DNA of 48,195 bases from Sorangium cellulosum. GTDB taxonomy: Bacteria > Myxococcota_A > Polyangia > Polyangiales > Polyangiaceae. The notes under the pieces were generated by a model, which saw nothing but the letters and a program-made list of their open reading frames with translations, had not been told where the DNA came from and searched no databases. Position 1 is the first letter of the stretch. Each line of letters opens with the position of its first letter. This document shows positions 1-48,195 of the stretch, one piece after another. The stretch covers positions 4,949-53,143 of the forward strand of contig DYPH01000025.1 in the NCBI GenBank assembly GCA_020720045.1, read 5' to 3'. The translations under genes were made by a program, and so were the position numbers.

Positions 1-100
1 CGGACGCGTTGGTTAAGAACTCCGCGCCGTCTCCCGCTTCGCGGACGGACGCGTTGGTTAAGAACTCCGCGCCGTCTCCCGCTTCGCGGACGGACGCGTT
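1..100. repeat. Family A REP-like palindromes, tandem pair
   Basis: Two full copies (18-55 and 63-100) repeat with a 45-base period, and bases 1-10 are the tail of a third. Each copy starts AACTCCGCG, ends CGCGTT, and carries a central hairpin CCGC-TTC-GCGG, so inner and outer arms are inverted repeats. Related copies occur at 605-639, 37760-37796 and 40520-40557. The array lies immediately upstream of the lipoprotein gene at 119. Architecture and dispersal resemble bacterial REP elements; no RAYT transposase gene is visible here. Confidence 0.8.
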
Positions 101-118
101 CTGCGATTGGAGGGGCCA

Positions 119-547
119 ATGAAACCTTCGGTGAAGCCCCTTGTCGCGCTTGCCGTCGCCATCCTCGCGAGCGGCTGCACGAACGTGAAATTCTCCCGGC
201 AGAACCCGCAGACGGGCGAGTCGTGGACCGTGTATTCACACACGTTTTCCTCGGACAGCGTCTCCTACTGCCCGCCGACGCAGCTCGGCGGCACCTGCCG
301 ACGGGCAAGAATGCTGAGCGCACCACCCGCCGTCTCCCCGGCCGCCGCCTGGCGCCAACCCGGCTACGGACAACCGGGACAACCCGGCTACGGACAACCG
401 GGACAACCCGGCTACGGACAACCGGGACAACCCGGCTACGGGCAACCGGGGCAACCGCAGCAACCGGCCTGGGGGATCCCCGGTTGGCAACTGCCGCCGT
501 TTCCTCCGCTTTTTCCGCCGGCGCCCCAACAGCAGCCTCCGCGTTGA
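119..547 (+). CDS. Small lipoprotein with PGYGQPGQ repeats
   Basis: The protein has 142 residues. A hydrophobic signal peptide ends in the lipobox LASGC, so it should be a lipid-anchored envelope protein. The middle is a low-complexity Pro/Gly/Gln/Tyr segment built from four PGYGQPGQ units, followed by a Pro-rich tail ending QQQPPR. I chose the ATG at 119 because GGAGGGG lies a few bases upstream; a TTG at 107 is in frame but would add four residues before the signal peptide. No enzymatic motif is visible. The repeat region could be a flexible wall-spanning or adhesive linker, which is a guess. The gene stands alone between repeat clusters. Confidence 0.75.
   Translation: MKPSVKPLVALAVAILASGCTNVKFSRQNPQTGESWTVYSHTFSSDSVSYCPPTQLGGTCRRARMLSAPPAVSPAAAWRQPGYGQPGQPGYGQPGQPGYGQPGQPGYGQPGQPQQPAWGIPGWQLPPFPPLFPPAPQQQPPR
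359..454 (+). repeat. 24-base tandem repeat, four units
   Basis: Four consecutive 24-base units begin at 359, 383, 407 and 431. The first three are identical by eye and the last differs by G substitutions. They encode PGYGQPGQ inside the lipoprotein gene. The period is a multiple of three, so copy-number change would keep the frame. Confidence 0.9.
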
Positions 548-604
548 GTCGTTTTCCCGCCTAGCGCGGGTCGCGGAGCGTCGATTCGTTGAGCGTTTGC
601 ATCG

Positions 605-639
605 AACTCCGCGCCGTCCCGCTTCGCGGACGGACGCGT
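605..639 (+). repeat. Family A REP-like palindrome
   Basis: A single copy of the family seen at 18-100, two bases shorter in the left arm. It lies in the 100-base gap between the convergent lipoprotein and arsH genes, a usual place for REP elements. Confidence 0.75.
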
Positions 640-647
640 GGCGCCGG

Positions 648-1331
648 TCATCGCTTCCCCTCGGCTTCTCGGCGCTCGCTGTAGCGGTCGACAAGAAAAT
701 CGCGAAAGTCACGCGTGAGAATCGTGAACTTGTATAGTTCTTCCATCACGTCGACGAGGCGGTCCCGGTAGGACGAATCCTTCATCGTTCCGTCTTCGTG
801 AAATTCGTCGTAGGCCTTCGGAACCGACGATTGATTCGGGATCGTGAGCATGCGCATCCAGCGCCCGAGGAGCCGGAGCGTGTTGACGACGTTGAAGGAC
901 TGAGAACCACCGCTCACCTGCATAACGGCGAGGGTTCGCCCCTGGGTTGGCCGTACTGCGCCGGCTGGGAGTGGGATCCAGTCGATTTGATTCTTGAAGA
1001 CGCCGGTGATCGCCCCGTGCATCTCCGGGCAGGACCAGACCTGCCCCTCGGACCATAGAGACAGCTCCCGAAGGCGAAGCACCTCGGAATGATTGTCGAA
1101 CTCGGGCGCTTTGATTGGGAGGTGGCGCGGGTCAAAAAATCGCACTTCGCAGCCGAGACCCACCAAGATCCGCCCCGCCTCCTCTGCGAGGAGGCGACTG
1201 TAGGAGCGCTCGCGCAACGATCCATAGAGAATCAGTATTTTTGGAGCATCCGTGCGCAGTTCCAGCGGCGGAAAGACGGGGATCGGGAGGGGGATCGGGA
1301 GGGGCGGTGGGGTTCCGTAGTCGATGCTCAT
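648..1331 (-). CDS. arsH: ArsH, NADPH-dependent FMN reductase of arsenic resistance
   Basis: The protein has 227 residues and a flavodoxin-like fold. Its hallmark is the flavin-phosphate loop [20 protein letters not shown] near residues 37-56, followed by [20 protein letters not shown] and [17 protein letters not shown], all conserved in ArsH. Family members reduce FMN with NADPH and oxidise trivalent organoarsenicals to the less toxic pentavalent forms. The N terminus is Pro-rich (residues 8-22). It is the last gene of the arsenic operon: its ATG overlaps the stop of the upstream fusion gene by four bases (ATGA), which suggests translational coupling. The assignment is confident. Confidence 0.93.
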
Positions 1332-2224
1332 GGGAGGTTCTTGGGGAGAAAGATCGGCTCTTGGTCGGCGGGCATCTGAGAAAGTTCTTCGGGGGTCAAA
1401 CGGGCATAAATCTCGATAAGGGTGCCGTCGGGATCTTCAAGCCATAGTTCGTGGAGTGGGGTCCCCCGCCAAGTCGTGCGGGGCGGCTTCACGACCGGAA
1501 TACCGGCCGCCTCCGCGTGGGACCACGCGGCGACGACGGCTGCGCGGTCGGCGACGCCGATCCCGAGGTGGTAGAGCGTGTCGTGGTGGAGTTCTTTCCC
1601 GTCGGCGACGAGGACGACAAAGTTCGTCGTGAGTGGCCCGCCGGCGAAGGTCGAATACCGGTGCGTCCATTCGCGGGGGCGGACGCCCAAGAGCCACGCA
1701 TAAAACCGGGTGCTCGCTGCGAGATCGCGCACGCGGACGCTCGCATGAAACTCGGTAGGTGCAGGCCCTTCTGGCAAATCAAAGAGCGCTTCGAGGGTCG
1801 CCAAGCGGCCATCGATCTGATCTCTGGCCGCACGAAAGCGCTCGAGGAGCGCCTCTGGAGCGGCCGCAGGATCGGCTGCCGGATCGGCGATCGGCCAGTG
1901 GAGGCGCGCAACACCCGCGAGAGCGACCGGGCAAACCTCCTCAGCGCACAGCGTGATCACGAGGCGAATCGGCGCGGCGTCGCGAGCGGCCCCCTCGCGC
2001 ACTGCCTCGTCGACCGATCGAGAAGCGCCATCGAGGGGGGCGAGCCCGACCTCGGCGAGCACCGCCACCGCGAGAGGATGAATCGGCTTTGGAGCGCTCC
2101 CCGCACTTACCATGCGCCAGGCGGGAAAGCGTTTCGCGAAGCGAGCGCGAGCGAGCGCTTCAGCCATTTGGCTTCGTGCGGAGTTTGCCACGCAGAGAAA
2201 GAGAATTGTCCCTGTTTCATTCAT
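1328..2224 (-). CDS. arsC: Arsenate reductase (LMW-PTP type) fused to a VOC/ArsI-like domain
   Basis: The protein has 298 residues and two domains. Residues 1-150 are a low-molecular-weight phosphatase-type arsenate reductase with the P-loop LCVANSARS (nucleophile Cys11, Arg17), Cys93 and Cys98 as candidate relay cysteines, and the acid loop PIADP. Residues 155-275 are a vicinal-oxygen-chelate domain resembling ArsI/CadI, with likely metal ligands His160, His220 and Glu271. The VOC domain contains no cysteine, so it lacks the vicinal Cys pair that ArsI uses to hold organoarsenicals. C-As lyase activity is therefore doubtful and its substrate is unknown. It lies 12 bases after acr3 and overlaps arsH by four bases. 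Confidence 0.9.
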
Positions 2225-2236
2225 AAATGGGTCCCC

Positions 2237-3304
2237 TCAATCGACGGCGGAGAAATAACGCTTCTGAATCCAAAGAGCGACGTTTACGAGGCCAATCAAT
2301 ACAGGAACTTCAACGAGAGGCCCGATTACGGCGGCGAGTGCGGCTCCACTTTCGAGCCCGAAACTCGCGATCGCGACGGCGATGGCGAGCTCAAAATTGT
2401 TGGAGGCGGCGGTGAAGGAGAGGGTCGCCGACTCCGGGTAGGTCGCGCCGACCTTCTTCGCGACGAGGAACGTTCCGAGGAACATCACGACGAAGTAGGC
2501 GAGCAGCGGCGCCGCGATGCGGAGGACGTCCCCGGGGAGCGCAACGAGGGTTGCCCCTTTGAGGGAGAACATCACCACGATCGTAAATAGCAGAAAAATA
2601 AGGGTAATTGGCCCAATCTTCGGCGCGTAGACCGCCTCAAACCAGGCGCGCCCTTTGGCGCGGATGAGGACGGTCCGCGAGAGGAAGCCAGCGGCAAAGG
2701 GGACGCCGAGGTAGAGGGCGACCGTCTTGGCAACGTCGCCCACACCGACGGTGAGCGCCACGCCGTGGAGGCCAAGCACCTTCGGGAGGACGGTGGCAAA
2801 GAGGTAGGCGTAAACCGGGAAGAAGAGGACCTGGAAAAGAGAATTGAAAGCGACGAGTCCCGCGCACATTTCTGGGTCCCCTTTTGCAAGCGAGTTCCAT
2901 ACAAGGACCATCGCGACGCACGGGGAAATGCCGACGAGAATCAGCCCGGTCATGTAGTCGGGCTTGTCCCGAAGAAAGAGGACCGCGAGCGCAAACATCA
3001 GCGATGGCGCGAGGACCCAATTCAGCAAGAGTGAAAGCGCAAAAATCCGTGTATTGCGAAAGATTTTCCCCAATTCCTCGTAACGGACCTTCGCGAGCGG
3101 CGGGTACATCATCAGCATCAGGCCGATGGCGATCGGGAGAGACGTCGAGCCGACGCGAAGGCGAGAGAGGCCGGTCGCAAAGCTCGGCGCATACACGCCG
3201 AGAAGCACGCCGAGCCCCATCGCGAGGAAGATCCAGAGCGTCAGAAACCGATCGAGGAACGGCAGCTTTTCTATCGTGGAAGAGCGATGGGAGGCCGCGC
3301 TCAC
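2237..3304 (-). CDS. acr3: Acr3-family arsenite efflux permease
   Basis: The protein has 355 residues and about ten hydrophobic segments. The conserved segment [19 protein letters not shown] contains Cys129, the cysteine required for arsenite transport in characterised Acr3 proteins. The second half has the matching bundle ([20 protein letters not shown]). It should export As(III), the product of the downstream reductase, across the inner membrane using the proton motive force. Its ATG overlaps the arsR stop by four bases. Gene order arsR-acr3-arsC-arsH is a standard arsenic operon. The start at 3304 gives a normal family length. Confidence 0.95.
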
Positions 3305-3648
3305 AACGCCCCCACGAGCGCCTTGAGGCGCCGAAGCGCGCGGGGCTCGATGCAGTAGCAGACCCGTGGTCCGTCGATTTCGCCGCGCACGAGCCCCGCC
3401 TCCTTCAGCACCTTGAGATGCTGGGAAACCGTCGACTGAGCGAGCTGGATCTCCTGGACGATATCACCGCAAATACAGGCATTTTTGGCGGTGAGGAAGC
3501 GCAAGATTTTCACGCGCGCCGGGTGGCCGAGCGCCTTGGCGAGCTGGGCAAGTTCGTCGTCCGCCTCGGCCCCCTCGACGGGGCGAAGATCGGGCGCGTA
3601 CGGAAGAGGATCCGCAGGGGGGCAGCAGGCGCCTTGGGGTTGATTCAT
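3301..3648 (-). CDS. arsR: ArsR/SmtB-family arsenite-responsive repressor
   Basis: The protein has 115 residues with the ArsR winged helix: [11 protein letters not shown], then the recognition-helix region [20 protein letters not shown] (68-87). The As(III) motif is CICGD with Cys58 and Cys60. Two further cysteine pairs are present, Cys8/Cys9 at the N terminus and Cys97/Cys99 at the C terminus, so the inducer site may be elaborated. It should repress its own operon until As(III) or Sb(III) binds. The ATG lies inside a perfect palindrome and no ribosome binding site precedes it, so translation may be leaderless or the true start may be further in. Confidence 0.9.
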
Positions 3649-3662
3649 CGTCGATAGACGAT
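3647..3662. promoter_or_regulatory. Candidate ArsR operator palindrome
   Basis: ATCGTC-GATA-GACGAT is a perfect 6-4-6 inverted repeat. It overlaps the arsR start codon (complement of 3646-3648) and lies at the head of the arsenic operon, where an ArsR dimer would bind. Assignment is by position and symmetry only. Confidence 0.55.
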
Positions 3663-3935
3663 AGATGCCTTGTGCACGACTCGCAAGCGACTCCGGACGG
3701 GCCCGGGAACAGAGGCGGTTTTTGACGGCCGTTCCCGGATCGGCTCCGAAAGGTTGTACGAAGCGGTAATCGCGGTCTTTTCACGAATGCGCGAATCGTC
3801 GTACCATCGCGAGCTGCCTACGTGCCCGGCGCGAGCACCGGCGACTTCGACACGAGCCCCATCGGCGTAAATTGCCGGGGCCCGTGCGGGGTAGCCCTCG
3901 GAACCTGACCCAGAGAGAGACGAAGGAAAGAGCGC

Positions 3936-5651
3936 ATGAACAGTCCGGCGCGGACCACGAAACAGACCGACCCGATGCTCAATCGCATCGTCGCCGGGCG
4001 CTACAAGCTCGAAGCGCGCGCCGGTGAAGGCGGGATGGGGGTCGTCTATCGCGCCCGTCACGTGCTCATCGATCGCGTCGTCGCCCTCAAGCTGATCCGC
4101 CCCGATCTGCGCGGCGAAACCCACCTCCGCGCCTGGATGCTCCGCGAGGCCCGCGCCGCAAACCGCGTCGATCATGCGCATATCATTGATATCCATGACA
4201 TCGGGGAGACCGAGGAGGGGGAACTCTATCTGGTGATGGAGTACCTCGTCGGCACCGCGCTTTCCTCGGAGCTCGCGAAGGGGCCGATGCTGCTCGGTCG
4301 CAGCGTCGACATCCTCGAGCAGATGTGCGCCGCCCTCGCGCGCGCCCACGACCTCGGCGTCATCCACCGCGACTTGAAGAGCGACAACATCCTCCTCACG
4401 TCGAAGGGGGGCCGCAAAGACTTCGTAAAGATTCTCGATTTCGGGCTCGCCCACCTCGCGATGGACCCGCGCCTCGCGCCGAAGGGGGCCGTCTTCGGCA
4501 CCCCCGAGTACATGTCCCCCGAGCAGGCACGCGGCGAAGAGGCCGGCCCCCAGAGCGATCTGTACGCGCTCGGCGTGCTCTTCTTCGAAATGCTCACCGG
4601 CCAGCTCCCGTTCCGTTCGAGCGATCGCGAGACGCTCCTCGAAATGCAGCGTTCGGCGCCGCCGCCGCGCCCCTCGGCCATCAAGCCGGACGTGCTCCCG
4701 GCCGCCGAAGCGATGGTCATGAAGCTCCTGGAGAAGGACCGTCGCAAGCGGTACCAGGACGCCCACCATATGCACGAGGAGCTGAAGACGCTCCAGCGCA
4801 GCCTCCCGAGCGCCCCTTGGGAGGTCTCGGCCCTCGGCGAAAACGCGCCGCCGCCGCCGCCGCCGCCGCCGGAGTCGCCGGGCGTCATTGAGTGGGCGAA
4901 CCGCGCGTCACTCTTTTCGCGGATGGTGAGCCGCGCCTACCCGAACGGCGCCGTCCCGCCGGACGTTTCCCAGGCGCTCGGCCAGTCCTGGGACCTGGCC
5001 GCAAAGGCGTCGAAGCTCGAAGGCGAAGTCGCTAGCCACTCGCGGAAGCTCGAGAGCCTCGAGCGTCGTGGGCGCGCGCTCCGTGCGGAAATTGGCCGTA
5101 AAGTCGAGGAATTGGCTCAGGAGGAGTCCCGGGTTCTTCGCGACGTAGCTGCCGATCAGGCGGAGGCAGCGAAGATCCGCGAGCAGGCGGGGGCCGCCGA
5201 ACGGAACGCGATCGCCGCGAAGCAGGCGGCCGATCAGGCCTCCATGCAGAACTACACCTCGGCCCAGCTCCGCCCAGTCTACGAGCGTGCCGGGGCGGCG
5301 CTCGCCCTCCTCGATGCCAAGCGCCGCGAGTACGCCGAGCGGGAACAGAAGGCGCTTGCCCGGGACGCACAGGCCAAAGATTTGCGCCGTCAAATCGAGG
5401 AGTTGCGTGCCCAGCTCGCCCGGTATGCCGAGGCTCTCGAAGAGGATCTTGCCGCCGGCCGGGAAAAGGTCGCCGTCCGCTCCCGGGAGGGGATTACCTA
5501 CGAGCGGGCCTTCAGCGACGTCACCAGCGCGCTTGTTGCCCATCTGAAGGCAAAGGTTGAAGTTCGCGATCTTCTTCAGGAACTCATGTCGAGTCTCCTC
5601 GGCGGAGGCACCCCAGCCCCCTCCAAAATGGAGGGGCCGAAGAGCGGCTGA
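3936..5651 (+). CDS. Ser/Thr protein kinase with C-terminal coiled coil
   Basis: The protein has 571 residues. Residues 23-290 are a eukaryote-like (PknB/Hanks) kinase domain: glycine loop GEGGMG (31-36), catalytic Lys52, HRDLKSDN (144-151), DFG (168-170) and GTPEYMSPE (188-196). All key residues are intact, so it should be active. A poly-proline run near residue 304 leads to a region rich in Ala, Glu, Arg and Lys (about 350-540) that reads as a long coiled coil, probably for oligomerisation or partner binding. There is no membrane segment, so the kinase is likely cytosolic. The start has a purine-rich GAAGGAAAG upstream. The next gene follows after 56 bases in the same direction. Confidence 0.92.
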   Translation: MNSPARTTKQTDPMLNRIVAGRYKLEARAGEGGMGVVYRARHVLIDRVVALKLIRPDLRGETHLRAWMLREARAANRVDHAHIIDIHDIGETEEGELYLVMEYLVGTALSSELAKGPMLLGRSVDILEQMCAALARAHDLGVIHRDLKSDNILLTSKGGRKDFVKILDFGLAHLAMDPRLAPKGAVFGTPEYMSPEQARGEEAGPQSDLYALGVLFFEMLTGQLPFRSSDRETLLEMQRSAPPPRPSAIKPDVLPAAEAMVMKLLEKDRRKRYQDAHHMHEELKTLQRSLPSAPWEVSALGENAPPPPPPPPESPGVIEWANRASLFSRMVSRAYPNGAVPPDVSQALGQSWDLAAKASKLEGEVASHSRKLESLERRGRALRAEIGRKVEELAQEESRVLRDVAADQAEAAKIREQAGAAERNAIAAKQAADQASMQNYTSAQLRPVYERAGAALALLDAKRREYAEREQKALARDAQAKDLRRQIEELRAQLARYAEALEEDLAAGREKVAVRSREGITYERAFSDVTSALVAHLKAKVEVRDLLQELMSSLLGGGTPAPSKMEGPKSG

Positions 5652-5707
5652 TCCGTCTCCCTTTCGGTCCCGCCCCCGTCGCCCTCCCGCCCCCGGAAAT
5701 TTCCCCC

Positions 5708-6241
5708 ATGACCGACGTTGCCGCCCTCGAACGCTACCTTGACCTCTACGCCGATTACCTCGGCACCCTCGGCAAGGACGCAGCCGCCCTCGCCCAATTG
5801 GTCGAGAGCGACCTCCCGCGCGACGCCCGCGCCCGCGTGATTTCCGCGCTGAACTACGTGTTCAAGTCGGTCGATCTCATTCCGGACGGCATCGACGACA
5901 TCGGCTTCCTCGACGATGCCTTTGTCGTCCGTGTCGCCGCGAAGCTCGCCGTCGACGCCGGCGGGACCGGCGGAGACCTTACGCGCTTGGCGGGAGAAGC
6001 TGCCGATATTGCTTCATTTCTTGAAGCCGATCACGGGCGCCTTGAGAACTACGTCCAGGGGCTCCGCCGGAGCGAAGCCCGCGGGCGGACCGTCGACGAC
6101 GTCCTCGATGACGCGGCGATCCGCGCCGAATTTCTGACCGAGGTCGCCGCGTGGTCGGCCGCCTACGAGATCCCGAGCTTCACCAAGCAGCCGAAGACGC
6201 TCGTGAAATTGAAGGCATTCCTCTCGGCGAAGCTGCCGTGA
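5708..6241 (+). CDS. DUF1232 (YkvA-like) protein
   Basis: The protein has 177 residues. The segment ARVISALNYVFKSVDLIPDG followed by IDDIGFLDDAFVVRVAAKL (about 35-75) matches the DUF1232/YkvA core, a short hydrophobic hairpin of unknown function. The C-terminal half is helical and charged. It follows the coiled-coil kinase in the same orientation and could be co-transcribed with it. A tandem of family R palindromes begins six bases after its stop codon. Function is unknown; membrane association is suggested only by the family core. Confidence 0.75.
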   Translation: MTDVAALERYLDLYADYLGTLGKDAAALAQLVESDLPRDARARVISALNYVFKSVDLIPDGIDDIGFLDDAFVVRVAAKLAVDAGGTGGDLTRLAGEAADIASFLEADHGRLENYVQGLRRSEARGRTVDDVLDDAAIRAEFLTEVAAWSAAYEIPSFTKQPKTLVKLKAFLSAKLP

Positions 6242-6246
6242 GCGGC

Positions 6247-6373
6247 TGCGCGTCCGCCCGGAACCGCCGAAGGCGGTGAGGAAACGGCGCGCACGACGGC
6301 GGCTGCGCGTCCGCCCGGAACCGCCGAAGGCGGTGAGGAAACGGCGCGCACGACGGCGGCTGCGCGTCCGCCG
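6247..6373. repeat. Family R REP-like palindromes, two and a fraction copies
   Basis: Copies at 6247-6293 and 6304-6350 repeat with a 57-base period, and 6361-6373 is the first 13 bases of a third. Each 47-base copy has ends TGCGCG and CGCGCA and a core hairpin ACCGCC-GAA-GGCGGT. The block fills the gap between two convergent genes and starts just after a stop codon. It could also act as a bidirectional terminator or mRNA stabiliser. Confidence 0.85.
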
Positions 6374-7567
6374 CTAGAGAAACCGGCCGATCGCGAGGCC
6401 GATCAGGATCCCGGCGAGCAGACAGACCATCCCGATGACCGCTACCCACTGGGGGGCGATGCCGCGGTGGTCCTGCGAAGCCGGGCTTCGTTCGTTTTGG
6501 GCCTGCAATTTCGAGGGGATCGGCAGGTGTGGGGCCGCCATCGGCGTCGGCGTCGACAGCGCCGAAAGCGGGATCGTCGACGGTCGCGGCGTGCTGAAGT
6601 ACGGCTCCGGGAAGGCGCTCGGCGTGCTCAGCCGTGCCCCCATTGCCGGCTCCGGGAGCCGGCTCATGCGCATTTCCCCGGTGACCGACGGTCCGTAGGC
6701 CTGGGCCAACGCGTGGGCCATTGCGGGGGCGCTCGGCCAGCGGGCGTTGCGGTCTTTGGCGAGCCCGCGCGCGATCACCTCGCCGAGGGGGCCGAAGGTC
6801 GGGTCGAAGGACTCGAGCGGCGCCGGTTCCAGCGTCAACACTGCGGTAAGTTTCGCGAATTCGTTCTCTGCTGGGAACGCGGCGCGCCCGGTGAGCATCT
6901 CCCAGGCCATGACCGCGAGGCTGAAGAGGTCGCTCCGCGGGTCGACCTCTTTGCCGTTCCGGATCTGCTCGGGGCTCATGTAGGCGGGCGTCCCGAGGAG
7001 CATGCCCGTCTTGGTGCGGGTGCCGGCGCCGCCGAGGACGTCCATCACCTTCGCGATCCCAAAATCGAGGAGCTTCACCGTGAAAGCGCCGGTGTTGTTG
7101 CGCGAAAGGAAGATGTTGTCCGGTTTGAGATCGCGGTGGACGATCCCCTGGGCATGGGCGACCGTGAGCGCGGCGAGGGCCGCCTGAAGAATCGAAACCG
7201 CCTGCGAAATCGGAATTTTACGCCCGGCGTTCGTATAGGCGGAGAGCGCCGTCCCGGAGAGCTTCTCCATCAAAATGAAGGGGCTTCCATCTTCGGCGAT
7301 GCCCGACTCAAACACACGAATGATGTTGGGATGAACCAACTTCTCCGCGATCTTCCCTTCGACGAGGAACCGCTCGACGACCTCGGGATCGAGCATCGCG
7401 TGGGGCGCCAGCACCTTCAGCGCGAGCGGCCCCCGGGATGGATCTTCCCCGGCGACCGCCGCCACCTCGTAGACGACGCCCATGCCGCCGGCGCCGATGC
7501 GACGGACGACATCCCAGCGACGCGCAATGCGCGCGCCGACGAGGTCGTGCGGGTCGGGTTCGGCCAT
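6374..7567 (-). CDS. Membrane-anchored Ser/Thr protein kinase
   Basis: The protein has 397 residues. The kinase domain spans roughly 18-275, with glycine loop GAGGMG (25-30), Lys51, HRDLKPDN (144-151), DFG (168-170) and GTPAYMSPE (192-200). A Ser/Pro/Thr-rich linker follows. One transmembrane helix (about 374-396, VAVIGMVCLLAGILIGLAIG) ends the protein with almost no periplasmic tail, so the kinase faces the cytoplasm and is tail-anchored, unlike PknB-type receptors with large sensor domains. It lies 16 bases downstream of pheT on the same strand and may be read through from it. Substrates are unknown. Confidence 0.92.
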   Translation of the reverse strand: MAEPDPHDLVGARIARRWDVVRRIGAGGMGVVYEVAAVAGEDPSRGPLALKVLAPHAMLDPEVVERFLVEGKIAEKLVHPNIIRVFESGIAEDGSPFILMEKLSGTALSAYTNAGRKIPISQAVSILQAALAALTVAHAQGIVHRDLKPDNIFLSRNNTGAFTVKLLDFGIAKVMDVLGGAGTRTKTGMLLGTPAYMSPEQIRNGKEVDPRSDLFSLAVMAWEMLTGRAAFPAENEFAKLTAVLTLEPAPLESFDPTFGPLGEVIARGLAKDRNARWPSAPAMAHALAQAYGPSVTGEMRMSRLPEPAMGARLSTPSAFPEPYFSTPRPSTIPLSALSTPTPMAAPHLPIPSKLQAQNERSPASQDHRGIAPQWVAVIGMVCLLAGILIGLAIGRFL

Positions 7568-7583
7568 GGACAGGTTCTAGCGA

Positions 7584-10019
7584 TCAGCCGCGCTGCTTGG
7601 CAGAAAAACGTGCTTCTACGGCGCTTACAACGCGACCGTGGACGTCATCGACCTCTTTGTCGGTGAGGGTGCGATCGTCGGCCTGGTAGACGACGCGGAA
7701 GGCGAGGCTCCGGTGGTCGGCGGGGATGCTTCCGCCGACGAACTTGTCAAAGAGCTCGACGCGACGACCGAGGGGGGCGGCGGCGCTGGCGATTTCGGCG
7801 CTGACCGCGCCTGCGTCGACGTCGTCGTGGACGACAAGGGCGAGATCGCGCGGTGAGGCGGGGAACCGGGGGATCGCTTGGTACACAAACGATTTCTTCG
7901 GGAGCCCGCGGAGGGCGTCGAGATCGAGGTGGACCACTTGCGTCCCCGCGCCAACCTCGAAGGACTCGACCAAATCGGGATGGAGGGGGCCGAAGTGGCC
8001 GACGGGGATCCCGTCGACGGCGAGGGTCGCGCCGCCACGTGGGTGGATCGTCGCGATTTCTTTGTTGGAAGTGACCATCGGCGTGGCACCCACCAGCGCG
8101 CGCACGAGCGCTTCGGCGAGGTACTTCGCGTCCCAGACGTCCCACGATTCCGCCTTCGTGAGCCACGCGGGGCGGTTGCCAGCGAGGACGGCGACGAAGG
8201 TCAGCTTTTCGGAAGGGAGCGATTTTCCGCCCTGTTCCGTGCCTTCTTGGGCGTGGAAGGTCGGTGTTGCTGCGAAGAGGGTGCCGCTCCGCTCGCCGTG
8301 GCGACGGGCGTTCGCGAGCGCTTCGAGGAGCCCCGGGAGGAGCGCCGTCCGGAGGACGCTCTGGTACTCGGAGAGGGGGTTCTGCAAATGAACGCTCGCC
8401 GGTTCCGCCTTTGCTTTTTCGAGCACCGCCGGGGAAGTGAGCGCATAGAGGATCGCCTCGGAGAGACCGAGGTTGACGGCGGCACGGCGTACCGTCGTGA
8501 GGAATTGTTCGCGGCCGCCAAAATCGAGGGTCGGTGCGACGCGCGGAAGAATCGCCGGAATGGTGTCGATGCCGCGGACGCGGATCACCTCTTCGACAAG
8601 GTCTGCTTCGCGGGTGAGATCGGGGCGGTGGGCCGGGATCTCAAACGTCGCTTCTCCGTCGGTGCTGGTCGTGCCTGCGGGCTTGAGGCCGAGGCGTTCC
8701 AAAATCGTGTGGGCTTCCGACCAGGGGACGACGATCCCGAGGAGTCGGTTCATGAAGGCGGCGGTGAGGCGCACCGTCGGCCGGGTGAGCTCTTTCGCGA
8801 CGACGATGCGGTTTCCGGCGGCGGTTTTCCCGCCGGCGAGGGTGCCGAGGAGCTCCTGGGCGCGGGCGAGGGCGCGGCCGGTGTCCGACCAGTCGACGCC
8901 GCGCTCAAAGCGGTGGCTCGACTCCGTGTGGAGCCCGTGGCGGCGGCCGGTGCGGCGTACGCCCCGCGGATCGAAGCAGGCGACTTCAAGGAAGACGCGC
9001 TTGGTTTCGGTGGAAATTTCGCTATTTCCGCCCCCCATGACGCCGGCGAGCGCCACCGGGCCGTTGCCGTCGGCGATCACGAGATCGTCGTGGACGAGCT
9101 TCCGGTCGACGCCGTCGAGGGTCTTCAAGACCTCCCCTTCCGTCGCGCGGCGGACGCGGATGCCGCCGGCGACCTTGTCGAGATCGAAGGCGTGCATCGG
9201 GTGGCCGAACTCGAGCATGACGAGGTTGGTGACGTCGACGACGTTGGAGATCGACCGGACGCCGAGCGCCTGGAGGCGGAAGCGGACCGCGAGCGGCGAC
9301 GGGCCGACGGTGACGTCAAGCGACGCGCCAGCGCCATAGTGGGGGCAGCGCTCGCCGTCGGTGATGGTGACGGTAGTTCCGAGCGCTTCAAAGGTCGTTT
9401 CGGCGGCGGTCGCTTCGGAAATGGCAGGCACTTCAAAGGGGACTTCGAGGAGCGCCGAGAGCTCGCGGGCGAGCCCGAGGTGGCCGAGGCCGTCGGGGCG
9501 GTTTGGCGTGAGGCCGATCTCAAAGATGAAATCGTGGGCCTCGCGGACCGCGTTCGCAAACGGCGTTCCCGGCGGCGCCGAGTTCGGCGCGAGGACGAGG
9601 ATCCCGTCGCTGCTGTCGCCGAGACCGAGCTCCTTCTCCGAGCAGAGCATCCCCTCGGAGACGACGCCGGCGATCTCGCGGGGGGCGAGCGTCACGCCGA
9701 GGGCCGGCAGGTAGGCGCCAAGCGGGGCGAGGACGACCTGGTGGCCGGGCTCGGGGACGTTCGGTGCACCGCAAACAATTCGCTGGGTTCCGGAGGGGCC
9801 ACGGTCGACGGTGACGAGGCGGAGGCCGCTCTTCGTCGGGTGGGGCTCCCGCGCGACGACGGTCACGACGAGGCAGCTCGTCGTCGCCGCGCCGTACTCG
9901 TCGATGCCTTCCACTTCGAAGCCGGCGCCGGTCAGCACCTCGGCGAGCTTGGTGGGGGCGAGCGGCGTGCGCGCGACGGCGGGGACGAGTTCCGAGAGCC
10001 AGTTGTAAGAAGCCTTCAT
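7584..10019 (-). CDS. pheT: Phenylalanyl-tRNA synthetase beta subunit
   Basis: The protein has 811 residues, normal for bacterial PheT. It starts MKASYNWLSELVP, carries the EMAP/OB-type tRNA-binding domain near residues 45-150 (PHPTKSGLRLVTVDRG), then the B3/B4 editing region, the B5 domain and a C-terminal FDX-ACB anticodon-binding domain (QAIPRFPASPRDLALVV onwards). It forms an alpha2-beta2 enzyme with PheS that charges tRNA-Phe and hydrolyses mischarged Tyr-tRNA-Phe. The reading frame stays open 34 codons further upstream, but that extension only translates a palindromic repeat, so the ATG at 10019 is preferred. pheS lies upstream across a 147-base gap. Confidence 0.96.
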   Translation of the reverse strand: MKASYNWLSELVPAVARTPLAPTKLAEVLTGAGFEVEGIDEYGAATTSCLVVTVVAREPHPTKSGLRLVTVDRGPSGTQRIVCGAPNVPEPGHQVVLAPLGAYLPALGVTLAPREIAGVVSEGMLCSEKELGLGDSSDGILVLAPNSAPPGTPFANAVREAHDFIFEIGLTPNRPDGLGHLGLARELSALLEVPFEVPAISEATAAETTFEALGTTVTITDGERCPHYGAGASLDVTVGPSPLAVRFRLQALGVRSISNVVDVTNLVMLEFGHPMHAFDLDKVAGGIRVRRATEGEVLKTLDGVDRKLVHDDLVIADGNGPVALAGVMGGGNSEISTETKRVFLEVACFDPRGVRRTGRRHGLHTESSHRFERGVDWSDTGRALARAQELLGTLAGGKTAAGNRIVVAKELTRPTVRLTAAFMNRLLGIVVPWSEAHTILERLGLKPAGTTSTDGEATFEIPAHRPDLTREADLVEEVIRVRGIDTIPAILPRVAPTLDFGGREQFLTTVRRAAVNLGLSEAILYALTSPAVLEKAKAEPASVHLQNPLSEYQSVLRTALLPGLLEALANARRHGERSGTLFAATPTFHAQEGTEQGGKSLPSEKLTFVAVLAGNRPAWLTKAESWDVWDAKYLAEALVRALVGATPMVTSNKEIATIHPRGGATLAVDGIPVGHFGPLHPDLVESFEVGAGTQVVHLDLDALRGLPKKSFVYQAIPRFPASPRDLALVVHDDVDAGAVSAEIASAAAPLGRRVELFDKFVGGSIPADHRSLAFRVVYQADDRTLTDKEVDDVHGRVVSAVEARFSAKQRG

Positions 10020-10103
10020 GATCGTGATCCAGGATCCGGGAAAGAGTCGGTAACCAACGACGATTGCAGCATCTCGCCCAGGAAGACCGGGCAGCTGCAG
10101 TTC

Positions 10104-10150
10104 TGCGCGCCGTTTCCTCACCGCCTTCGGCGGTTCCAGGCGGACGCGCA
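10104..10150. repeat. Family R REP-like palindrome between pheS and pheT
   Basis: A 47-base copy with intact ends and core hairpin, with one base difference from the 44782 copy in the right arm. The flanks (AGCTGCAGTTC before, GGTGCAGG after) extend the inverted repeat and resemble the flanks of the 44782 copy. It lies in the pheS-pheT spacer, so the transcript would carry this hairpin. Confidence 0.85.
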
Positions 10151-10166
10151 GGTGCAGGAAGTTCGC

Positions 10167-11279
10167 TTAGAACTGGGCGAGGAAACGCGGATCGTTTTCG
10201 AAGAAAAGGCGAATGTTCGGGACGCCGTACCGGAGCATGGCGAGGCGCTCGAGCCCCATCCCGAGGGCGAAGCCGGTCCATTTCTGCGTCTCGTCCCGGC
10301 GAAGCGCCGGATCCGAGAACTTCTGCTCGCCGGGGACGTTCATGCCGCACTCTTCGAAGACGACCGGGTCGATCATCCCGCAGCCGAGAACTTCAATCCA
10401 TCCGGTATGTTTGCAGAGGTTGCAGCCGGCGCGGGTCCCGTCTTCCTTCCGGCAGAAGACGCAGCCGATGTCGACTTCGGCCCCCGGCTCGACGAAGGGG
10501 AAGTAGCTCGGGCGGAGGCGGACCGGCGTGCCGGCGCCGAAGAGGCGTGCGGCGAAGGCCTCGAGGATCCCCTTCAAATGGGCCATTGAGACGTTCTCGT
10601 CGACGAGGAACGCCTCCAGCTGATGGAACATCGGTGAGTGGGTCGCGTCGTCGTCGCGGCGGTAGACGGTGCCCGGCGCGATGTAGGCGAAGGGGGGCGT
10701 CATCGACGTCATCGCGCGGACCTGGATGTTGCTCGTGTGCGTCCGCAGCAGGTGGCCGTCGGTCGTCCAGAAGCTGTCCTGCATGTCGGTCGCCGGGTGG
10801 TCCGGCGGGAAGCCCAACTTCGTGAAGTTGTTAACTTCATGCTCGACTTCCGGCCCGTCAAACACGCCAAAGCCGAGGCTCTTGAAGATGGCGATGACCT
10901 CTTCGCGGACCTGGCTGATCGGGTGGGCGTGCCCTTCCGCGCGGAGGGTGCGGGCCGGGAGCGTGAGGTCGAAGGGGCGCGCGTGGAGCTCGGCGTGGCG
11001 GAGCTCGGCGGCGAGGGTGGCGAGGCGCTGATCAAAGGCGGTTTCCACCTCGACGCGGAGCGCATTGACCTTCGCGCCGATCGCCTTTCGCGCGTCGCCG
11101 GGGATCGCCCCCATCTGCTTCAAGATGGCGGTCAGCTCCCCTTTTTTGCCAAGGATCTTGGCATTTTCGTCGCGGAGCGTCTGTTCGTCAGTCGCCGCCG
11201 AGAAACGGCTCGGGTAGCCGTCGCGGAGGGTCGTCAGCGCCTGCTCAATCGCTTCGTGGGTGGCGTGGGGGGCATCCAT
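10167..11279 (-). CDS. pheS: Phenylalanyl-tRNA synthetase alpha subunit
   Basis: The protein has 370 residues. An N-terminal helical arm (about 1-90) leads to the class II catalytic domain, with motif 1 around HPISQVREEVIAIFKSLGF, motif 2 (YRRDDDATHSPMFHQLEAF) and motif 3 (FALGMGLERLAMLRYG). It makes Phe-AMP and charges tRNA-Phe as a complex with PheT. A short Cys-containing insertion (GCVFCRKEDGTRAGCNLCK) looks like a zinc knuckle, as in several bacterial PheS proteins. pheT follows downstream. Upstream are two lipoprotein genes rather than rplT, so the usual rpmI-rplT-pheS-pheT order is interrupted. Confidence 0.96.
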   Translation of the reverse strand: MDAPHATHEAIEQALTTLRDGYPSRFSAATDEQTLRDENAKILGKKGELTAILKQMGAIPGDARKAIGAKVNALRVEVETAFDQRLATLAAELRHAELHARPFDLTLPARTLRAEGHAHPISQVREEVIAIFKSLGFGVFDGPEVEHEVNNFTKLGFPPDHPATDMQDSFWTTDGHLLRTHTSNIQVRAMTSMTPPFAYIAPGTVYRRDDDATHSPMFHQLEAFLVDENVSMAHLKGILEAFAARLFGAGTPVRLRPSYFPFVEPGAEVDIGCVFCRKEDGTRAGCNLCKHTGWIEVLGCGMIDPVVFEECGMNVPGEQKFSDPALRRDETQKWTGFALGMGLERLAMLRYGVPNIRLFFENDPRFLAQF

Positions 11280-11373
11280 GATGGGGGGCCACTACTACAA
11301 AGTTCCCCATTTGTAGCGCCCAGTTGCGCGGGGCCCCGAGCATCGTGAAGCGGCCCCTGCCAGGAAAAAAAGC

Positions 11374-12885
11374 CTACTTGCAGGACAGCTCGGTCTGGCT
11401 CTTCAGCGACGCTTTTCCGTCGCAGCCGGTGCTGCAGGTCTTCCCCGTCGGGCACTGGAGGCCGGCGAGGCGGGTGCCCCCCTTGCACTGGATAGCCGCC
11501 TTGGCGATTTCCGGATCGCAGTAGAAGCCGTCTGCCTTCCCTTGGCAGAACGCGGCCGGCGGCACCGCCTGGCAGCCTTCTCCCGTGTTCGGTGCCCGGA
11601 AACAATAGGCGGTCGGCGTCTTTCCGGCGCGGCTGTTGGTGATCGACCCGCTGTTGTAGGCGCCGTCAGAGACGCGGTTGTCGATCGCGGTCAATACGCC
11701 ATTCTGGTTGTCGGCGACCATGAACACGTGGCCCGAATGGGCGTCGGTCCGGTAGGGGTCGCCGACGCCCTGGATCTTCGGGTTGTTCTTGCTCGCGCCG
11801 TACTCGTTGAGATCTTGGGTGAATCCGATGTCGCCCGGCTGACATTGGGCCGCGGGGACCGGCTTCCAGCCGCGCTTGATCAGCTCTTCTTTTACGCCCG
11901 GCCCACCGGAACCGACCGCATCGGTACGGGTTCGCATCGGGAAATCGGGATAGACGGAGCGCATCGCGAGGGAAACATAGGCGGCGCAGCGCTTCCCGGT
12001 ATTGGGGAGAGCGGCCCGCGCTTGCCGGCGTACCGTCGAGTAGTTTTCGCGATCGTTGTAGTGATTGAAGAGCTTCGCGCCGTCGCCACAGCTGGCCGGA
12101 AGAGACGCCGGAACCGCTTTCGGCGTGACCCCACCGCAGCCGGCATCGCCGCCCGCACCCGCGTCGCCTACGCCAGCATCGCCACCCGCGCCGCCGCCGC
12201 CACCGCCGCCGCCGGGGGGCGTTCCGGGGTCGCTCGGGCTCCCAGTCGGAGGGGCCGTCGGCACTTCTTGGCCGTTCGCGCCGAGCCCGATTGCGAGGAG
12301 CGACTCTACAACTTTCTTCGCCAATTCAACCGGGAAGCGGGTGCCTTCGCACTTCGCGCCGCCGCCGTTCGCCTTGCACTCGTCGACGACCGTCTTGTCG
12401 AAGGGGCCATAGACGAACTTGCCGTCGCTGCAGAGGCCGGTCTCCGGCGAGACGGTGGTCCCCGTCGGGCATTCGGACACCGGATCATCCCCTTGAATCG
12501 TCGGATCGTCGACGGCATTCGGGTTTGAATTCCTCGCATCTTCGGCGACGTCGGCCGGCCAGTTGGCCTCATCGCAGACGGCGCCGTTGCCAGCCTTTTT
12601 GCACTCATCGACCATGGCGTCGGGGAACGGGCCGACCGCTTTCTTGTCGGGCGTGAGGCAGAAACCGGTCTTCGCATCAAACACGGTATCCGGCGGGCAA
12701 ACGACATCGGTCGCGCCGGCGGTGTAGGGGTCTTCCGGCTCCGCCGACATCTTGTCGAGGTCGTTCGTCGAGTCGTTCGGCGTGGTGTCGCCGTTCTTCG
12801 TCGGCAGGTACTCGTCCCCGACTTTGGGGCGTCTCGCCTCCGAGCGCTGGTCAGCGACCGACAAACGGAAAAACGCGACCCTCAC
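11374..12885 (-). CDS. Cys-peptidase-like paralogue lacking a signal peptide
   Basis: The open frame has up to 503 residues and is a paralogue of the gene at 12917-14347. Two internal repeats of the pattern CP..T....G.C....GPF....C...GGGA.C occupy about 60-195. A Gly/Pro/Asp-rich linker leads to a domain with GKRCAAYVSLAMR, CQPGDIGF and HSGHVFMVADN, which looks like an NlpC/P60- or CHAP-type cysteine peptidase (Cys then His then Asn). A Cys-rich tail ends the protein. The only upstream start, GTG at 12885, lies inside the terminator hairpin of the preceding gene, and no signal peptide is encoded. Homology to the paralogue begins near DEYLPTKNGDTTPND. It may be a 5'-truncated duplicate. Confidence 0.6.
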   Translation of the reverse strand: MRVAFFRLSVADQRSEARRPKVGDEYLPTKNGDTTPNDSTNDLDKMSAEPEDPYTAGATDVVCPPDTVFDAKTGFCLTPDKKAVGPFPDAMVDECKKAGNGAVCDEANWPADVAEDARNSNPNAVDDPTIQGDDPVSECPTGTTVSPETGLCSDGKFVYGPFDKTVVDECKANGGGAKCEGTRFPVELAKKVVESLLAIGLGANGQEVPTAPPTGSPSDPGTPPGGGGGGGGAGGDAGVGDAGAGGDAGCGGVTPKAVPASLPASCGDGAKLFNHYNDRENYSTVRRQARAALPNTGKRCAAYVSLAMRSVYPDFPMRTRTDAVGSGGPGVKEELIKRGWKPVPAAQCQPGDIGFTQDLNEYGASKNNPKIQGVGDPYRTDAHSGHVFMVADNQNGVLTAIDNRVSDGAYNSGSITNSRAGKTPTAYCFRAPNTGEGCQAVPPAAFCQGKADGFYCDPEIAKAAIQCKGGTRLAGLQCPTGKTCSTGCDGKASLKSQTELSCK

Positions 12886-12896
12886 GGATCGCGTTT
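12866..12896 (-). terminator. Intrinsic terminator after the first peptidase paralogue
   Basis: Read on the minus strand, AAACGCGA pairs perfectly with TCGCGTTT (12889-12896 and 12871-12878) around a 10-base loop and is followed by a short T run. It lies 20 bases after the stop at 12917. Confidence 0.75.
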
Positions 12897-12916
12897 CGAG
12901 CGGGACGCGGCCGGCC

Positions 12917-14347
12917 TTACTTGCAGGCGAGCTCGGTGGCGCTCTTCATCGCCGCGCGACCGCCGCTGCCGGCCGAGCAGGTCTTGCCCGTCGGGCACTG
13001 AAGGCCGGCGAGGCGGGTGCCCCCCTTGCATTGAATGGCCGCCTTCGCGATGTCGGGGTCGCAGTAGAAGGCGTCGGCCTTCCCCTTGCAAAAGGCGTCG
13101 ACCTGGGATGCGCACCCTCGGGAGGCATTCGGCGCGCGGAGGCAGTAGGCGGTCGGCGTCTTCCCCTTGCGGCTATTGGTAATGGAGCCGCTATTGTAGG
13201 CCCCTTCCGAAATGCGGTTGTCAATCGCGGTAATCACGCCATTCTGGTTGTCGGCGACCATGAAGACGTGGCCCGAGTGCGCATCTTTTCGGTACGCATC
13301 AGCGGCGGTGCGGATCTTCGGCTTCGACTTACTCTTGCCGTATTCATTGAGATCTTGGGTAAAAGCGATGTCGCCCGGCTGGCAGTTTGCCGTACTGACC
13401 GGCTTCCAACCGCGCTTAAAGAGTTCCTCTCGGACGCCGTTGCCGCCGGAACCGACAGAGTCGGTCCGCTTGCGCATCGGGAAGCCGGGATAAACCTCGC
13501 GCATCGCGAGTGAGACGTAGGTCGCGCAGCGCTTGCCGGAGGCCTCGATGGCGCGCGCTTGACGTTTGATTTGCGAGAAGTTCTTGCGATTGTTGTAGTG
13601 ATTGAAGAGCTTCGCCGCGTCGCCGCAGGAGGACGGGAGCGCCTTCGGGACGGCGGCGAGTTCGAGGTCGCCCCCGGCGAAGTCGGCGCTCGTGATCTCG
13701 GACCCGTCGGCGGAGAGGCCGGCGTCCGCGTAGCCGTTCGGGAGGACTTCCGTCGCAAACTTCACATCAAAGCGCAGCGCGTTGCAGGCGGCGGCGCCGC
13801 CGTTCGCCTGGCATTCGGCGACGACGGTGCTGTCGAAGGGGCCGTAGACGAACTTTCCGTCGCTGCAGAGGCCGTGCTTGATGGAGACAGTCGTGCCGGT
13901 CGGGCAGCTAGCGACCGGCTCGTCCCCCTCGATGGTCGGGTCGTCGACGGCGCTTGGATTGGCATTCCGCGCCGCCTTTGCGAGGGCGACCGGCCACTCG
14001 GCGCTGTCGCACACGGCGCCGCCGCCGTTCTTCTTGCAGGCGTCGATCATCCCTTGCGGGAAGGGCCCGACCGCCTCGCCGTTCGTCGTCACGCAGAAGC
14101 CGCTCGTCCCGTCGAAGGTGGTCGCGTCCGGGCAGACGACGTCGTTGGCGTCGACCGAGTAGGGGGAGTCGGACTCGGCCGACATCTTCGCGAGATCGTT
14201 CGTCAGGTCGTTCGGCGTCGTCTCGCCGTCGGCCGTAGGCAGTTCGCCGTCGACCAGGCCGTCGTCGGTCACCCGGTCGCTGGACGAGCACGCGAAGAGG
14301 GAAAGGGCGAGGGCGGCTGAGGCGACGAGCGGAATGCGGCGGTGCAT
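12917..14347 (-). CDS. Lipoprotein with NlpC/P60- or CHAP-like peptidase domain
   Basis: The protein has 476 residues. The signal peptide MHRRIPLVASAALALSLFAC ends in a lipobox, so it is lipid-anchored. Two repeated Cys modules (about 68-190: VVCPDATTF...GFCV, then ASCPTGTTV...GLCS, each followed by GPF and GGGA or GGAA with Cys) precede a putative cysteine peptidase domain: SGKRCATYVSLAMREVYPGF (nucleophile candidate Cys), NCQPGDIAFTQDLNEYGKSK and DAHSGHVFMVADN (His), then IDNRIS. A Cys-rich tail (CKGGTRLAGLQCPTGKTC) closes it. Peptidoglycan cleavage is possible but the substrate is not shown. It has its own 5' region after the rplT terminator, and its own terminator at 12866. Confidence 0.75.
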   Translation of the reverse strand: MHRRIPLVASAALALSLFACSSSDRVTDDGLVDGELPTADGETTPNDLTNDLAKMSAESDSPYSVDANDVVCPDATTFDGTSGFCVTTNGEAVGPFPQGMIDACKKNGGGAVCDSAEWPVALAKAARNANPSAVDDPTIEGDEPVASCPTGTTVSIKHGLCSDGKFVYGPFDSTVVAECQANGGAAACNALRFDVKFATEVLPNGYADAGLSADGSEITSADFAGGDLELAAVPKALPSSCGDAAKLFNHYNNRKNFSQIKRQARAIEASGKRCATYVSLAMREVYPGFPMRKRTDSVGSGGNGVREELFKRGWKPVSTANCQPGDIAFTQDLNEYGKSKSKPKIRTAADAYRKDAHSGHVFMVADNQNGVITAIDNRISEGAYNSGSITNSRKGKTPTAYCLRAPNASRGCASQVDAFCKGKADAFYCDPDIAKAAIQCKGGTRLAGLQCPTGKTCSAGSGGRAAMKSATELACK

Positions 14348-14559
14348 GGGGAATCCTTTAGCAAAGCGGGGGCCAACGTCTCCAACGCATCACAGCATAC
14401 AGGTTTCGTCGAAAAGCAAAAGAATCCTGTCTGTTACAACGCCGTTACGACGCACCACGCCAAACAATTCGCCACTTCCACGCGCTTGCGCTGGTCTCTC
14501 TCCGACCCACCGGGTGGATCATTGCTGCACCATGAGCCGCGTCTCCGCCCACCGAAGAT

Positions 14560-14598
14560 GGAAACAAGAAACCCCGCCGATCCTTGCGGAGGGCGGGG
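14560..14598 (-). terminator. Intrinsic terminator after rplT
   Basis: On the minus strand GGCGGGG's partner CCCCGCC forms a seven-base stem (14572-14578 with 14592-14598) followed by a T-rich TTTCTTGTTT. It lies about 25 bases after the rplT stop and ends the rpmI-rplT transcript. Confidence 0.75.
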
Positions 14599-14621
14599 CT
14601 GCTCGATTTCCTTACCGGAAC

Positions 14622-14972
14622 TCAGATGGCCTTGGCCGACTTGAGCACTTCCGTGAAGGCGGCCGGGTCGGCGATCGCGATGTCGCTGAGCACCTTGCGG
14701 TCGAGGTCGATGTTCGCGAGCTTGAGCGCGTGCATCGCCTTGCTGTACGTCGTGCCGTTGAGACGGGCCGCCGCGTTGATGCGGGCGATCCAGAGACGAC
14801 GGAAGTCCCGCTTGCGGAGCTTGCGGTGGGCGTACGCGTACACCCACGACTTCATCACGACTTCCTTCGCGTAAGCGAAGAGGCGGCTGCGGGCGCTGTG
14901 GAACCCGGAAGCGGCCTTGAGGATACGATTGCGGCGACGACGCGCCTTAAAACCACGTTTTGCGCGGGGCAT
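14622..14972 (-). CDS. rplT: Ribosomal protein bL20
   Basis: The protein has 116 residues and starts MPRAKRGFKARRRRNRILKA, with the diagnostic YAYAHRKLRKRDFRRLWIAR and LNGTTYSKAMHALK. It binds 23S rRNA early in 50S assembly and in many bacteria also regulates its own operon. It lies 18 bases after rpmI. infC is not upstream, and pheS is separated from rplT by two unrelated genes. Confidence 0.97.
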   Translation of the reverse strand: MPRAKRGFKARRRRNRILKAASGFHSARSRLFAYAKEVVMKSWVYAYAHRKLRKRDFRRLWIARINAAARLNGTTYSKAMHALKLANIDLDRKVLSDIAIADPAAFTEVLKSAKAI

Positions 14973-14990
14973 AGGAGGGTCTCTTTCTCG

Positions 14991-15188
14991 TCAGCCGTAG
15001 GGGAGCAGGCGCTTGAAGTGCTTTTCGAACGACTTGGCGACCATGTCGTTCTTGCGCAGGCGGCGGAGGCGCTTGCGGGACTTGTTGCTCAGCCCGTGGT
15101 TTCCGCCCTGCTTGGAGCGGCGCACACGGCCCGATCCAGTGATGCGGAGCCGCTTTGCTGCGGCTTTCTTGGTCTTCATCTTCGGCAT
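14991..15188 (-). CDS. rpmI: Ribosomal protein bL35
   Basis: The protein has 65 residues (MPKMKTKKAAAKRLRITGSG onwards), with the conserved RSKQGGNHGLSNKSRKRLRR. AGGAAGG lies upstream of the ATG. It is the first gene of a two-gene rpmI-rplT unit. The roughly 70 bases between it and the next divergent gene leave room for a promoter but not for infC. Confidence 0.96.
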   Translation of the reverse strand: MPKMKTKKAAAKRLRITGSGRVRRSKQGGNHGLSNKSRKRLRRLRKNDMVAKSFEKHFKRLLPYG

Positions 15189-15258
15189 GACGTGCCTTCC
15201 TCAGAGGGAACGCTCTCTCGGGGCCCTCGCCGGATGCGAGAGTGGGAATGCCGCGGAG

Positions 15259-15738
15259 ATGCGTGTGGGGAGGCGCCTCGTAGCAAAGTGCGAGCGGCTG
15301 TCAATCGATTTGCGGTTGTGTTCGCCGGTTCTTCTTGCCGCAACCCGATCCGCGCGGTGTTCTGCTCGCTTCCATGCGTCCGTGAATGCGGCAAAAGCGT
15401 GGGCGGCAAAGACGGGATGGCCGAAGGGGACCAAATCCCCGAAGCTCGGGCTCGCCGCCAGGATCTATCACGACACCGGTTTCCGGCATTGCACCAAGAA
15501 GGAATACGACAAGGCAGCCGACCTCTTCCTCCGTGGGACGCTCGCCGATCCCGAGGCGAAGCTCCCCGCCTACAACCTCGCCTGTACCTACGCGATTCTC
15601 GGCGACTCCCATGCGGAAGCGGCGCTAAAAATTGCGATTGAGCGCGGCGGCGATGCCGTAAAAAAGCGCGCGGCGAAAGATGCCGACTTTGCGAAGGTCA
15701 AGTCGGCCCCGTGGTTTACCGCCCTCACTGGTGGATGA
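15259..15738 (+). CDS. TPR-like protein
   Basis: The C-terminal part is convincing: KKEYDKAADLFLRGTLADPE and AKLPAYNLACTYAILGD, then ADFAKVKSAPWFTAL read as one tetratricopeptide-like helical pair with the capping motif often seen in short TPR proteins. The start is uncertain. ATG at 15259 gives 159 residues with a weakly hydrophobic segment (LCSPVLLAATRSARC); a GTG near 15381 would give a compact protein beginning VNAAKAWAAKTG. The gene diverges from rpmI. Its role is probably protein-protein interaction; no partner is suggested. Confidence 0.55.
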   Translation: MRVGRRLVAKCERLSIDLRLCSPVLLAATRSARCSARFHASVNAAKAWAAKTGWPKGTKSPKLGLAARIYHDTGFRHCTKKEYDKAADLFLRGTLADPEAKLPAYNLACTYAILGDSHAEAALKIAIERGGDAVKKRAAKDADFAKVKSAPWFTALTGG

Positions 15739-15770
15739 AACAGCATTGAAGATCGTGTAACGATCGCGCG

Positions 15771-16901
15771 ATGCCGTCGCGTACCCCCTTCTTCGCCGCC
15801 CCCCTGCTCCTCTCGGCGCTGGTTGCAGCCCCGCTTGCTGCCTGCAGCGGCAGCGAAGGGGGCGCCGCAGAAGACGACAAAATCATCGGCGATAACAACT
15901 TTGTAGCGGTTGCCGAGGACGGCTCGAATATCCCTGCAAAGTACAAGGGTCTCCTCGATGCCTTCGGGCTCGGATCGATGACCTGCACGATGACCCACCT
16001 CGGCGACGGCCTCGTCTTGACGGCGGGGCACTGCGTCGACGCGCCGCCGGTGAAGAACGAGATCGTCCCTTGCGGCGACGTGGCCATTCGTTGGGGCTTC
16101 CGCGGATCCCGGAGTGAACAGTCGCTCCCCGAATCCCGTTGCGAGCGCATTTTGGTCGCGAAGGATGACACCAAGACCGGCGTCGATTTCGCCCTCCTTC
16201 TCGTCGACAACCCGCCCTCGGCAAAGGTCCCGGTGACGCTCGCGACGACGGCGAAGGTCGGGACGAAAATCACGATTTTTGGCCACCCGAAGGGGCGCCC
16301 GCTGGAGTGGTCGAAGACCTGCACGATTCAGCCGGGAACCTCGTTCTTTAGCGGAGATGGCGGTCTTGACGCCGACGCTGCGAACGGCCCGTCGACGGAA
16401 TTTTTCGCCCACCAATGCGACACCGAGCCGGGCAATAGCGGCAGCACTGTGCTGGACGACAAGACGCTTGCCGTCGTCGGCATTCACGACGGTGGGTATC
16501 CGAACTGGAACTACGGAACCTACGTCACGCGGACGGCGATTGCCGATTGGATCGGGAAGGTCGACGGCCCGAAGACCGCATTCATGTACCCGAGTGAAGG
16601 GGACGTCCTGGAAGGGGAAGTCTCTGTCACGATGCGCCGCTGGATGCGGAACGGGACCGTCGGGAAGATCGTGGTCGCCTTTCCGGACGGCACCAAGCAG
16701 ACGATCGCCGCCAACGAAGACGGCCTCCTCTGGGATTCGCGGAAGACCTCCGACGGCCCGGCGACGATCACCGCGACCGCTTACGACGCCAAGACGGGCG
16801 CCGCCGGCACCCCGGTGAAACTCCCCGTAACCATTCGGAATACGCCGGTGACCGCCGACGCGGGCGCCGATGCCTCCCCCGCCGACGCCGGCCGCGACTG
16901 A
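15771..16901 (+). CDS. Secreted trypsin-like serine protease lipoprotein
   Basis: The protein has 376 residues. A signal peptide ends in LAAC, so it is a lipoprotein. The chymotrypsin-fold catalytic triad is visible: His in LVLTAGHCVD, Asp in GVDFALLLVD and Ser in EPGNSGSTVLDD. The C-terminal 110 residues (EGEVSVTMRRWMRNG onwards, with TITATAYDAKTG) look like an immunoglobulin-like beta domain, followed by a short Ala/Asp tail. It should cleave proteins at the cell surface or outside. The hypothetical gene at 16905 follows three bases after the stop, so the two are probably co-translated. Confidence 0.85.
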   Translation: MPSRTPFFAAPLLLSALVAAPLAACSGSEGGAAEDDKIIGDNNFVAVAEDGSNIPAKYKGLLDAFGLGSMTCTMTHLGDGLVLTAGHCVDAPPVKNEIVPCGDVAIRWGFRGSRSEQSLPESRCERILVAKDDTKTGVDFALLLVDNPPSAKVPVTLATTAKVGTKITIFGHPKGRPLEWSKTCTIQPGTSFFSGDGGLDADAANGPSTEFFAHQCDTEPGNSGSTVLDDKTLAVVGIHDGGYPNWNYGTYVTRTAIADWIGKVDGPKTAFMYPSEGDVLEGEVSVTMRRWMRNGTVGKIVVAFPDGTKQTIAANEDGLLWDSRKTSDGPATITATAYDAKTGAAGTPVKLPVTIRNTPVTADAGADASPADAGRD

Positions 16902-16904
16902 CCG

Positions 16905-17432
16905 ATGCAACCGACCCGCGAAGCCATCGAAGCGGCAGCCCCCTGGGCGGAACTCTTTCACGCCTACGGGCCGGCCATCGACACGCCGGCCCACCTCTTC
17001 GCGCTCGTCGCCGGGACGGCGCGCGAGCGGGAGGACGCGCTCGCCCATTTGACGTCGGCGATCCTCCATCAGGGGACGCCTTGGCCCGCGACGGCGCCGG
17101 TCGCCGAGGTGCTTGTCGGCCTCTTGCGGGCTGGGCACCTCCGCGCCGTCCACGACGATATTTCGCGTTTTCTTGCGGAAATCATTGAAGTTTCTGAGCA
17201 GGTTGCGGCCGCGACCGCCCCCCTCGCCGAGCTCGAAGCTCAGGCCCGTAACCCGGACCTCGACGCGTGGATTGCCGAGACGGCACCGCTCTGGGGGACC
17301 GACGAGGAGGCGGCCGAAGAAGAGTACGAGGCGCTCTTCGACGACGACGCGCTCGCGTCGGCGCTCCTCGCGCGCGCCTACCTCGGTTGCGTCCGGGTGG
17401 CGCCTGCGCTCCGGGCGGCGATCCAGTCCTGA
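16905..17432 (+). CDS. Conserved helical protein of unknown function
   Basis: The protein has 175 residues, is acidic and predicted mostly helical (SEQVAAATAPLAELEAQARN, DEEAAEEEYEALFDDDALAS). No signal peptide, membrane segment or known motif is visible. It starts three bases after the protease gene and is likely in the same operon. Its third-codon GC is high throughout, which supports a real gene. I do not recognise a family. Confidence 0.65.
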   Translation: MQPTREAIEAAAPWAELFHAYGPAIDTPAHLFALVAGTAREREDALAHLTSAILHQGTPWPATAPVAEVLVGLLRAGHLRAVHDDISRFLAEIIEVSEQVAAATAPLAELEAQARNPDLDAWIAETAPLWGTDEEAAEEEYEALFDDDALASALLARAYLGCVRVAPALRAAIQS

Positions 17433-17530
17433 TCTTCTTCCGCGGCGTCGAGGACGGCGTCAACAAGCACCTGGGCCGCGCTTGTCGACCGAAAGAACCG
17501 GTCGAAGAGTCGTGAACGGGCGGTGCTCAT
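17378..17530 (-). CDS. Possible small protein, antisense to the 3' end of the preceding gene
   Basis: This short frame encodes 50 residues beginning MSTARSRLFDRFFRSTSAAQ and continuing VLVDAVLDAAEEDQDW. GAGG lies about ten bases upstream of the ATG, and third-codon positions are strongly GC in the non-overlapping part. Its last 55 bases overlap the 16905-17432 gene on the opposite strand. No family is recognised. It could be a chance frame in GC-rich DNA. Confidence 0.4.
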   Translation of the reverse strand: MSTARSRLFDRFFRSTSAAQVLVDAVLDAAEEDQDWIAARSAGATRTQPR

Positions 17531-17635
17531 ACCGACCTCTTTGCGCAATGTCACTCGGTGACTCAATCGTGGAAATGACGGAAAAGAAGGGGGCACTTCC
17601 TTGCGCGTTGCGCCTGCGTAAGCTATCGCCCGGCC

Positions 17636-18532
17636 ATGCACCGCCCCTTTGGAATGTTCGCTCTCGCCGCGCTCCTTGGCAGCGCCCCGCTCTTCACCCT
17701 CGCCTGCAGCGCGGAAACGACCGACGAGATCGAGGTCACCGAAGACGACCTCACCGCCGCCGAAATCTCCAGCGCCGGCTGCTCAAAAGCAGGAATTCAA
17801 ACGGCAAAGACCGCGTGGTCAAAGGCGTATCAGCTCTCGCGGTCGCTCTCGACGACGACCACGAATGATCCTGCGAAGCTCGACGCCGTCGCCGAGCAGA
17901 TCGACAAGGCGATCACCGGCTGCTCCGCCTATGCGAAGTACGCCTACGACGCCTCCTACTCGAGCGTCTACACGAAGCAGGTGCGCGCCTCCGGTGGCAC
18001 GCTCGCCTACGCGGTCCGCGTCGCCAAGGCGGGCGACGAGTGCACCGACCCGGTCACGCTCGCCGATGCCGCCTACGCAACGACGGCCGCCAACGCGGCC
18101 TTCAAGAAGGTCGTCCGCAGTGACGCGTGGGCCGCCCCGCTTCGCGAGAAGCTCGCCGGCCATTTCGTCCGCTCCGAGCTCGATGGCTCGTCGACCTCGA
18201 AGCCGGAAGCACTTGACATCACTTCTCAATTTGGCGACCTCGCCAGCGTTACCTTCCGCGCGCCGCGCCCCGGCGTCCTCCCGGTGCTGGAGCGGAAGAT
18301 CTTCAAGAACGGCACCTACGAAGACCTCACGACCGACGCAAACGCCGACGTCGTCGTCGCGAAGGGGACCTGGAAGGCGACCGGCGCCACCATCACCTTC
18401 ACGCCGGCGAAGGGGGCTGCGAGCAGCTCGACGCTCGTGCGGACCGTCTCGAAGACCAGCGCCCCCGTCTTCACGTTGAAGTCGGGCGGCTCGGAAATCT
18501 TCAACTATGACCCCGATCTCTGCTCGGCCTGA
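17636..18532 (+). CDS. Lipoprotein of unknown function
   Basis: The protein has 298 residues. The signal peptide MHRPFGMFALAALLGSAPLF ends at LACS, a lipobox. An acidic linker (TDEIEVTEDDLTAAE) leads to an Ala/Tyr-rich helical region (residues 45-190) and then a beta-rich C-terminal part (DLASVTFRAPRPGVLPVLER, TWKATGATITFTPAKG) that may be a small lipocalin-like or Ig-like module. Seven-odd cysteines are scattered. The product should sit in the outer or inner membrane, facing the periplasm. A hairpin at 18570 follows. Confidence 0.7.
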   Translation: MHRPFGMFALAALLGSAPLFTLACSAETTDEIEVTEDDLTAAEISSAGCSKAGIQTAKTAWSKAYQLSRSLSTTTTNDPAKLDAVAEQIDKAITGCSAYAKYAYDASYSSVYTKQVRASGGTLAYAVRVAKAGDECTDPVTLADAAYATTAANAAFKKVVRSDAWAAPLREKLAGHFVRSELDGSSTSKPEALDITSQFGDLASVTFRAPRPGVLPVLERKIFKNGTYEDLTTDANADVVVAKGTWKATGATITFTPAKGAASSSTLVRTVSKTSAPVFTLKSGGSEIFNYDPDLCSA

Positions 18533-18569
18533 TCCCCAAGCGGATCCCCAAGCACATCCCCAAATAGGC

Positions 18570-18600
18570 GATCCCCGCCGTGTAGCCTACGACGGGGATC
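18570..18600 (+). terminator. Stem-loop downstream of the lipoprotein gene
   Basis: GATCCCCGCCG pairs with CGACGGGGATC (one G-T pair) around a nine-base loop, 37 bases after the stop at 18532. No strong T tract follows, so it may act as a weak or Rho-assisted terminator. Confidence 0.45.
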
Positions 18601-18787
18601 TGGGATTTGGGCTTGCGCCTCGCGCGTACCGTCTCTGCGGCGTTTAAGGTCGAGGATAAGTCGTTAGACGTTCATGTCCTGCCGTTGGACGACCGACCCC
18701 AAGGGAAAGCGAGCTTTCTCTGTAAAAACCGGGTGCTGCGCCGCGCCGAGCGGAAACTCGGCGAAACCGTTGGAGCGGCGTGGCCCC

Positions 18788-18935
18788 GGAGCGGGCCGGA
18801 GTGGATTTGAACCACCACCTGAACGTAATTGCCTCTTCCGATCGATCAGAGGGGTCACGATTTTAGGAGTCTGGAGTGGCTAGGTTGATTCTGATTCGGT
18901 CCACAATCTGCCTCTGCCAATTGGGCTAGCCCCGC
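18788..18935 (-). other. tRNA-like sequence with long internal insertion
   Basis: On the minus strand the 5' end looks like a tRNA: possible acceptor GCGGGGC, TA, and a D-arm GCCCAATTGGCAGAGGC. The 3' end has a T-arm GGTGG-TTCAAAT-CCACT and a near-complementary GGCCCGC, though two bases separate it from the T-stem. The segment between the D-arm and the T-arm is about 70 bases too long and has no standard 5+7+5 anticodon arm. It may be a degenerate tRNA or a tRNA with an insertion. It lies in a 600-base stretch (18533-19133) without protein genes. Confidence 0.35.
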
Positions 18936-19019
18936 GGTGCGTGAAAAGTTCTTCCGTGGAGCGCGGGAGAACCTCTCTTTGAAGAGCGCCGGATTCTGGG
19001 AAGGATTCGGCGTCTCTTC

Positions 19020-19125
19020 GGTACGGGGCGGTGGATTCGAACCACCACTGGGATTGCTTTCGGACCGGTTTAGATTCCGGCTAAGTCTAACATTGCACTC
19101 CGACGCCGACGGTAGGCGCCCCCGC
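19020..19125 (-). other. Second tRNA-like sequence with atypical anticodon region
   Basis: The 3' part is tRNA-like: T-arm GGTGG-TTCGAAT-CCACC followed by GCCCCGT, A and CC. Upstream is a stem GCCGG/CCGGT around AATCTAAA, where a U33-CUA-A37 reading is possible but the loop has eight bases. The 5' part (GCGGGGG) can pair with the acceptor strand, yet it also forms a GCCCC/GGGGC hairpin right after the stop at 19134 and may just be a terminator. The total of 106 bases is longer than a class II tRNA. It shares T-arm sequence with the element at 18788. Confidence 0.35.
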
Positions 19126-19133
19126 CGGGGCTG

Positions 19134-19910
19134 TCACCCCTTTTTTAGGGCCGGTTCGAAGATGTGCTGGAGGATCGAGGCGCCGATGCCATCTTCGACG
19201 GTGACCTCGATCTCATTCGCTTTTTCGCGCGCGCACTTGACGGCGACCTGAAGCGCTTCGACGCGCCGGAGCATCTCGTTTACGGCGGCGACCGGGAGCG
19301 CGGAGCTGTATTTGATCGTCGTCCAGACGCCGGCAAATACGTCTTCACTGACCTCTTTGACCTGCGCCGGGTGCTCTTTCGTCGCTTCGTAGAGGACCAT
19401 CGGCCGCACGATTTTCTTCGTGCGCATCGAACCGGTCGGCTCCGTCGCGTAGAGGGCTTGATTGAGGTCGTACCCCCACTTTTCCGAGGAATCGAGCGTC
19501 GGCAGCTTCTTCACGAAGGTGTGAAGATCATTGAGCTGTTTCTCGAGGACGAGGAGGAACGTCACCGGGCAATCGCGCAGGAGCGTCGTCCCACCGACGA
19601 CGACATCGGCGCGGGCCATGGTGTTCCCCCAGTCGCGCAAGGCGGCGATGCTGAGCCACTCGGAGAGGCCGGCGACGGTGTCTTTGATGACGTCTTCCGC
19701 GCGGGCCTGGACGTTGTGGCGATCGTCGGGGAGGCGCTCGCCGGTCGGCGACGTCGGGTCGTCGTCTTTGGGCTGGAAGGTCTTTACGTGACCGGAGAAA
19801 AGCTCCTTTTTTTGGAGCGCTTTGTGGTCTTCCGAGAGCTTGTTGTAGACGCGGCTCTTCGTCCCCTGCTCGATGGCAATGACCTGATTCAACTTCATCG
19901 TACGCGGCAT
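19134..19910 (-). CDS. Conserved protein of unknown function
   Basis: The protein has 258 residues and begins MPRTMKLNQVIAIEQGTKSR, continuing VYNKLSEDHKALQKKELFSG. It looks soluble and compact, with no signal peptide. Conserved-looking segments are GLSEWLSIAALRDWGNTMAR and VGGTTLLRDCPVTFLLVLEK. I recall similar proteins only as an uncharacterised DUF family in actinobacteria and phages, with low certainty. The frame remains open far upstream, but the MPRTMKLN start fits; extension would run antisense to the divergent lipoprotein. MKLN, four codons in, is an alternative start. Function is unknown. Confidence 0.7.
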   Translation of the reverse strand: MPRTMKLNQVIAIEQGTKSRVYNKLSEDHKALQKKELFSGHVKTFQPKDDDPTSPTGERLPDDRHNVQARAEDVIKDTVAGLSEWLSIAALRDWGNTMARADVVVGGTTLLRDCPVTFLLVLEKQLNDLHTFVKKLPTLDSSEKWGYDLNQALYATEPTGSMRTKKIVRPMVLYEATKEHPAQVKEVSEDVFAGVWTTIKYSSALPVAAVNEMLRRVEALQVAVKCAREKANEIEVTVEDGIGASILQHIFEPALKKG

Positions 19911-19988
19911 TGGTTCTTCTTCGCTTTCTCGGGCCGAGGGTATCGGAATTTGGGAATCGCGTGGTGACATCAGGCATTGTGCCGGGCG

Positions 19989-21539
19989 ATGAAGTCCCTC
20001 CCCGTTCCCAGCGTTGTTTTCGCCATGGCACTTCTCGCCTGCAAGGCCCCCGCGCCTGCGCCGATCCCGGTCACGACAGCGCCGACGGCGCTTGCGATTC
20101 CGAGCGCTTCCGCCGCGCCCCATGCGGAGCCGGCCCCCCTCTGCACGCCGAAAACCGGTGAGGCGCCGCCGACGGGACCGGTCGGGATCTGCGAGTTTGT
20201 CCTCCTCGATGGCGCGGCGGGGGCCCCCTACGCGGCGGCGCTCGTTCAGGCGCGCGGGAAACGGGGCAAAGGCTTCGAAACGGTCGTCAAGCAGGCCTGC
20301 GGAGGGAAGGTCGTCGAGACGAGCCGCTACGAGCCCGATTCGCAGCCGTCGGGGACGATGGAACTGGACGTCTGGGTGAATGAAGACGGCAAGCGGACGC
20401 GCCTTGAAAATGCGTTTATTGCCGGCACCTTCGATTTCGATGGGGATGGCACGCCGGAGCCGCTCGTTTTTCAGGAAGTTGCCGGGGATCGCGGACTGTT
20501 CGTCGAAAAGAAGACGAAAGCCTCCGTCTACTTTGCGTCGGGGGTCGTCTCGACGATGATCCCCCACGTTTCGACCGATACCCTGGATGCAGTCGGCGAA
20601 GGGAAGCGGACAGTCGTGCTCAAGCGCCACGGACAGACGGCGCTGAACGGGGAGCTATTCGCACCCCAAGACCTTGAAGTATATTCGTTTTCCAAGACGG
20701 GCCCCGAGGCGATGCGCGGACCGCTCCCGAAGTCGAACCTCGCACGCATCGCCGCGCACTGTACGCCTTACGCCGATGCCCTCCCGAAGATGACCGTCCC
20801 GACGCCGACCCCGTCGTCACCGACGAGCACGTTTCTTTCCGGGTTGGCCCCCAAGTGCGCGCCGCTCGGGGACGCGGATCGCAAGGCGACGATCGGCCAG
20901 CTTCAAACGCAGCTCGCTGCTCTCTTCAAAGCGCGCGGGGCGACCGCCGAAGAGCCGGATCTCGCGAAAGTACCGACGCCGGTCATGCCCGAGGTCGCCG
21001 TCGATTTCGGTTGCTCGCTGCCGAGCGGAACGCTCCTGAACGTCCACTATTCGGAGGGGCTCGAGACCTCCGTCTCCGAGCTTTGGCGCCGTGCCCCGAA
21101 CGGGACCTTGACCCAGGAGCTCTCCCTGCGCGGCCTTATCGGCGCCGAGTGGTACCATAGGTTCAGCGTGGAAGTGCTTGGGAGCTTTACAGAAAAGGCG
21201 GGTGCGGTCGCTGTGCCGCTCGTCGCGATCAGCGAGCACGAGATCGGCTCGATGGAGGTCGCGACGACCTACTACCTCTGGCCAGCGAGCGGCCCGGTCC
21301 GGGTCGCATCGACCCCGTCGCCCAACACGGCGCTCCTCGCGCGCCCGGAGGGGGACTTGTTTGTCGCGCTCCCGACGAACAAAGTAGCCCCCTGGGCGAC
21401 CTCGATCGACGAGGCGGTGAAGCTCCCGTGGACGGAGAAATCGCTCACCGTCCTCGCACCGAAGGTCGCTCCGAAGGGGGCGCTCGCCGACCTGATCCGC
21501 CAGACGGCCGCCGCGCGCGCCGCCCTCCCGACGCCGTGA
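19989..21539 (+). CDS. Large lipoprotein of unknown function
   Basis: The protein has 516 residues. The signal peptide MKSLPVPSVVFAMALLAC ends in a lipobox and is followed by an Ala/Pro linker. Residues 60-230 form one beta-rich unit containing GTFDFDGDGTPEPLVF, similar to the calcium-binding turn of FG-GAP repeats. A second unit follows a Thr/Pro/Ser linker near residue 270. No catalytic motif is visible. It diverges from the gene at 19910 with a 78-base gap, and converges exactly on the gene at 21540 with no bases between the two stop codons. Confidence 0.75.
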   Translation: MKSLPVPSVVFAMALLACKAPAPAPIPVTTAPTALAIPSASAAPHAEPAPLCTPKTGEAPPTGPVGICEFVLLDGAAGAPYAAALVQARGKRGKGFETVVKQACGGKVVETSRYEPDSQPSGTMELDVWVNEDGKRTRLENAFIAGTFDFDGDGTPEPLVFQEVAGDRGLFVEKKTKASVYFASGVVSTMIPHVSTDTLDAVGEGKRTVVLKRHGQTALNGELFAPQDLEVYSFSKTGPEAMRGPLPKSNLARIAAHCTPYADALPKMTVPTPTPSSPTSTFLSGLAPKCAPLGDADRKATIGQLQTQLAALFKARGATAEEPDLAKVPTPVMPEVAVDFGCSLPSGTLLNVHYSEGLETSVSELWRRAPNGTLTQELSLRGLIGAEWYHRFSVEVLGSFTEKAGAVAVPLVAISEHEIGSMEVATTYYLWPASGPVRVASTPSPNTALLARPEGDLFVALPTNKVAPWATSIDEAVKLPWTEKSLTVLAPKVAPKGALADLIRQTAAARAALPTP

Positions 21540-22538
21540 TCAGAGCTTGTCTTTGATCGTGAGGAAGGTCTCGAGGGCGTTCAGCTCGTCGTCGGTGTGG
21601 GTCCCTTTAAGGATCACGATATCGGCGATTTGCATGCTCACCGCGTGCTCGCCCGTGGGGGAACCGCCGACGTAGAACGGGAGGGCGTTGGTGGCGTTCA
21701 CGAGCGCGTTCGGGGGCGGCGTCGCGAATGCCAACTCCTTGCCGTCGTAGCGGAGGGAGACGCGCCCGTTGACCCGGCGGAAGCCGATCAGGTGGAGCTT
21801 TCCGTCGTGGGTATCGACGGCAGCGTTCGCCGGCGGCGTGAGGTTGCTAGAATTGTTCCCTCCGAGACCGCCGCCGACCATGCCGTGACGTTCGACGGTT
21901 CGAACCACGTTCGTGTAGTTCGCGTAGAGCTGGAGGCCATCGAACGGGGAGACGACCTTGTTGTTCAGCAGGACGGCCCCGAGGTTGTTGGAGTTCTTAT
22001 CGGAGACGGAGACGACCACCTCGGCGGCGAGATCGCCGGTCGCGAAATCGAGGCGATTCCCGGCGCTTTGAAGGACCATCGCCTGGAAGCGTTGCGGCGC
22101 GGTGGCGACTTGGGTGAAGCGCACCGTCGGGACCCCGCCGGCGAGGATGGAATCGGGGGTCGGTGCCGTGAACGTCAGGGTCGACGAGGTGACCGGGACG
22201 AGCTTGATCGGCGTCGTTCCGGAACCGGAAGAGTCGGACCAAGCCGCGATTTTCCCGTTGGCGAGCGTGACGTTGGAGGCGTCGAACCAGAGGGAGACCG
22301 CCGAGAGATCCCGGGGGGAGAACGGCGGTTTCGGGCCCGCGTCGGTCGGGCCTGCGTCGGTCGGCGCTGCGTCGGTCGGGCCCGCATCCGTTTCGGCGGC
22401 GTCGGCTGCGGCAGCGTCGGTGGCGGCAGCGTCGGTGGCGCCCCCGTCGCTCGGCGTCGGGGTGGTCGTCGGATCGTCCCCGACGCAGGCAAACATTCCG
22501 AGCGAGGCGACCGTGGCGATGGCGAAGAACGAGCGCAT
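21540..22538 (-). CDS. Lipoprotein with LamG/concanavalin-like domain
   Basis: The protein has 332 residues. The signal peptide MRSFFAIATVASLGMFAC has a lipobox. Residues 30-70 are a DAA/DAGPTDA low-complexity linker. From about residue 75, SAVSLWFDASNVTLANGKIA and AWSDSSGSG, then KLHLIGFRRVNGRVSLRYDG and PFYVGGSPTGEHAVSMQIAD follow the pattern of LamG/ConA-like jelly-roll domains that bind sugars or proteins at the cell surface. Family assignment is by pattern, not alignment. It is a likely surface lipoprotein and stands alone. Confidence 0.75.
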   Translation of the reverse strand: MRSFFAIATVASLGMFACVGDDPTTTPTPSDGGATDAAATDAAAADAAETDAGPTDAAPTDAGPTDAGPKPPFSPRDLSAVSLWFDASNVTLANGKIAAWSDSSGSGTTPIKLVPVTSSTLTFTAPTPDSILAGGVPTVRFTQVATAPQRFQAMVLQSAGNRLDFATGDLAAEVVVSVSDKNSNNLGAVLLNNKVVSPFDGLQLYANYTNVVRTVERHGMVGGGLGGNNSSNLTPPANAAVDTHDGKLHLIGFRRVNGRVSLRYDGKELAFATPPPNALVNATNALPFYVGGSPTGEHAVSMQIADIVILKGTHTDDELNALETFLTIKDKL

Positions 22539-22629
22539 GCGCCAAGACTAACGCAGCCGCCCGGGAAAGGATAGGGCACGCACGAAAAGCAAACGCCATC
22601 GCGGAAGTTCCGGATGACGTTTGCGTTTT

Positions 22630-22706
22630 TGGTCGGGGAGGCGGGATTTGAACCCGCGACGACGAGCACCCAAAGCTCGTGCACTACCAGGCTGTGCGAC
22701 ACCCCG
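22630..22706 (-). tRNA. tRNA-Pro (anticodon TGG)
   Basis: The cloverleaf reads CGGGGTG acceptor, D-arm with CCTGGTAG, anticodon arm CGAGC-TTTGGGT-GCTCG giving TGG, T-arm GCGGG-TTCAAAT-CCCGC, acceptor CTCCCCG, discriminator A and encoded CCA. One T-T mismatch lies in the acceptor stem. It is 77 bases long. Confidence 0.95.
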
Positions 22707-22752
22707 AGGCACGGGAGGCTTACGGGAAATCGCGCGACAAGGGAAGTGGAGC

Positions 22753-22778
22753 TGCGCGTCGGCGCGCCGTTTCCTCGG
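22753..22778. repeat. Remnant of a family R palindrome
   Basis: TGCGCGTC is followed directly by GGCGCGCCGTTTCCTCGG. These are the two outer arms of family R with the core hairpin missing, consistent with an internal deletion. It lies between tRNA-Pro and the gene ending at 22780. Confidence 0.45.
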
Positions 22779-22779
22779 C

Positions 22780-23439
22780 TTACTTGCGGAAGGCGTCGAT
22801 CGCTTCCGGGAGCCCGCGGGCGGTCGCGGCGAGCTTCACGTAGAGGTGGTCGGCGTCGGTCTCGATGGTGTCGATCCCGAAGACCGGCGCGAGCACCGAG
22901 AGGGCGCGCCGGAACTTTTCGTTCTTCGCGAGCTGGGGCGCCTTCATGAGGTCGATGACGATGCGATCGCCGTCGGCTTCGAGGATAAATGCCGGCTTCT
23001 TCGGCAGGAACTTGAGGATATTCCCAGGCTTCGAGAGGTCGAGCGCCCCCGATTTGAGGAGCGCGGCGACCGGCGACTCACTGTCGGCGCCGTCGGCGCT
23101 CGCGACCGGATCGAGCTTGATGTCGCGGAGGCGGAGCCCGATGCGGATCGAGTCGGTGCCGATCTTCACATCTTCGATACGGATCGCGGCGCTGGCGCGG
23201 ATCGGCGTCCCCATGGCGTCGATGGTCGCACCGAGCCGCAGTGCCGGCGGCGTCGCTTCAATGGCGATGTCTTTCGGGGTCCGCTTGCCGGCGGGGATGT
23301 TCCCGGCGAACCAACGGAGCGCCGCGATCGGAACGCCGAAGCGTCCGCCGGCAGCATTTTTCGCGACGTGGACAAGCTCCTGCGGGTTTTTTCGGACGTA
23401 GCCAACGGCGGCATCGAGCAGGGCGCGGGGTCGGATCAT
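22780..23439 (-). CDS. Conserved hypothetical protein
   Basis: The protein has 219 residues and starts MIRPRALLDAAVGYVRKNPQ. It is soluble, with no signal peptide. Alternating hydrophobic and charged stretches (DIAIEATPPALRLGATIDAM, GTDSIRIGLRLRDIKLDP) suggest a beta-rich lipid- or membrane-binding fold, with a C-terminal helix. I do not recognise a family. GC-rich third positions along the whole frame support a real gene. It lies in tandem with, and downstream of, the small lipoprotein gene at 23512. Confidence 0.65.
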   Translation of the reverse strand: MIRPRALLDAAVGYVRKNPQELVHVAKNAAGGRFGVPIAALRWFAGNIPAGKRTPKDIAIEATPPALRLGATIDAMGTPIRASAAIRIEDVKIGTDSIRIGLRLRDIKLDPVASADGADSESPVAALLKSGALDLSKPGNILKFLPKKPAFILEADGDRIVIDLMKAPQLAKNEKFRRALSVLAPVFGIDTIETDADHLYVKLAATARGLPEAIDAFRK

Positions 23440-23511
23440 GGACTTTCCGTTATCGCGCCGAGCGTGCCGGGAAGTCTATGCGCGCGTTTGGGAATTTGGT
23501 CACGCGGTGCG

Positions 23512-23715
23512 TCAGTCGCCGGCGCCATCGGCGTCCAGCGAGGCTTCGTCCAGCGAGGCGTCGTCCAGCGAGGCGTCGTCGAAGGGCGCCTCTGCGGCGA
23601 CGGCGGGCGAGGCGTCTCGGTAGCTGTCGGTGCCGATCATGACGTCCCCACTTGTGCACGCGGCGAGGGCCCCCGCTAACAGGGCGACCGGGAGGGCGAC
23701 GTAGGCCCATTTCAT
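23512..23715 (-). CDS. Short lipoprotein with DDASL repeats
   Basis: The protein has 67 residues. The signal peptide MKWAYVALPVALLAGALAAC ends in a lipobox. The tail has four near-identical five-residue units (DDASL, DDASL, DEASL, DADG), encoded by 15-base repeats around 23536-23580. An upstream in-frame start at 23787 would precede the signal peptide with Arg-rich nonsense, so the ATG at 23715 is preferred. Function is unknown. Confidence 0.6.
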   Translation of the reverse strand: MKWAYVALPVALLAGALAACTSGDVMIGTDSYRDASPAVAAEAPFDDASLDDASLDEASLDADGAGD

Positions 23716-23852
23716 CGGCACGTGACCTCGGCGCCGGGGAGCGGCGCGGAGCTGGCGTGGGCGCCCCGAAAGCGGCTGCGCGCACATCGACCCGTTCCGA
23801 ATTGTGCCCTTGCGCGTTCTCTCGGGCGGCTCACTTGCGTAACTTGCTTTCG

Positions 23853-25512
23853 ATGCGAAAAACCGACGCCTTCCGGTTCATCATCCTGCCGCTCCTCGTG
23901 GCGACGGGCTGTTCGCGCGGGTAAACGACGGCAGGTTCCACCGACCCGGAGCCGACGACCGCCGATTCCGGGACGAGCGGGCCCGGGCCCGACGCCGCCC
24001 CTCCGCAAACCGGGTGCACCACCTCCGCCGACTGCGAGGGGGTGTGCAACGATCAAACGAAGCAGTGTGCGCCGCCGACGGCCACCGACGCGAAACGGAA
24101 CAACGGGGAGAGCGACGTCGATTGTGGCGGCGCGACCGCTCCGAAGTGCGCGATCGGCAAGGCCTGCCGGGACGGGGCCGACTGCTACGGCGGCTTCTGC
24201 CCGACGGGGGCCTGCGTCGCCCCGACCCACGAGGATGGCGCAAAAAAATGCCGGCGAAAGTGACATTGATTGCGGCGGCGTCGCGCTGACCGATGGGCCT
24301 GTAAATGTGCCCGCCGCCGCTCGCTGCGCGCTCAAGAAAACGTGTGCTGTCGATGCCGATTGTGGTTCGAGCATCTGCAACAAAGCGACAAAGGTCTGCG
24401 TTCAGGCGCGCTCGTGCGGCAATGGAACTGCGGGTATCTCGACGTGTGGGCAGAAGGAGGTCGATGACCCGACGAAAGTCCACGACAGCTGCTGCACGTC
24501 CCTCCCGATGCCGACCCGAGGCAAGCGACTCGACAAGTACGAGGTGACCGCCGGTCGCTTTCGCCAATTTATTGGCGCCGTTGGCCCGGACGTCCGCAGC
24601 TGGGCAAAGGCGTTCGCCGGCGCGAACCCGGCCTCTCAGCTCGCGAAGATGGGGGCGCTCCGACCGAATTTTCTCGACCTGTATCCGGCGTCCGGGAACC
24701 CTTCCGACCCGCTCAACGTCGTCGCGCAGTTGGGCGCGATTGCGATGGATAACTACAGCGGTATCCGCGGCTGTTACAATGGCTACAACGTCAATAACCC
24801 AAACGACGGCGCCTACGGTCACGCCACCTACTGGCTCCCCCCCGCCGACCTCGCCGGCTACGGCGTCCCTCCCCGCGTTTTGGCTGCCGACGTCCTCGAT
24901 GCAAAATCGATGAATTGCGTCACGGCGCCGATGTTCGTCGCCTTCTGCGCCTGGGACGGCGGGGAGCTCGCCTCGGTCGCCGACTACAACGACGTCTGGA
25001 CATCGACCTACCCTTGGGGAGCCGTCGACACGGGGCGCCCGAACTACAATTGGTGCAATTCGGCTCCCGGCGAAGGGCTCGGCGGGTTTGCCTGCGGCAC
25101 CGGCATTTTCTACGAGTATCCGAAGACGAATCGCGCCCAGGATATCTCCCCCCGCATCGGCGCGCCGGGGCGCTTCCCCAATGATCTCACCACGGTTCGG
25201 GTAAACGGCGAAGGTTGGTACGATCTCTTCGCCAACCTGCTCGAGTACACCGGCGACTTCCACGTCAACGCCCCGCTCCCCGCGCCATTTACCAACGACT
25301 TCTGCGACTTCAGCGCCGGCGCCGGAAACGGTGGGCCTGCCTGCACGCGGTCCTTGCAGAACGGGACGGGGACGCTTCGATTCTCCAATCTGCCGTCGGT
25401 GAGCGCGCTGGGGCATAGCTTCGAAGGGCACGCGCTCGGGAACACCGCCGTCGATATTCCGTCGATGGCCCAGTACGGAAAGCTCGGCGGGCGCTGCGTT
25501 CGCCCTCTCTAG
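23853..25512 (+). pseudogene. FGE-like lipoprotein gene with nonsense codon and frameshift
   Basis: The start is a clean lipoprotein signal (MRKTDAFRFIILPLLVATGC). Four codons later is an in-frame TAA (23922-23924). The same frame continues with Cys-rich modules (TSADCEGVCNDQTKQC, GESDVDCGGATAPKCAIGKA) to an A7 run at 24241-24247, where the frame must shift by one to continue GESDIDCGG...CALKKTCAVDADC. The remainder (about 24480-25512) is a formylglycine-generating-enzyme/SUMF1-type domain: LDKYEVTAGRFRQFI, AMDNYSGIRGCYNG, WDGGELASVADYNDVW, GGRCVRP. An ATG at 24235 could still make the last 425 codons, but without a signal peptide. It is most likely a decaying gene; sequencing error could explain one lesion but less easily both. 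Confidence 0.75.
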
Positions 25513-25686
25513 GAAAGGGCGCGTCAACGTGAGCCGGACTTGGTTGGGGAGGTTTGGCGACCACCAGAATTCACATTCCGGGACTCCGGTCACAAAACAG
25601 CCCGGTTCGATGCGGCAGTAGCCGTCTTTGCAGTTCGCCCTGGGCGTGGGCTGCGTGCAGCCAGGCTCATTCACAGGGTAAACGCA
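25511..25686. repeat. 176-base direct repeat, copy 1 (copy 2 at 26587-26762)
   Basis: By eye these 176 bases are identical to 26587-26762, offset 1076. The flanking parts of the duplicated genes (25687-25839 against 26763-26915) are clearly diverged. A sharp block of identity in diverged duplicates points to gene conversion. Confidence 0.85.
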
Positions 25687-25839
25687 CGGTCCACTGTCAA
25701 TCAGCGGTGCCGTCGCTCCGGTGTCCGTGCCGGCATCGATTGCAGACGCGTCTTGGAGAGCTGCGTCTGAAGAAAGGGCCCCGCCGCCCGCGGTGCGACC
25801 GCAGGCGACGAGGACGAGCGACGCGACCACGAGTCTCAA
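25511..25839 (-). pseudogene. 5' fragment of a SUMF1-like lipoprotein gene
   Basis: The fragment repeats the first 108 or so codons of the neighbouring gene (25836-26915): a lipoprotein signal (LVVASLVLVACGRTAGGG), the linker, and CVYPVNEPGCTQPTPRANCK through RLTLTRPFL. Homology stops at 25511, inside the stop codon of the convergent FGE-like gene, so the catalytic part is missing. The TTG start overlaps the upstream stop codon. Beyond 25511 the frame continues only as antisense of the FGE-like gene. It is a truncated tandem duplicate. Confidence 0.8.
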
Positions 25840-26915
25840 TCGACGGTCCGGGCCAAACGGAAGCCGATTCCCTGGCGATAACCCACGTAGATTTCGGTCG
25901 GCTCATACCAAAATGCCCAGCCGGGTGGCAGCGCGGGCGACGAGCGAAGAAACACGCCCCCTTTGGCCGTCGCCTTCCCAGTTGGAAACTCGTTAAAGTC
26001 CTTCGGTGGGTTTGCGGGCCATTCCCGACGTGACTTTTCGGCGGTCATCTCTTCGACGTTTCCGAAGAGATCGTAGGGGCCCCAGGGGTTTCGTTCCTTT
26101 TTTCCAACCGGGTGGAGCGTATACTTCCCGGCGGCATTGGCAGAATTTCCGACGTACCACGCGATCTTGTCGAGGGCGGGGTCGAGAGGAGCTGGGAGCG
26201 GCGAGTCGGTCTTGTAGCGCTGAATGGCGCCGGTCCAGAAGGTGGTCGGACTGGCCGCCTTCAGCGTGTACTCAAATTCGGCTTCCGACGGGAGCCGGTA
26301 GCCGCGGCAGGCCGTCAGGTCGGCGGGCGTGGGGACGACGGCGGTGCAGGTGAATTCGTCAGTGGCGCTCGCAGGGGTCCCTGAGCAGGTACTGAGGTCG
26401 TAACAAGTCGGGAGCCCCGCTTTCTTGCTCTGTTCGTTCGCGTACCAGAGCATCGAATACCAACTGACGGCATCCACGGGGCAGTCGGCATCGGTGCACG
26501 GCTCGCTATCCGCATTCGCTTTTTGCTCGCGAAGGAGGCCGCCTGCGGCGGCCCACGAGGCGCGCGTCACTTCCGTCTCCCCGAGCAGGAAAGGGCGCGT
26601 CAACGTGAGCCGGACTTGGTTGGGGAGGTTTGGCGACCACCAGAATTCACATTCCGGGACTCCGGTCACAAAACAGCCCGGTTCGATGCGGCAGTAGCCG
26701 TCTTTGCAGTTCGCCCTGGGCGTGGGCTGCGTGCAGCCAGGCTCATTCACAGGGTAAACGCAGCTCCCGCCGTCGATAAGCGGTGCTGTGCCCGCATCCC
26801 AAGCGGCATCGACGGAAACGTTCGCGTCAGGCGCAGAAGCGTCCGAAGGAAGGGCCCCGCCGCCAGCGGTGCGACCGCAGGCGACGAGGACGAGCGACAG
26901 CGCAAAGAACCTCAT
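25836..26915 (-). CDS. SUMF1/FGE-like lipoprotein
   Basis: The protein has 359 residues. The signal peptide MRFFALSLVLVACGRTAG has a lipobox, followed by an Ala/Asp linker and a Cys-rich segment (CVYPVNEPGCTQPTPRANCK, CRIEPGCFVTGVPECEFWW). From about residue 110 it follows the formylglycine-generating-enzyme fold: LLGETEVTRASWAA, CPVDAVSWYSMLWYANEQSK, CRGYRLPSEAEFEYTLKA, NPWGPYDLFGNVEEM and GIGFRLARTV. The conserved GYRLPTEAEWE-like and DLxGNVxEW-like motifs are recognisable. Many such proteins in myxobacteria are non-catalytic or have unknown substrates. It overlaps the metalloprotease gene by four bases (ATGA) and the truncated duplicate follows it. Confidence 0.85.
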   Translation of the reverse strand: MRFFALSLVLVACGRTAGGGALPSDASAPDANVSVDAAWDAGTAPLIDGGSCVYPVNEPGCTQPTPRANCKDGYCRIEPGCFVTGVPECEFWWSPNLPNQVRLTLTRPFLLGETEVTRASWAAAGGLLREQKANADSEPCTDADCPVDAVSWYSMLWYANEQSKKAGLPTCYDLSTCSGTPASATDEFTCTAVVPTPADLTACRGYRLPSEAEFEYTLKAASPTTFWTGAIQRYKTDSPLPAPLDPALDKIAWYVGNSANAAGKYTLHPVGKKERNPWGPYDLFGNVEEMTAEKSRREWPANPPKDFNEFPTGKATAKGGVFLRSSPALPPGWAFWYEPTEIYVGYRQGIGFRLARTVD

Positions 26916-28992
26916 GGTTCTTGGAGCCCGAAGTTTAGGCCTGCTGCCTTTACGGCGTCGCCACTCTTCGAAGTGCCTGTCCGTAAGGTGACCCCCTCGA
27001 CTAGGCGATCGAGCGTTTGATTTTGTGGCATGCCGCAGTCATTATGGACGCCACACTCGGCATTGTAGCCGCCGAGGATCGTGGCGAGTGGGAGCTTGCC
27101 GTCGCGTTGGATGGCGTAATAGAAGCCGAGCCAATCAAGCTCCACGCCCTGCTTCTTTGGGAACCCGCAGCGCTTCTTGTGCCACTGGTAATTGGTCCGA
27201 CAACGGACCTGCGAGGGCTGGGACCGCTTGGACAGGGTTGCCGCTGCCGGCAACCAGAAATCCTTGTAGTAGCCGAAAACGCACGCGTCCTTCGTGGCGT
27301 CAGGCGACAGCAGCTCGGGACCGTTTGGCGACTCCTGAAAGACGCTCGCAGGCTGAAACGCCTCGGTGGCGAAAATGTGCCCCATCGCCTCCTGCTGGGC
27401 CGATCCGATGTGCTCCGAGCTCTCCAAGCAGTGGGAGCGCGACGTGGCGTCGAGGACGACATCGCAGCCGCACGCCCGCCTGTAGAGCGGTGCGACCGTT
27501 GCGCCATAGTCGGTGCCGAGCGCGGCGCCCAAGCCGTTCTGAACCGCGTGGCCGAACTCGTGGGCGACGACACTCCGGTAGCGCCCGTTGTGCCACTCGG
27601 GCGAGGACTCAACAAGCGTCGAATCCGTCCCCGGGATCAGGTTGGGCATCAAGTCGACGGTTTGGGAGCCCGCCTGCGTGCAGGCGTTGGACTTTGAGGA
27701 CCCGCATACGGCGCTGTCGTAGTGCTCGTAGACGCGCACCTTGTACGTCGCGTCGGCGAACGGGAGACGCTCCGTCTGAGCCACGCGCGCGGTCGCCGCG
27801 AATGCGGAGAAGAGCGACTCCGTCGTCGGATCGACCGACCACGGCGCGAAGCGGATCGTGATCGGGATCGTCGGCGAACGCTTGCTCACCGAGAACGTCG
27901 TGTACAGCACCGGCCGTTGGCCGGTCTGCTCGCGCTCGACGAAGACGAGATTCTTCGAACCGCGAACGTTGTACAGAATCGGCTGAAGCTCGAGACCGTA
28001 CGACGTGTATTCGTCGAGCTTCATTGGCGTGCATCCGTCCTTGTCGAGGGCGACGATGGGCTGCGGCACATCGGACTTCAGCGTGCCGTCAGCCGCATAG
28101 CTGAGCGCATGAAGGCGAACGATTCCGTAGGCGACCTTATCGACGGCGACGAACGGTGAAGGGGCGTTCTCGCGCCAAAAGGAGTAAGCGGGTGCCCCCT
28201 GCGCGTCGTTCGGGCTGTACGCCATCTGCACGCACAACCCGGGGGCGGCGCCATCGCGAAACGGCGTGCCGTAGGGGAACAGCGCGGAAGCGTCTTGGGC
28301 GTGGATCGCGACGGTGGCGCCGGGCACAATTTGCTCGTCGTGGATCGGGCCGAAGGCGTTCCAGTCGACGAAGCCGCCCTTCGAAGCACTCCAGACTTCG
28401 CCTTTCGAAATCCCGCGAATGCCTAGACGGTTAAGGAGCGCGACGCGCTTTTCGTCAACGGAACCCACGAGATCCCCGGCACGCGCCGGGGCGCTCGGCG
28501 CCGCGGCGGCGACGACGAAATTCCCGTTGGCATCCTGCTGGGCGACGAGTTCGGCAAGGATCACCGGCCCGCCATCGAACGACTTCCCCGGCGCCAGGTC
28601 GAGTTCGATCTGGTAGCGGATCTTCGCCTCCGGGGTGCGCGCCGGGAGCCCATCCATCGGGATCGTTACGGCAAGTTCGCTCGTGACCGCGACCTTGTTG
28701 AGCGCGCGGACGACGGAGCGACCGTCCGGCAAGAACGCGTGGAGCACAAGCTGCCCCTCGACCGGTTCGCCGAAGTTCGCGACGATCGTCCCGCGAAGGC
28801 TGCCCGACGGAGCGACCGGGGCCGTCGGCCAGACGATGTTCATCGCGATGGCGGGCGCGTCGGCGTCTCCCCGCAGGTCACGTCGCCCGTCAGTGGAGTC
28901 GAGACCTCTTCGACGAGCGGCGCCTCCGCCTTGGCGCAACCGCCAAGGGCCAAAGCCCCGAGAAACACGCAGTATCTAGACAGAAAACGCAT
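26912..28992 (-). pseudogene. Secreted zinc-metalloprotease-like gene with 5' frameshift
   Basis: The first 50 codons (from ATG at 28992) give a lipoprotein signal MRFLSRYCVFLGALALGGC and a linker, then a stop near 28840. The main frame overlaps it and carries about 640 residues from APAIAMNIVWPTAPVAPSG onwards. The two frames join by a one-base indel between about 28850 and 28885. The main part has beta-rich N-terminal modules and the zinc motif HEFGHAVQ (about residue 470 of the open frame), with several Cys pairs. Without the shift, a start at the MNIVW codon would give a protein with no export signal. It may be a real frameshift or an assembly error. The SUMF1-like gene overlaps its stop codon. 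Confidence 0.65.
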
Positions 28993-29159
28993 CACAATCC
29001 TCCAAGGTGGATGCGGCACACGGTGCCGCGCCGGCATGGTGCCACAGTTTGGTGGAGGTGGCGGGGCGGTCGCGGCGAATCGCTGTCAGAAGCGGCGTCG
29101 TTGTCCGGCCCCACAAAATCCCCTTGCAAGCCGGCACGACCTTCGGTGAACTTTTTCCC

Positions 29160-29921
29160 ATGCCGAAAGCCCCTGTAAACCCACTCCCTGCGTCGGCGAC
29201 CGCCGATGAGGCGTATGCCTATTTTCTCAAAGAGGCGCTCGCTCTCGACCCTCGTGATGTCATCACCGTCCGCGTAGATGTCGCGATCGCTGGCCATAAC
29301 TTTCGCGCCGCTGCGACCGCGATTGGAGCGGTCTGGGACCAGGTGACGAAGGTCTTGGCCGCCCCCGATGCGACAATTGTCCCCCTCGCTGTTCCGCTCT
29401 CGCTGGCCCTCGAAAAAGCCGACCGTGAAGCGTTTGACTTGGCGTCGGATGGGAAGATCGCTTCCAAGCTTACCCGGGTCTACGAGATCCGTACGCTGCT
29501 CTTCGCCGCCGCCGAACTCGGAAAGGCTTTCGGCATCGTCGATGCGGCGACCGTGAAGCGAATCCGCGCGGGGAGAGGGCCCGTAGATGCCACCCAGGAC
29601 CTCGCCGATCTCGTCCCGCTCTTCCCGGCGGCGGTGCGCGCGAAGATCCCGATGGTCGATGAAGCGCTCTTGGCGGAAGCGAGCGCGCTCCACGCGGAGC
29701 TGTACCCGCTCTTCAAGCCGACCGGCGCGAAGGCGGCGAAGACCTTGAGCGACGCCAAAGACCTGCGGAACCGGTTCTTTACGCTCGTCGCTCGGCGCCA
29801 CGAGACGCTGTGGATGTACGGCGCCTGCGTCTGGGGGCGTGACGTCGACGACCACGTAAGCACGCTCGGCGCCCATCAGCGTTCCTCCGCCGCGAGCACC
29901 CCCGCCGAGCCGCCGAAGTAG
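29160..29921 (+). CDS. Hypothetical helical protein
   Basis: The protein has 253 residues starting MPKAPVNPLPASATADEAYA. It is mostly helical, with no signal peptide or membrane segment. Segments such as TKVLAAPDATIVPLAVPLSL, YEIRTLLFAAAELGKAFGIV and DLRNRFFTLVARRHETLWMY suggest a four-helix-type bundle. I do not recognise a family. It is followed by a good terminator and then by the repeat array, so it is transcriptionally separate from the defence-like genes. Confidence 0.6.
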   Translation: MPKAPVNPLPASATADEAYAYFLKEALALDPRDVITVRVDVAIAGHNFRAAATAIGAVWDQVTKVLAAPDATIVPLAVPLSLALEKADREAFDLASDGKIASKLTRVYEIRTLLFAAAELGKAFGIVDAATVKRIRAGRGPVDATQDLADLVPLFPAAVRAKIPMVDEALLAEASALHAELYPLFKPTGAKAAKTLSDAKDLRNRFFTLVARRHETLWMYGACVWGRDVDDHVSTLGAHQRSSAASTPAEPPK

Positions 29922-29946
29922 GGTCCGCCCGCTCCCCTCGTTCTCA

Positions 29947-29978
29947 AAAGGCCCTCCGGTTCCCCCGGGGGGCTTTCT
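29947..29978 (+). terminator. Intrinsic terminator
   Basis: AAAGGCCCTCCGG pairs imperfectly with CCGGGGGGCTTT around a short loop, 25 bases after the stop at 29921, and ends in TTTCTGTT. It separates this gene from the array. Confidence 0.65.
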
Positions 29979-30009
29979 GTTGGGCAGCGGGGAAGGCCCC
30001 CCTCCTCCC

Positions 30010-30483
30010 GAGACTTCCGAACCGACTTCGGAACACTCCCCTCTCCCACCGAGACTGCGGAAGCGACGTTGGGAGCCGAAAAGCGTTGCGGCGAGACTTC
30101 CGAACAGACGCCCGAACGTAGGGGTCTCCGCCGTGAGACTTCCGAACCGACTCTAGTCCCCTCCCCCCTCCTACCGAGACTTCGGAAGCGACGCCCAGAG
30201 GCGGGAGTCTTCCGGCGAGACTTCCGAAGAGGCGACCGAAGACAAAAATCTTCGGTTTGAGACTTCGGAAGCAATTTTTGAAGGCAAAAATCTTCGGATC
30301 GAGACTTCGGAAGCGATTTTTGAAGGCAAAAATCTCCCGATCGAGACTTCCGAACCGAAATTTGAAGGCAAAAATCTCCCGATCGAGACTTCGGAAGCGA
30401 TTTTTGAAGGGGTAGGTCCTCCCGGCGAGACTGGCGAAGTCTCCTTGGAGGCTTCCACCCTCCCGCGGAGACTTCGGAACCGA
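30010..30483. repeat. Twelve-unit phased repeat array, 41-42 base period
   Basis: The 16-base core GAGACTTCSGAASCGA recurs at 30010, 30051, 30093, 30135, 30176, 30217, 30259, 30301, 30343, 30385, 30427 and 30468. Spacings are 41 or 42, which is four helical turns. The core contains CTTC-S-GAAG, an odd-centred palindrome. Two core types occur, TTCCGAAC (copies 1, 3, 4, 9) and TTCGGAAG (5, 7, 8, 10), with the remaining copies mixed or degenerate. Spacers are 25-26 bases; those at 30275, 30317 and 30359 are nearly identical and contain the inverted repeat GATTTTTG...CAAAAATC or close versions. One-base period changes prevent a continuous reading frame. The stretch has no protein gene and ends 45-60 bases before the ATPase start. 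Confidence 0.9.
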
Positions 30484-30527
30484 AGGCATCGTGGAGGGAG
30501 CGGAGGGCTCGCCGCACCAGAGCCTGC

Positions 30528-31502
30528 GTGGTACCTGGCGGCGTGGCCATTCCGAAGATCCATCGCGTTTCCATCGAGAATTTTCGACGCATCCGCGACC
30601 GCTTCGAAGCGCAACTGCTCGACCCTCGCGGAAACGTCGCGCCGCTCGTGACTATCGCTGGACCGAACGGGTGCGGGAAGACGAGCGTCCTCGAAGCGAT
30701 CCTCCTCGGGCTAGGCCTTGAGCAGTTGATCGTTCGTGACCTTGAGCGCTCGAAGCGCCAAGAGCACTGGCGCATCGCGCTCGAACCGCAGAGCCGCATC
30801 GAAGTGGACGCGGAGATCGACGGCGAGATGGTCCGCTTCGTCCGCACGGCGACTTCGCCGCCCTCCGATCTTCGCCCGCTGAGCGTCGAGTACTTCTCCT
30901 CCTGGCGCGCCCCCGAGCTTGTCGGCCCGGTCAAGCCGCTGGCAGGGGCGGGGGCCCGGCCGGCCGACACCGAAAACAACCGCCTTTGGCGCCTGAAGCA
31001 GCGGATCAACGACGTGCGCGCGACTGCCGGCTTCGGGAAGGCGGCGAACCAGGCGAAAAAGGCCGATGAGTGGCTCGCACGCTTGAACGTGGCCTGGCGG
31101 CGCCTCCATGGCGACGACGGGACGTCGATCGACGCCAACATCGTCGACGGAGCGTCCGAAGAACTCTTCGCCGATCTCTTCGTGATGCGCGGCGAAACCC
31201 GGCTGTGCGCCATCGACCAGGTGAGCGCTGGCGAGATTGAGTTGTTGTCGATCGCCGGTCTGCTCATCCTCAACGATTTCCGCGGGGGCCTCGTTCTCAT
31301 CGACGAGCCCGAGCTGCACATGCACGCCCAATGGCAGACGGCGCTCCTCCCCGCGCTCCGTGAGCTGGCGCCGGAGGCCCAGTTTATCGTCGCCTCCCAC
31401 TCGGACGCCGTCTGGAACCAGACGCCCGCCTACAGCCGCTTCCTGCTCGTCCCCGCCACCGATCCACGCTCCGCGGAGTGGCGCTCAGGTGCTCCTCAAT
31501 GA
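30528..31502 (+). CDS. AAA/ABC-type ATPase, PARIS AriA-like
   Basis: The protein has 319-324 residues. From the GTG at 30543: Walker A GPNGCGKTS (40-48), an ABC-type signature VSAGEIELLS near 226, Walker B LVLIDEPELHMHAQ near 250-262 and the switch histidine in IVASHSDAV near 284. The start KIHRVSIENFRRIRDRFE is typical of OLD/RecF-like AAA ATPases. Its four-base overlap with a TOPRIM/DUF4435 gene matches the PARIS anti-phage arrangement, in which AriA senses a phage trigger and releases AriB. GTG at 30528 and at 30543 are both possible starts; neither has a strong ribosome binding site. The phased array lies directly upstream and may control it. Confidence 0.8.
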   Translation: MVPGGVAIPKIHRVSIENFRRIRDRFEAQLLDPRGNVAPLVTIAGPNGCGKTSVLEAILLGLGLEQLIVRDLERSKRQEHWRIALEPQSRIEVDAEIDGEMVRFVRTATSPPSDLRPLSVEYFSSWRAPELVGPVKPLAGAGARPADTENNRLWRLKQRINDVRATAGFGKAANQAKKADEWLARLNVAWRRLHGDDGTSIDANIVDGASEELFADLFVMRGETRLCAIDQVSAGEIELLSIAGLLILNDFRGGLVLIDEPELHMHAQWQTALLPALRELAPEAQFIVASHSDAVWNQTPAYSRFLLVPATDPRSAEWRSGAPQ

Positions 31503-32398
31503 CCACCCCCTCCAGCCTTTCAGCGTTCTACAAGCGTGGCCGCATCTGCCTGTGGGTGGAGGACGAGGAGACGAGAACGTACTTGTCGACTGCGTGGGAC
31601 GGCGACGTCGACATTGCTATCGACGTGGCCAAAGGCCACACGGAACTCGTATCGTTCGTCCACTCCGCGCGGAAAGACGGGGTGCGAAACGTCTTTGCCT
31701 TCCGAGACCGCGACTTCACGAAGGGAAACCGCGGAAAGTGGAAGTCCGTCGATGTGTTCGCGAGCTCCGCACTCGAGGCTGAGAACTATCTCCTCGACGG
31801 CACGGCGATCGCCGCTTCGACGGTCAACACATCGGGGAAGACCGCGAGCGAGATCGAGACGATGATGCTCAGCTTCGCGAAGGACCTCGACTGGTGGATG
31901 GCCTGCCGGGCGACGATCAGCGAACTACACGATGCGGTGACCGGCGGCTTTGTGGAGCATCCGACGTGGGGGAGCGTGCGGGATGCCGAAGGCGCTAAGG
32001 TGGCGATACTCAACGCCCCGTGGTGGGGGAAGTTCCTAGCGCTTCGGACTTCGTGGACGTCGAGGCGCGTCAAGGCCCGTATCGCTCATCACCGTCACCG
32101 CTTTCAGCAGATGTTGACGACCGGCGCTTGGAAGCAAGAGTTCTCCGGGGACAAGGTCTGGACCAAAAGCAATCGCAACAGGATCGAGTTCTTCCGATCC
32201 GTGGCTGAGAGCCAGCGGCTCCTTGGGCGGCTCCCGAGCGACGTAATCGATTTGCAGGCGGAACTCCTCGCCAGGAAAGCGGCCATCGCCAAGGAAGTCG
32301 CCGACGCGAAACAAGCGGCCGAAGCGAAACAAGCGGCCGAAGCCGCAAAAGCAGCAGACATCATCGCGCGACGCGCGGCAGCCGCGGCAAAGAAATAG
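31499..32398 (+). CDS. TOPRIM/DUF4435 nuclease-like protein, PARIS AriB-like
   Basis: The protein has 299 residues. The TOPRIM acidic residues are visible: Glu21 in CLWVEDEETRTYL, Asp70 and Asp72 in VFAFRDRDFT, and ALEAENYLLD near 91-100, the DUF4435 hallmark. The middle is helical, and the last 35 residues are an Ala/Lys/Glu-rich repeat (AKQAAEAKQAAEAAKAAD). In PARIS, the AriB toxin is a TOPRIM nuclease that cleaves host tRNA when released from AriA, causing abortive infection. That role is inferred here from domain type and pairing. Its ATG overlaps the ATPase stop (ATGA), so translation is probably coupled. The gene ends 124 bases before the helicase gene. Confidence 0.8.
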   Translation: MTTPSSLSAFYKRGRICLWVEDEETRTYLSTAWDGDVDIAIDVAKGHTELVSFVHSARKDGVRNVFAFRDRDFTKGNRGKWKSVDVFASSALEAENYLLDGTAIAASTVNTSGKTASEIETMMLSFAKDLDWWMACRATISELHDAVTGGFVEHPTWGSVRDAEGAKVAILNAPWWGKFLALRTSWTSRRVKARIAHHRHRFQQMLTTGAWKQEFSGDKVWTKSNRNRIEFFRSVAESQRLLGRLPSDVIDLQAELLARKAAIAKEVADAKQAAEAKQAAEAAKAADIIARRAAAAAKK

Positions 32399-32521
32399 TC
32401 GCTACGGAACGAGGCAGCGGCGGAAGCGACGTCCGAGAGTGCCCGCTTCGCGGCGGCCCGATTTGGCCGACCTTGAAAGTCGCAAAGCCGACCGAGAACG
32501 GTGAAGCCGAGGAAGTTTTCA

Positions 32522-35500
32522 ATGCCCCAAACCGGTCTCTACGAATCCCTGATTACCGAAGCTCTTGCCGCTCGGATTTCGGGGAGTTCGGTTTCTCGGG
32601 CGCCCCTTCATGAGGCGGAAGCGGCCGACCGGCTTTCGCTTCATGTCGCGGCGGTCCTTGAGCGCGCCATCGCTTCGCTCTCCCCCACCGATCGCGTCGC
32701 CGTTGGGGCGGCCCTCGCGGCGACGTTGGTCGATCAGATCGTGGCGGCGACCGCGGCGGAGGCGCTTGGGGCGGAGCGGCCGGTGGCCCCGGCGGAGATG
32801 CTTCGGAGCGTGCTCGCCCTGCTCCCCGATGGGCGCCCGGAGACGATCGGGGCTCCGCTGATTCCGCTCCTCGATACGACGCTCCTGACGAATGCCCCCG
32901 GGGAACCTCGTGTTGGGAATCAGGTTTTGGCGGAGATCGACTCTGCCGATCGCATCGATGTGGTGATGGCCTTCATTCGGCGTACCGGCATCCAGCCGAT
33001 GCTCGATGCGCTGCGCCTTCATTGCAGCAAAGGGCGGATCGCCCGCGTGCTGACGACGACCTACACCGGCTCCACGGAGGTGAAGGCGCTCGATGCGCTC
33101 GTCGCCGCCGGGGTGGAGGTTCGGGTCTCCTACGACGTCTCGACGACGCGCCTCCATGCGAAAGCGTGGCTCTTTCATCGGCATTCCGGCTTCGGAACCG
33201 CGTACATCGGCTCTTCGAACCTCACCCACTCGGCGCAGATCAGCGGCCTTGAGTGGAACGTCCGCGTCGCGGGGGCGCGGAACCCGAGCGTCGTGGCGAA
33301 GGTCGGTGCCGTGTTTGAGAGCTACTGGAACAGCGGCGACTTCGTCCCCTACGATCGGGAAGAGTTCCTCCGGCGGACCGCCGAGAACCCCCATCGCGAC
33401 AACCTCCTGATTAGCCCCATTGAGCTTCGGCCCGAGCCCTTCCAGGAGCGCCTCCTTGAACAGCTCGCGGTGGCGCGGGCCGGTGGCCACCATCGGAACT
33501 TGCTCGTCGCGGCGGGCTCGGCTGCTCTTCGTCGCCCATCGCGCCGAAATCCTTACGCAAACCCTCGCGCTCTTCCGGCATGCGCTCCGCGATCACGGCT
33601 TCGGCGAGCTTTGGGTCCAAGGGGAGCGGCCCGACCGCTTCGAGCATGTGTTCGCGTCGATCCAGAGCCTCCACGCGAACGGCCTCGACGCCCTCGCGGC
33701 CGACCACTTCGACGTGGTGATCGTCGACGAATTCCACCACGCCGCCGCCGACAGCTACCGCGCACTTTTGGAGCGCGTCGCGCCCCGCGAACTCCTCGGC
33801 CTTACGGCGACGCCGGAACGGAGCGACGGCTCCTCGGTCCTCGACTGGTTCGATGGGCGCATCGCCGCCGAACTCCGCCTGTGGGACGCCATCGATCGCC
33901 AGTTCCTCGTCCCCTTCGCCTACTACGGCATCCACGACGGCCTTGATCTCCGCGAAATCCCTTGGAAACGGGGTCGCGGCTACGACATCGACGGGCTCAC
34001 CCAGCTCTACACGGGGAACGACGCGTGGGCCCGCTTCGTCGTCAAAGAGGTCGCCGCCCACGTCGACGATTGCCGGAGCATGCGCGCGCTCGGGTTCTGC
34101 GTCAGCGTCGACCACGCGCGCTTTATGGCTCGGGTATTTACCGAAGCCGGTATCCCCGCGGTCGCTATCTGGGCAAACACGCCGGCGGACGAACGGAGGC
34201 AGGCGCTCCGCGACCTCGCCACCCGCAAAATCAATGCGGTCTTCTCCGTCGATCTCTTTAACGAAGGGGTCGACGTCCCCGCCGTCGATACGCTCCTGTT
34301 CCTGCGCCCCACCGAGAGCGCGACGCTCTTCCTCCAGCAGCTCGGGCGGGGGCTCCGGCGCTCCACGAAGAAGACGGTCTGCACGGTCCTCGACTTCGTC
34401 GGTCAGCACCGGGCCGAGTTCCGTTTCGACCGCAAGCTACGCGCCCTCCTCGGCGGCTCCCGGAAGGATCTCGAGACGCAGATCGAAGCCCAATTCCCCT
34501 ACCTCCCCGCCGGCTGCCACATGGAGCTCGATCGGAAGGCGAGCGAGATCATCCTCAAGAGCGTGCGGGGGGCGATCCCGAAGGGCTGGGCGACGAAAAC
34601 CGAAGAACTCCGAACGCTTTCCCGCGGGGGCGACGTCACCCTCGCCGGCTACCTCGCCGAGGCCGGCCTCGATCTCGAAGACCTCTATGCGGGGGACAAA
34701 GCGTGGTCCGATCTCCGCGAAGCGGCCGGTCTGCCGACCCTCGCAAAGGGCCCCTACGAAACGGTCCTCCGGCGCGCCTGCGGGCGCCTCCTCCACCTCG
34801 ACGACCGCCCGCGCCTCGCCCGCTACGGGGAGCTCCTCGCCGACGACGCCCCGCCCGTAGAGGCGCTCCCGGTCCGCGATCAACGCTACCTCCGCATGCT
34901 CGCCGCCTCCCTCCTGGAGAAGGCGGTCACGAAGACGGCGACCCTCGGCGAAGGGGCCGCTCTCCTCAAAGAGCACCCCCAAGTACGCGCCGAACTACGG
35001 GAACTGTTTTCGCTCCTCAGCGACGCGGTTACCCACGTCGGTTCACCGTTTCCTGCGATGCCGAATGTCCCTTTGACGATCCACGGTCGTTACACGCGAG
35101 CCGAGATCATCGCCGCGTTTGGTGACGGCGAAGGCGCGAAGGTCGCGCGTTGGCAGAAGGGAATTCGCTGGTTCCCCGAGCACAAGACCGACCTCCTCGC
35201 CTTCACCCTCGACAAGACGGTCGGCCAGTTCTCGCCGACGACGCGCTACCGGGACTACGCGATCAGCCGCACCCTGATTCACTGGGAAAGTCAGTCGGTT
35301 ACGCGAGAGGCGAGCGAGACTGGGCGCCGCTACCAGGAGCACGAAGCACGCGGGAGCACGGTGCTCCTCTTCGCGCGCCTCCGGAGCGACGAACGCGCCT
35401 TCTACTTCCTCGGCCCCGCAAGCTACGTGAGCCACGAGGGGGAGATGCCGATGGCGATCACCTGGCGCCTCCACCACCCGCTCCCCGCCGACCTCTTCGC

Positions 35501-35525
35501 CACCTTCGCCGCCGCGGTGGCTTGA
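32522..35525 (+). pseudogene. PLD-helicase-DUF3427 gene with Walker A deleted and frame shifted
   Basis: The first frame (ATG 32522, GAGGAAG upstream) encodes an N-terminal domain and a phospholipase-D nuclease module with RLHAKAWLF and YIGSSNLT, then FQERLLEQLA and NLLVAA. At about 33512 the frame is lost. The next frame resumes at RARLLFVAHRAEIL, then helicase motif II DEFHHAA, GLTATPER, motif VI QQLGRGLRR, and a C-terminal DUF3427 domain with ADGEGAKVARWQKG-like core and FSPTTRYRDYAISRTLIHWE. The Walker A segment normally found between LLVAA and LLFVAHR is missing, so the lesion is a deletion of roughly 20-30 codons that also shifts the frame. The downstream 670 codons have no obvious start. 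The gene is probably inactive. Confidence 0.8.
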
Positions 35526-36173
35526 GTGCTCGCCTGCTTCTCGGAAGGCTCCCACGGAGCAAACCAAGATGCCGTCCTCGCAAAGGCGGTCGGCGATGCG
35601 GTCGTCCTCGCCGTGTGCGATGGCGCCGGTGGGACTTCGGGCGGAGCTAGCGCCTCTCAGTTCGTGATTGAGCAGATCGCCGCCGCCCTCGAAAGCGCGT
35701 TTGATGTCCTCGATCCGATCCCCTGGCGCCGCCTCCTCGAAGCGGCCGATCGCGCCTTGAACGAACGCGCCAGCGGCGAGACCACCGCGGTGATCTGCAT
35801 CCTCGACGCCGCGGGGAACGTCGCCGGGGCGAGCGTTGGAGACTCAGGCGCCTGGCTCGTCGACCGGGCGAGCGGCCGCTTCGTCGACCTCACCGCAAAC
35901 CAACAGCGGAAGCCGCTCCTCGGCAGCGGCCGGGCGCGTATCACGCCGTTTTTTCATGGCAAAAAGGCCACCGCTCGCGACGTCCTCCTCGTCGCCAGCG
36001 ATGGCCTCTTCGCCACGTGCACGCCGGCCGCAATCGTCGCCGCGCTCCGTGGAGAAGCCCCTGCGGAAGTGGCCGGCGACGAGCTCCTCCGGGCGCTCGC
36101 CAACGCCGTGCGGTTCGAGTCCGGGGCGCTCAGCGACGATCTCAGCATCGCGCTCGCAACACGGCCCAAGTGA
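35526..36173 (+). CDS. PP2C-type protein phosphatase
   Basis: The protein has 215 residues. PP2C/SpoIIE-like metal and core motifs are present in order: SHGANQDAV, VCDGAGGTSGG, AGASVGDSGAWLV, LLVASDGLF and SGALSDDLSIAL. The aspartates that bind two Mn/Mg ions are kept, so it should dephosphorylate Ser/Thr. The GTG start follows the helicase stop codon directly, so the two were one operon. The pairing of a helicase with a PP2C phosphatase suggests signalling control of the upstream system; two Ser/Thr kinases lie 28 kb away but there is no evidence linking them. Confidence 0.85.
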   Translation: MLACFSEGSHGANQDAVLAKAVGDAVVLAVCDGAGGTSGGASASQFVIEQIAAALESAFDVLDPIPWRRLLEAADRALNERASGETTAVICILDAAGNVAGASVGDSGAWLVDRASGRFVDLTANQQRKPLLGSGRARITPFFHGKKATARDVLLVASDGLFATCTPAAIVAALRGEAPAEVAGDELLRALANAVRFESGALSDDLSIALATRPK

Positions 36174-36279
36174 TGACTTCCTCAAAGGAAAAGTCAGTCC
36201 TTTCGGGAAGGAGGCGCGTTCGAGCCAGCGCTCTTTGTGCGTTGCGGACGAGAGTTAGAAAAGGTACGGAGCTGCGCAG

Positions 36280-36720
36280 ATGGGTGGAGGAAAATACTCA
36301 ATTTCGTGCATGCAACCTCGCGATCGGGTGTGGGAGCTAGATGAGATTGAACGTATCTGGTGGCGCATCCCAACGATTGAAGACGCGGAAGCGCTCGACG
36401 CCTTGTGGTCACCTGTACGAAAGCCAGTTGGCTGGAAGTGGGCCGATGTTTTGAGGGGGCGCGAGCATTGCCTGTATTTCTTGATGGCAGATGCGGGAGT
36501 CCTGTTCGCGTTCGCCGCTCGGCCACGCACCGTTTTGGTTGGGCCGGAGCCTGTGAAGGTAAGTGCGGTGCGTATCGATTACCTTGAGGTGAATCCCTCT
36601 CTTGGCGGGGGGAAGGTCGCCCCTTTCGGGCTGGCGGCGATCGCAAAATATGCGGGCGATTGCGGGGCAACTGCGTACTCGGTGCAATCAATCACCCAAA
36701 GGTCCTACCTTTCTATTTAG
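36280..36720 (+). CDS. Possible GNAT-like protein
   Basis: The protein has 146 residues. The segment VRIDYLEVNPSLGGGKVAPF followed by GLAAIAKYAGDCGATAY resembles motif A of GCN5-related acetyltransferases, where a beta strand and a Gly-rich loop bind acetyl-CoA. The end (SVQSITQRSYLSI) is shorter than in usual GNAT proteins, so the C terminus may be truncated. A possible GGAG ribosome binding site precedes the ATG. Base composition is less GC-rich than in neighbours, which hints at recent acquisition. The match is weak. Confidence 0.5.
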   Translation: MGGGKYSISCMQPRDRVWELDEIERIWWRIPTIEDAEALDALWSPVRKPVGWKWADVLRGREHCLYFLMADAGVLFAFAARPRTVLVGPEPVKVSAVRIDYLEVNPSLGGGKVAPFGLAAIAKYAGDCGATAYSVQSITQRSYLSI

Positions 36721-36819
36721 GGTCCGGGGCGACCCCCGCTGAAGGATGGAGATGCAATCGCAATTTGGTCCCGCTGTGGTATTCTCCTGATGCTACCCTG
36801 GTCCTCCAGGAGATCGCCG

Positions 36820-37098
36820 ATGCCCTCGAAGTCTAAGTCCCGTGAGGAGGCTCTCGCCTGGCTCGAAGCTCGGACGGTCGCCGACATGCCGACGGTCCTT
36901 GCCGGTGTCGCCGTTGAACCTAAGCGCTCACTCCGAACTGCACTCGTAGCGGCCGAAGTCGTCGGGCGCGCCGTAGAGACGGCCAGCGCCATGTCGCGTG
37001 CCGTAGATGGGTTGTGCCGGGTCCTGGCAAAACCGTCAGCGGAACTTTCTCACGGAGATGGGGAAGCTGTCCCGCGGACGGCGCGCGAACGCGGATAG
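36820..37098 (+). CDS. Small hypothetical protein
   Basis: The frame encodes 92 residues, MPSKSKSREEALAWLEARTV onwards. AGGAG lies eight bases before the ATG, and the N-terminal half is an amphipathic helical stretch (SLRTALVAAEVVGRAVETAS). There are no recognisable motifs. It could be an accessory gene of the preceding block, or a chance frame. Confidence 0.45.
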   Translation: MPSKSKSREEALAWLEARTVADMPTVLAGVAVEPKRSLRTALVAAEVVGRAVETASAMSRAVDGLCRVLAKPSAELSHGDGEAVPRTARERG

Positions 37099-37106
37099 AT
37101 AATTCC

Positions 37107-37810
37107 CTATTTGCGGCCGCCAGCGAGATTCCCAAACGCCGCGATCTGCGCGGCAATCGCGGCCCACGCCTCCGAATCGGTGTTCACCACGAGGGACCGG
37201 ACCCGACTCTTTTCGAGCGCCTTTATCCTCCGCGCTTGCGAGGTGCGCAGCGCTTCGAGGGCGTTCGCTTCACTTCCGAAGTGGGGACAAACCCTTGCCA
37301 ATCGGTCCCCCCAAATTCCCGTCGCAGCAACGAACGCTCTCGCAGCCGTTCTTCGGAAATCGCCAAGACGACGACGGAGAATCCCCCGTCGACGAGCCAG
37401 TCATCGAAGACCCGGTAGGGCGACCAATCGCGCTCCTCGGGAAGTGAGCCCGCCGTCTCTCGCGACGCCGCCCCCAGCAAATTCACCGGCGGTCGCGGAC
37501 GGACCGGCTCCTGGGCGTAGTAGGAAAGGTGGAAGCGCTCAATCAGGATTTCTTCGGGTAACTCCTGCCCTGTTGGCCCCGCCGCAAATCGCGCGCACAC
37601 CTCCGTGAGTCGGCGCCGAAAGCCGGGCTGACCGACCTCGAGCATCGCGTCGCCGAAGGTCTCGTCTTCGCTGACGAAACAGGCGGGGAGCCGCCCGCTC
37701 TCACGCAGGGCGCCGATCACGCTCGACTTGCCGGCCCCCGTCACCCCTTCGAGTACGATACGCGTCCGTCCGCGGAGCGGGAGACGGCGCGGAGTTGTCT
37801 GCCGATCCAT
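37107..37810 (-). pseudogene. P-loop nucleotide kinase with late frameshift
   Basis: The N-terminal frame (37810 down to about 37290) gives RIVLEGVTGAGKSSVIGALR, a Walker A of thymidylate-kinase-like proteins, with EEILIERFHLSYYAQEP and a lid-like SEERLRERSLLRREFGG. After GTDWQGFVP a one-base shift at a C4 run (about 37285-37290) moves to the frame ending SEANALEALRTSQARRIKAL and FGNLAGGRK, which completes the expected C-terminal helices. Joined, the protein has about 234 residues. In the uncorrected frame the last residues are a Lys/Arg-rich dead end. The first 14 codons lie in a family A palindrome, so the native start may be later, near the RIVLEGV segment. Confidence 0.65.
37760..37796. 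repeat. Family A palindrome at the 5' end of a kinase gene
   Basis: A reverse-orientation copy that codes for the N-terminal TTPRRLPLRGRT part of the kinase frame. The core reads CCGC-GGA-GCGG in place of the usual TTC loop. The insertion appears to have supplied or replaced the start region of the gene. Confidence 0.7.
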
Positions 37811-37838
37811 CGCGACACGTTAGCGAATCGCGCGCCAT

Positions 37839-38142
37839 TCAATGCACGCAACAGATCTCGTCGGTCGCGCACGAGGCCGAAATCTGCGTCGAGGGGACCG
37901 GAGTCGCTTCCTGCATCAGACGCCGTCGTCCCGTCGCTCTGCGCATCGGCACTCGCGTTTGCGTCCGCCGCGTCGGGCGCGGTGTTGGTCGCGTCCGAAC
38001 CGGCATCGGTCGTCGTCGCATCGGCGGGGAGGCCGCTATCGGTCGGCGCCGTTGCGGTGTCGTCCTCGCAGGCGGCCATCGCAGGCGCGACAAATACGAA
38101 GGCAGAAAAAAGCGTAACGGGAAGGCGTCGGGAAAGCATCAT
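37839..38142 (-). CDS. Small Ala/Asp-rich lipoprotein, probable frameshift near the 3' end
   Basis: The signal peptide MMLSRRLPVTLFSAFVFVAP ends APAMAAC, followed by EDDTATAPTDSGLPADAT and a long Ala/Asp/Ser/Thr linker. In the starting frame the protein then reads an Arg-rich tail into the next gene region. A one-base shift at a C4 run near 37908 gives QISASCATDEICCVH and a stop at 37839, a compact Cys-rich end typical of these lipoproteins. I take the shifted version as the ancestral gene. Function is unknown. Confidence 0.5.
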
Positions 38143-38226
38143 CGGCCAGGAATACGTGCATTGCACGCGGCCCGTCAACGCAAGAAGCCCGCCGGGAAAC
38201 CTGCCGGCCCGCCCCGAAAAGCCCCA

Positions 38227-38596
38227 TTATTTCGCGGGAGGATTCACGCACTGACCGCCGGAACAAATGCGGTCCCCTTTGCACTGAGTGTCATAGTGAC
38301 ACCCATCGGCAGCGGGAGCGGGAGCCGCGGGGGACGCAGGCGCAGGGGGGGGCACCGGAAACACGATGCAGAACGGTGATATGGGTGTACTCCCCGTCGC
38401 TCGAGGTGTGCGGAAGGATGGCATCGCCGCCCATTTCACAAACGTCCTTGGCGACCACTTTTCGGAGAGCAGGGATATCGGTGGGAATGATGCCACTGAA
38501 GGAAGTGGGCGCGAAATCGAGCGCACCGAGTTCTGAATACCCTTCGGGGGGAATGGTGAAGACTTCAAAGCTGCACCCCGTCACACCCTTTGGCAA
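38227..38596 (-). CDS. Small Cys-containing protein split at a C8 run
   Basis: The first frame reads VTGCSFEVFTIPPEGYSELG, then DVCEMGGDAILPHTSSDGEY and THITVLHRVSGAP. At a run of eight C on the coding strand (38345-38352) the frame must change to continue PAPASPAAPAPAADGCHYDT and end CKGDRICSGGQCVNPPAK, a Cys knot-like tail. The GGDAI pattern resembles small envelope proteins with a conserved core Cys. The N terminus is unclear: only a TTG start is near, and no signal peptide is found, so the gene may also be 5'-truncated. The homopolymer is long enough for slippage. Confidence 0.5.
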
Positions 38597-38644
38597 AAGT
38601 AGAGCGGTTCTCGCTACTTCAAGAGGCGCCGGCTGCCGATCCCC

Positions 38645-39499
38645 TCAGCGACCAAAACGGGCCATGCAGTGCCAGAGCCGCTTCAGCGTCTGCGGATCGT
38701 GATCCGGCTCGCGGCGCGCAAACGCGCCAAGGTCCCGCGGCGTGAGCACAGAAACGGCGATCCGTTGGCCCAGGGCGACGACCTCCGGCCCCCGATAGTC
38801 GGCATTTGCCGCAAGGGTCTCTTGCGACAACCGGTAACCTTTGTGCCACGCCACCGGCGCGAGGAGACGCGCTTCCGCGGCGACCGGCCCCCCTTCAAAG
38901 GAAGGATCGAGCACGATCGCCTCCACATCCTGCGCGACGATCAGCGGCCCATGAACGTGGGCCTCTGTATAGTCATCGAGGGGATCGTCACTCGGGATCC
39001 TCGCCCCCTCGAGGGCCGAGAGATCGCCCGCGTGGCCAAAGTGCTCGGGCAGGAAGACGCTATCGGGCCGACAAAATGTCGCCCTTTCCATCACTTCCGG
39101 CTTCAACTGCAGGTAGGCCGACCCGAAGCGCGGCGCCGCCCCATAACTGGCAGCACCCTGCCCGGATGCCAAGAGGGCGCCGTACGTTGGGCGTTCCTCG
39201 GCGCTTGCTTCGTCGTAGGCCCCTTCAAAGATCCGGCTCTCCCACCGAAAGCGATCGCCGCCGGGGAACGCCGTAAGTCCGCCGTTGCTCGTACCGGTCA
39301 CGAATTGAGACTGATACACCCCGCTCGTCGCCAAGGCCGACAAGAGCGATTGACCGCGAAGCAGGCGGTCGGGATGAAAATGCACGACGATCCGCGCCTC
39401 GGCAGGCACCGGGGCCCGCCCCACTTGGACCGGGGAAGCGCCGGAACACCGCCGACGAATCGCCGCAAGCGCACGCGCAACGGGGGTCGACTCGGCCAT
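38645..39499 (-). CDS. DUF3626 family protein
   Basis: The protein has 284 residues. Segments ARIVVHFHPDRLLRGQSLL, SGVYQSQFVTGTSNGGLTAF, RPTYGALLASGQ, GAAPRFGSAYLQLKPEVMER and TFCRPDSV follow the DUF3626 pattern, with conserved His and the SNGGL/PGG turn. Function is not known; the family is sometimes considered toxin-like, which I cannot confirm. ATG at 39499 (MAESTPVARALAAIRRRC) is preferred to an open extension upstream. It diverges from the ATP-grasp gene with a 62-base gap. Confidence 0.8.
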   Translation of the reverse strand: MAESTPVARALAAIRRRCSGASPVQVGRAPVPAEARIVVHFHPDRLLRGQSLLSALATSGVYQSQFVTGTSNGGLTAFPGGDRFRWESRIFEGAYDEASAEERPTYGALLASGQGAASYGAAPRFGSAYLQLKPEVMERATFCRPDSVFLPEHFGHAGDLSALEGARIPSDDPLDDYTEAHVHGPLIVAQDVEAIVLDPSFEGGPVAAEARLLAPVAWHKGYRLSQETLAANADYRGPEVVALGQRIAVSVLTPRDLGAFARREPDHDPQTLKRLWHCMARFGR

Positions 39500-39886
39500 C
39501 CCGCAACGTAAACCGGGCCGCATTTCTTGCAACAAACTTCACCGTATGGGAGCTTCCTCCCATGGATTCGCCCCCGCTGCGCATCGTCTTTCCGGCAAGC
39601 CCGCTCTCCAAACGCGAGCCCGATCCCGCCTTTGAAGACGAAGTCGCCGCGGCGAAGCAGGCCGGGTTCTCCGTCGGCTTTGTCGGTTTGGAAGGGCCGG
39701 CCGACGAGCCGCTGACGGTGGCGCTCCTCGGTCGCCCCGCGGAAGATCCCCCTGCAGAAACCGCAATTTACCGCGGTTGGCTTCTGCGCCCCGCCGCCTA
39801 CGCGCGTATGGAAGCGGCCCTCGCCGCGCGCGGGGTTGCGCTCTTCACGAACGCCGCCGCCTACCGGCACGCCTACCATCCAATAG

Positions 39887-39933
39887 TGCGCGCCGTTTCC
39901 TCACCGCCTTCGGCGGCTCCGGGCGGACGCGCA
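39887..39933. repeat. Family R palindrome inside the ATP-grasp gene
   Basis: A 47-base copy with both TGCGCG/CGCGCA ends and the core hairpin weakened by one base (GGCGGC for GGCGGT). Eight extra bases, mostly on the left, complete the 55-base interruption. Confidence 0.9.
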
Positions 39934-40519
39934 CTTGCCCGAATGGTACGCCGCCCTCGAAGCGGCAAAACCGGGCATGACGCCGCCCTCGATCTGGTTC
40001 CCGGTTCCGCCCTCAGGATCGACCTTTGATCGCGCGATGATCGCAAGCGAAGTCGCACAGGCCTTTGCCAGTGGGCCGGCGATCGTGAAGGACTACGTGA
40101 AGTCCCGAAAGCACGAATGGTTTGAAGCCTGCTTTATCCCGAGCGCCAGCGATGCGGAGGCGGTGCTCCGGATCACGGAGAGCTTCCTCGCGCTCCAGGC
40201 CGAGGAGTTGGAGGGGGGCCTCGTCTACCGAAAATACGTTCCGTTTCGGGCGGTTGGCCTCCATTCCAAGAGCAAGCTCCCCCTCGTGCGGGAGTACCGG
40301 GTGTTGGTGGTGGCCGGCCAGGTGGCGCTCGTCAGCCGCTATTGGGGCGAAGGGGCCTATGAAGAAACGCCCCCCGATCTCACGCCCTTTCTGCCGCTGC
40401 TCGCCGTCTTTCAAAGCCCCTTTTACGCCCTCGACATCGCCGAAGGGGAGGATGGGCGCTGGTGGGTCGTCGAGATCAATGATGGCGGCGCCGCCGGAAT
40501 TCCCGACGGCATCGCGTCA

Positions 40520-40557
40520 AACGCGTCCGTCCGCGAAGCGGGAGACGGCGCGGAGTT
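40520..40557. repeat. Family A palindrome inside the ATP-grasp gene
   Basis: A full reverse-orientation 38-base copy read in frame as NASVREAGDGAEL near the C terminus, so a second, different palindrome lies in the same gene. Confidence 0.85.
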
Positions 40558-40726
40558 GGATGCAAACGCGTTCTATCAAGCCCTTGCCCGAGCTACGTCC
40601 TCACGTGGCACTGGGTAGCTCCAGTACCGCCCCTGAGCGTACGAGCGCGGAGGCGGCCTGGAAGCCTCCGCGGGCGCCGCCATCGTCCTTGCACCGCATG
40701 CCGACGGACCGATAACGTCAATCGCC

Positions 40727-41074
40727 ATGAACATGCGTCTCGCCTCCGGTCTCACCCTCGCCGCCGCCCTCGCCCTCCCCTTCGTCAGCGGCTGCGCCTC
40801 CGATTCCGGGGACACGACGGCAACCCCCCTCACCGGAAACGCTGCCGCCGGCGCCACCGTTTTCTCAGCGAATTGCGCAAGTTGCCACGGGTCGGACGGC
40901 AAAGGCACCGGCACCGCTCCCGCACTCACTTCTGCGTCGATTCAGCAGAAGACCGACGCGACCCTGACGGCGACGGTGACCAACGGCGACGGCACGATGC
41001 CGGCATTTGGGAAGTCGCTAAGCGCCCAGCAAATCGCCGACGTGGTCGCCCACGTTCGCACGCTCGGAAAGTGA
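40727..41074 (+). CDS. Lipid-anchored c-type cytochrome
   Basis: The protein has 115 residues. The signal peptide MNMRLASGLTLAAALALPFV ends VSGC, a lipobox. A class I cytochrome c domain follows, with heme motif CASCH in SANCASCHGSDGKG and the distal Met in GTMPAFGKSLSAQQ. The spacing and the ending ADVVAHVRTLGK are standard. It should carry electrons at the periplasmic face. No oxidase or dehydrogenase partner is adjacent. Confidence 0.93.
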   Translation: MNMRLASGLTLAAALALPFVSGCASDSGDTTATPLTGNAAAGATVFSANCASCHGSDGKGTGTAPALTSASIQQKTDATLTATVTNGDGTMPAFGKSLSAQQIADVVAHVRTLGK

Positions 41075-41117
41075 TCGAAAGTCGACGAAGCTGAGGCGCT
41101 TGTGCACAAATAGCGCG

Positions 41118-41933
41118 ATGCGCCTGCCCCCCTCCGCTGCCGTCCTCGCGTCGCTCGCCACCCTCGCATCCTTCGCCGCGCTCGCGGCGTGCGCGAAACC
41201 GCCGGTCCCTCTGTCGGCCGCCGACGCGACGCTCCTTGAGCGCCCCGTCGACGGCTACGGCGACCTGGTATTCCGCGGGACGGTCTCCGCCGGCACCGAG
41301 AAATATGCGGTGGAACGGCGGGTGAAAGAGGACGGAGCCAACTACGTCGCCACCGAAGTCTACCTCGCCAGCGCCGAGGCGAAGTGCACGCCAAGCCTTG
41401 AAAAAAGCTGCCGAAAAGCGGGCACACCGACCGTCGTCCAGCAGGCGGTCCACGGCCACGATGGGGCGCTCGTCCGCTTTGAAGAGATCCACGATCAAAC
41501 GGGGATCGCGACCGTCGTCGAAGCCCGTTCCGACGGCACCTACGCGATGACCCGGCGCCACGGCACCGAAACGTCGACCGACACCTTCCGCGCCGGCGAC
41601 CCCCTCGTGACCGGCCCGACCCTCGCCAGCTACGTGCGCGGCCACCTCCGCCAGATCCGCACCGGCGGCGTCTTCCCGGTGCGCCTCCTCGTCCCCGATT
41701 TGGGCCGAACCTACGACTTCTCCATCCACAGCGACAACGGCCCGAGCGGCACGACGACGGTCGCCATCGAACCGACGGGCAGCTTTACCGGCTTCTCAAC
41801 CCTCCGAATCGACTTCGAAAGTCGCGCCGACAACCCGATCGCGTTTCATGGGCGCCTCCCGCTGAGGAGCGCGACGAACGGCACCGTCGACGGCGATGCG
41901 ACCTACACCTATTCGGTGCCCCTTTACCGGTAG
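41118..41933 (+). CDS. Lipoprotein of unknown function
   Basis: The protein has 271 residues. The signal peptide from MRLPPSAAVLASLATLASFA ends LAAC. The rest is beta-rich (GTVSAGTEKYAVERRVKEDG, TYAMTRRHGTETSTDTFRAG, RTYDFSIHSDNGPSGTTTVA), which may be a barrel-like or lipocalin-like fold. ATG at 41118 is preferred over the upstream open frame, which would place charged residues before the signal. It converges on the gene at 41943. Confidence 0.7.
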   Translation: MRLPPSAAVLASLATLASFAALAACAKPPVPLSAADATLLERPVDGYGDLVFRGTVSAGTEKYAVERRVKEDGANYVATEVYLASAEAKCTPSLEKSCRKAGTPTVVQQAVHGHDGALVRFEEIHDQTGIATVVEARSDGTYAMTRRHGTETSTDTFRAGDPLVTGPTLASYVRGHLRQIRTGGVFPVRLLVPDLGRTYDFSIHSDNGPSGTTTVAIEPTGSFTGFSTLRIDFESRADNPIAFHGRLPLRSATNGTVDGDATYTYSVPLYR

Positions 41934-41942
41934 CGGTCGCCG

Positions 41943-42407
41943 TCAGTCGTAGCGGACGCAGCCCTCGGCACCGCGCATCGCGGTGACGTATTTGGAGCCG
42001 GCGCCCCCCGCCCAAAGCAGGCCGAAGAGGGTGGCGATGGCGAGGACGGCGCCGCCGGTCGTCATCCGGAGCCAGGGCTCGGGGAGCACCGGGAGCAGCA
42101 AATAAGCGAACGCCGCGAAGCCGAGCGCCCGCGAAGCGACCGCGAGCAGCAGGCGCCCGTACCAGTAACCGACGCGCAGCACCCCGGCCCGCGCACGCCC
42201 GGCGCAGGCGGGGCAGCTCACAAACGCCGCCGCCACCGCCGCAAGCCGCTGGGCCTCCCAACGGGGCGGCAAAGGGAGCATTTGCTCGACGTTCAATGGG
42301 GATTCTTCAAGCTCAGGCGGGCGCGAAAACCCGTGAGCGATCACACCACAATCGGCACACCGGAAGGTGAACCGGAACTCGGAGCGGGGGGGCGAGGAGG
42401 CTGGCAT
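41943..42407 (-). CDS. Zinc-ribbon protein with two membrane helices
   Basis: The protein has 154 residues starting MPASSPPRSEFRFTFRCADC. The first CADCG pair and the later CPAC pair form a four-Cys zinc ribbon (about residues 17-80). Two hydrophobic helices follow (GRLLLAVASRALGFAAFAYL and MTTGGAVLAIATLFGLLWAG). The ribbon should be cytosolic and the helices in the inner membrane. An upstream extension is open but has no coding character. Function is unknown. Confidence 0.6.
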   Translation of the reverse strand: MPASSPPRSEFRFTFRCADCGVIAHGFSRPPELEESPLNVEQMLPLPPRWEAQRLAAVAAAFVSCPACAGRARAGVLRVGYWYGRLLLAVASRALGFAAFAYLLLPVLPEPWLRMTTGGAVLAIATLFGLLWAGGAGSKYVTAMRGAEGCVRYD

Positions 42408-42517
42408 CGGGGGGCATGGACCGAGATGCCCGGCCCCCCAGGAAGATTCATCGACGCCGGTCGTTCGTGTCCACGCAGCATATCGTTGCGTAGAGCCGTC
42501 GCCTCGGGAAGCGGGTC

Positions 42518-43363
42518 TCAAAAGCCGATCGCGAGATCGAGGAGCGGGAAGAGGTCGTTGCTGCGGACCTTCCGCCGCTCGGGGCCGCGAGGACCTTCGA
42601 CGATCGCCGTCGCGCGCTGGTCGGAGTTGTAGGCGAAGAGGCCGCCGGTGAGCGCAACGCGGCGGGACAAATTCCAGGTCGCGCCGAGGTTCAGGGCGCC
42701 GACGAAGGGGCTCCGTCGCGGGGCCGGCGAAACGCCGAGGTAGTAGCCATCGAAGCCGAAAAAAGCGTGCAGTGTCTCCGAAAGGGCAAGCAGGTAGTGG
42801 GCGCCGGCATGGACGCGGAGCCGAGCCGTCGCCGGCGCGAGGAGCAGTTCAAGAGGGGCGTAGGTGTCGAGGGGGGCCGGCGCCTTCCCGGCGAGGAGGA
42901 ACGCGCTGTCGACGACGATCGTGACGCGATCTCCCGACGACGATGGCCCACCACGGCCGTGGTAGGTCGCAAGAAACCCCGATTGAAGCGTCAGTAGCGG
43001 GCCGATTTTTGCGTTTGAGACTTCGTTCGACGGGAACAGGTAACCGGATGTGGCGCGCAGCCCCATCGTCGGGATCGCGGCGGAGAGATCGCCGGAAAAC
43101 GTCCATGATTTCGTGCGGCGAAGGGCGATCTTCACGCCGCCGTTCGGGCTGAGGAGGAGCCAGCCGGGGGCTGCCGTGTGGAATTCCACGCGCTCCGAGA
43201 GGCCGATCCGCGACGGCGCGAGGAGGGCGACTTGCCCATGGCCCCGCGGGGCGGTCTCCGCATCGGGAACAAACGCGGGCGCCCCCTGGGCGTAAGCGTG
43301 GGTGGCGACGAACGGCGCCGCGAGCACAAGAAGCTGCAAACCTTTGATAAAATGACTTTTCAC
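42518..43363 (-). CDS. Outer-membrane beta-barrel-like protein
   Basis: The protein has 281 residues. A signal peptide (KGLQLLVLAAPFVATHAYAQ) is cleaved after Ala-Tyr-Ala by Sec-type signal peptidase I. The rest alternates hydrophobic and polar residues with aromatic belts (WTFSGDLSAAIPTMGLRATS, HAFFGFDGYYLGVSPAPRRS, GALNLGATWNLSRRVALTGG) and ends LLDLAIGF, close to the C-terminal aromatic signature of barrels. It should be an outer-membrane protein. Its ATG overlaps the upstream phosphodiesterase gene stop by four bases, so the two are one operon. Confidence 0.75.
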   Translation of the reverse strand: MKSHFIKGLQLLVLAAPFVATHAYAQGAPAFVPDAETAPRGHGQVALLAPSRIGLSERVEFHTAAPGWLLLSPNGGVKIALRRTKSWTFSGDLSAAIPTMGLRATSGYLFPSNEVSNAKIGPLLTLQSGFLATYHGRGGPSSSGDRVTIVVDSAFLLAGKAPAPLDTYAPLELLLAPATARLRVHAGAHYLLALSETLHAFFGFDGYYLGVSPAPRRSPFVGALNLGATWNLSRRVALTGGLFAYNSDQRATAIVEGPRGPERRKVRSNDLFPLLDLAIGF

Positions 43364-44496
43364 GGGAGCACCACCGTTCCGACGACCGGCGCGTGGTCGC
43401 TCAGGAAGAGGGGGTCGACGTTCGCCGGGAGCCCCTGGCGGCCGGGCCCCTGGAGGACGTCGCTCGCCGCCGGATCCCAGGTGAGCGAAGGGGCCGCGAA
43501 GAGGTAGTCGAGGGTGCGGTTCCAGTAGCCGGGCAGGCCGTCGGCGCCTTTGTGGAGGGGGCCCCGCACCGTGTGGCTGTAGAAGCGGCGCCGCGTTTGT
43601 TCGGTGGTGCCGTAGGAGGCAAGCGGGATCGCCGGTCGCAACGTGTCGAAAAAAGGCTGCATTTTCTCGGGCGTGTAGGGCGGCTGCTCGAACTCGGTGC
43701 CGAGCGACGCCGCCGCTTCGTCGTCAAAGTGGACGAGCTTCGTCGCCCCTGGGGGCAGCTCGTTGAAGTCGCCACCAACGACGAACGGCTTCGTCTCCCG
43801 AGCGAGGACGTCACGGATTTCCGCGAGCTGTTTCTGCTTGGTGCCGTCGCGATCGTAGGCCTCCGTGTGGACGACGTAAAAGGCGATCGGCTGCGCCCCA
43901 CCGACGTCAATGTCGGCGTGCCCAAGCTGGCGCTTGAGGTAGAATTTCGCCTCGGCTGCCGAGAGGTCGGCCCGCTCGGAAAGCTTGAACATGTCGGCCT
44001 TCACAATCGGATATTTGGAGAAAATTGCGTTCCCCATTTCCATCCGACCGAGCCCCTCGCTGGGGATGTAGCGGCTGCTCCAAGTAGAGAAATAGGCGGT
44101 GTGCGCGAGCTTCGTGTGGGCGAGGAAGTAGGCGAGCATGTCGGTGTAGGCCGATCTCCGCGAATTGACGTCGAGATCCTCGGTCATGAAGACGTCGGGA
44201 TCGTAGGCATTCACGAGGGCGGCCAAATTCGCCAAGTTCCCCCGAACTTCCCCTTCGGTCATCTGCACGCGGTCACCGAAGTAGTCGAACCAAAAATCGA
44301 TGCGCGCACCGCCGAATTTCACGTTGTAGGCCATCACCTTGAGCCGTTTTGGGGCGGCGATGGGCGGCTGTTGGTCGCTCGCTTTCGGCGGCGCGTGGAA
44401 GACCGGAACCACCGTGTAGGCGGCATCGAAGGGCTCCGCGATCGGCTCGCAGGCAGCGGCGCCGAGCAGCAGGGCAAAGAGAGGGCGGAGACGCAT
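43360..44496 (-). CDS. Lipoprotein endonuclease/exonuclease/phosphatase-family protein
   Basis: The protein has 378 residues. A short signal MRLRPLFALLLGAAAC ends in a lipobox. The EEP fold motifs are present: VMAYNVKFGG, Glu in VFMTEDLDVNS, VVHTEAYD, VVGGDFNELPPG and LSDHAPVVGTVVLP, so metal, Asp, Asn and His residues are kept. Family members cleave phosphodiesters such as nucleic acids or phosphoinositides and sphingomyelin. The substrate here is open; surface location favours a secreted nuclease or lipase. Its start codon overlaps the fetA start on the opposite strand. Confidence 0.85.
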   Translation of the reverse strand: MRLRPLFALLLGAAACEPIAEPFDAAYTVVPVFHAPPKASDQQPPIAAPKRLKVMAYNVKFGGARIDFWFDYFGDRVQMTEGEVRGNLANLAALVNAYDPDVFMTEDLDVNSRRSAYTDMLAYFLAHTKLAHTAYFSTWSSRYIPSEGLGRMEMGNAIFSKYPIVKADMFKLSERADLSAAEAKFYLKRQLGHADIDVGGAQPIAFYVVHTEAYDRDGTKQKQLAEIRDVLARETKPFVVGGDFNELPPGATKLVHFDDEAAASLGTEFEQPPYTPEKMQPFFDTLRPAIPLASYGTTEQTRRRFYSHTVRGPLHKGADGLPGYWNRTLDYLFAAPSLTWDPAASDVLQGPGRQGLPANVDPLFLSDHAPVVGTVVLP

Positions 44497-45298
44497 GGGC
44501 GAAACAGGCTATCGCGTTCGTAGAGATCTCGTGGTGCCCGTTCCCCCCCGCTTCCAAGCGCTTCGAATTCCCTTGCGAAATGGGCGTATCGCCCCAGATT
44601 TCGCCGTTGGAATCGGAGAAATCGTCGTGATTCAGGGGCCTTCTGGTTCGGGAAAGTCGACGATGCTCCGCCAGCTTGCCGGCCTCGATCCGCTGCTCCC
44701 GCCTAGCAACGGCGTCGCGAGAGACGGCGGGCCCGTTTCAACAGGGGCCGGCGCCGAGATCCGCCTCGGAAGCTGGAGTTCTGCGCGCCGTTTCCTCACC
44801 GCCTTTGGCGGTTCCGGGCGGACGCGCAGCTGCACCCCCGAGGAATTGCTCGCGATGTCGCCAGCGACCTACCGGCGGCGCGTCGGTTTCGTCGCCCAGG
44901 AGCCGGTCCTCTTCCCGGGGACCGTCGCCGACAACCTCGCCGCCGGGCCCCGGTACCGGGGAGAAGTGCTGGGCCGTGGAGAAAGCGAAGCGCTGCTCGG
45001 GAAGGTCGGCCTCCCGGCGTCGATGCTCCTGCAGGATGCAACCACCTGTTCTGGCGGCGAGAAGCAGCGGGTCGCCCTCGCGCGGGCGCTCGCCAATCGG
45101 CCGGAGGTGCTGCTCCTCGACGAGCCGACGTCGGCCCTCGACGCGATGAGCGCCGAGGCGATCGAGCGCCTGATCGCAACCCTTTCCCAAGAAATTCCGA
45201 TTGTTCTGGTGAGCCATGCGCCGGGCGTCGTCGCACGGCTTTCGGCGTCTCCCGGCCCCGGCGAAAGGGCGCCACGCTGCATCGAGGTGAGGCTTTGA
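44495..45298 (+). CDS. fetA: FetA-like ABC ATPase with a palindrome-encoded insertion
   Basis: The protein has 267 residues. ABC motifs are Walker A GPSGSGKST (about 49-57), Q-loop VAQEP, signature CSGGEKQRVALARAL, Walker B VLLLDEPTSALD and switch His in LVSHAPG. It pairs with FetB downstream, overlapping it by four bases, as in the FetAB iron exporter of enterobacteria. Residues about 96-111 are translated from a family R palindrome (SARRFLTAFGGSGRTR), absent from normal FetA, placed between Walker A and the Q-loop. The reading frame is kept, so activity is possible. ATG at 44495 overlaps a divergent start; GTG at 44531 is an alternative. Confidence 0.85.
   Translation: MGETGYRVRRDLVVPVPPRFQALRIPLRNGRIAPDFAVGIGEIVVIQGPSGSGKSTMLRQLAGLDPLLPPSNGVARDGGPVSTGAGAEIRLGSWSSARRFLTAFGGSGRTRSCTPEELLAMSPATYRRRVGFVAQEPVLFPGTVADNLAAGPRYRGEVLGRGESEALLGKVGLPASMLLQDATTCSGGEKQRVALARALANRPEVLLLDEPTSALDAMSAEAIERLIATLSQEIPIVLVSHAPGVVARLSASPGPGERAPRCIEVRL
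44782..44828. repeat. Family R palindrome inside fetA
   Basis: A 47-base copy with intact ends; the core is GCCTTTGGC rather than GCCTTCGGC. The flanks AGCTGGAGTTC and GCTGCAC resemble those of the copy at 10104. It is translated in frame. Confidence 0.9.
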
Positions 45299-46128
45299 CC
45301 GGGCCCGTGACCGGCGCGCCGATCATTCCTCTGAGTGGGCTCGCAGCGAGCGTCGTGTTCCTCGCGATGGGGGCGCTCGTCGCCCGTCGCTACCGGCTCC
45401 CGCTCGTGCGTGAGCTCGCCATCGGCGGGGCGCGGGCCGCCCTCCAGCTCTTTGCCGTCGGCTACGCGCTCACCGCGCTTTTTGCCCACGAGCAGAGCCG
45501 TGCCGCCCTCCCGCTGATGGGTCTCGTGCTGATCGCCATGCTCCTCGCGGCGACGTTCACCGCCGCCAAGCGGGTCCGCCACGCGCCGACCGCCTCGGGA
45601 TCATTGGCCGCGGCTGCCGCGCTCGCCGTCGGAGCCGGCTCGGTCGCGTCTCTTGCGCCGATCTTCGTCGCGATCCTTCCGGGGACGGTCCGCGAAAACC
45701 TCGAGCCGCGGATCGTCGTGCCGCTCGCAGGCATGATGGTGGCCAACGCGATGAACGTCGTCGCCCAGATTTTTGAAAGGTATTTCGCGGCGATGGCGAA
45801 CGACCGTGCCCGCATCGAAGCGGCCCTCTCCCTCGGCGCCACCCCCGCCCAGGCGACCATGCATGTTGCACGCGATGCGCTGCATGCCGCCCTCCTGCCG
45901 ACGCTCAACGGCCTGGCGACCGTCGGCCTCGTGGCGCTCCCGGGGATGATGACCGGCCAGATCCTGAGCGGCGCCGCCCCCTCGGAGGCGATCCGCTACC
46001 AGCTCGTGGTGATGTACGCACTCGTCGCGGTTGCCGCCGTCGCCGGCGGGGTCGCGCTGACCCAGGCCCAGCGCCTTGCCTTCGATGACCGCGATCGCTT
46101 GCGACGATTTCCGGAGAAAACCAGGTAA
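45295..46128 (+). CDS. fetB: FetB-like iron export permease
   Basis: The protein has 277 residues and about seven transmembrane helices, as in the UPF0014/FetB family. Conserved segments are REDLRR-like ARYRLPLVRELAIGGARAAL, PLAGMMVANAMNVVAQIFER and ALSLGATPAQATMHVARDAL, then GLVALPGMMTGQILSGAAPS, the family signature. With FetA it should export excess iron and relieve oxidative stress. The likely TTG start overlaps the fetA stop; ATG-less starts are plausible given the coupling. The gene is followed by a lipoprotein after eight bases. Confidence 0.92.
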   Translation: MTGPVTGAPIIPLSGLAASVVFLAMGALVARRYRLPLVRELAIGGARAALQLFAVGYALTALFAHEQSRAALPLMGLVLIAMLLAATFTAAKRVRHAPTASGSLAAAAALAVGAGSVASLAPIFVAILPGTVRENLEPRIVVPLAGMMVANAMNVVAQIFERYFAAMANDRARIEAALSLGATPAQATMHVARDALHAALLPTLNGLATVGLVALPGMMTGQILSGAAPSEAIRYQLVVMYALVAVAAVAGGVALTQAQRLAFDDRDRLRRFPEKTR

Positions 46129-46136
46129 AAGGGGGC

Positions 46137-46781
46137 ATGAACGCCCTCCGCCCTTCCCTCTTGCTTGCGCCGCTTTTCGTGGCGCTCGTCGTCGGCGCCT
46201 GCAGCAACGGCAGTGACGATTCGACCCCCACCGGGACCGACGCCGGCACCCAGGACGCACGCGCCACCGACGCGAATAGCGCGAGCGACGCAAACGTTCC
46301 TGATTCCTCGGGAATTACCGACGGGGGTGCGAAGGACACCGGTACCGCGACCGACAGCGGCCCCTCAGAAAGCGATGCCGGCCCCGTCCTCCCCCGCCGC
46401 AAAGGGCAATGCCTGACCGACGCCCAGTGCGCCGCCGTCGGCGCGGGGGCAACCTGCGCAGCGACCGCGCCCGGCGGTTTGTGCAACGGTTGCGCCGGCT
46501 CTTGCAGCCTCCCCGGCGCCGATCAGTGCAATTTCGGGGCGTGCAACGCCTCCTGCGCCGTCGACGGCGACTGCCCGACCGGCCTCCGCTGCAACGGCAA
46601 CGGCACCTGCGTGCTCAAGAGCTGCAGCACCGACGCCACCTGCGGCCCCCTCCACAAGTGCGACGGCGGCTTCTGCCGGCGAATTCCCTGCGGCGCCGGC
46701 GTCACCTGCCCGACCGGGACGACCTGCAAGGCGACGAGCGCCGGGCAGCTCTGCATCGAGGACAACCTCACCTTCCCGTGA
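46137..46781 (+). CDS. Cys-rich lipoprotein
   Basis: The protein has 214 residues. A signal peptide ends VVGAC. An Asp/Ala/Ser/Thr-rich linker (about 25-85) leads to a Cys-rich region with the units CLTDAQCAAVGAGATC, CNGCAGSCSLPGADQC, CAVDGDCPTGLRC, CSTDATCGPLHKC and GVTCPTGTTC. The spacing of the units resembles Dickkopf/EGF-like Cys repeats common in myxobacterial surface lipoproteins. Its function is unknown. It is close behind fetB and ends in a strong terminator. Confidence 0.8.
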   Translation: MNALRPSLLLAPLFVALVVGACSNGSDDSTPTGTDAGTQDARATDANSASDANVPDSSGITDGGAKDTGTATDSGPSESDAGPVLPRRKGQCLTDAQCAAVGAGATCAATAPGGLCNGCAGSCSLPGADQCNFGACNASCAVDGDCPTGLRCNGNGTCVLKSCSTDATCGPLHKCDGGFCRRIPCGAGVTCPTGTTCKATSAGQLCIEDNLTFP

Positions 46782-46805
46782 GTGGGGCTGGAAACGCCCG
46801 TGAAA

Positions 46806-46844
46806 AAGGCCGCCGCGACCCCTTCGGTCACGACGGCCTTCTCT
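46806..46844 (+). terminator. Intrinsic terminator, possibly bidirectional
   Basis: AAGGCCGCCG pairs with CGACGGCCTT with one mismatch, around an internal loop, with T-rich CTCTCTTGTT after it and an A run before it. It lies between the lipoprotein and the convergent tRNA-Gln. Confidence 0.8.
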
Positions 46845-46848
46845 CTTG

Positions 46849-46920
46849 TTCCAGCGCAGGGACTCGAACCCCGATAAGAGGAATCAAAATCCTCTGTCCT
46901 AGCCATTAGACGACGCCGGA
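46849..46920 (-). tRNA. tRNA-Gln (anticodon TTG)
   Basis: The cloverleaf reads acceptor TCCGGCG/CGCTGGA, D-arm GTCTAATGGCTAGGAC, anticodon arm GAGGA-TTTTGAT-TCCTC giving TTG, and T-arm CGGGG-TTCGAGT-CCCTG. CCA is not encoded. It is 72 bases long. Confidence 0.93.
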
Positions 46921-47194
46921 AAGCGCGACGGCGTCTATCGCGAAAAGCCGAGCGGTGCAAGCGCTTCGGAAGCTTCCTCCAAGCGCCCCGAGACCTGCCT
47001 CGCTCGCGACCGGCGTCCACAGCGATGGACGGGCCGGGCACAAATGTAAGGCCGATGACAGCGAGTCATGGCCGATGGAAGCATGAGCATTTCCAGCGAA
47101 AAACCCACTTTTCGCGCGCGACCGAGGCCCGTTCGGGTAGGCTCCCGGGCCCCGGTCGAAGTGGGCCGGCGATCCCCAACCGCAGGAGCCACGC

Positions 47195-48073
<879 letters not shown>

Positions 48074-48195
48074 TGGAGTTGTCCCGGTCGCGTTTACAGG
48101 TCAGGCTGCGGCGGCAAAGTGCGCGCGTTCGTATTCTTCCGGCGTCATGTAGCCGAGCGTCGAGTGCAGGCGCTCGCGATTGTAGAACACGTGGA
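48074..48195 (-). mobile_element. IS3-family element, right part only
   Basis: The sequence starts TGGAGTTGTCCCGGTCGCG at the breakpoint, consistent with an IS3 inverted end (TG at the tip). It contains the end of a DDE transposase and runs off the window. The other end and any target duplication lie outside. Confidence 0.75.
48101..48195 (-). CDS. IS3-family transposase OrfB, C-terminal part
   Basis: Thirty-one residues are visible, including FYNRERLHSTLGYMTPEEYE, the conserved end of the IS3/IS150-type integrase core just after its catalytic Glu region, then ARAHFAAAA-like tail and TGA. The rest is beyond the window. Transposase OrfB joins IS ends to target DNA. Confidence 0.85.
   Translation of the reverse strand, partial: HVFYNRERLHSTLGYMTPEEYERAHFAAAA

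Follow-up and report, generated by a model that had tools for sequence, protein, structure and literature searches.

Results

A family R palindrome separates two halves of an ATP-grasp gene

The window, that is, the whole 48,195-nucleotide stretch of Sorangium cellulosum DNA analysed here, carries on its plus strand an R2K-type ATP-grasp gene in two halves. As judged from the sequence, its frames and the orthologue alignment, the N-terminal half spans positions 39562 to 39879 and ends with AYRHAYH. The C-terminal half starts with LPEWY, lies in another frame and spans positions 39935 to 40618, where it matches the R2K_3 ATP-grasp domain (PF14243, E 4e-36). Between them are 55 bp (CCAATAGTGCGCGCCGTTTCCTCACCGCCTTCGGCGGCTCCGGGCGGACGCGCAC, 39880-39934, plus strand), a length that is not a multiple of three, and the frame of the N-terminal half, followed from 39562, runs through them to a stop at 40029. 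The original prediction, that 55 extra bases split this gene and leave its second half in another frame, holds when the gene is set against orthologues from the same family, the same order and other phyla (Paludisphaera and Dictyobacter). These read AYRHCHHLPEWY, QYRRTHHLPEWY, QYRHCHHLPDSY and AYTHCHYLPESY, with H (or Y) directly adjoining L and zero residues between. Since the residues on either side are adjacent in the orthologues, the insert is real, with a net length of 55 bp.

The segment might have been a natural linker of the protein family, all the more as the frame of the N-terminal half crosses it for about 50 codons without a stop. This reading is virtually untenable: the orthologues from the family, the order and the other phyla have nothing at the site, the segment is a genome-wide repeat, and the second half of the gene is out of frame.

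Most of the insert is a family R palindrome, whose core covers 48 bases (39886-39933, plus strand; the earlier count was 47) and is 98% identical to the other copies in the window. The assignment also draws on the genome census and on the predicted hairpin, which has a z-score of -3.4 and was equalled by 0 of 200 shuffles. No clean target duplication is seen at this copy, as the flanking 8-mers, TACCATCC on the left and GCACTTGC on the right, agree at only 3 of 8 positions; the right-hand one matches GCAGCTGC at 6 of 8. The gene was not found in the congener G001, and there is thus no close empty site for this copy.

Further downstream the same gene holds a family S palindrome of 45 bp on the minus strand (about 40527-40571), which the first reading of this DNA had missed. 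Aligned with an orthologue (L006) that reads GVPEGGDVETFY, the window reads GIPDGIASN[15 aa]AFY, in frame, and a direct repeat, CAAACGCGT, occurs at 40518-40526 and 40563-40571.

Families R, S and T are found in one genus

The source genome is a 6.34 Mb draft in 357 contigs; several of the repeat arrays lie where a contig ends. Our detailed census covers about 360 kb of fetched loci, in which 205 copies lie at 133 separate loci, and is complemented by genome-wide pattern counts. The R core (GCGCCGTTTCCTC) occurs six times exactly in the window, and seven sites have at most one mismatch, against 0.49 expected from shuffles. Over the genome we count 66-72 copies of the full R element and 0 matches for a reversed-pattern control. 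By species the tally is 72 R copies in this genome, 27 in G001, the sole other member of the genus found by search, and 0 in 142 other relatives. The S core gives 260 genome matches, against 7 for its reversed control. Its plan is that of R, with a left arm ...GCGCCGTYTCC and a right arm ...CGGACGCG; the flank consensus is GCAGCTGCAGTTCT for R and ACGCGTTTGCAGAG for S. Family T and a fourth family also fold better than shuffled sequence, and S, taken as a 46-base unit, folds no better than its shuffles.

Besides the ATP-grasp copy, the window has four more full R copies and a truncated one. Two identical 57-bp R units stand head to tail at 6242-6355 (minus strand), and single copies lie at 10090-10156 (plus strand, flanked by AGCTGCA and AGGTGCA) and at 44769-44825 (plus strand). 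Only the left end is kept at 22750-22776 (plus strand), where a reversed right end (GCTGCGCGTC) is fused directly to the left half, as if from a hairpin rearrangement. Two S copies stand head to tail with a 45-bp period at positions 1-98 (plus strand), and others lie at 604-638 (plus strand) and 37760-37796 (minus strand). Family T is present at 37429-37514 (minus strand) and as a fragment at 44710-44748 (plus strand). The fourth family, of about 36 bp (TTCTCCGATCCGGCGTCTCGCCGGGCGGAGACA), was seen at positions 1157-1230 of locus L030 and beside S copies in L149, L170 and L177; it often adjoins S and is apparently in frame in host proteins, with the peptide FSDPASRRAETTAS.

The window has tandem repeats as well. 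A 24-bp repeat (CAACCCGGCTACGGACAACCGGGA) in about four copies at 356-456 probably codes for a QPGYGQPG protein repeat. A 42-bp repeat (GAGACTTCGGAAGCGATTTTTGAAGGCAAAAATCTCCCGATC and variants), also in about four copies, occupies 30010-30485, with related 41-42 bp repeats upstream.

At the gathering threshold, Rfam returned only two tRNAs for the window and no RNA family at the elements, so that a known RNA family was rejected. Searches for similar phage or plasmid DNA, made with short queries, likewise found none, and such an origin was set aside. We are confident that the genus has its own set of three or more related families (R, S and T among them) of short, non-autonomous, hairpin-forming mobile elements, and that the 55-bp insert is one R copy.

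Most repeat units are multiples of three, and copies in genes normally keep the frame

The spacing of same-orientation neighbours is 57 bp in 17 of 21 R pairs and 45 bp in 47 of 48 S pairs. T arrays are mostly of 75 bp, and the T unit is about 75 bp in G001. All three lengths are multiples of three, and neighbours of the same family stand head to tail in all but one pair. Because the units are divisible by three, copies within genes normally keep the reading frame.

With a gene finder based on codon usage and trained on the fetched loci, 32 arrays lie 60 bases or more deep in an open frame, a search through open reading frames that favours in-frame cases. They include the R copy of the ATP-grasp gene, which as a whole is not in frame, and a few others in weakly scoring frames. 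In up to about 8 further loci, abutting open reading frames in different frames could be disrupted genes. Several in-frame copies fall within Pfam domains, namely in a threonine synthase, a YggS-like protein (Ala_racemase_N), a PhzF-like protein, a RecC-like protein (Exonuc_V_gamma) and a trypsin-like protease, and others within linkers of kinases and of a sigma-54 activator. The in-frame status was checked directly for the R copy of an ABC-transporter gene, against the congener, and for the S copy of the ATP-grasp gene, against orthologues.

The peptides predicted to be encoded by the elements in host proteins include ASVREAGDGAEF and NSAPSPASRTDAF. The use of the six S frames, told by peptide, is uneven (8/7/4/2/0/0; chi-square p about 0.007 in a tally without three of the cases), and the two unused frames are the arginine-richest. 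All 7 cases of R in the anti orientation use a single stop-free frame; of the two remaining frames, one contains a stop codon.

Intragenic copies are thus normally in frame: about 30 preserve that of the host gene and use a subset of the six frames. The frameshifting 55-bp R copy is an exception among them. Gene disruption as the habit of the element is not supported. Nor does a length not divisible by three speak for mobility; the evidence for it lies in the uninterrupted orthologues and in the empty sites described below.

The exceptional length calls for its own account. With the insertion itself real, the frameshift (55 instead of 57 bp) may be an error of assembly or consensus, the genome being a draft where the repeat is present about 70 times. 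The 357 contigs with several arrays at their ends, the 57-bp norm and the good condition of both halves of the gene, which are otherwise open, still coding-like and well conserved against the orthologues, would all agree with such an error. Yet the left junction is locus-specific and no simple copy of another site, and R spacings of 56, 59 and 61 occur elsewhere, so non-multiples of three do exist. On balance we consider the error rather unlikely. With no other interruption in either half, a real lesion is a recent one; otherwise it is an assembly error. Its source may be a later loss of 2 bp, an imprecise insertion or the assembly.

Empty sites in the congener match exactly one unit

Across the colinear stretches compared, G001 and the window are mostly about 90-97% identical. 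In the ABC-transporter ATPase gene, the R copy at 44769-44825 is in frame, exactly 57 bp long and exactly absent in G001, as seen in the congener alignment and with outgroup proteins. G001 reads CCTTGGCAGCTGCACC and the window CCTCGGAAGCTGGA...GACGCGCAGCTGCACC. The direct repeat has its right copy, GCAGCTGCA, at 44826-44834 (plus strand) and its left copy, GAAGCTGGA, at 44769-44777, and G001 has GCAGCTGCA once. The outgroup ABC proteins are without the R segment, and for this reason the simplest reading of the alignments is that this copy would have been gained in the present lineage. The same part of the gene (44663-44830) holds the T fragment and the R copy within about 120 bases; it corresponds to a short loop in the outgroup proteins, and G001 too carries additional residues at this place.

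At two other sites G001 lacks an S copy, the difference being exactly 45 bp; GACGCGTTTG or ACGCGT is present once when the site is empty and once on each side when it is filled. More generally, the empty site bears a single copy of a motif, GCAGCTGC for R and ACGCGT for S, that is found once per side, sometimes altered, when the site is filled. Of the three sites that are empty in G001, two are not polarised and may reflect either insertion in this genome or loss from G001. One R array differs between the two species by 114 bp, or 2x57. The R copy at 10090 has a counterpart at the matching position in G001 and others are absent there, so that both older and younger copies exist. That the element enters genes and is, or recently was, mobile is therefore upheld by presence or absence of exactly one unit against a congener 91-93% identical at the locus.

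Discussion

How the elements may move

We propose that an enzyme acting in trans would insert the element beside or within a short palindromic motif. Each insertion would add whole codons, and the host protein would gain a segment of 15 or 19 residues and often survive. Slippage, or recombination of one flanking repeat with another, could then expand and contract the arrays. R would have entered the ATP-grasp gene likewise; the frame would have been lost either during an imprecise insertion or later, when 2 bp close to the left repeat disappeared. On the assumption of a 57-bp insertion beside GCACTTGC, the left repeat would have lost two bases and changed one; other histories also fit.

The flanking repeats bear on the nature of such an enzyme. 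Left-right agreement in single-copy loci is 61% for R, against 52% when shuffled (p<0.0005), and 60% for S, against 57.5% (p 0.016); of the two repeats, the right-hand one shows the higher conservation. Because left and right agree only weakly within loci, the element itself contributes part of the right repeat, and the pair is not necessarily a genuine target duplication. A plain duplication was not accepted as it stands, since at variable positions the right-hand S repeats do not track the left ones. The flanking repeats suggest one of two modes: duplication of the target, or insertion beside a target similar to the end of the element itself, the latter being the mode of insertion of IS200/IS605 elements.

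A Y1 (IS200-like) transposase could mobilise R, S and T as single-stranded hairpins and insert them 3' of a target matching their 3' end, the repeats being target plus element end. Matches to Y1-transposase genes number 12 in this genome and 14 in G001, a genus-level expansion. The greater conservation of the right-hand repeat is expected if it is in part element, and same-orientation head-to-tail arrays would follow naturally. Of the 22 Y1 loci that we inspected, most lack R, S or T flanks. S or T lies within 400 bp of the gene in about 6, but none has the elements on both sides within that distance, and the conserved flanks of the Y1 genes are their own, unrelated to the three families. The covariation of the R repeats within loci also stands against this mechanism, as does GC skew, a weak test, in which there was no signal of a strand preference relative to replication. 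We regard mobilisation by Y1 as a possibility worth retaining, short of a probable one.

The Y1 element itself has conserved upstream (CCCCCCTGGCCCGGGCCAGGCAAATTCG) and downstream (GAATTGAATAGCGCGGGACAGGCTCTCGAAAGGGGGTCTGTTTCCGCGCGTC) sequences. Copies lie on contigs C219, C132, C83, C305 and others of this genome (L259-L267) and at L271-L279 in G001, and the one on C336 has a 13-residue in-frame insert within the transposase gene itself.

Alternatively, R, S and T may be miniature derivatives (MITEs) of an insertion sequence, with a transposase that duplicates 8-10 bp of a palindromic target. The direct repeats GMAGCTGSA, GACGCGTTTG and ACGCGT, which flank elements missing in G001, and the covariation of the R repeats would fit this. 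The weak covariation in S does not, nor does the fact that no long element with R ends was noticed in the draft genome, where 83 exact left R ends compare with 72 complete short elements. We hold this origin to be possible, if somewhat doubtful.

Comparison with known palindromic elements

Rickettsia palindromic elements (RPEs) are palindromes of about 150 bp that lie in frame in protein genes (PMC10969869). Like them, the elements described here form several families of short palindromes, in frame in many unrelated genes, and supply an extra peptide to the host protein; by this analogy, R, S and T appear to work as RPEs do. The comparison concerns form and position in genes. The units here are shorter (45, 57 and about 75 bp), form head-to-tail arrays of regular period and have GCAGCTGC or ACGCGT repeats at their flanks. 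The hosts of RPEs are alphaproteobacterial endosymbionts, whereas the present one belongs to a myxobacterium-like order.

REPs have been recorded inside genes in several species (PMC3733652). As in the GTAG/CGTC-tagged REPs (PMC3733652), we see small hairpins in tens to hundreds of copies, with a patchy distribution and some intragenic members, and the term "REP-like" first applied to the insert is apt for shape and copy number. It goes no further: the R and S flank consensus has no conserved unpaired GTAG or CGTC end tag, dimers are head-to-tail, unlike the mainly head-to-head dimers of tagged REPs, and no RAYT gene flanked by the repeats is present. With the REPIN/RAYT system, or REPtrons (PMC3116915, PMC6006769), our genome shares the co-occurrence of hairpin repeats and relatives of the Y1 tyrosine (HUH) transposase. 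A REPtron was nevertheless rejected, as the Y1 genes are multi-copy, keep their own conserved flanks and as a rule lack R, S or T on either side.

MITEs (PMC10969869) are similar in being short and non-autonomous, with imperfect inverted arms and direct repeats at their ends. They differ in that no parent insertion sequence was found in this draft, and in that the arms here are bulged and asymmetric, not clean terminal inverted repeats. A literature search of incomplete coverage found no earlier report to the point in myxobacteria.

R, S and T differ from the known systems in three respects: their head-to-tail arrays are regular, with a period divisible by three, the flanking motif is a palindrome, and the host belongs to another group. 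We tentatively put forward that the length of these palindromes, together with the flanking repeat, is held to whole codons in three or more families, which would let them settle in genes and give proteins short peptide tags that do not destroy them, as selfish DNA adapted to coding sequence and comparable to the Rickettsia RPEs. In-frame spread of palindromes through protein genes has been known chiefly from Rickettsia, and from intragenic REPs. The present elements would add a second, unrelated group of bacteria, in which presence and absence can be read between species, the target motif is visible and the unit lengths are multiples of three, and the lone out-of-frame copy in the ATP-grasp gene would give a picture of the failed case. 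This opens the way to asking by what means such elements move, and whether host proteins tolerate the added peptides or make use of them.
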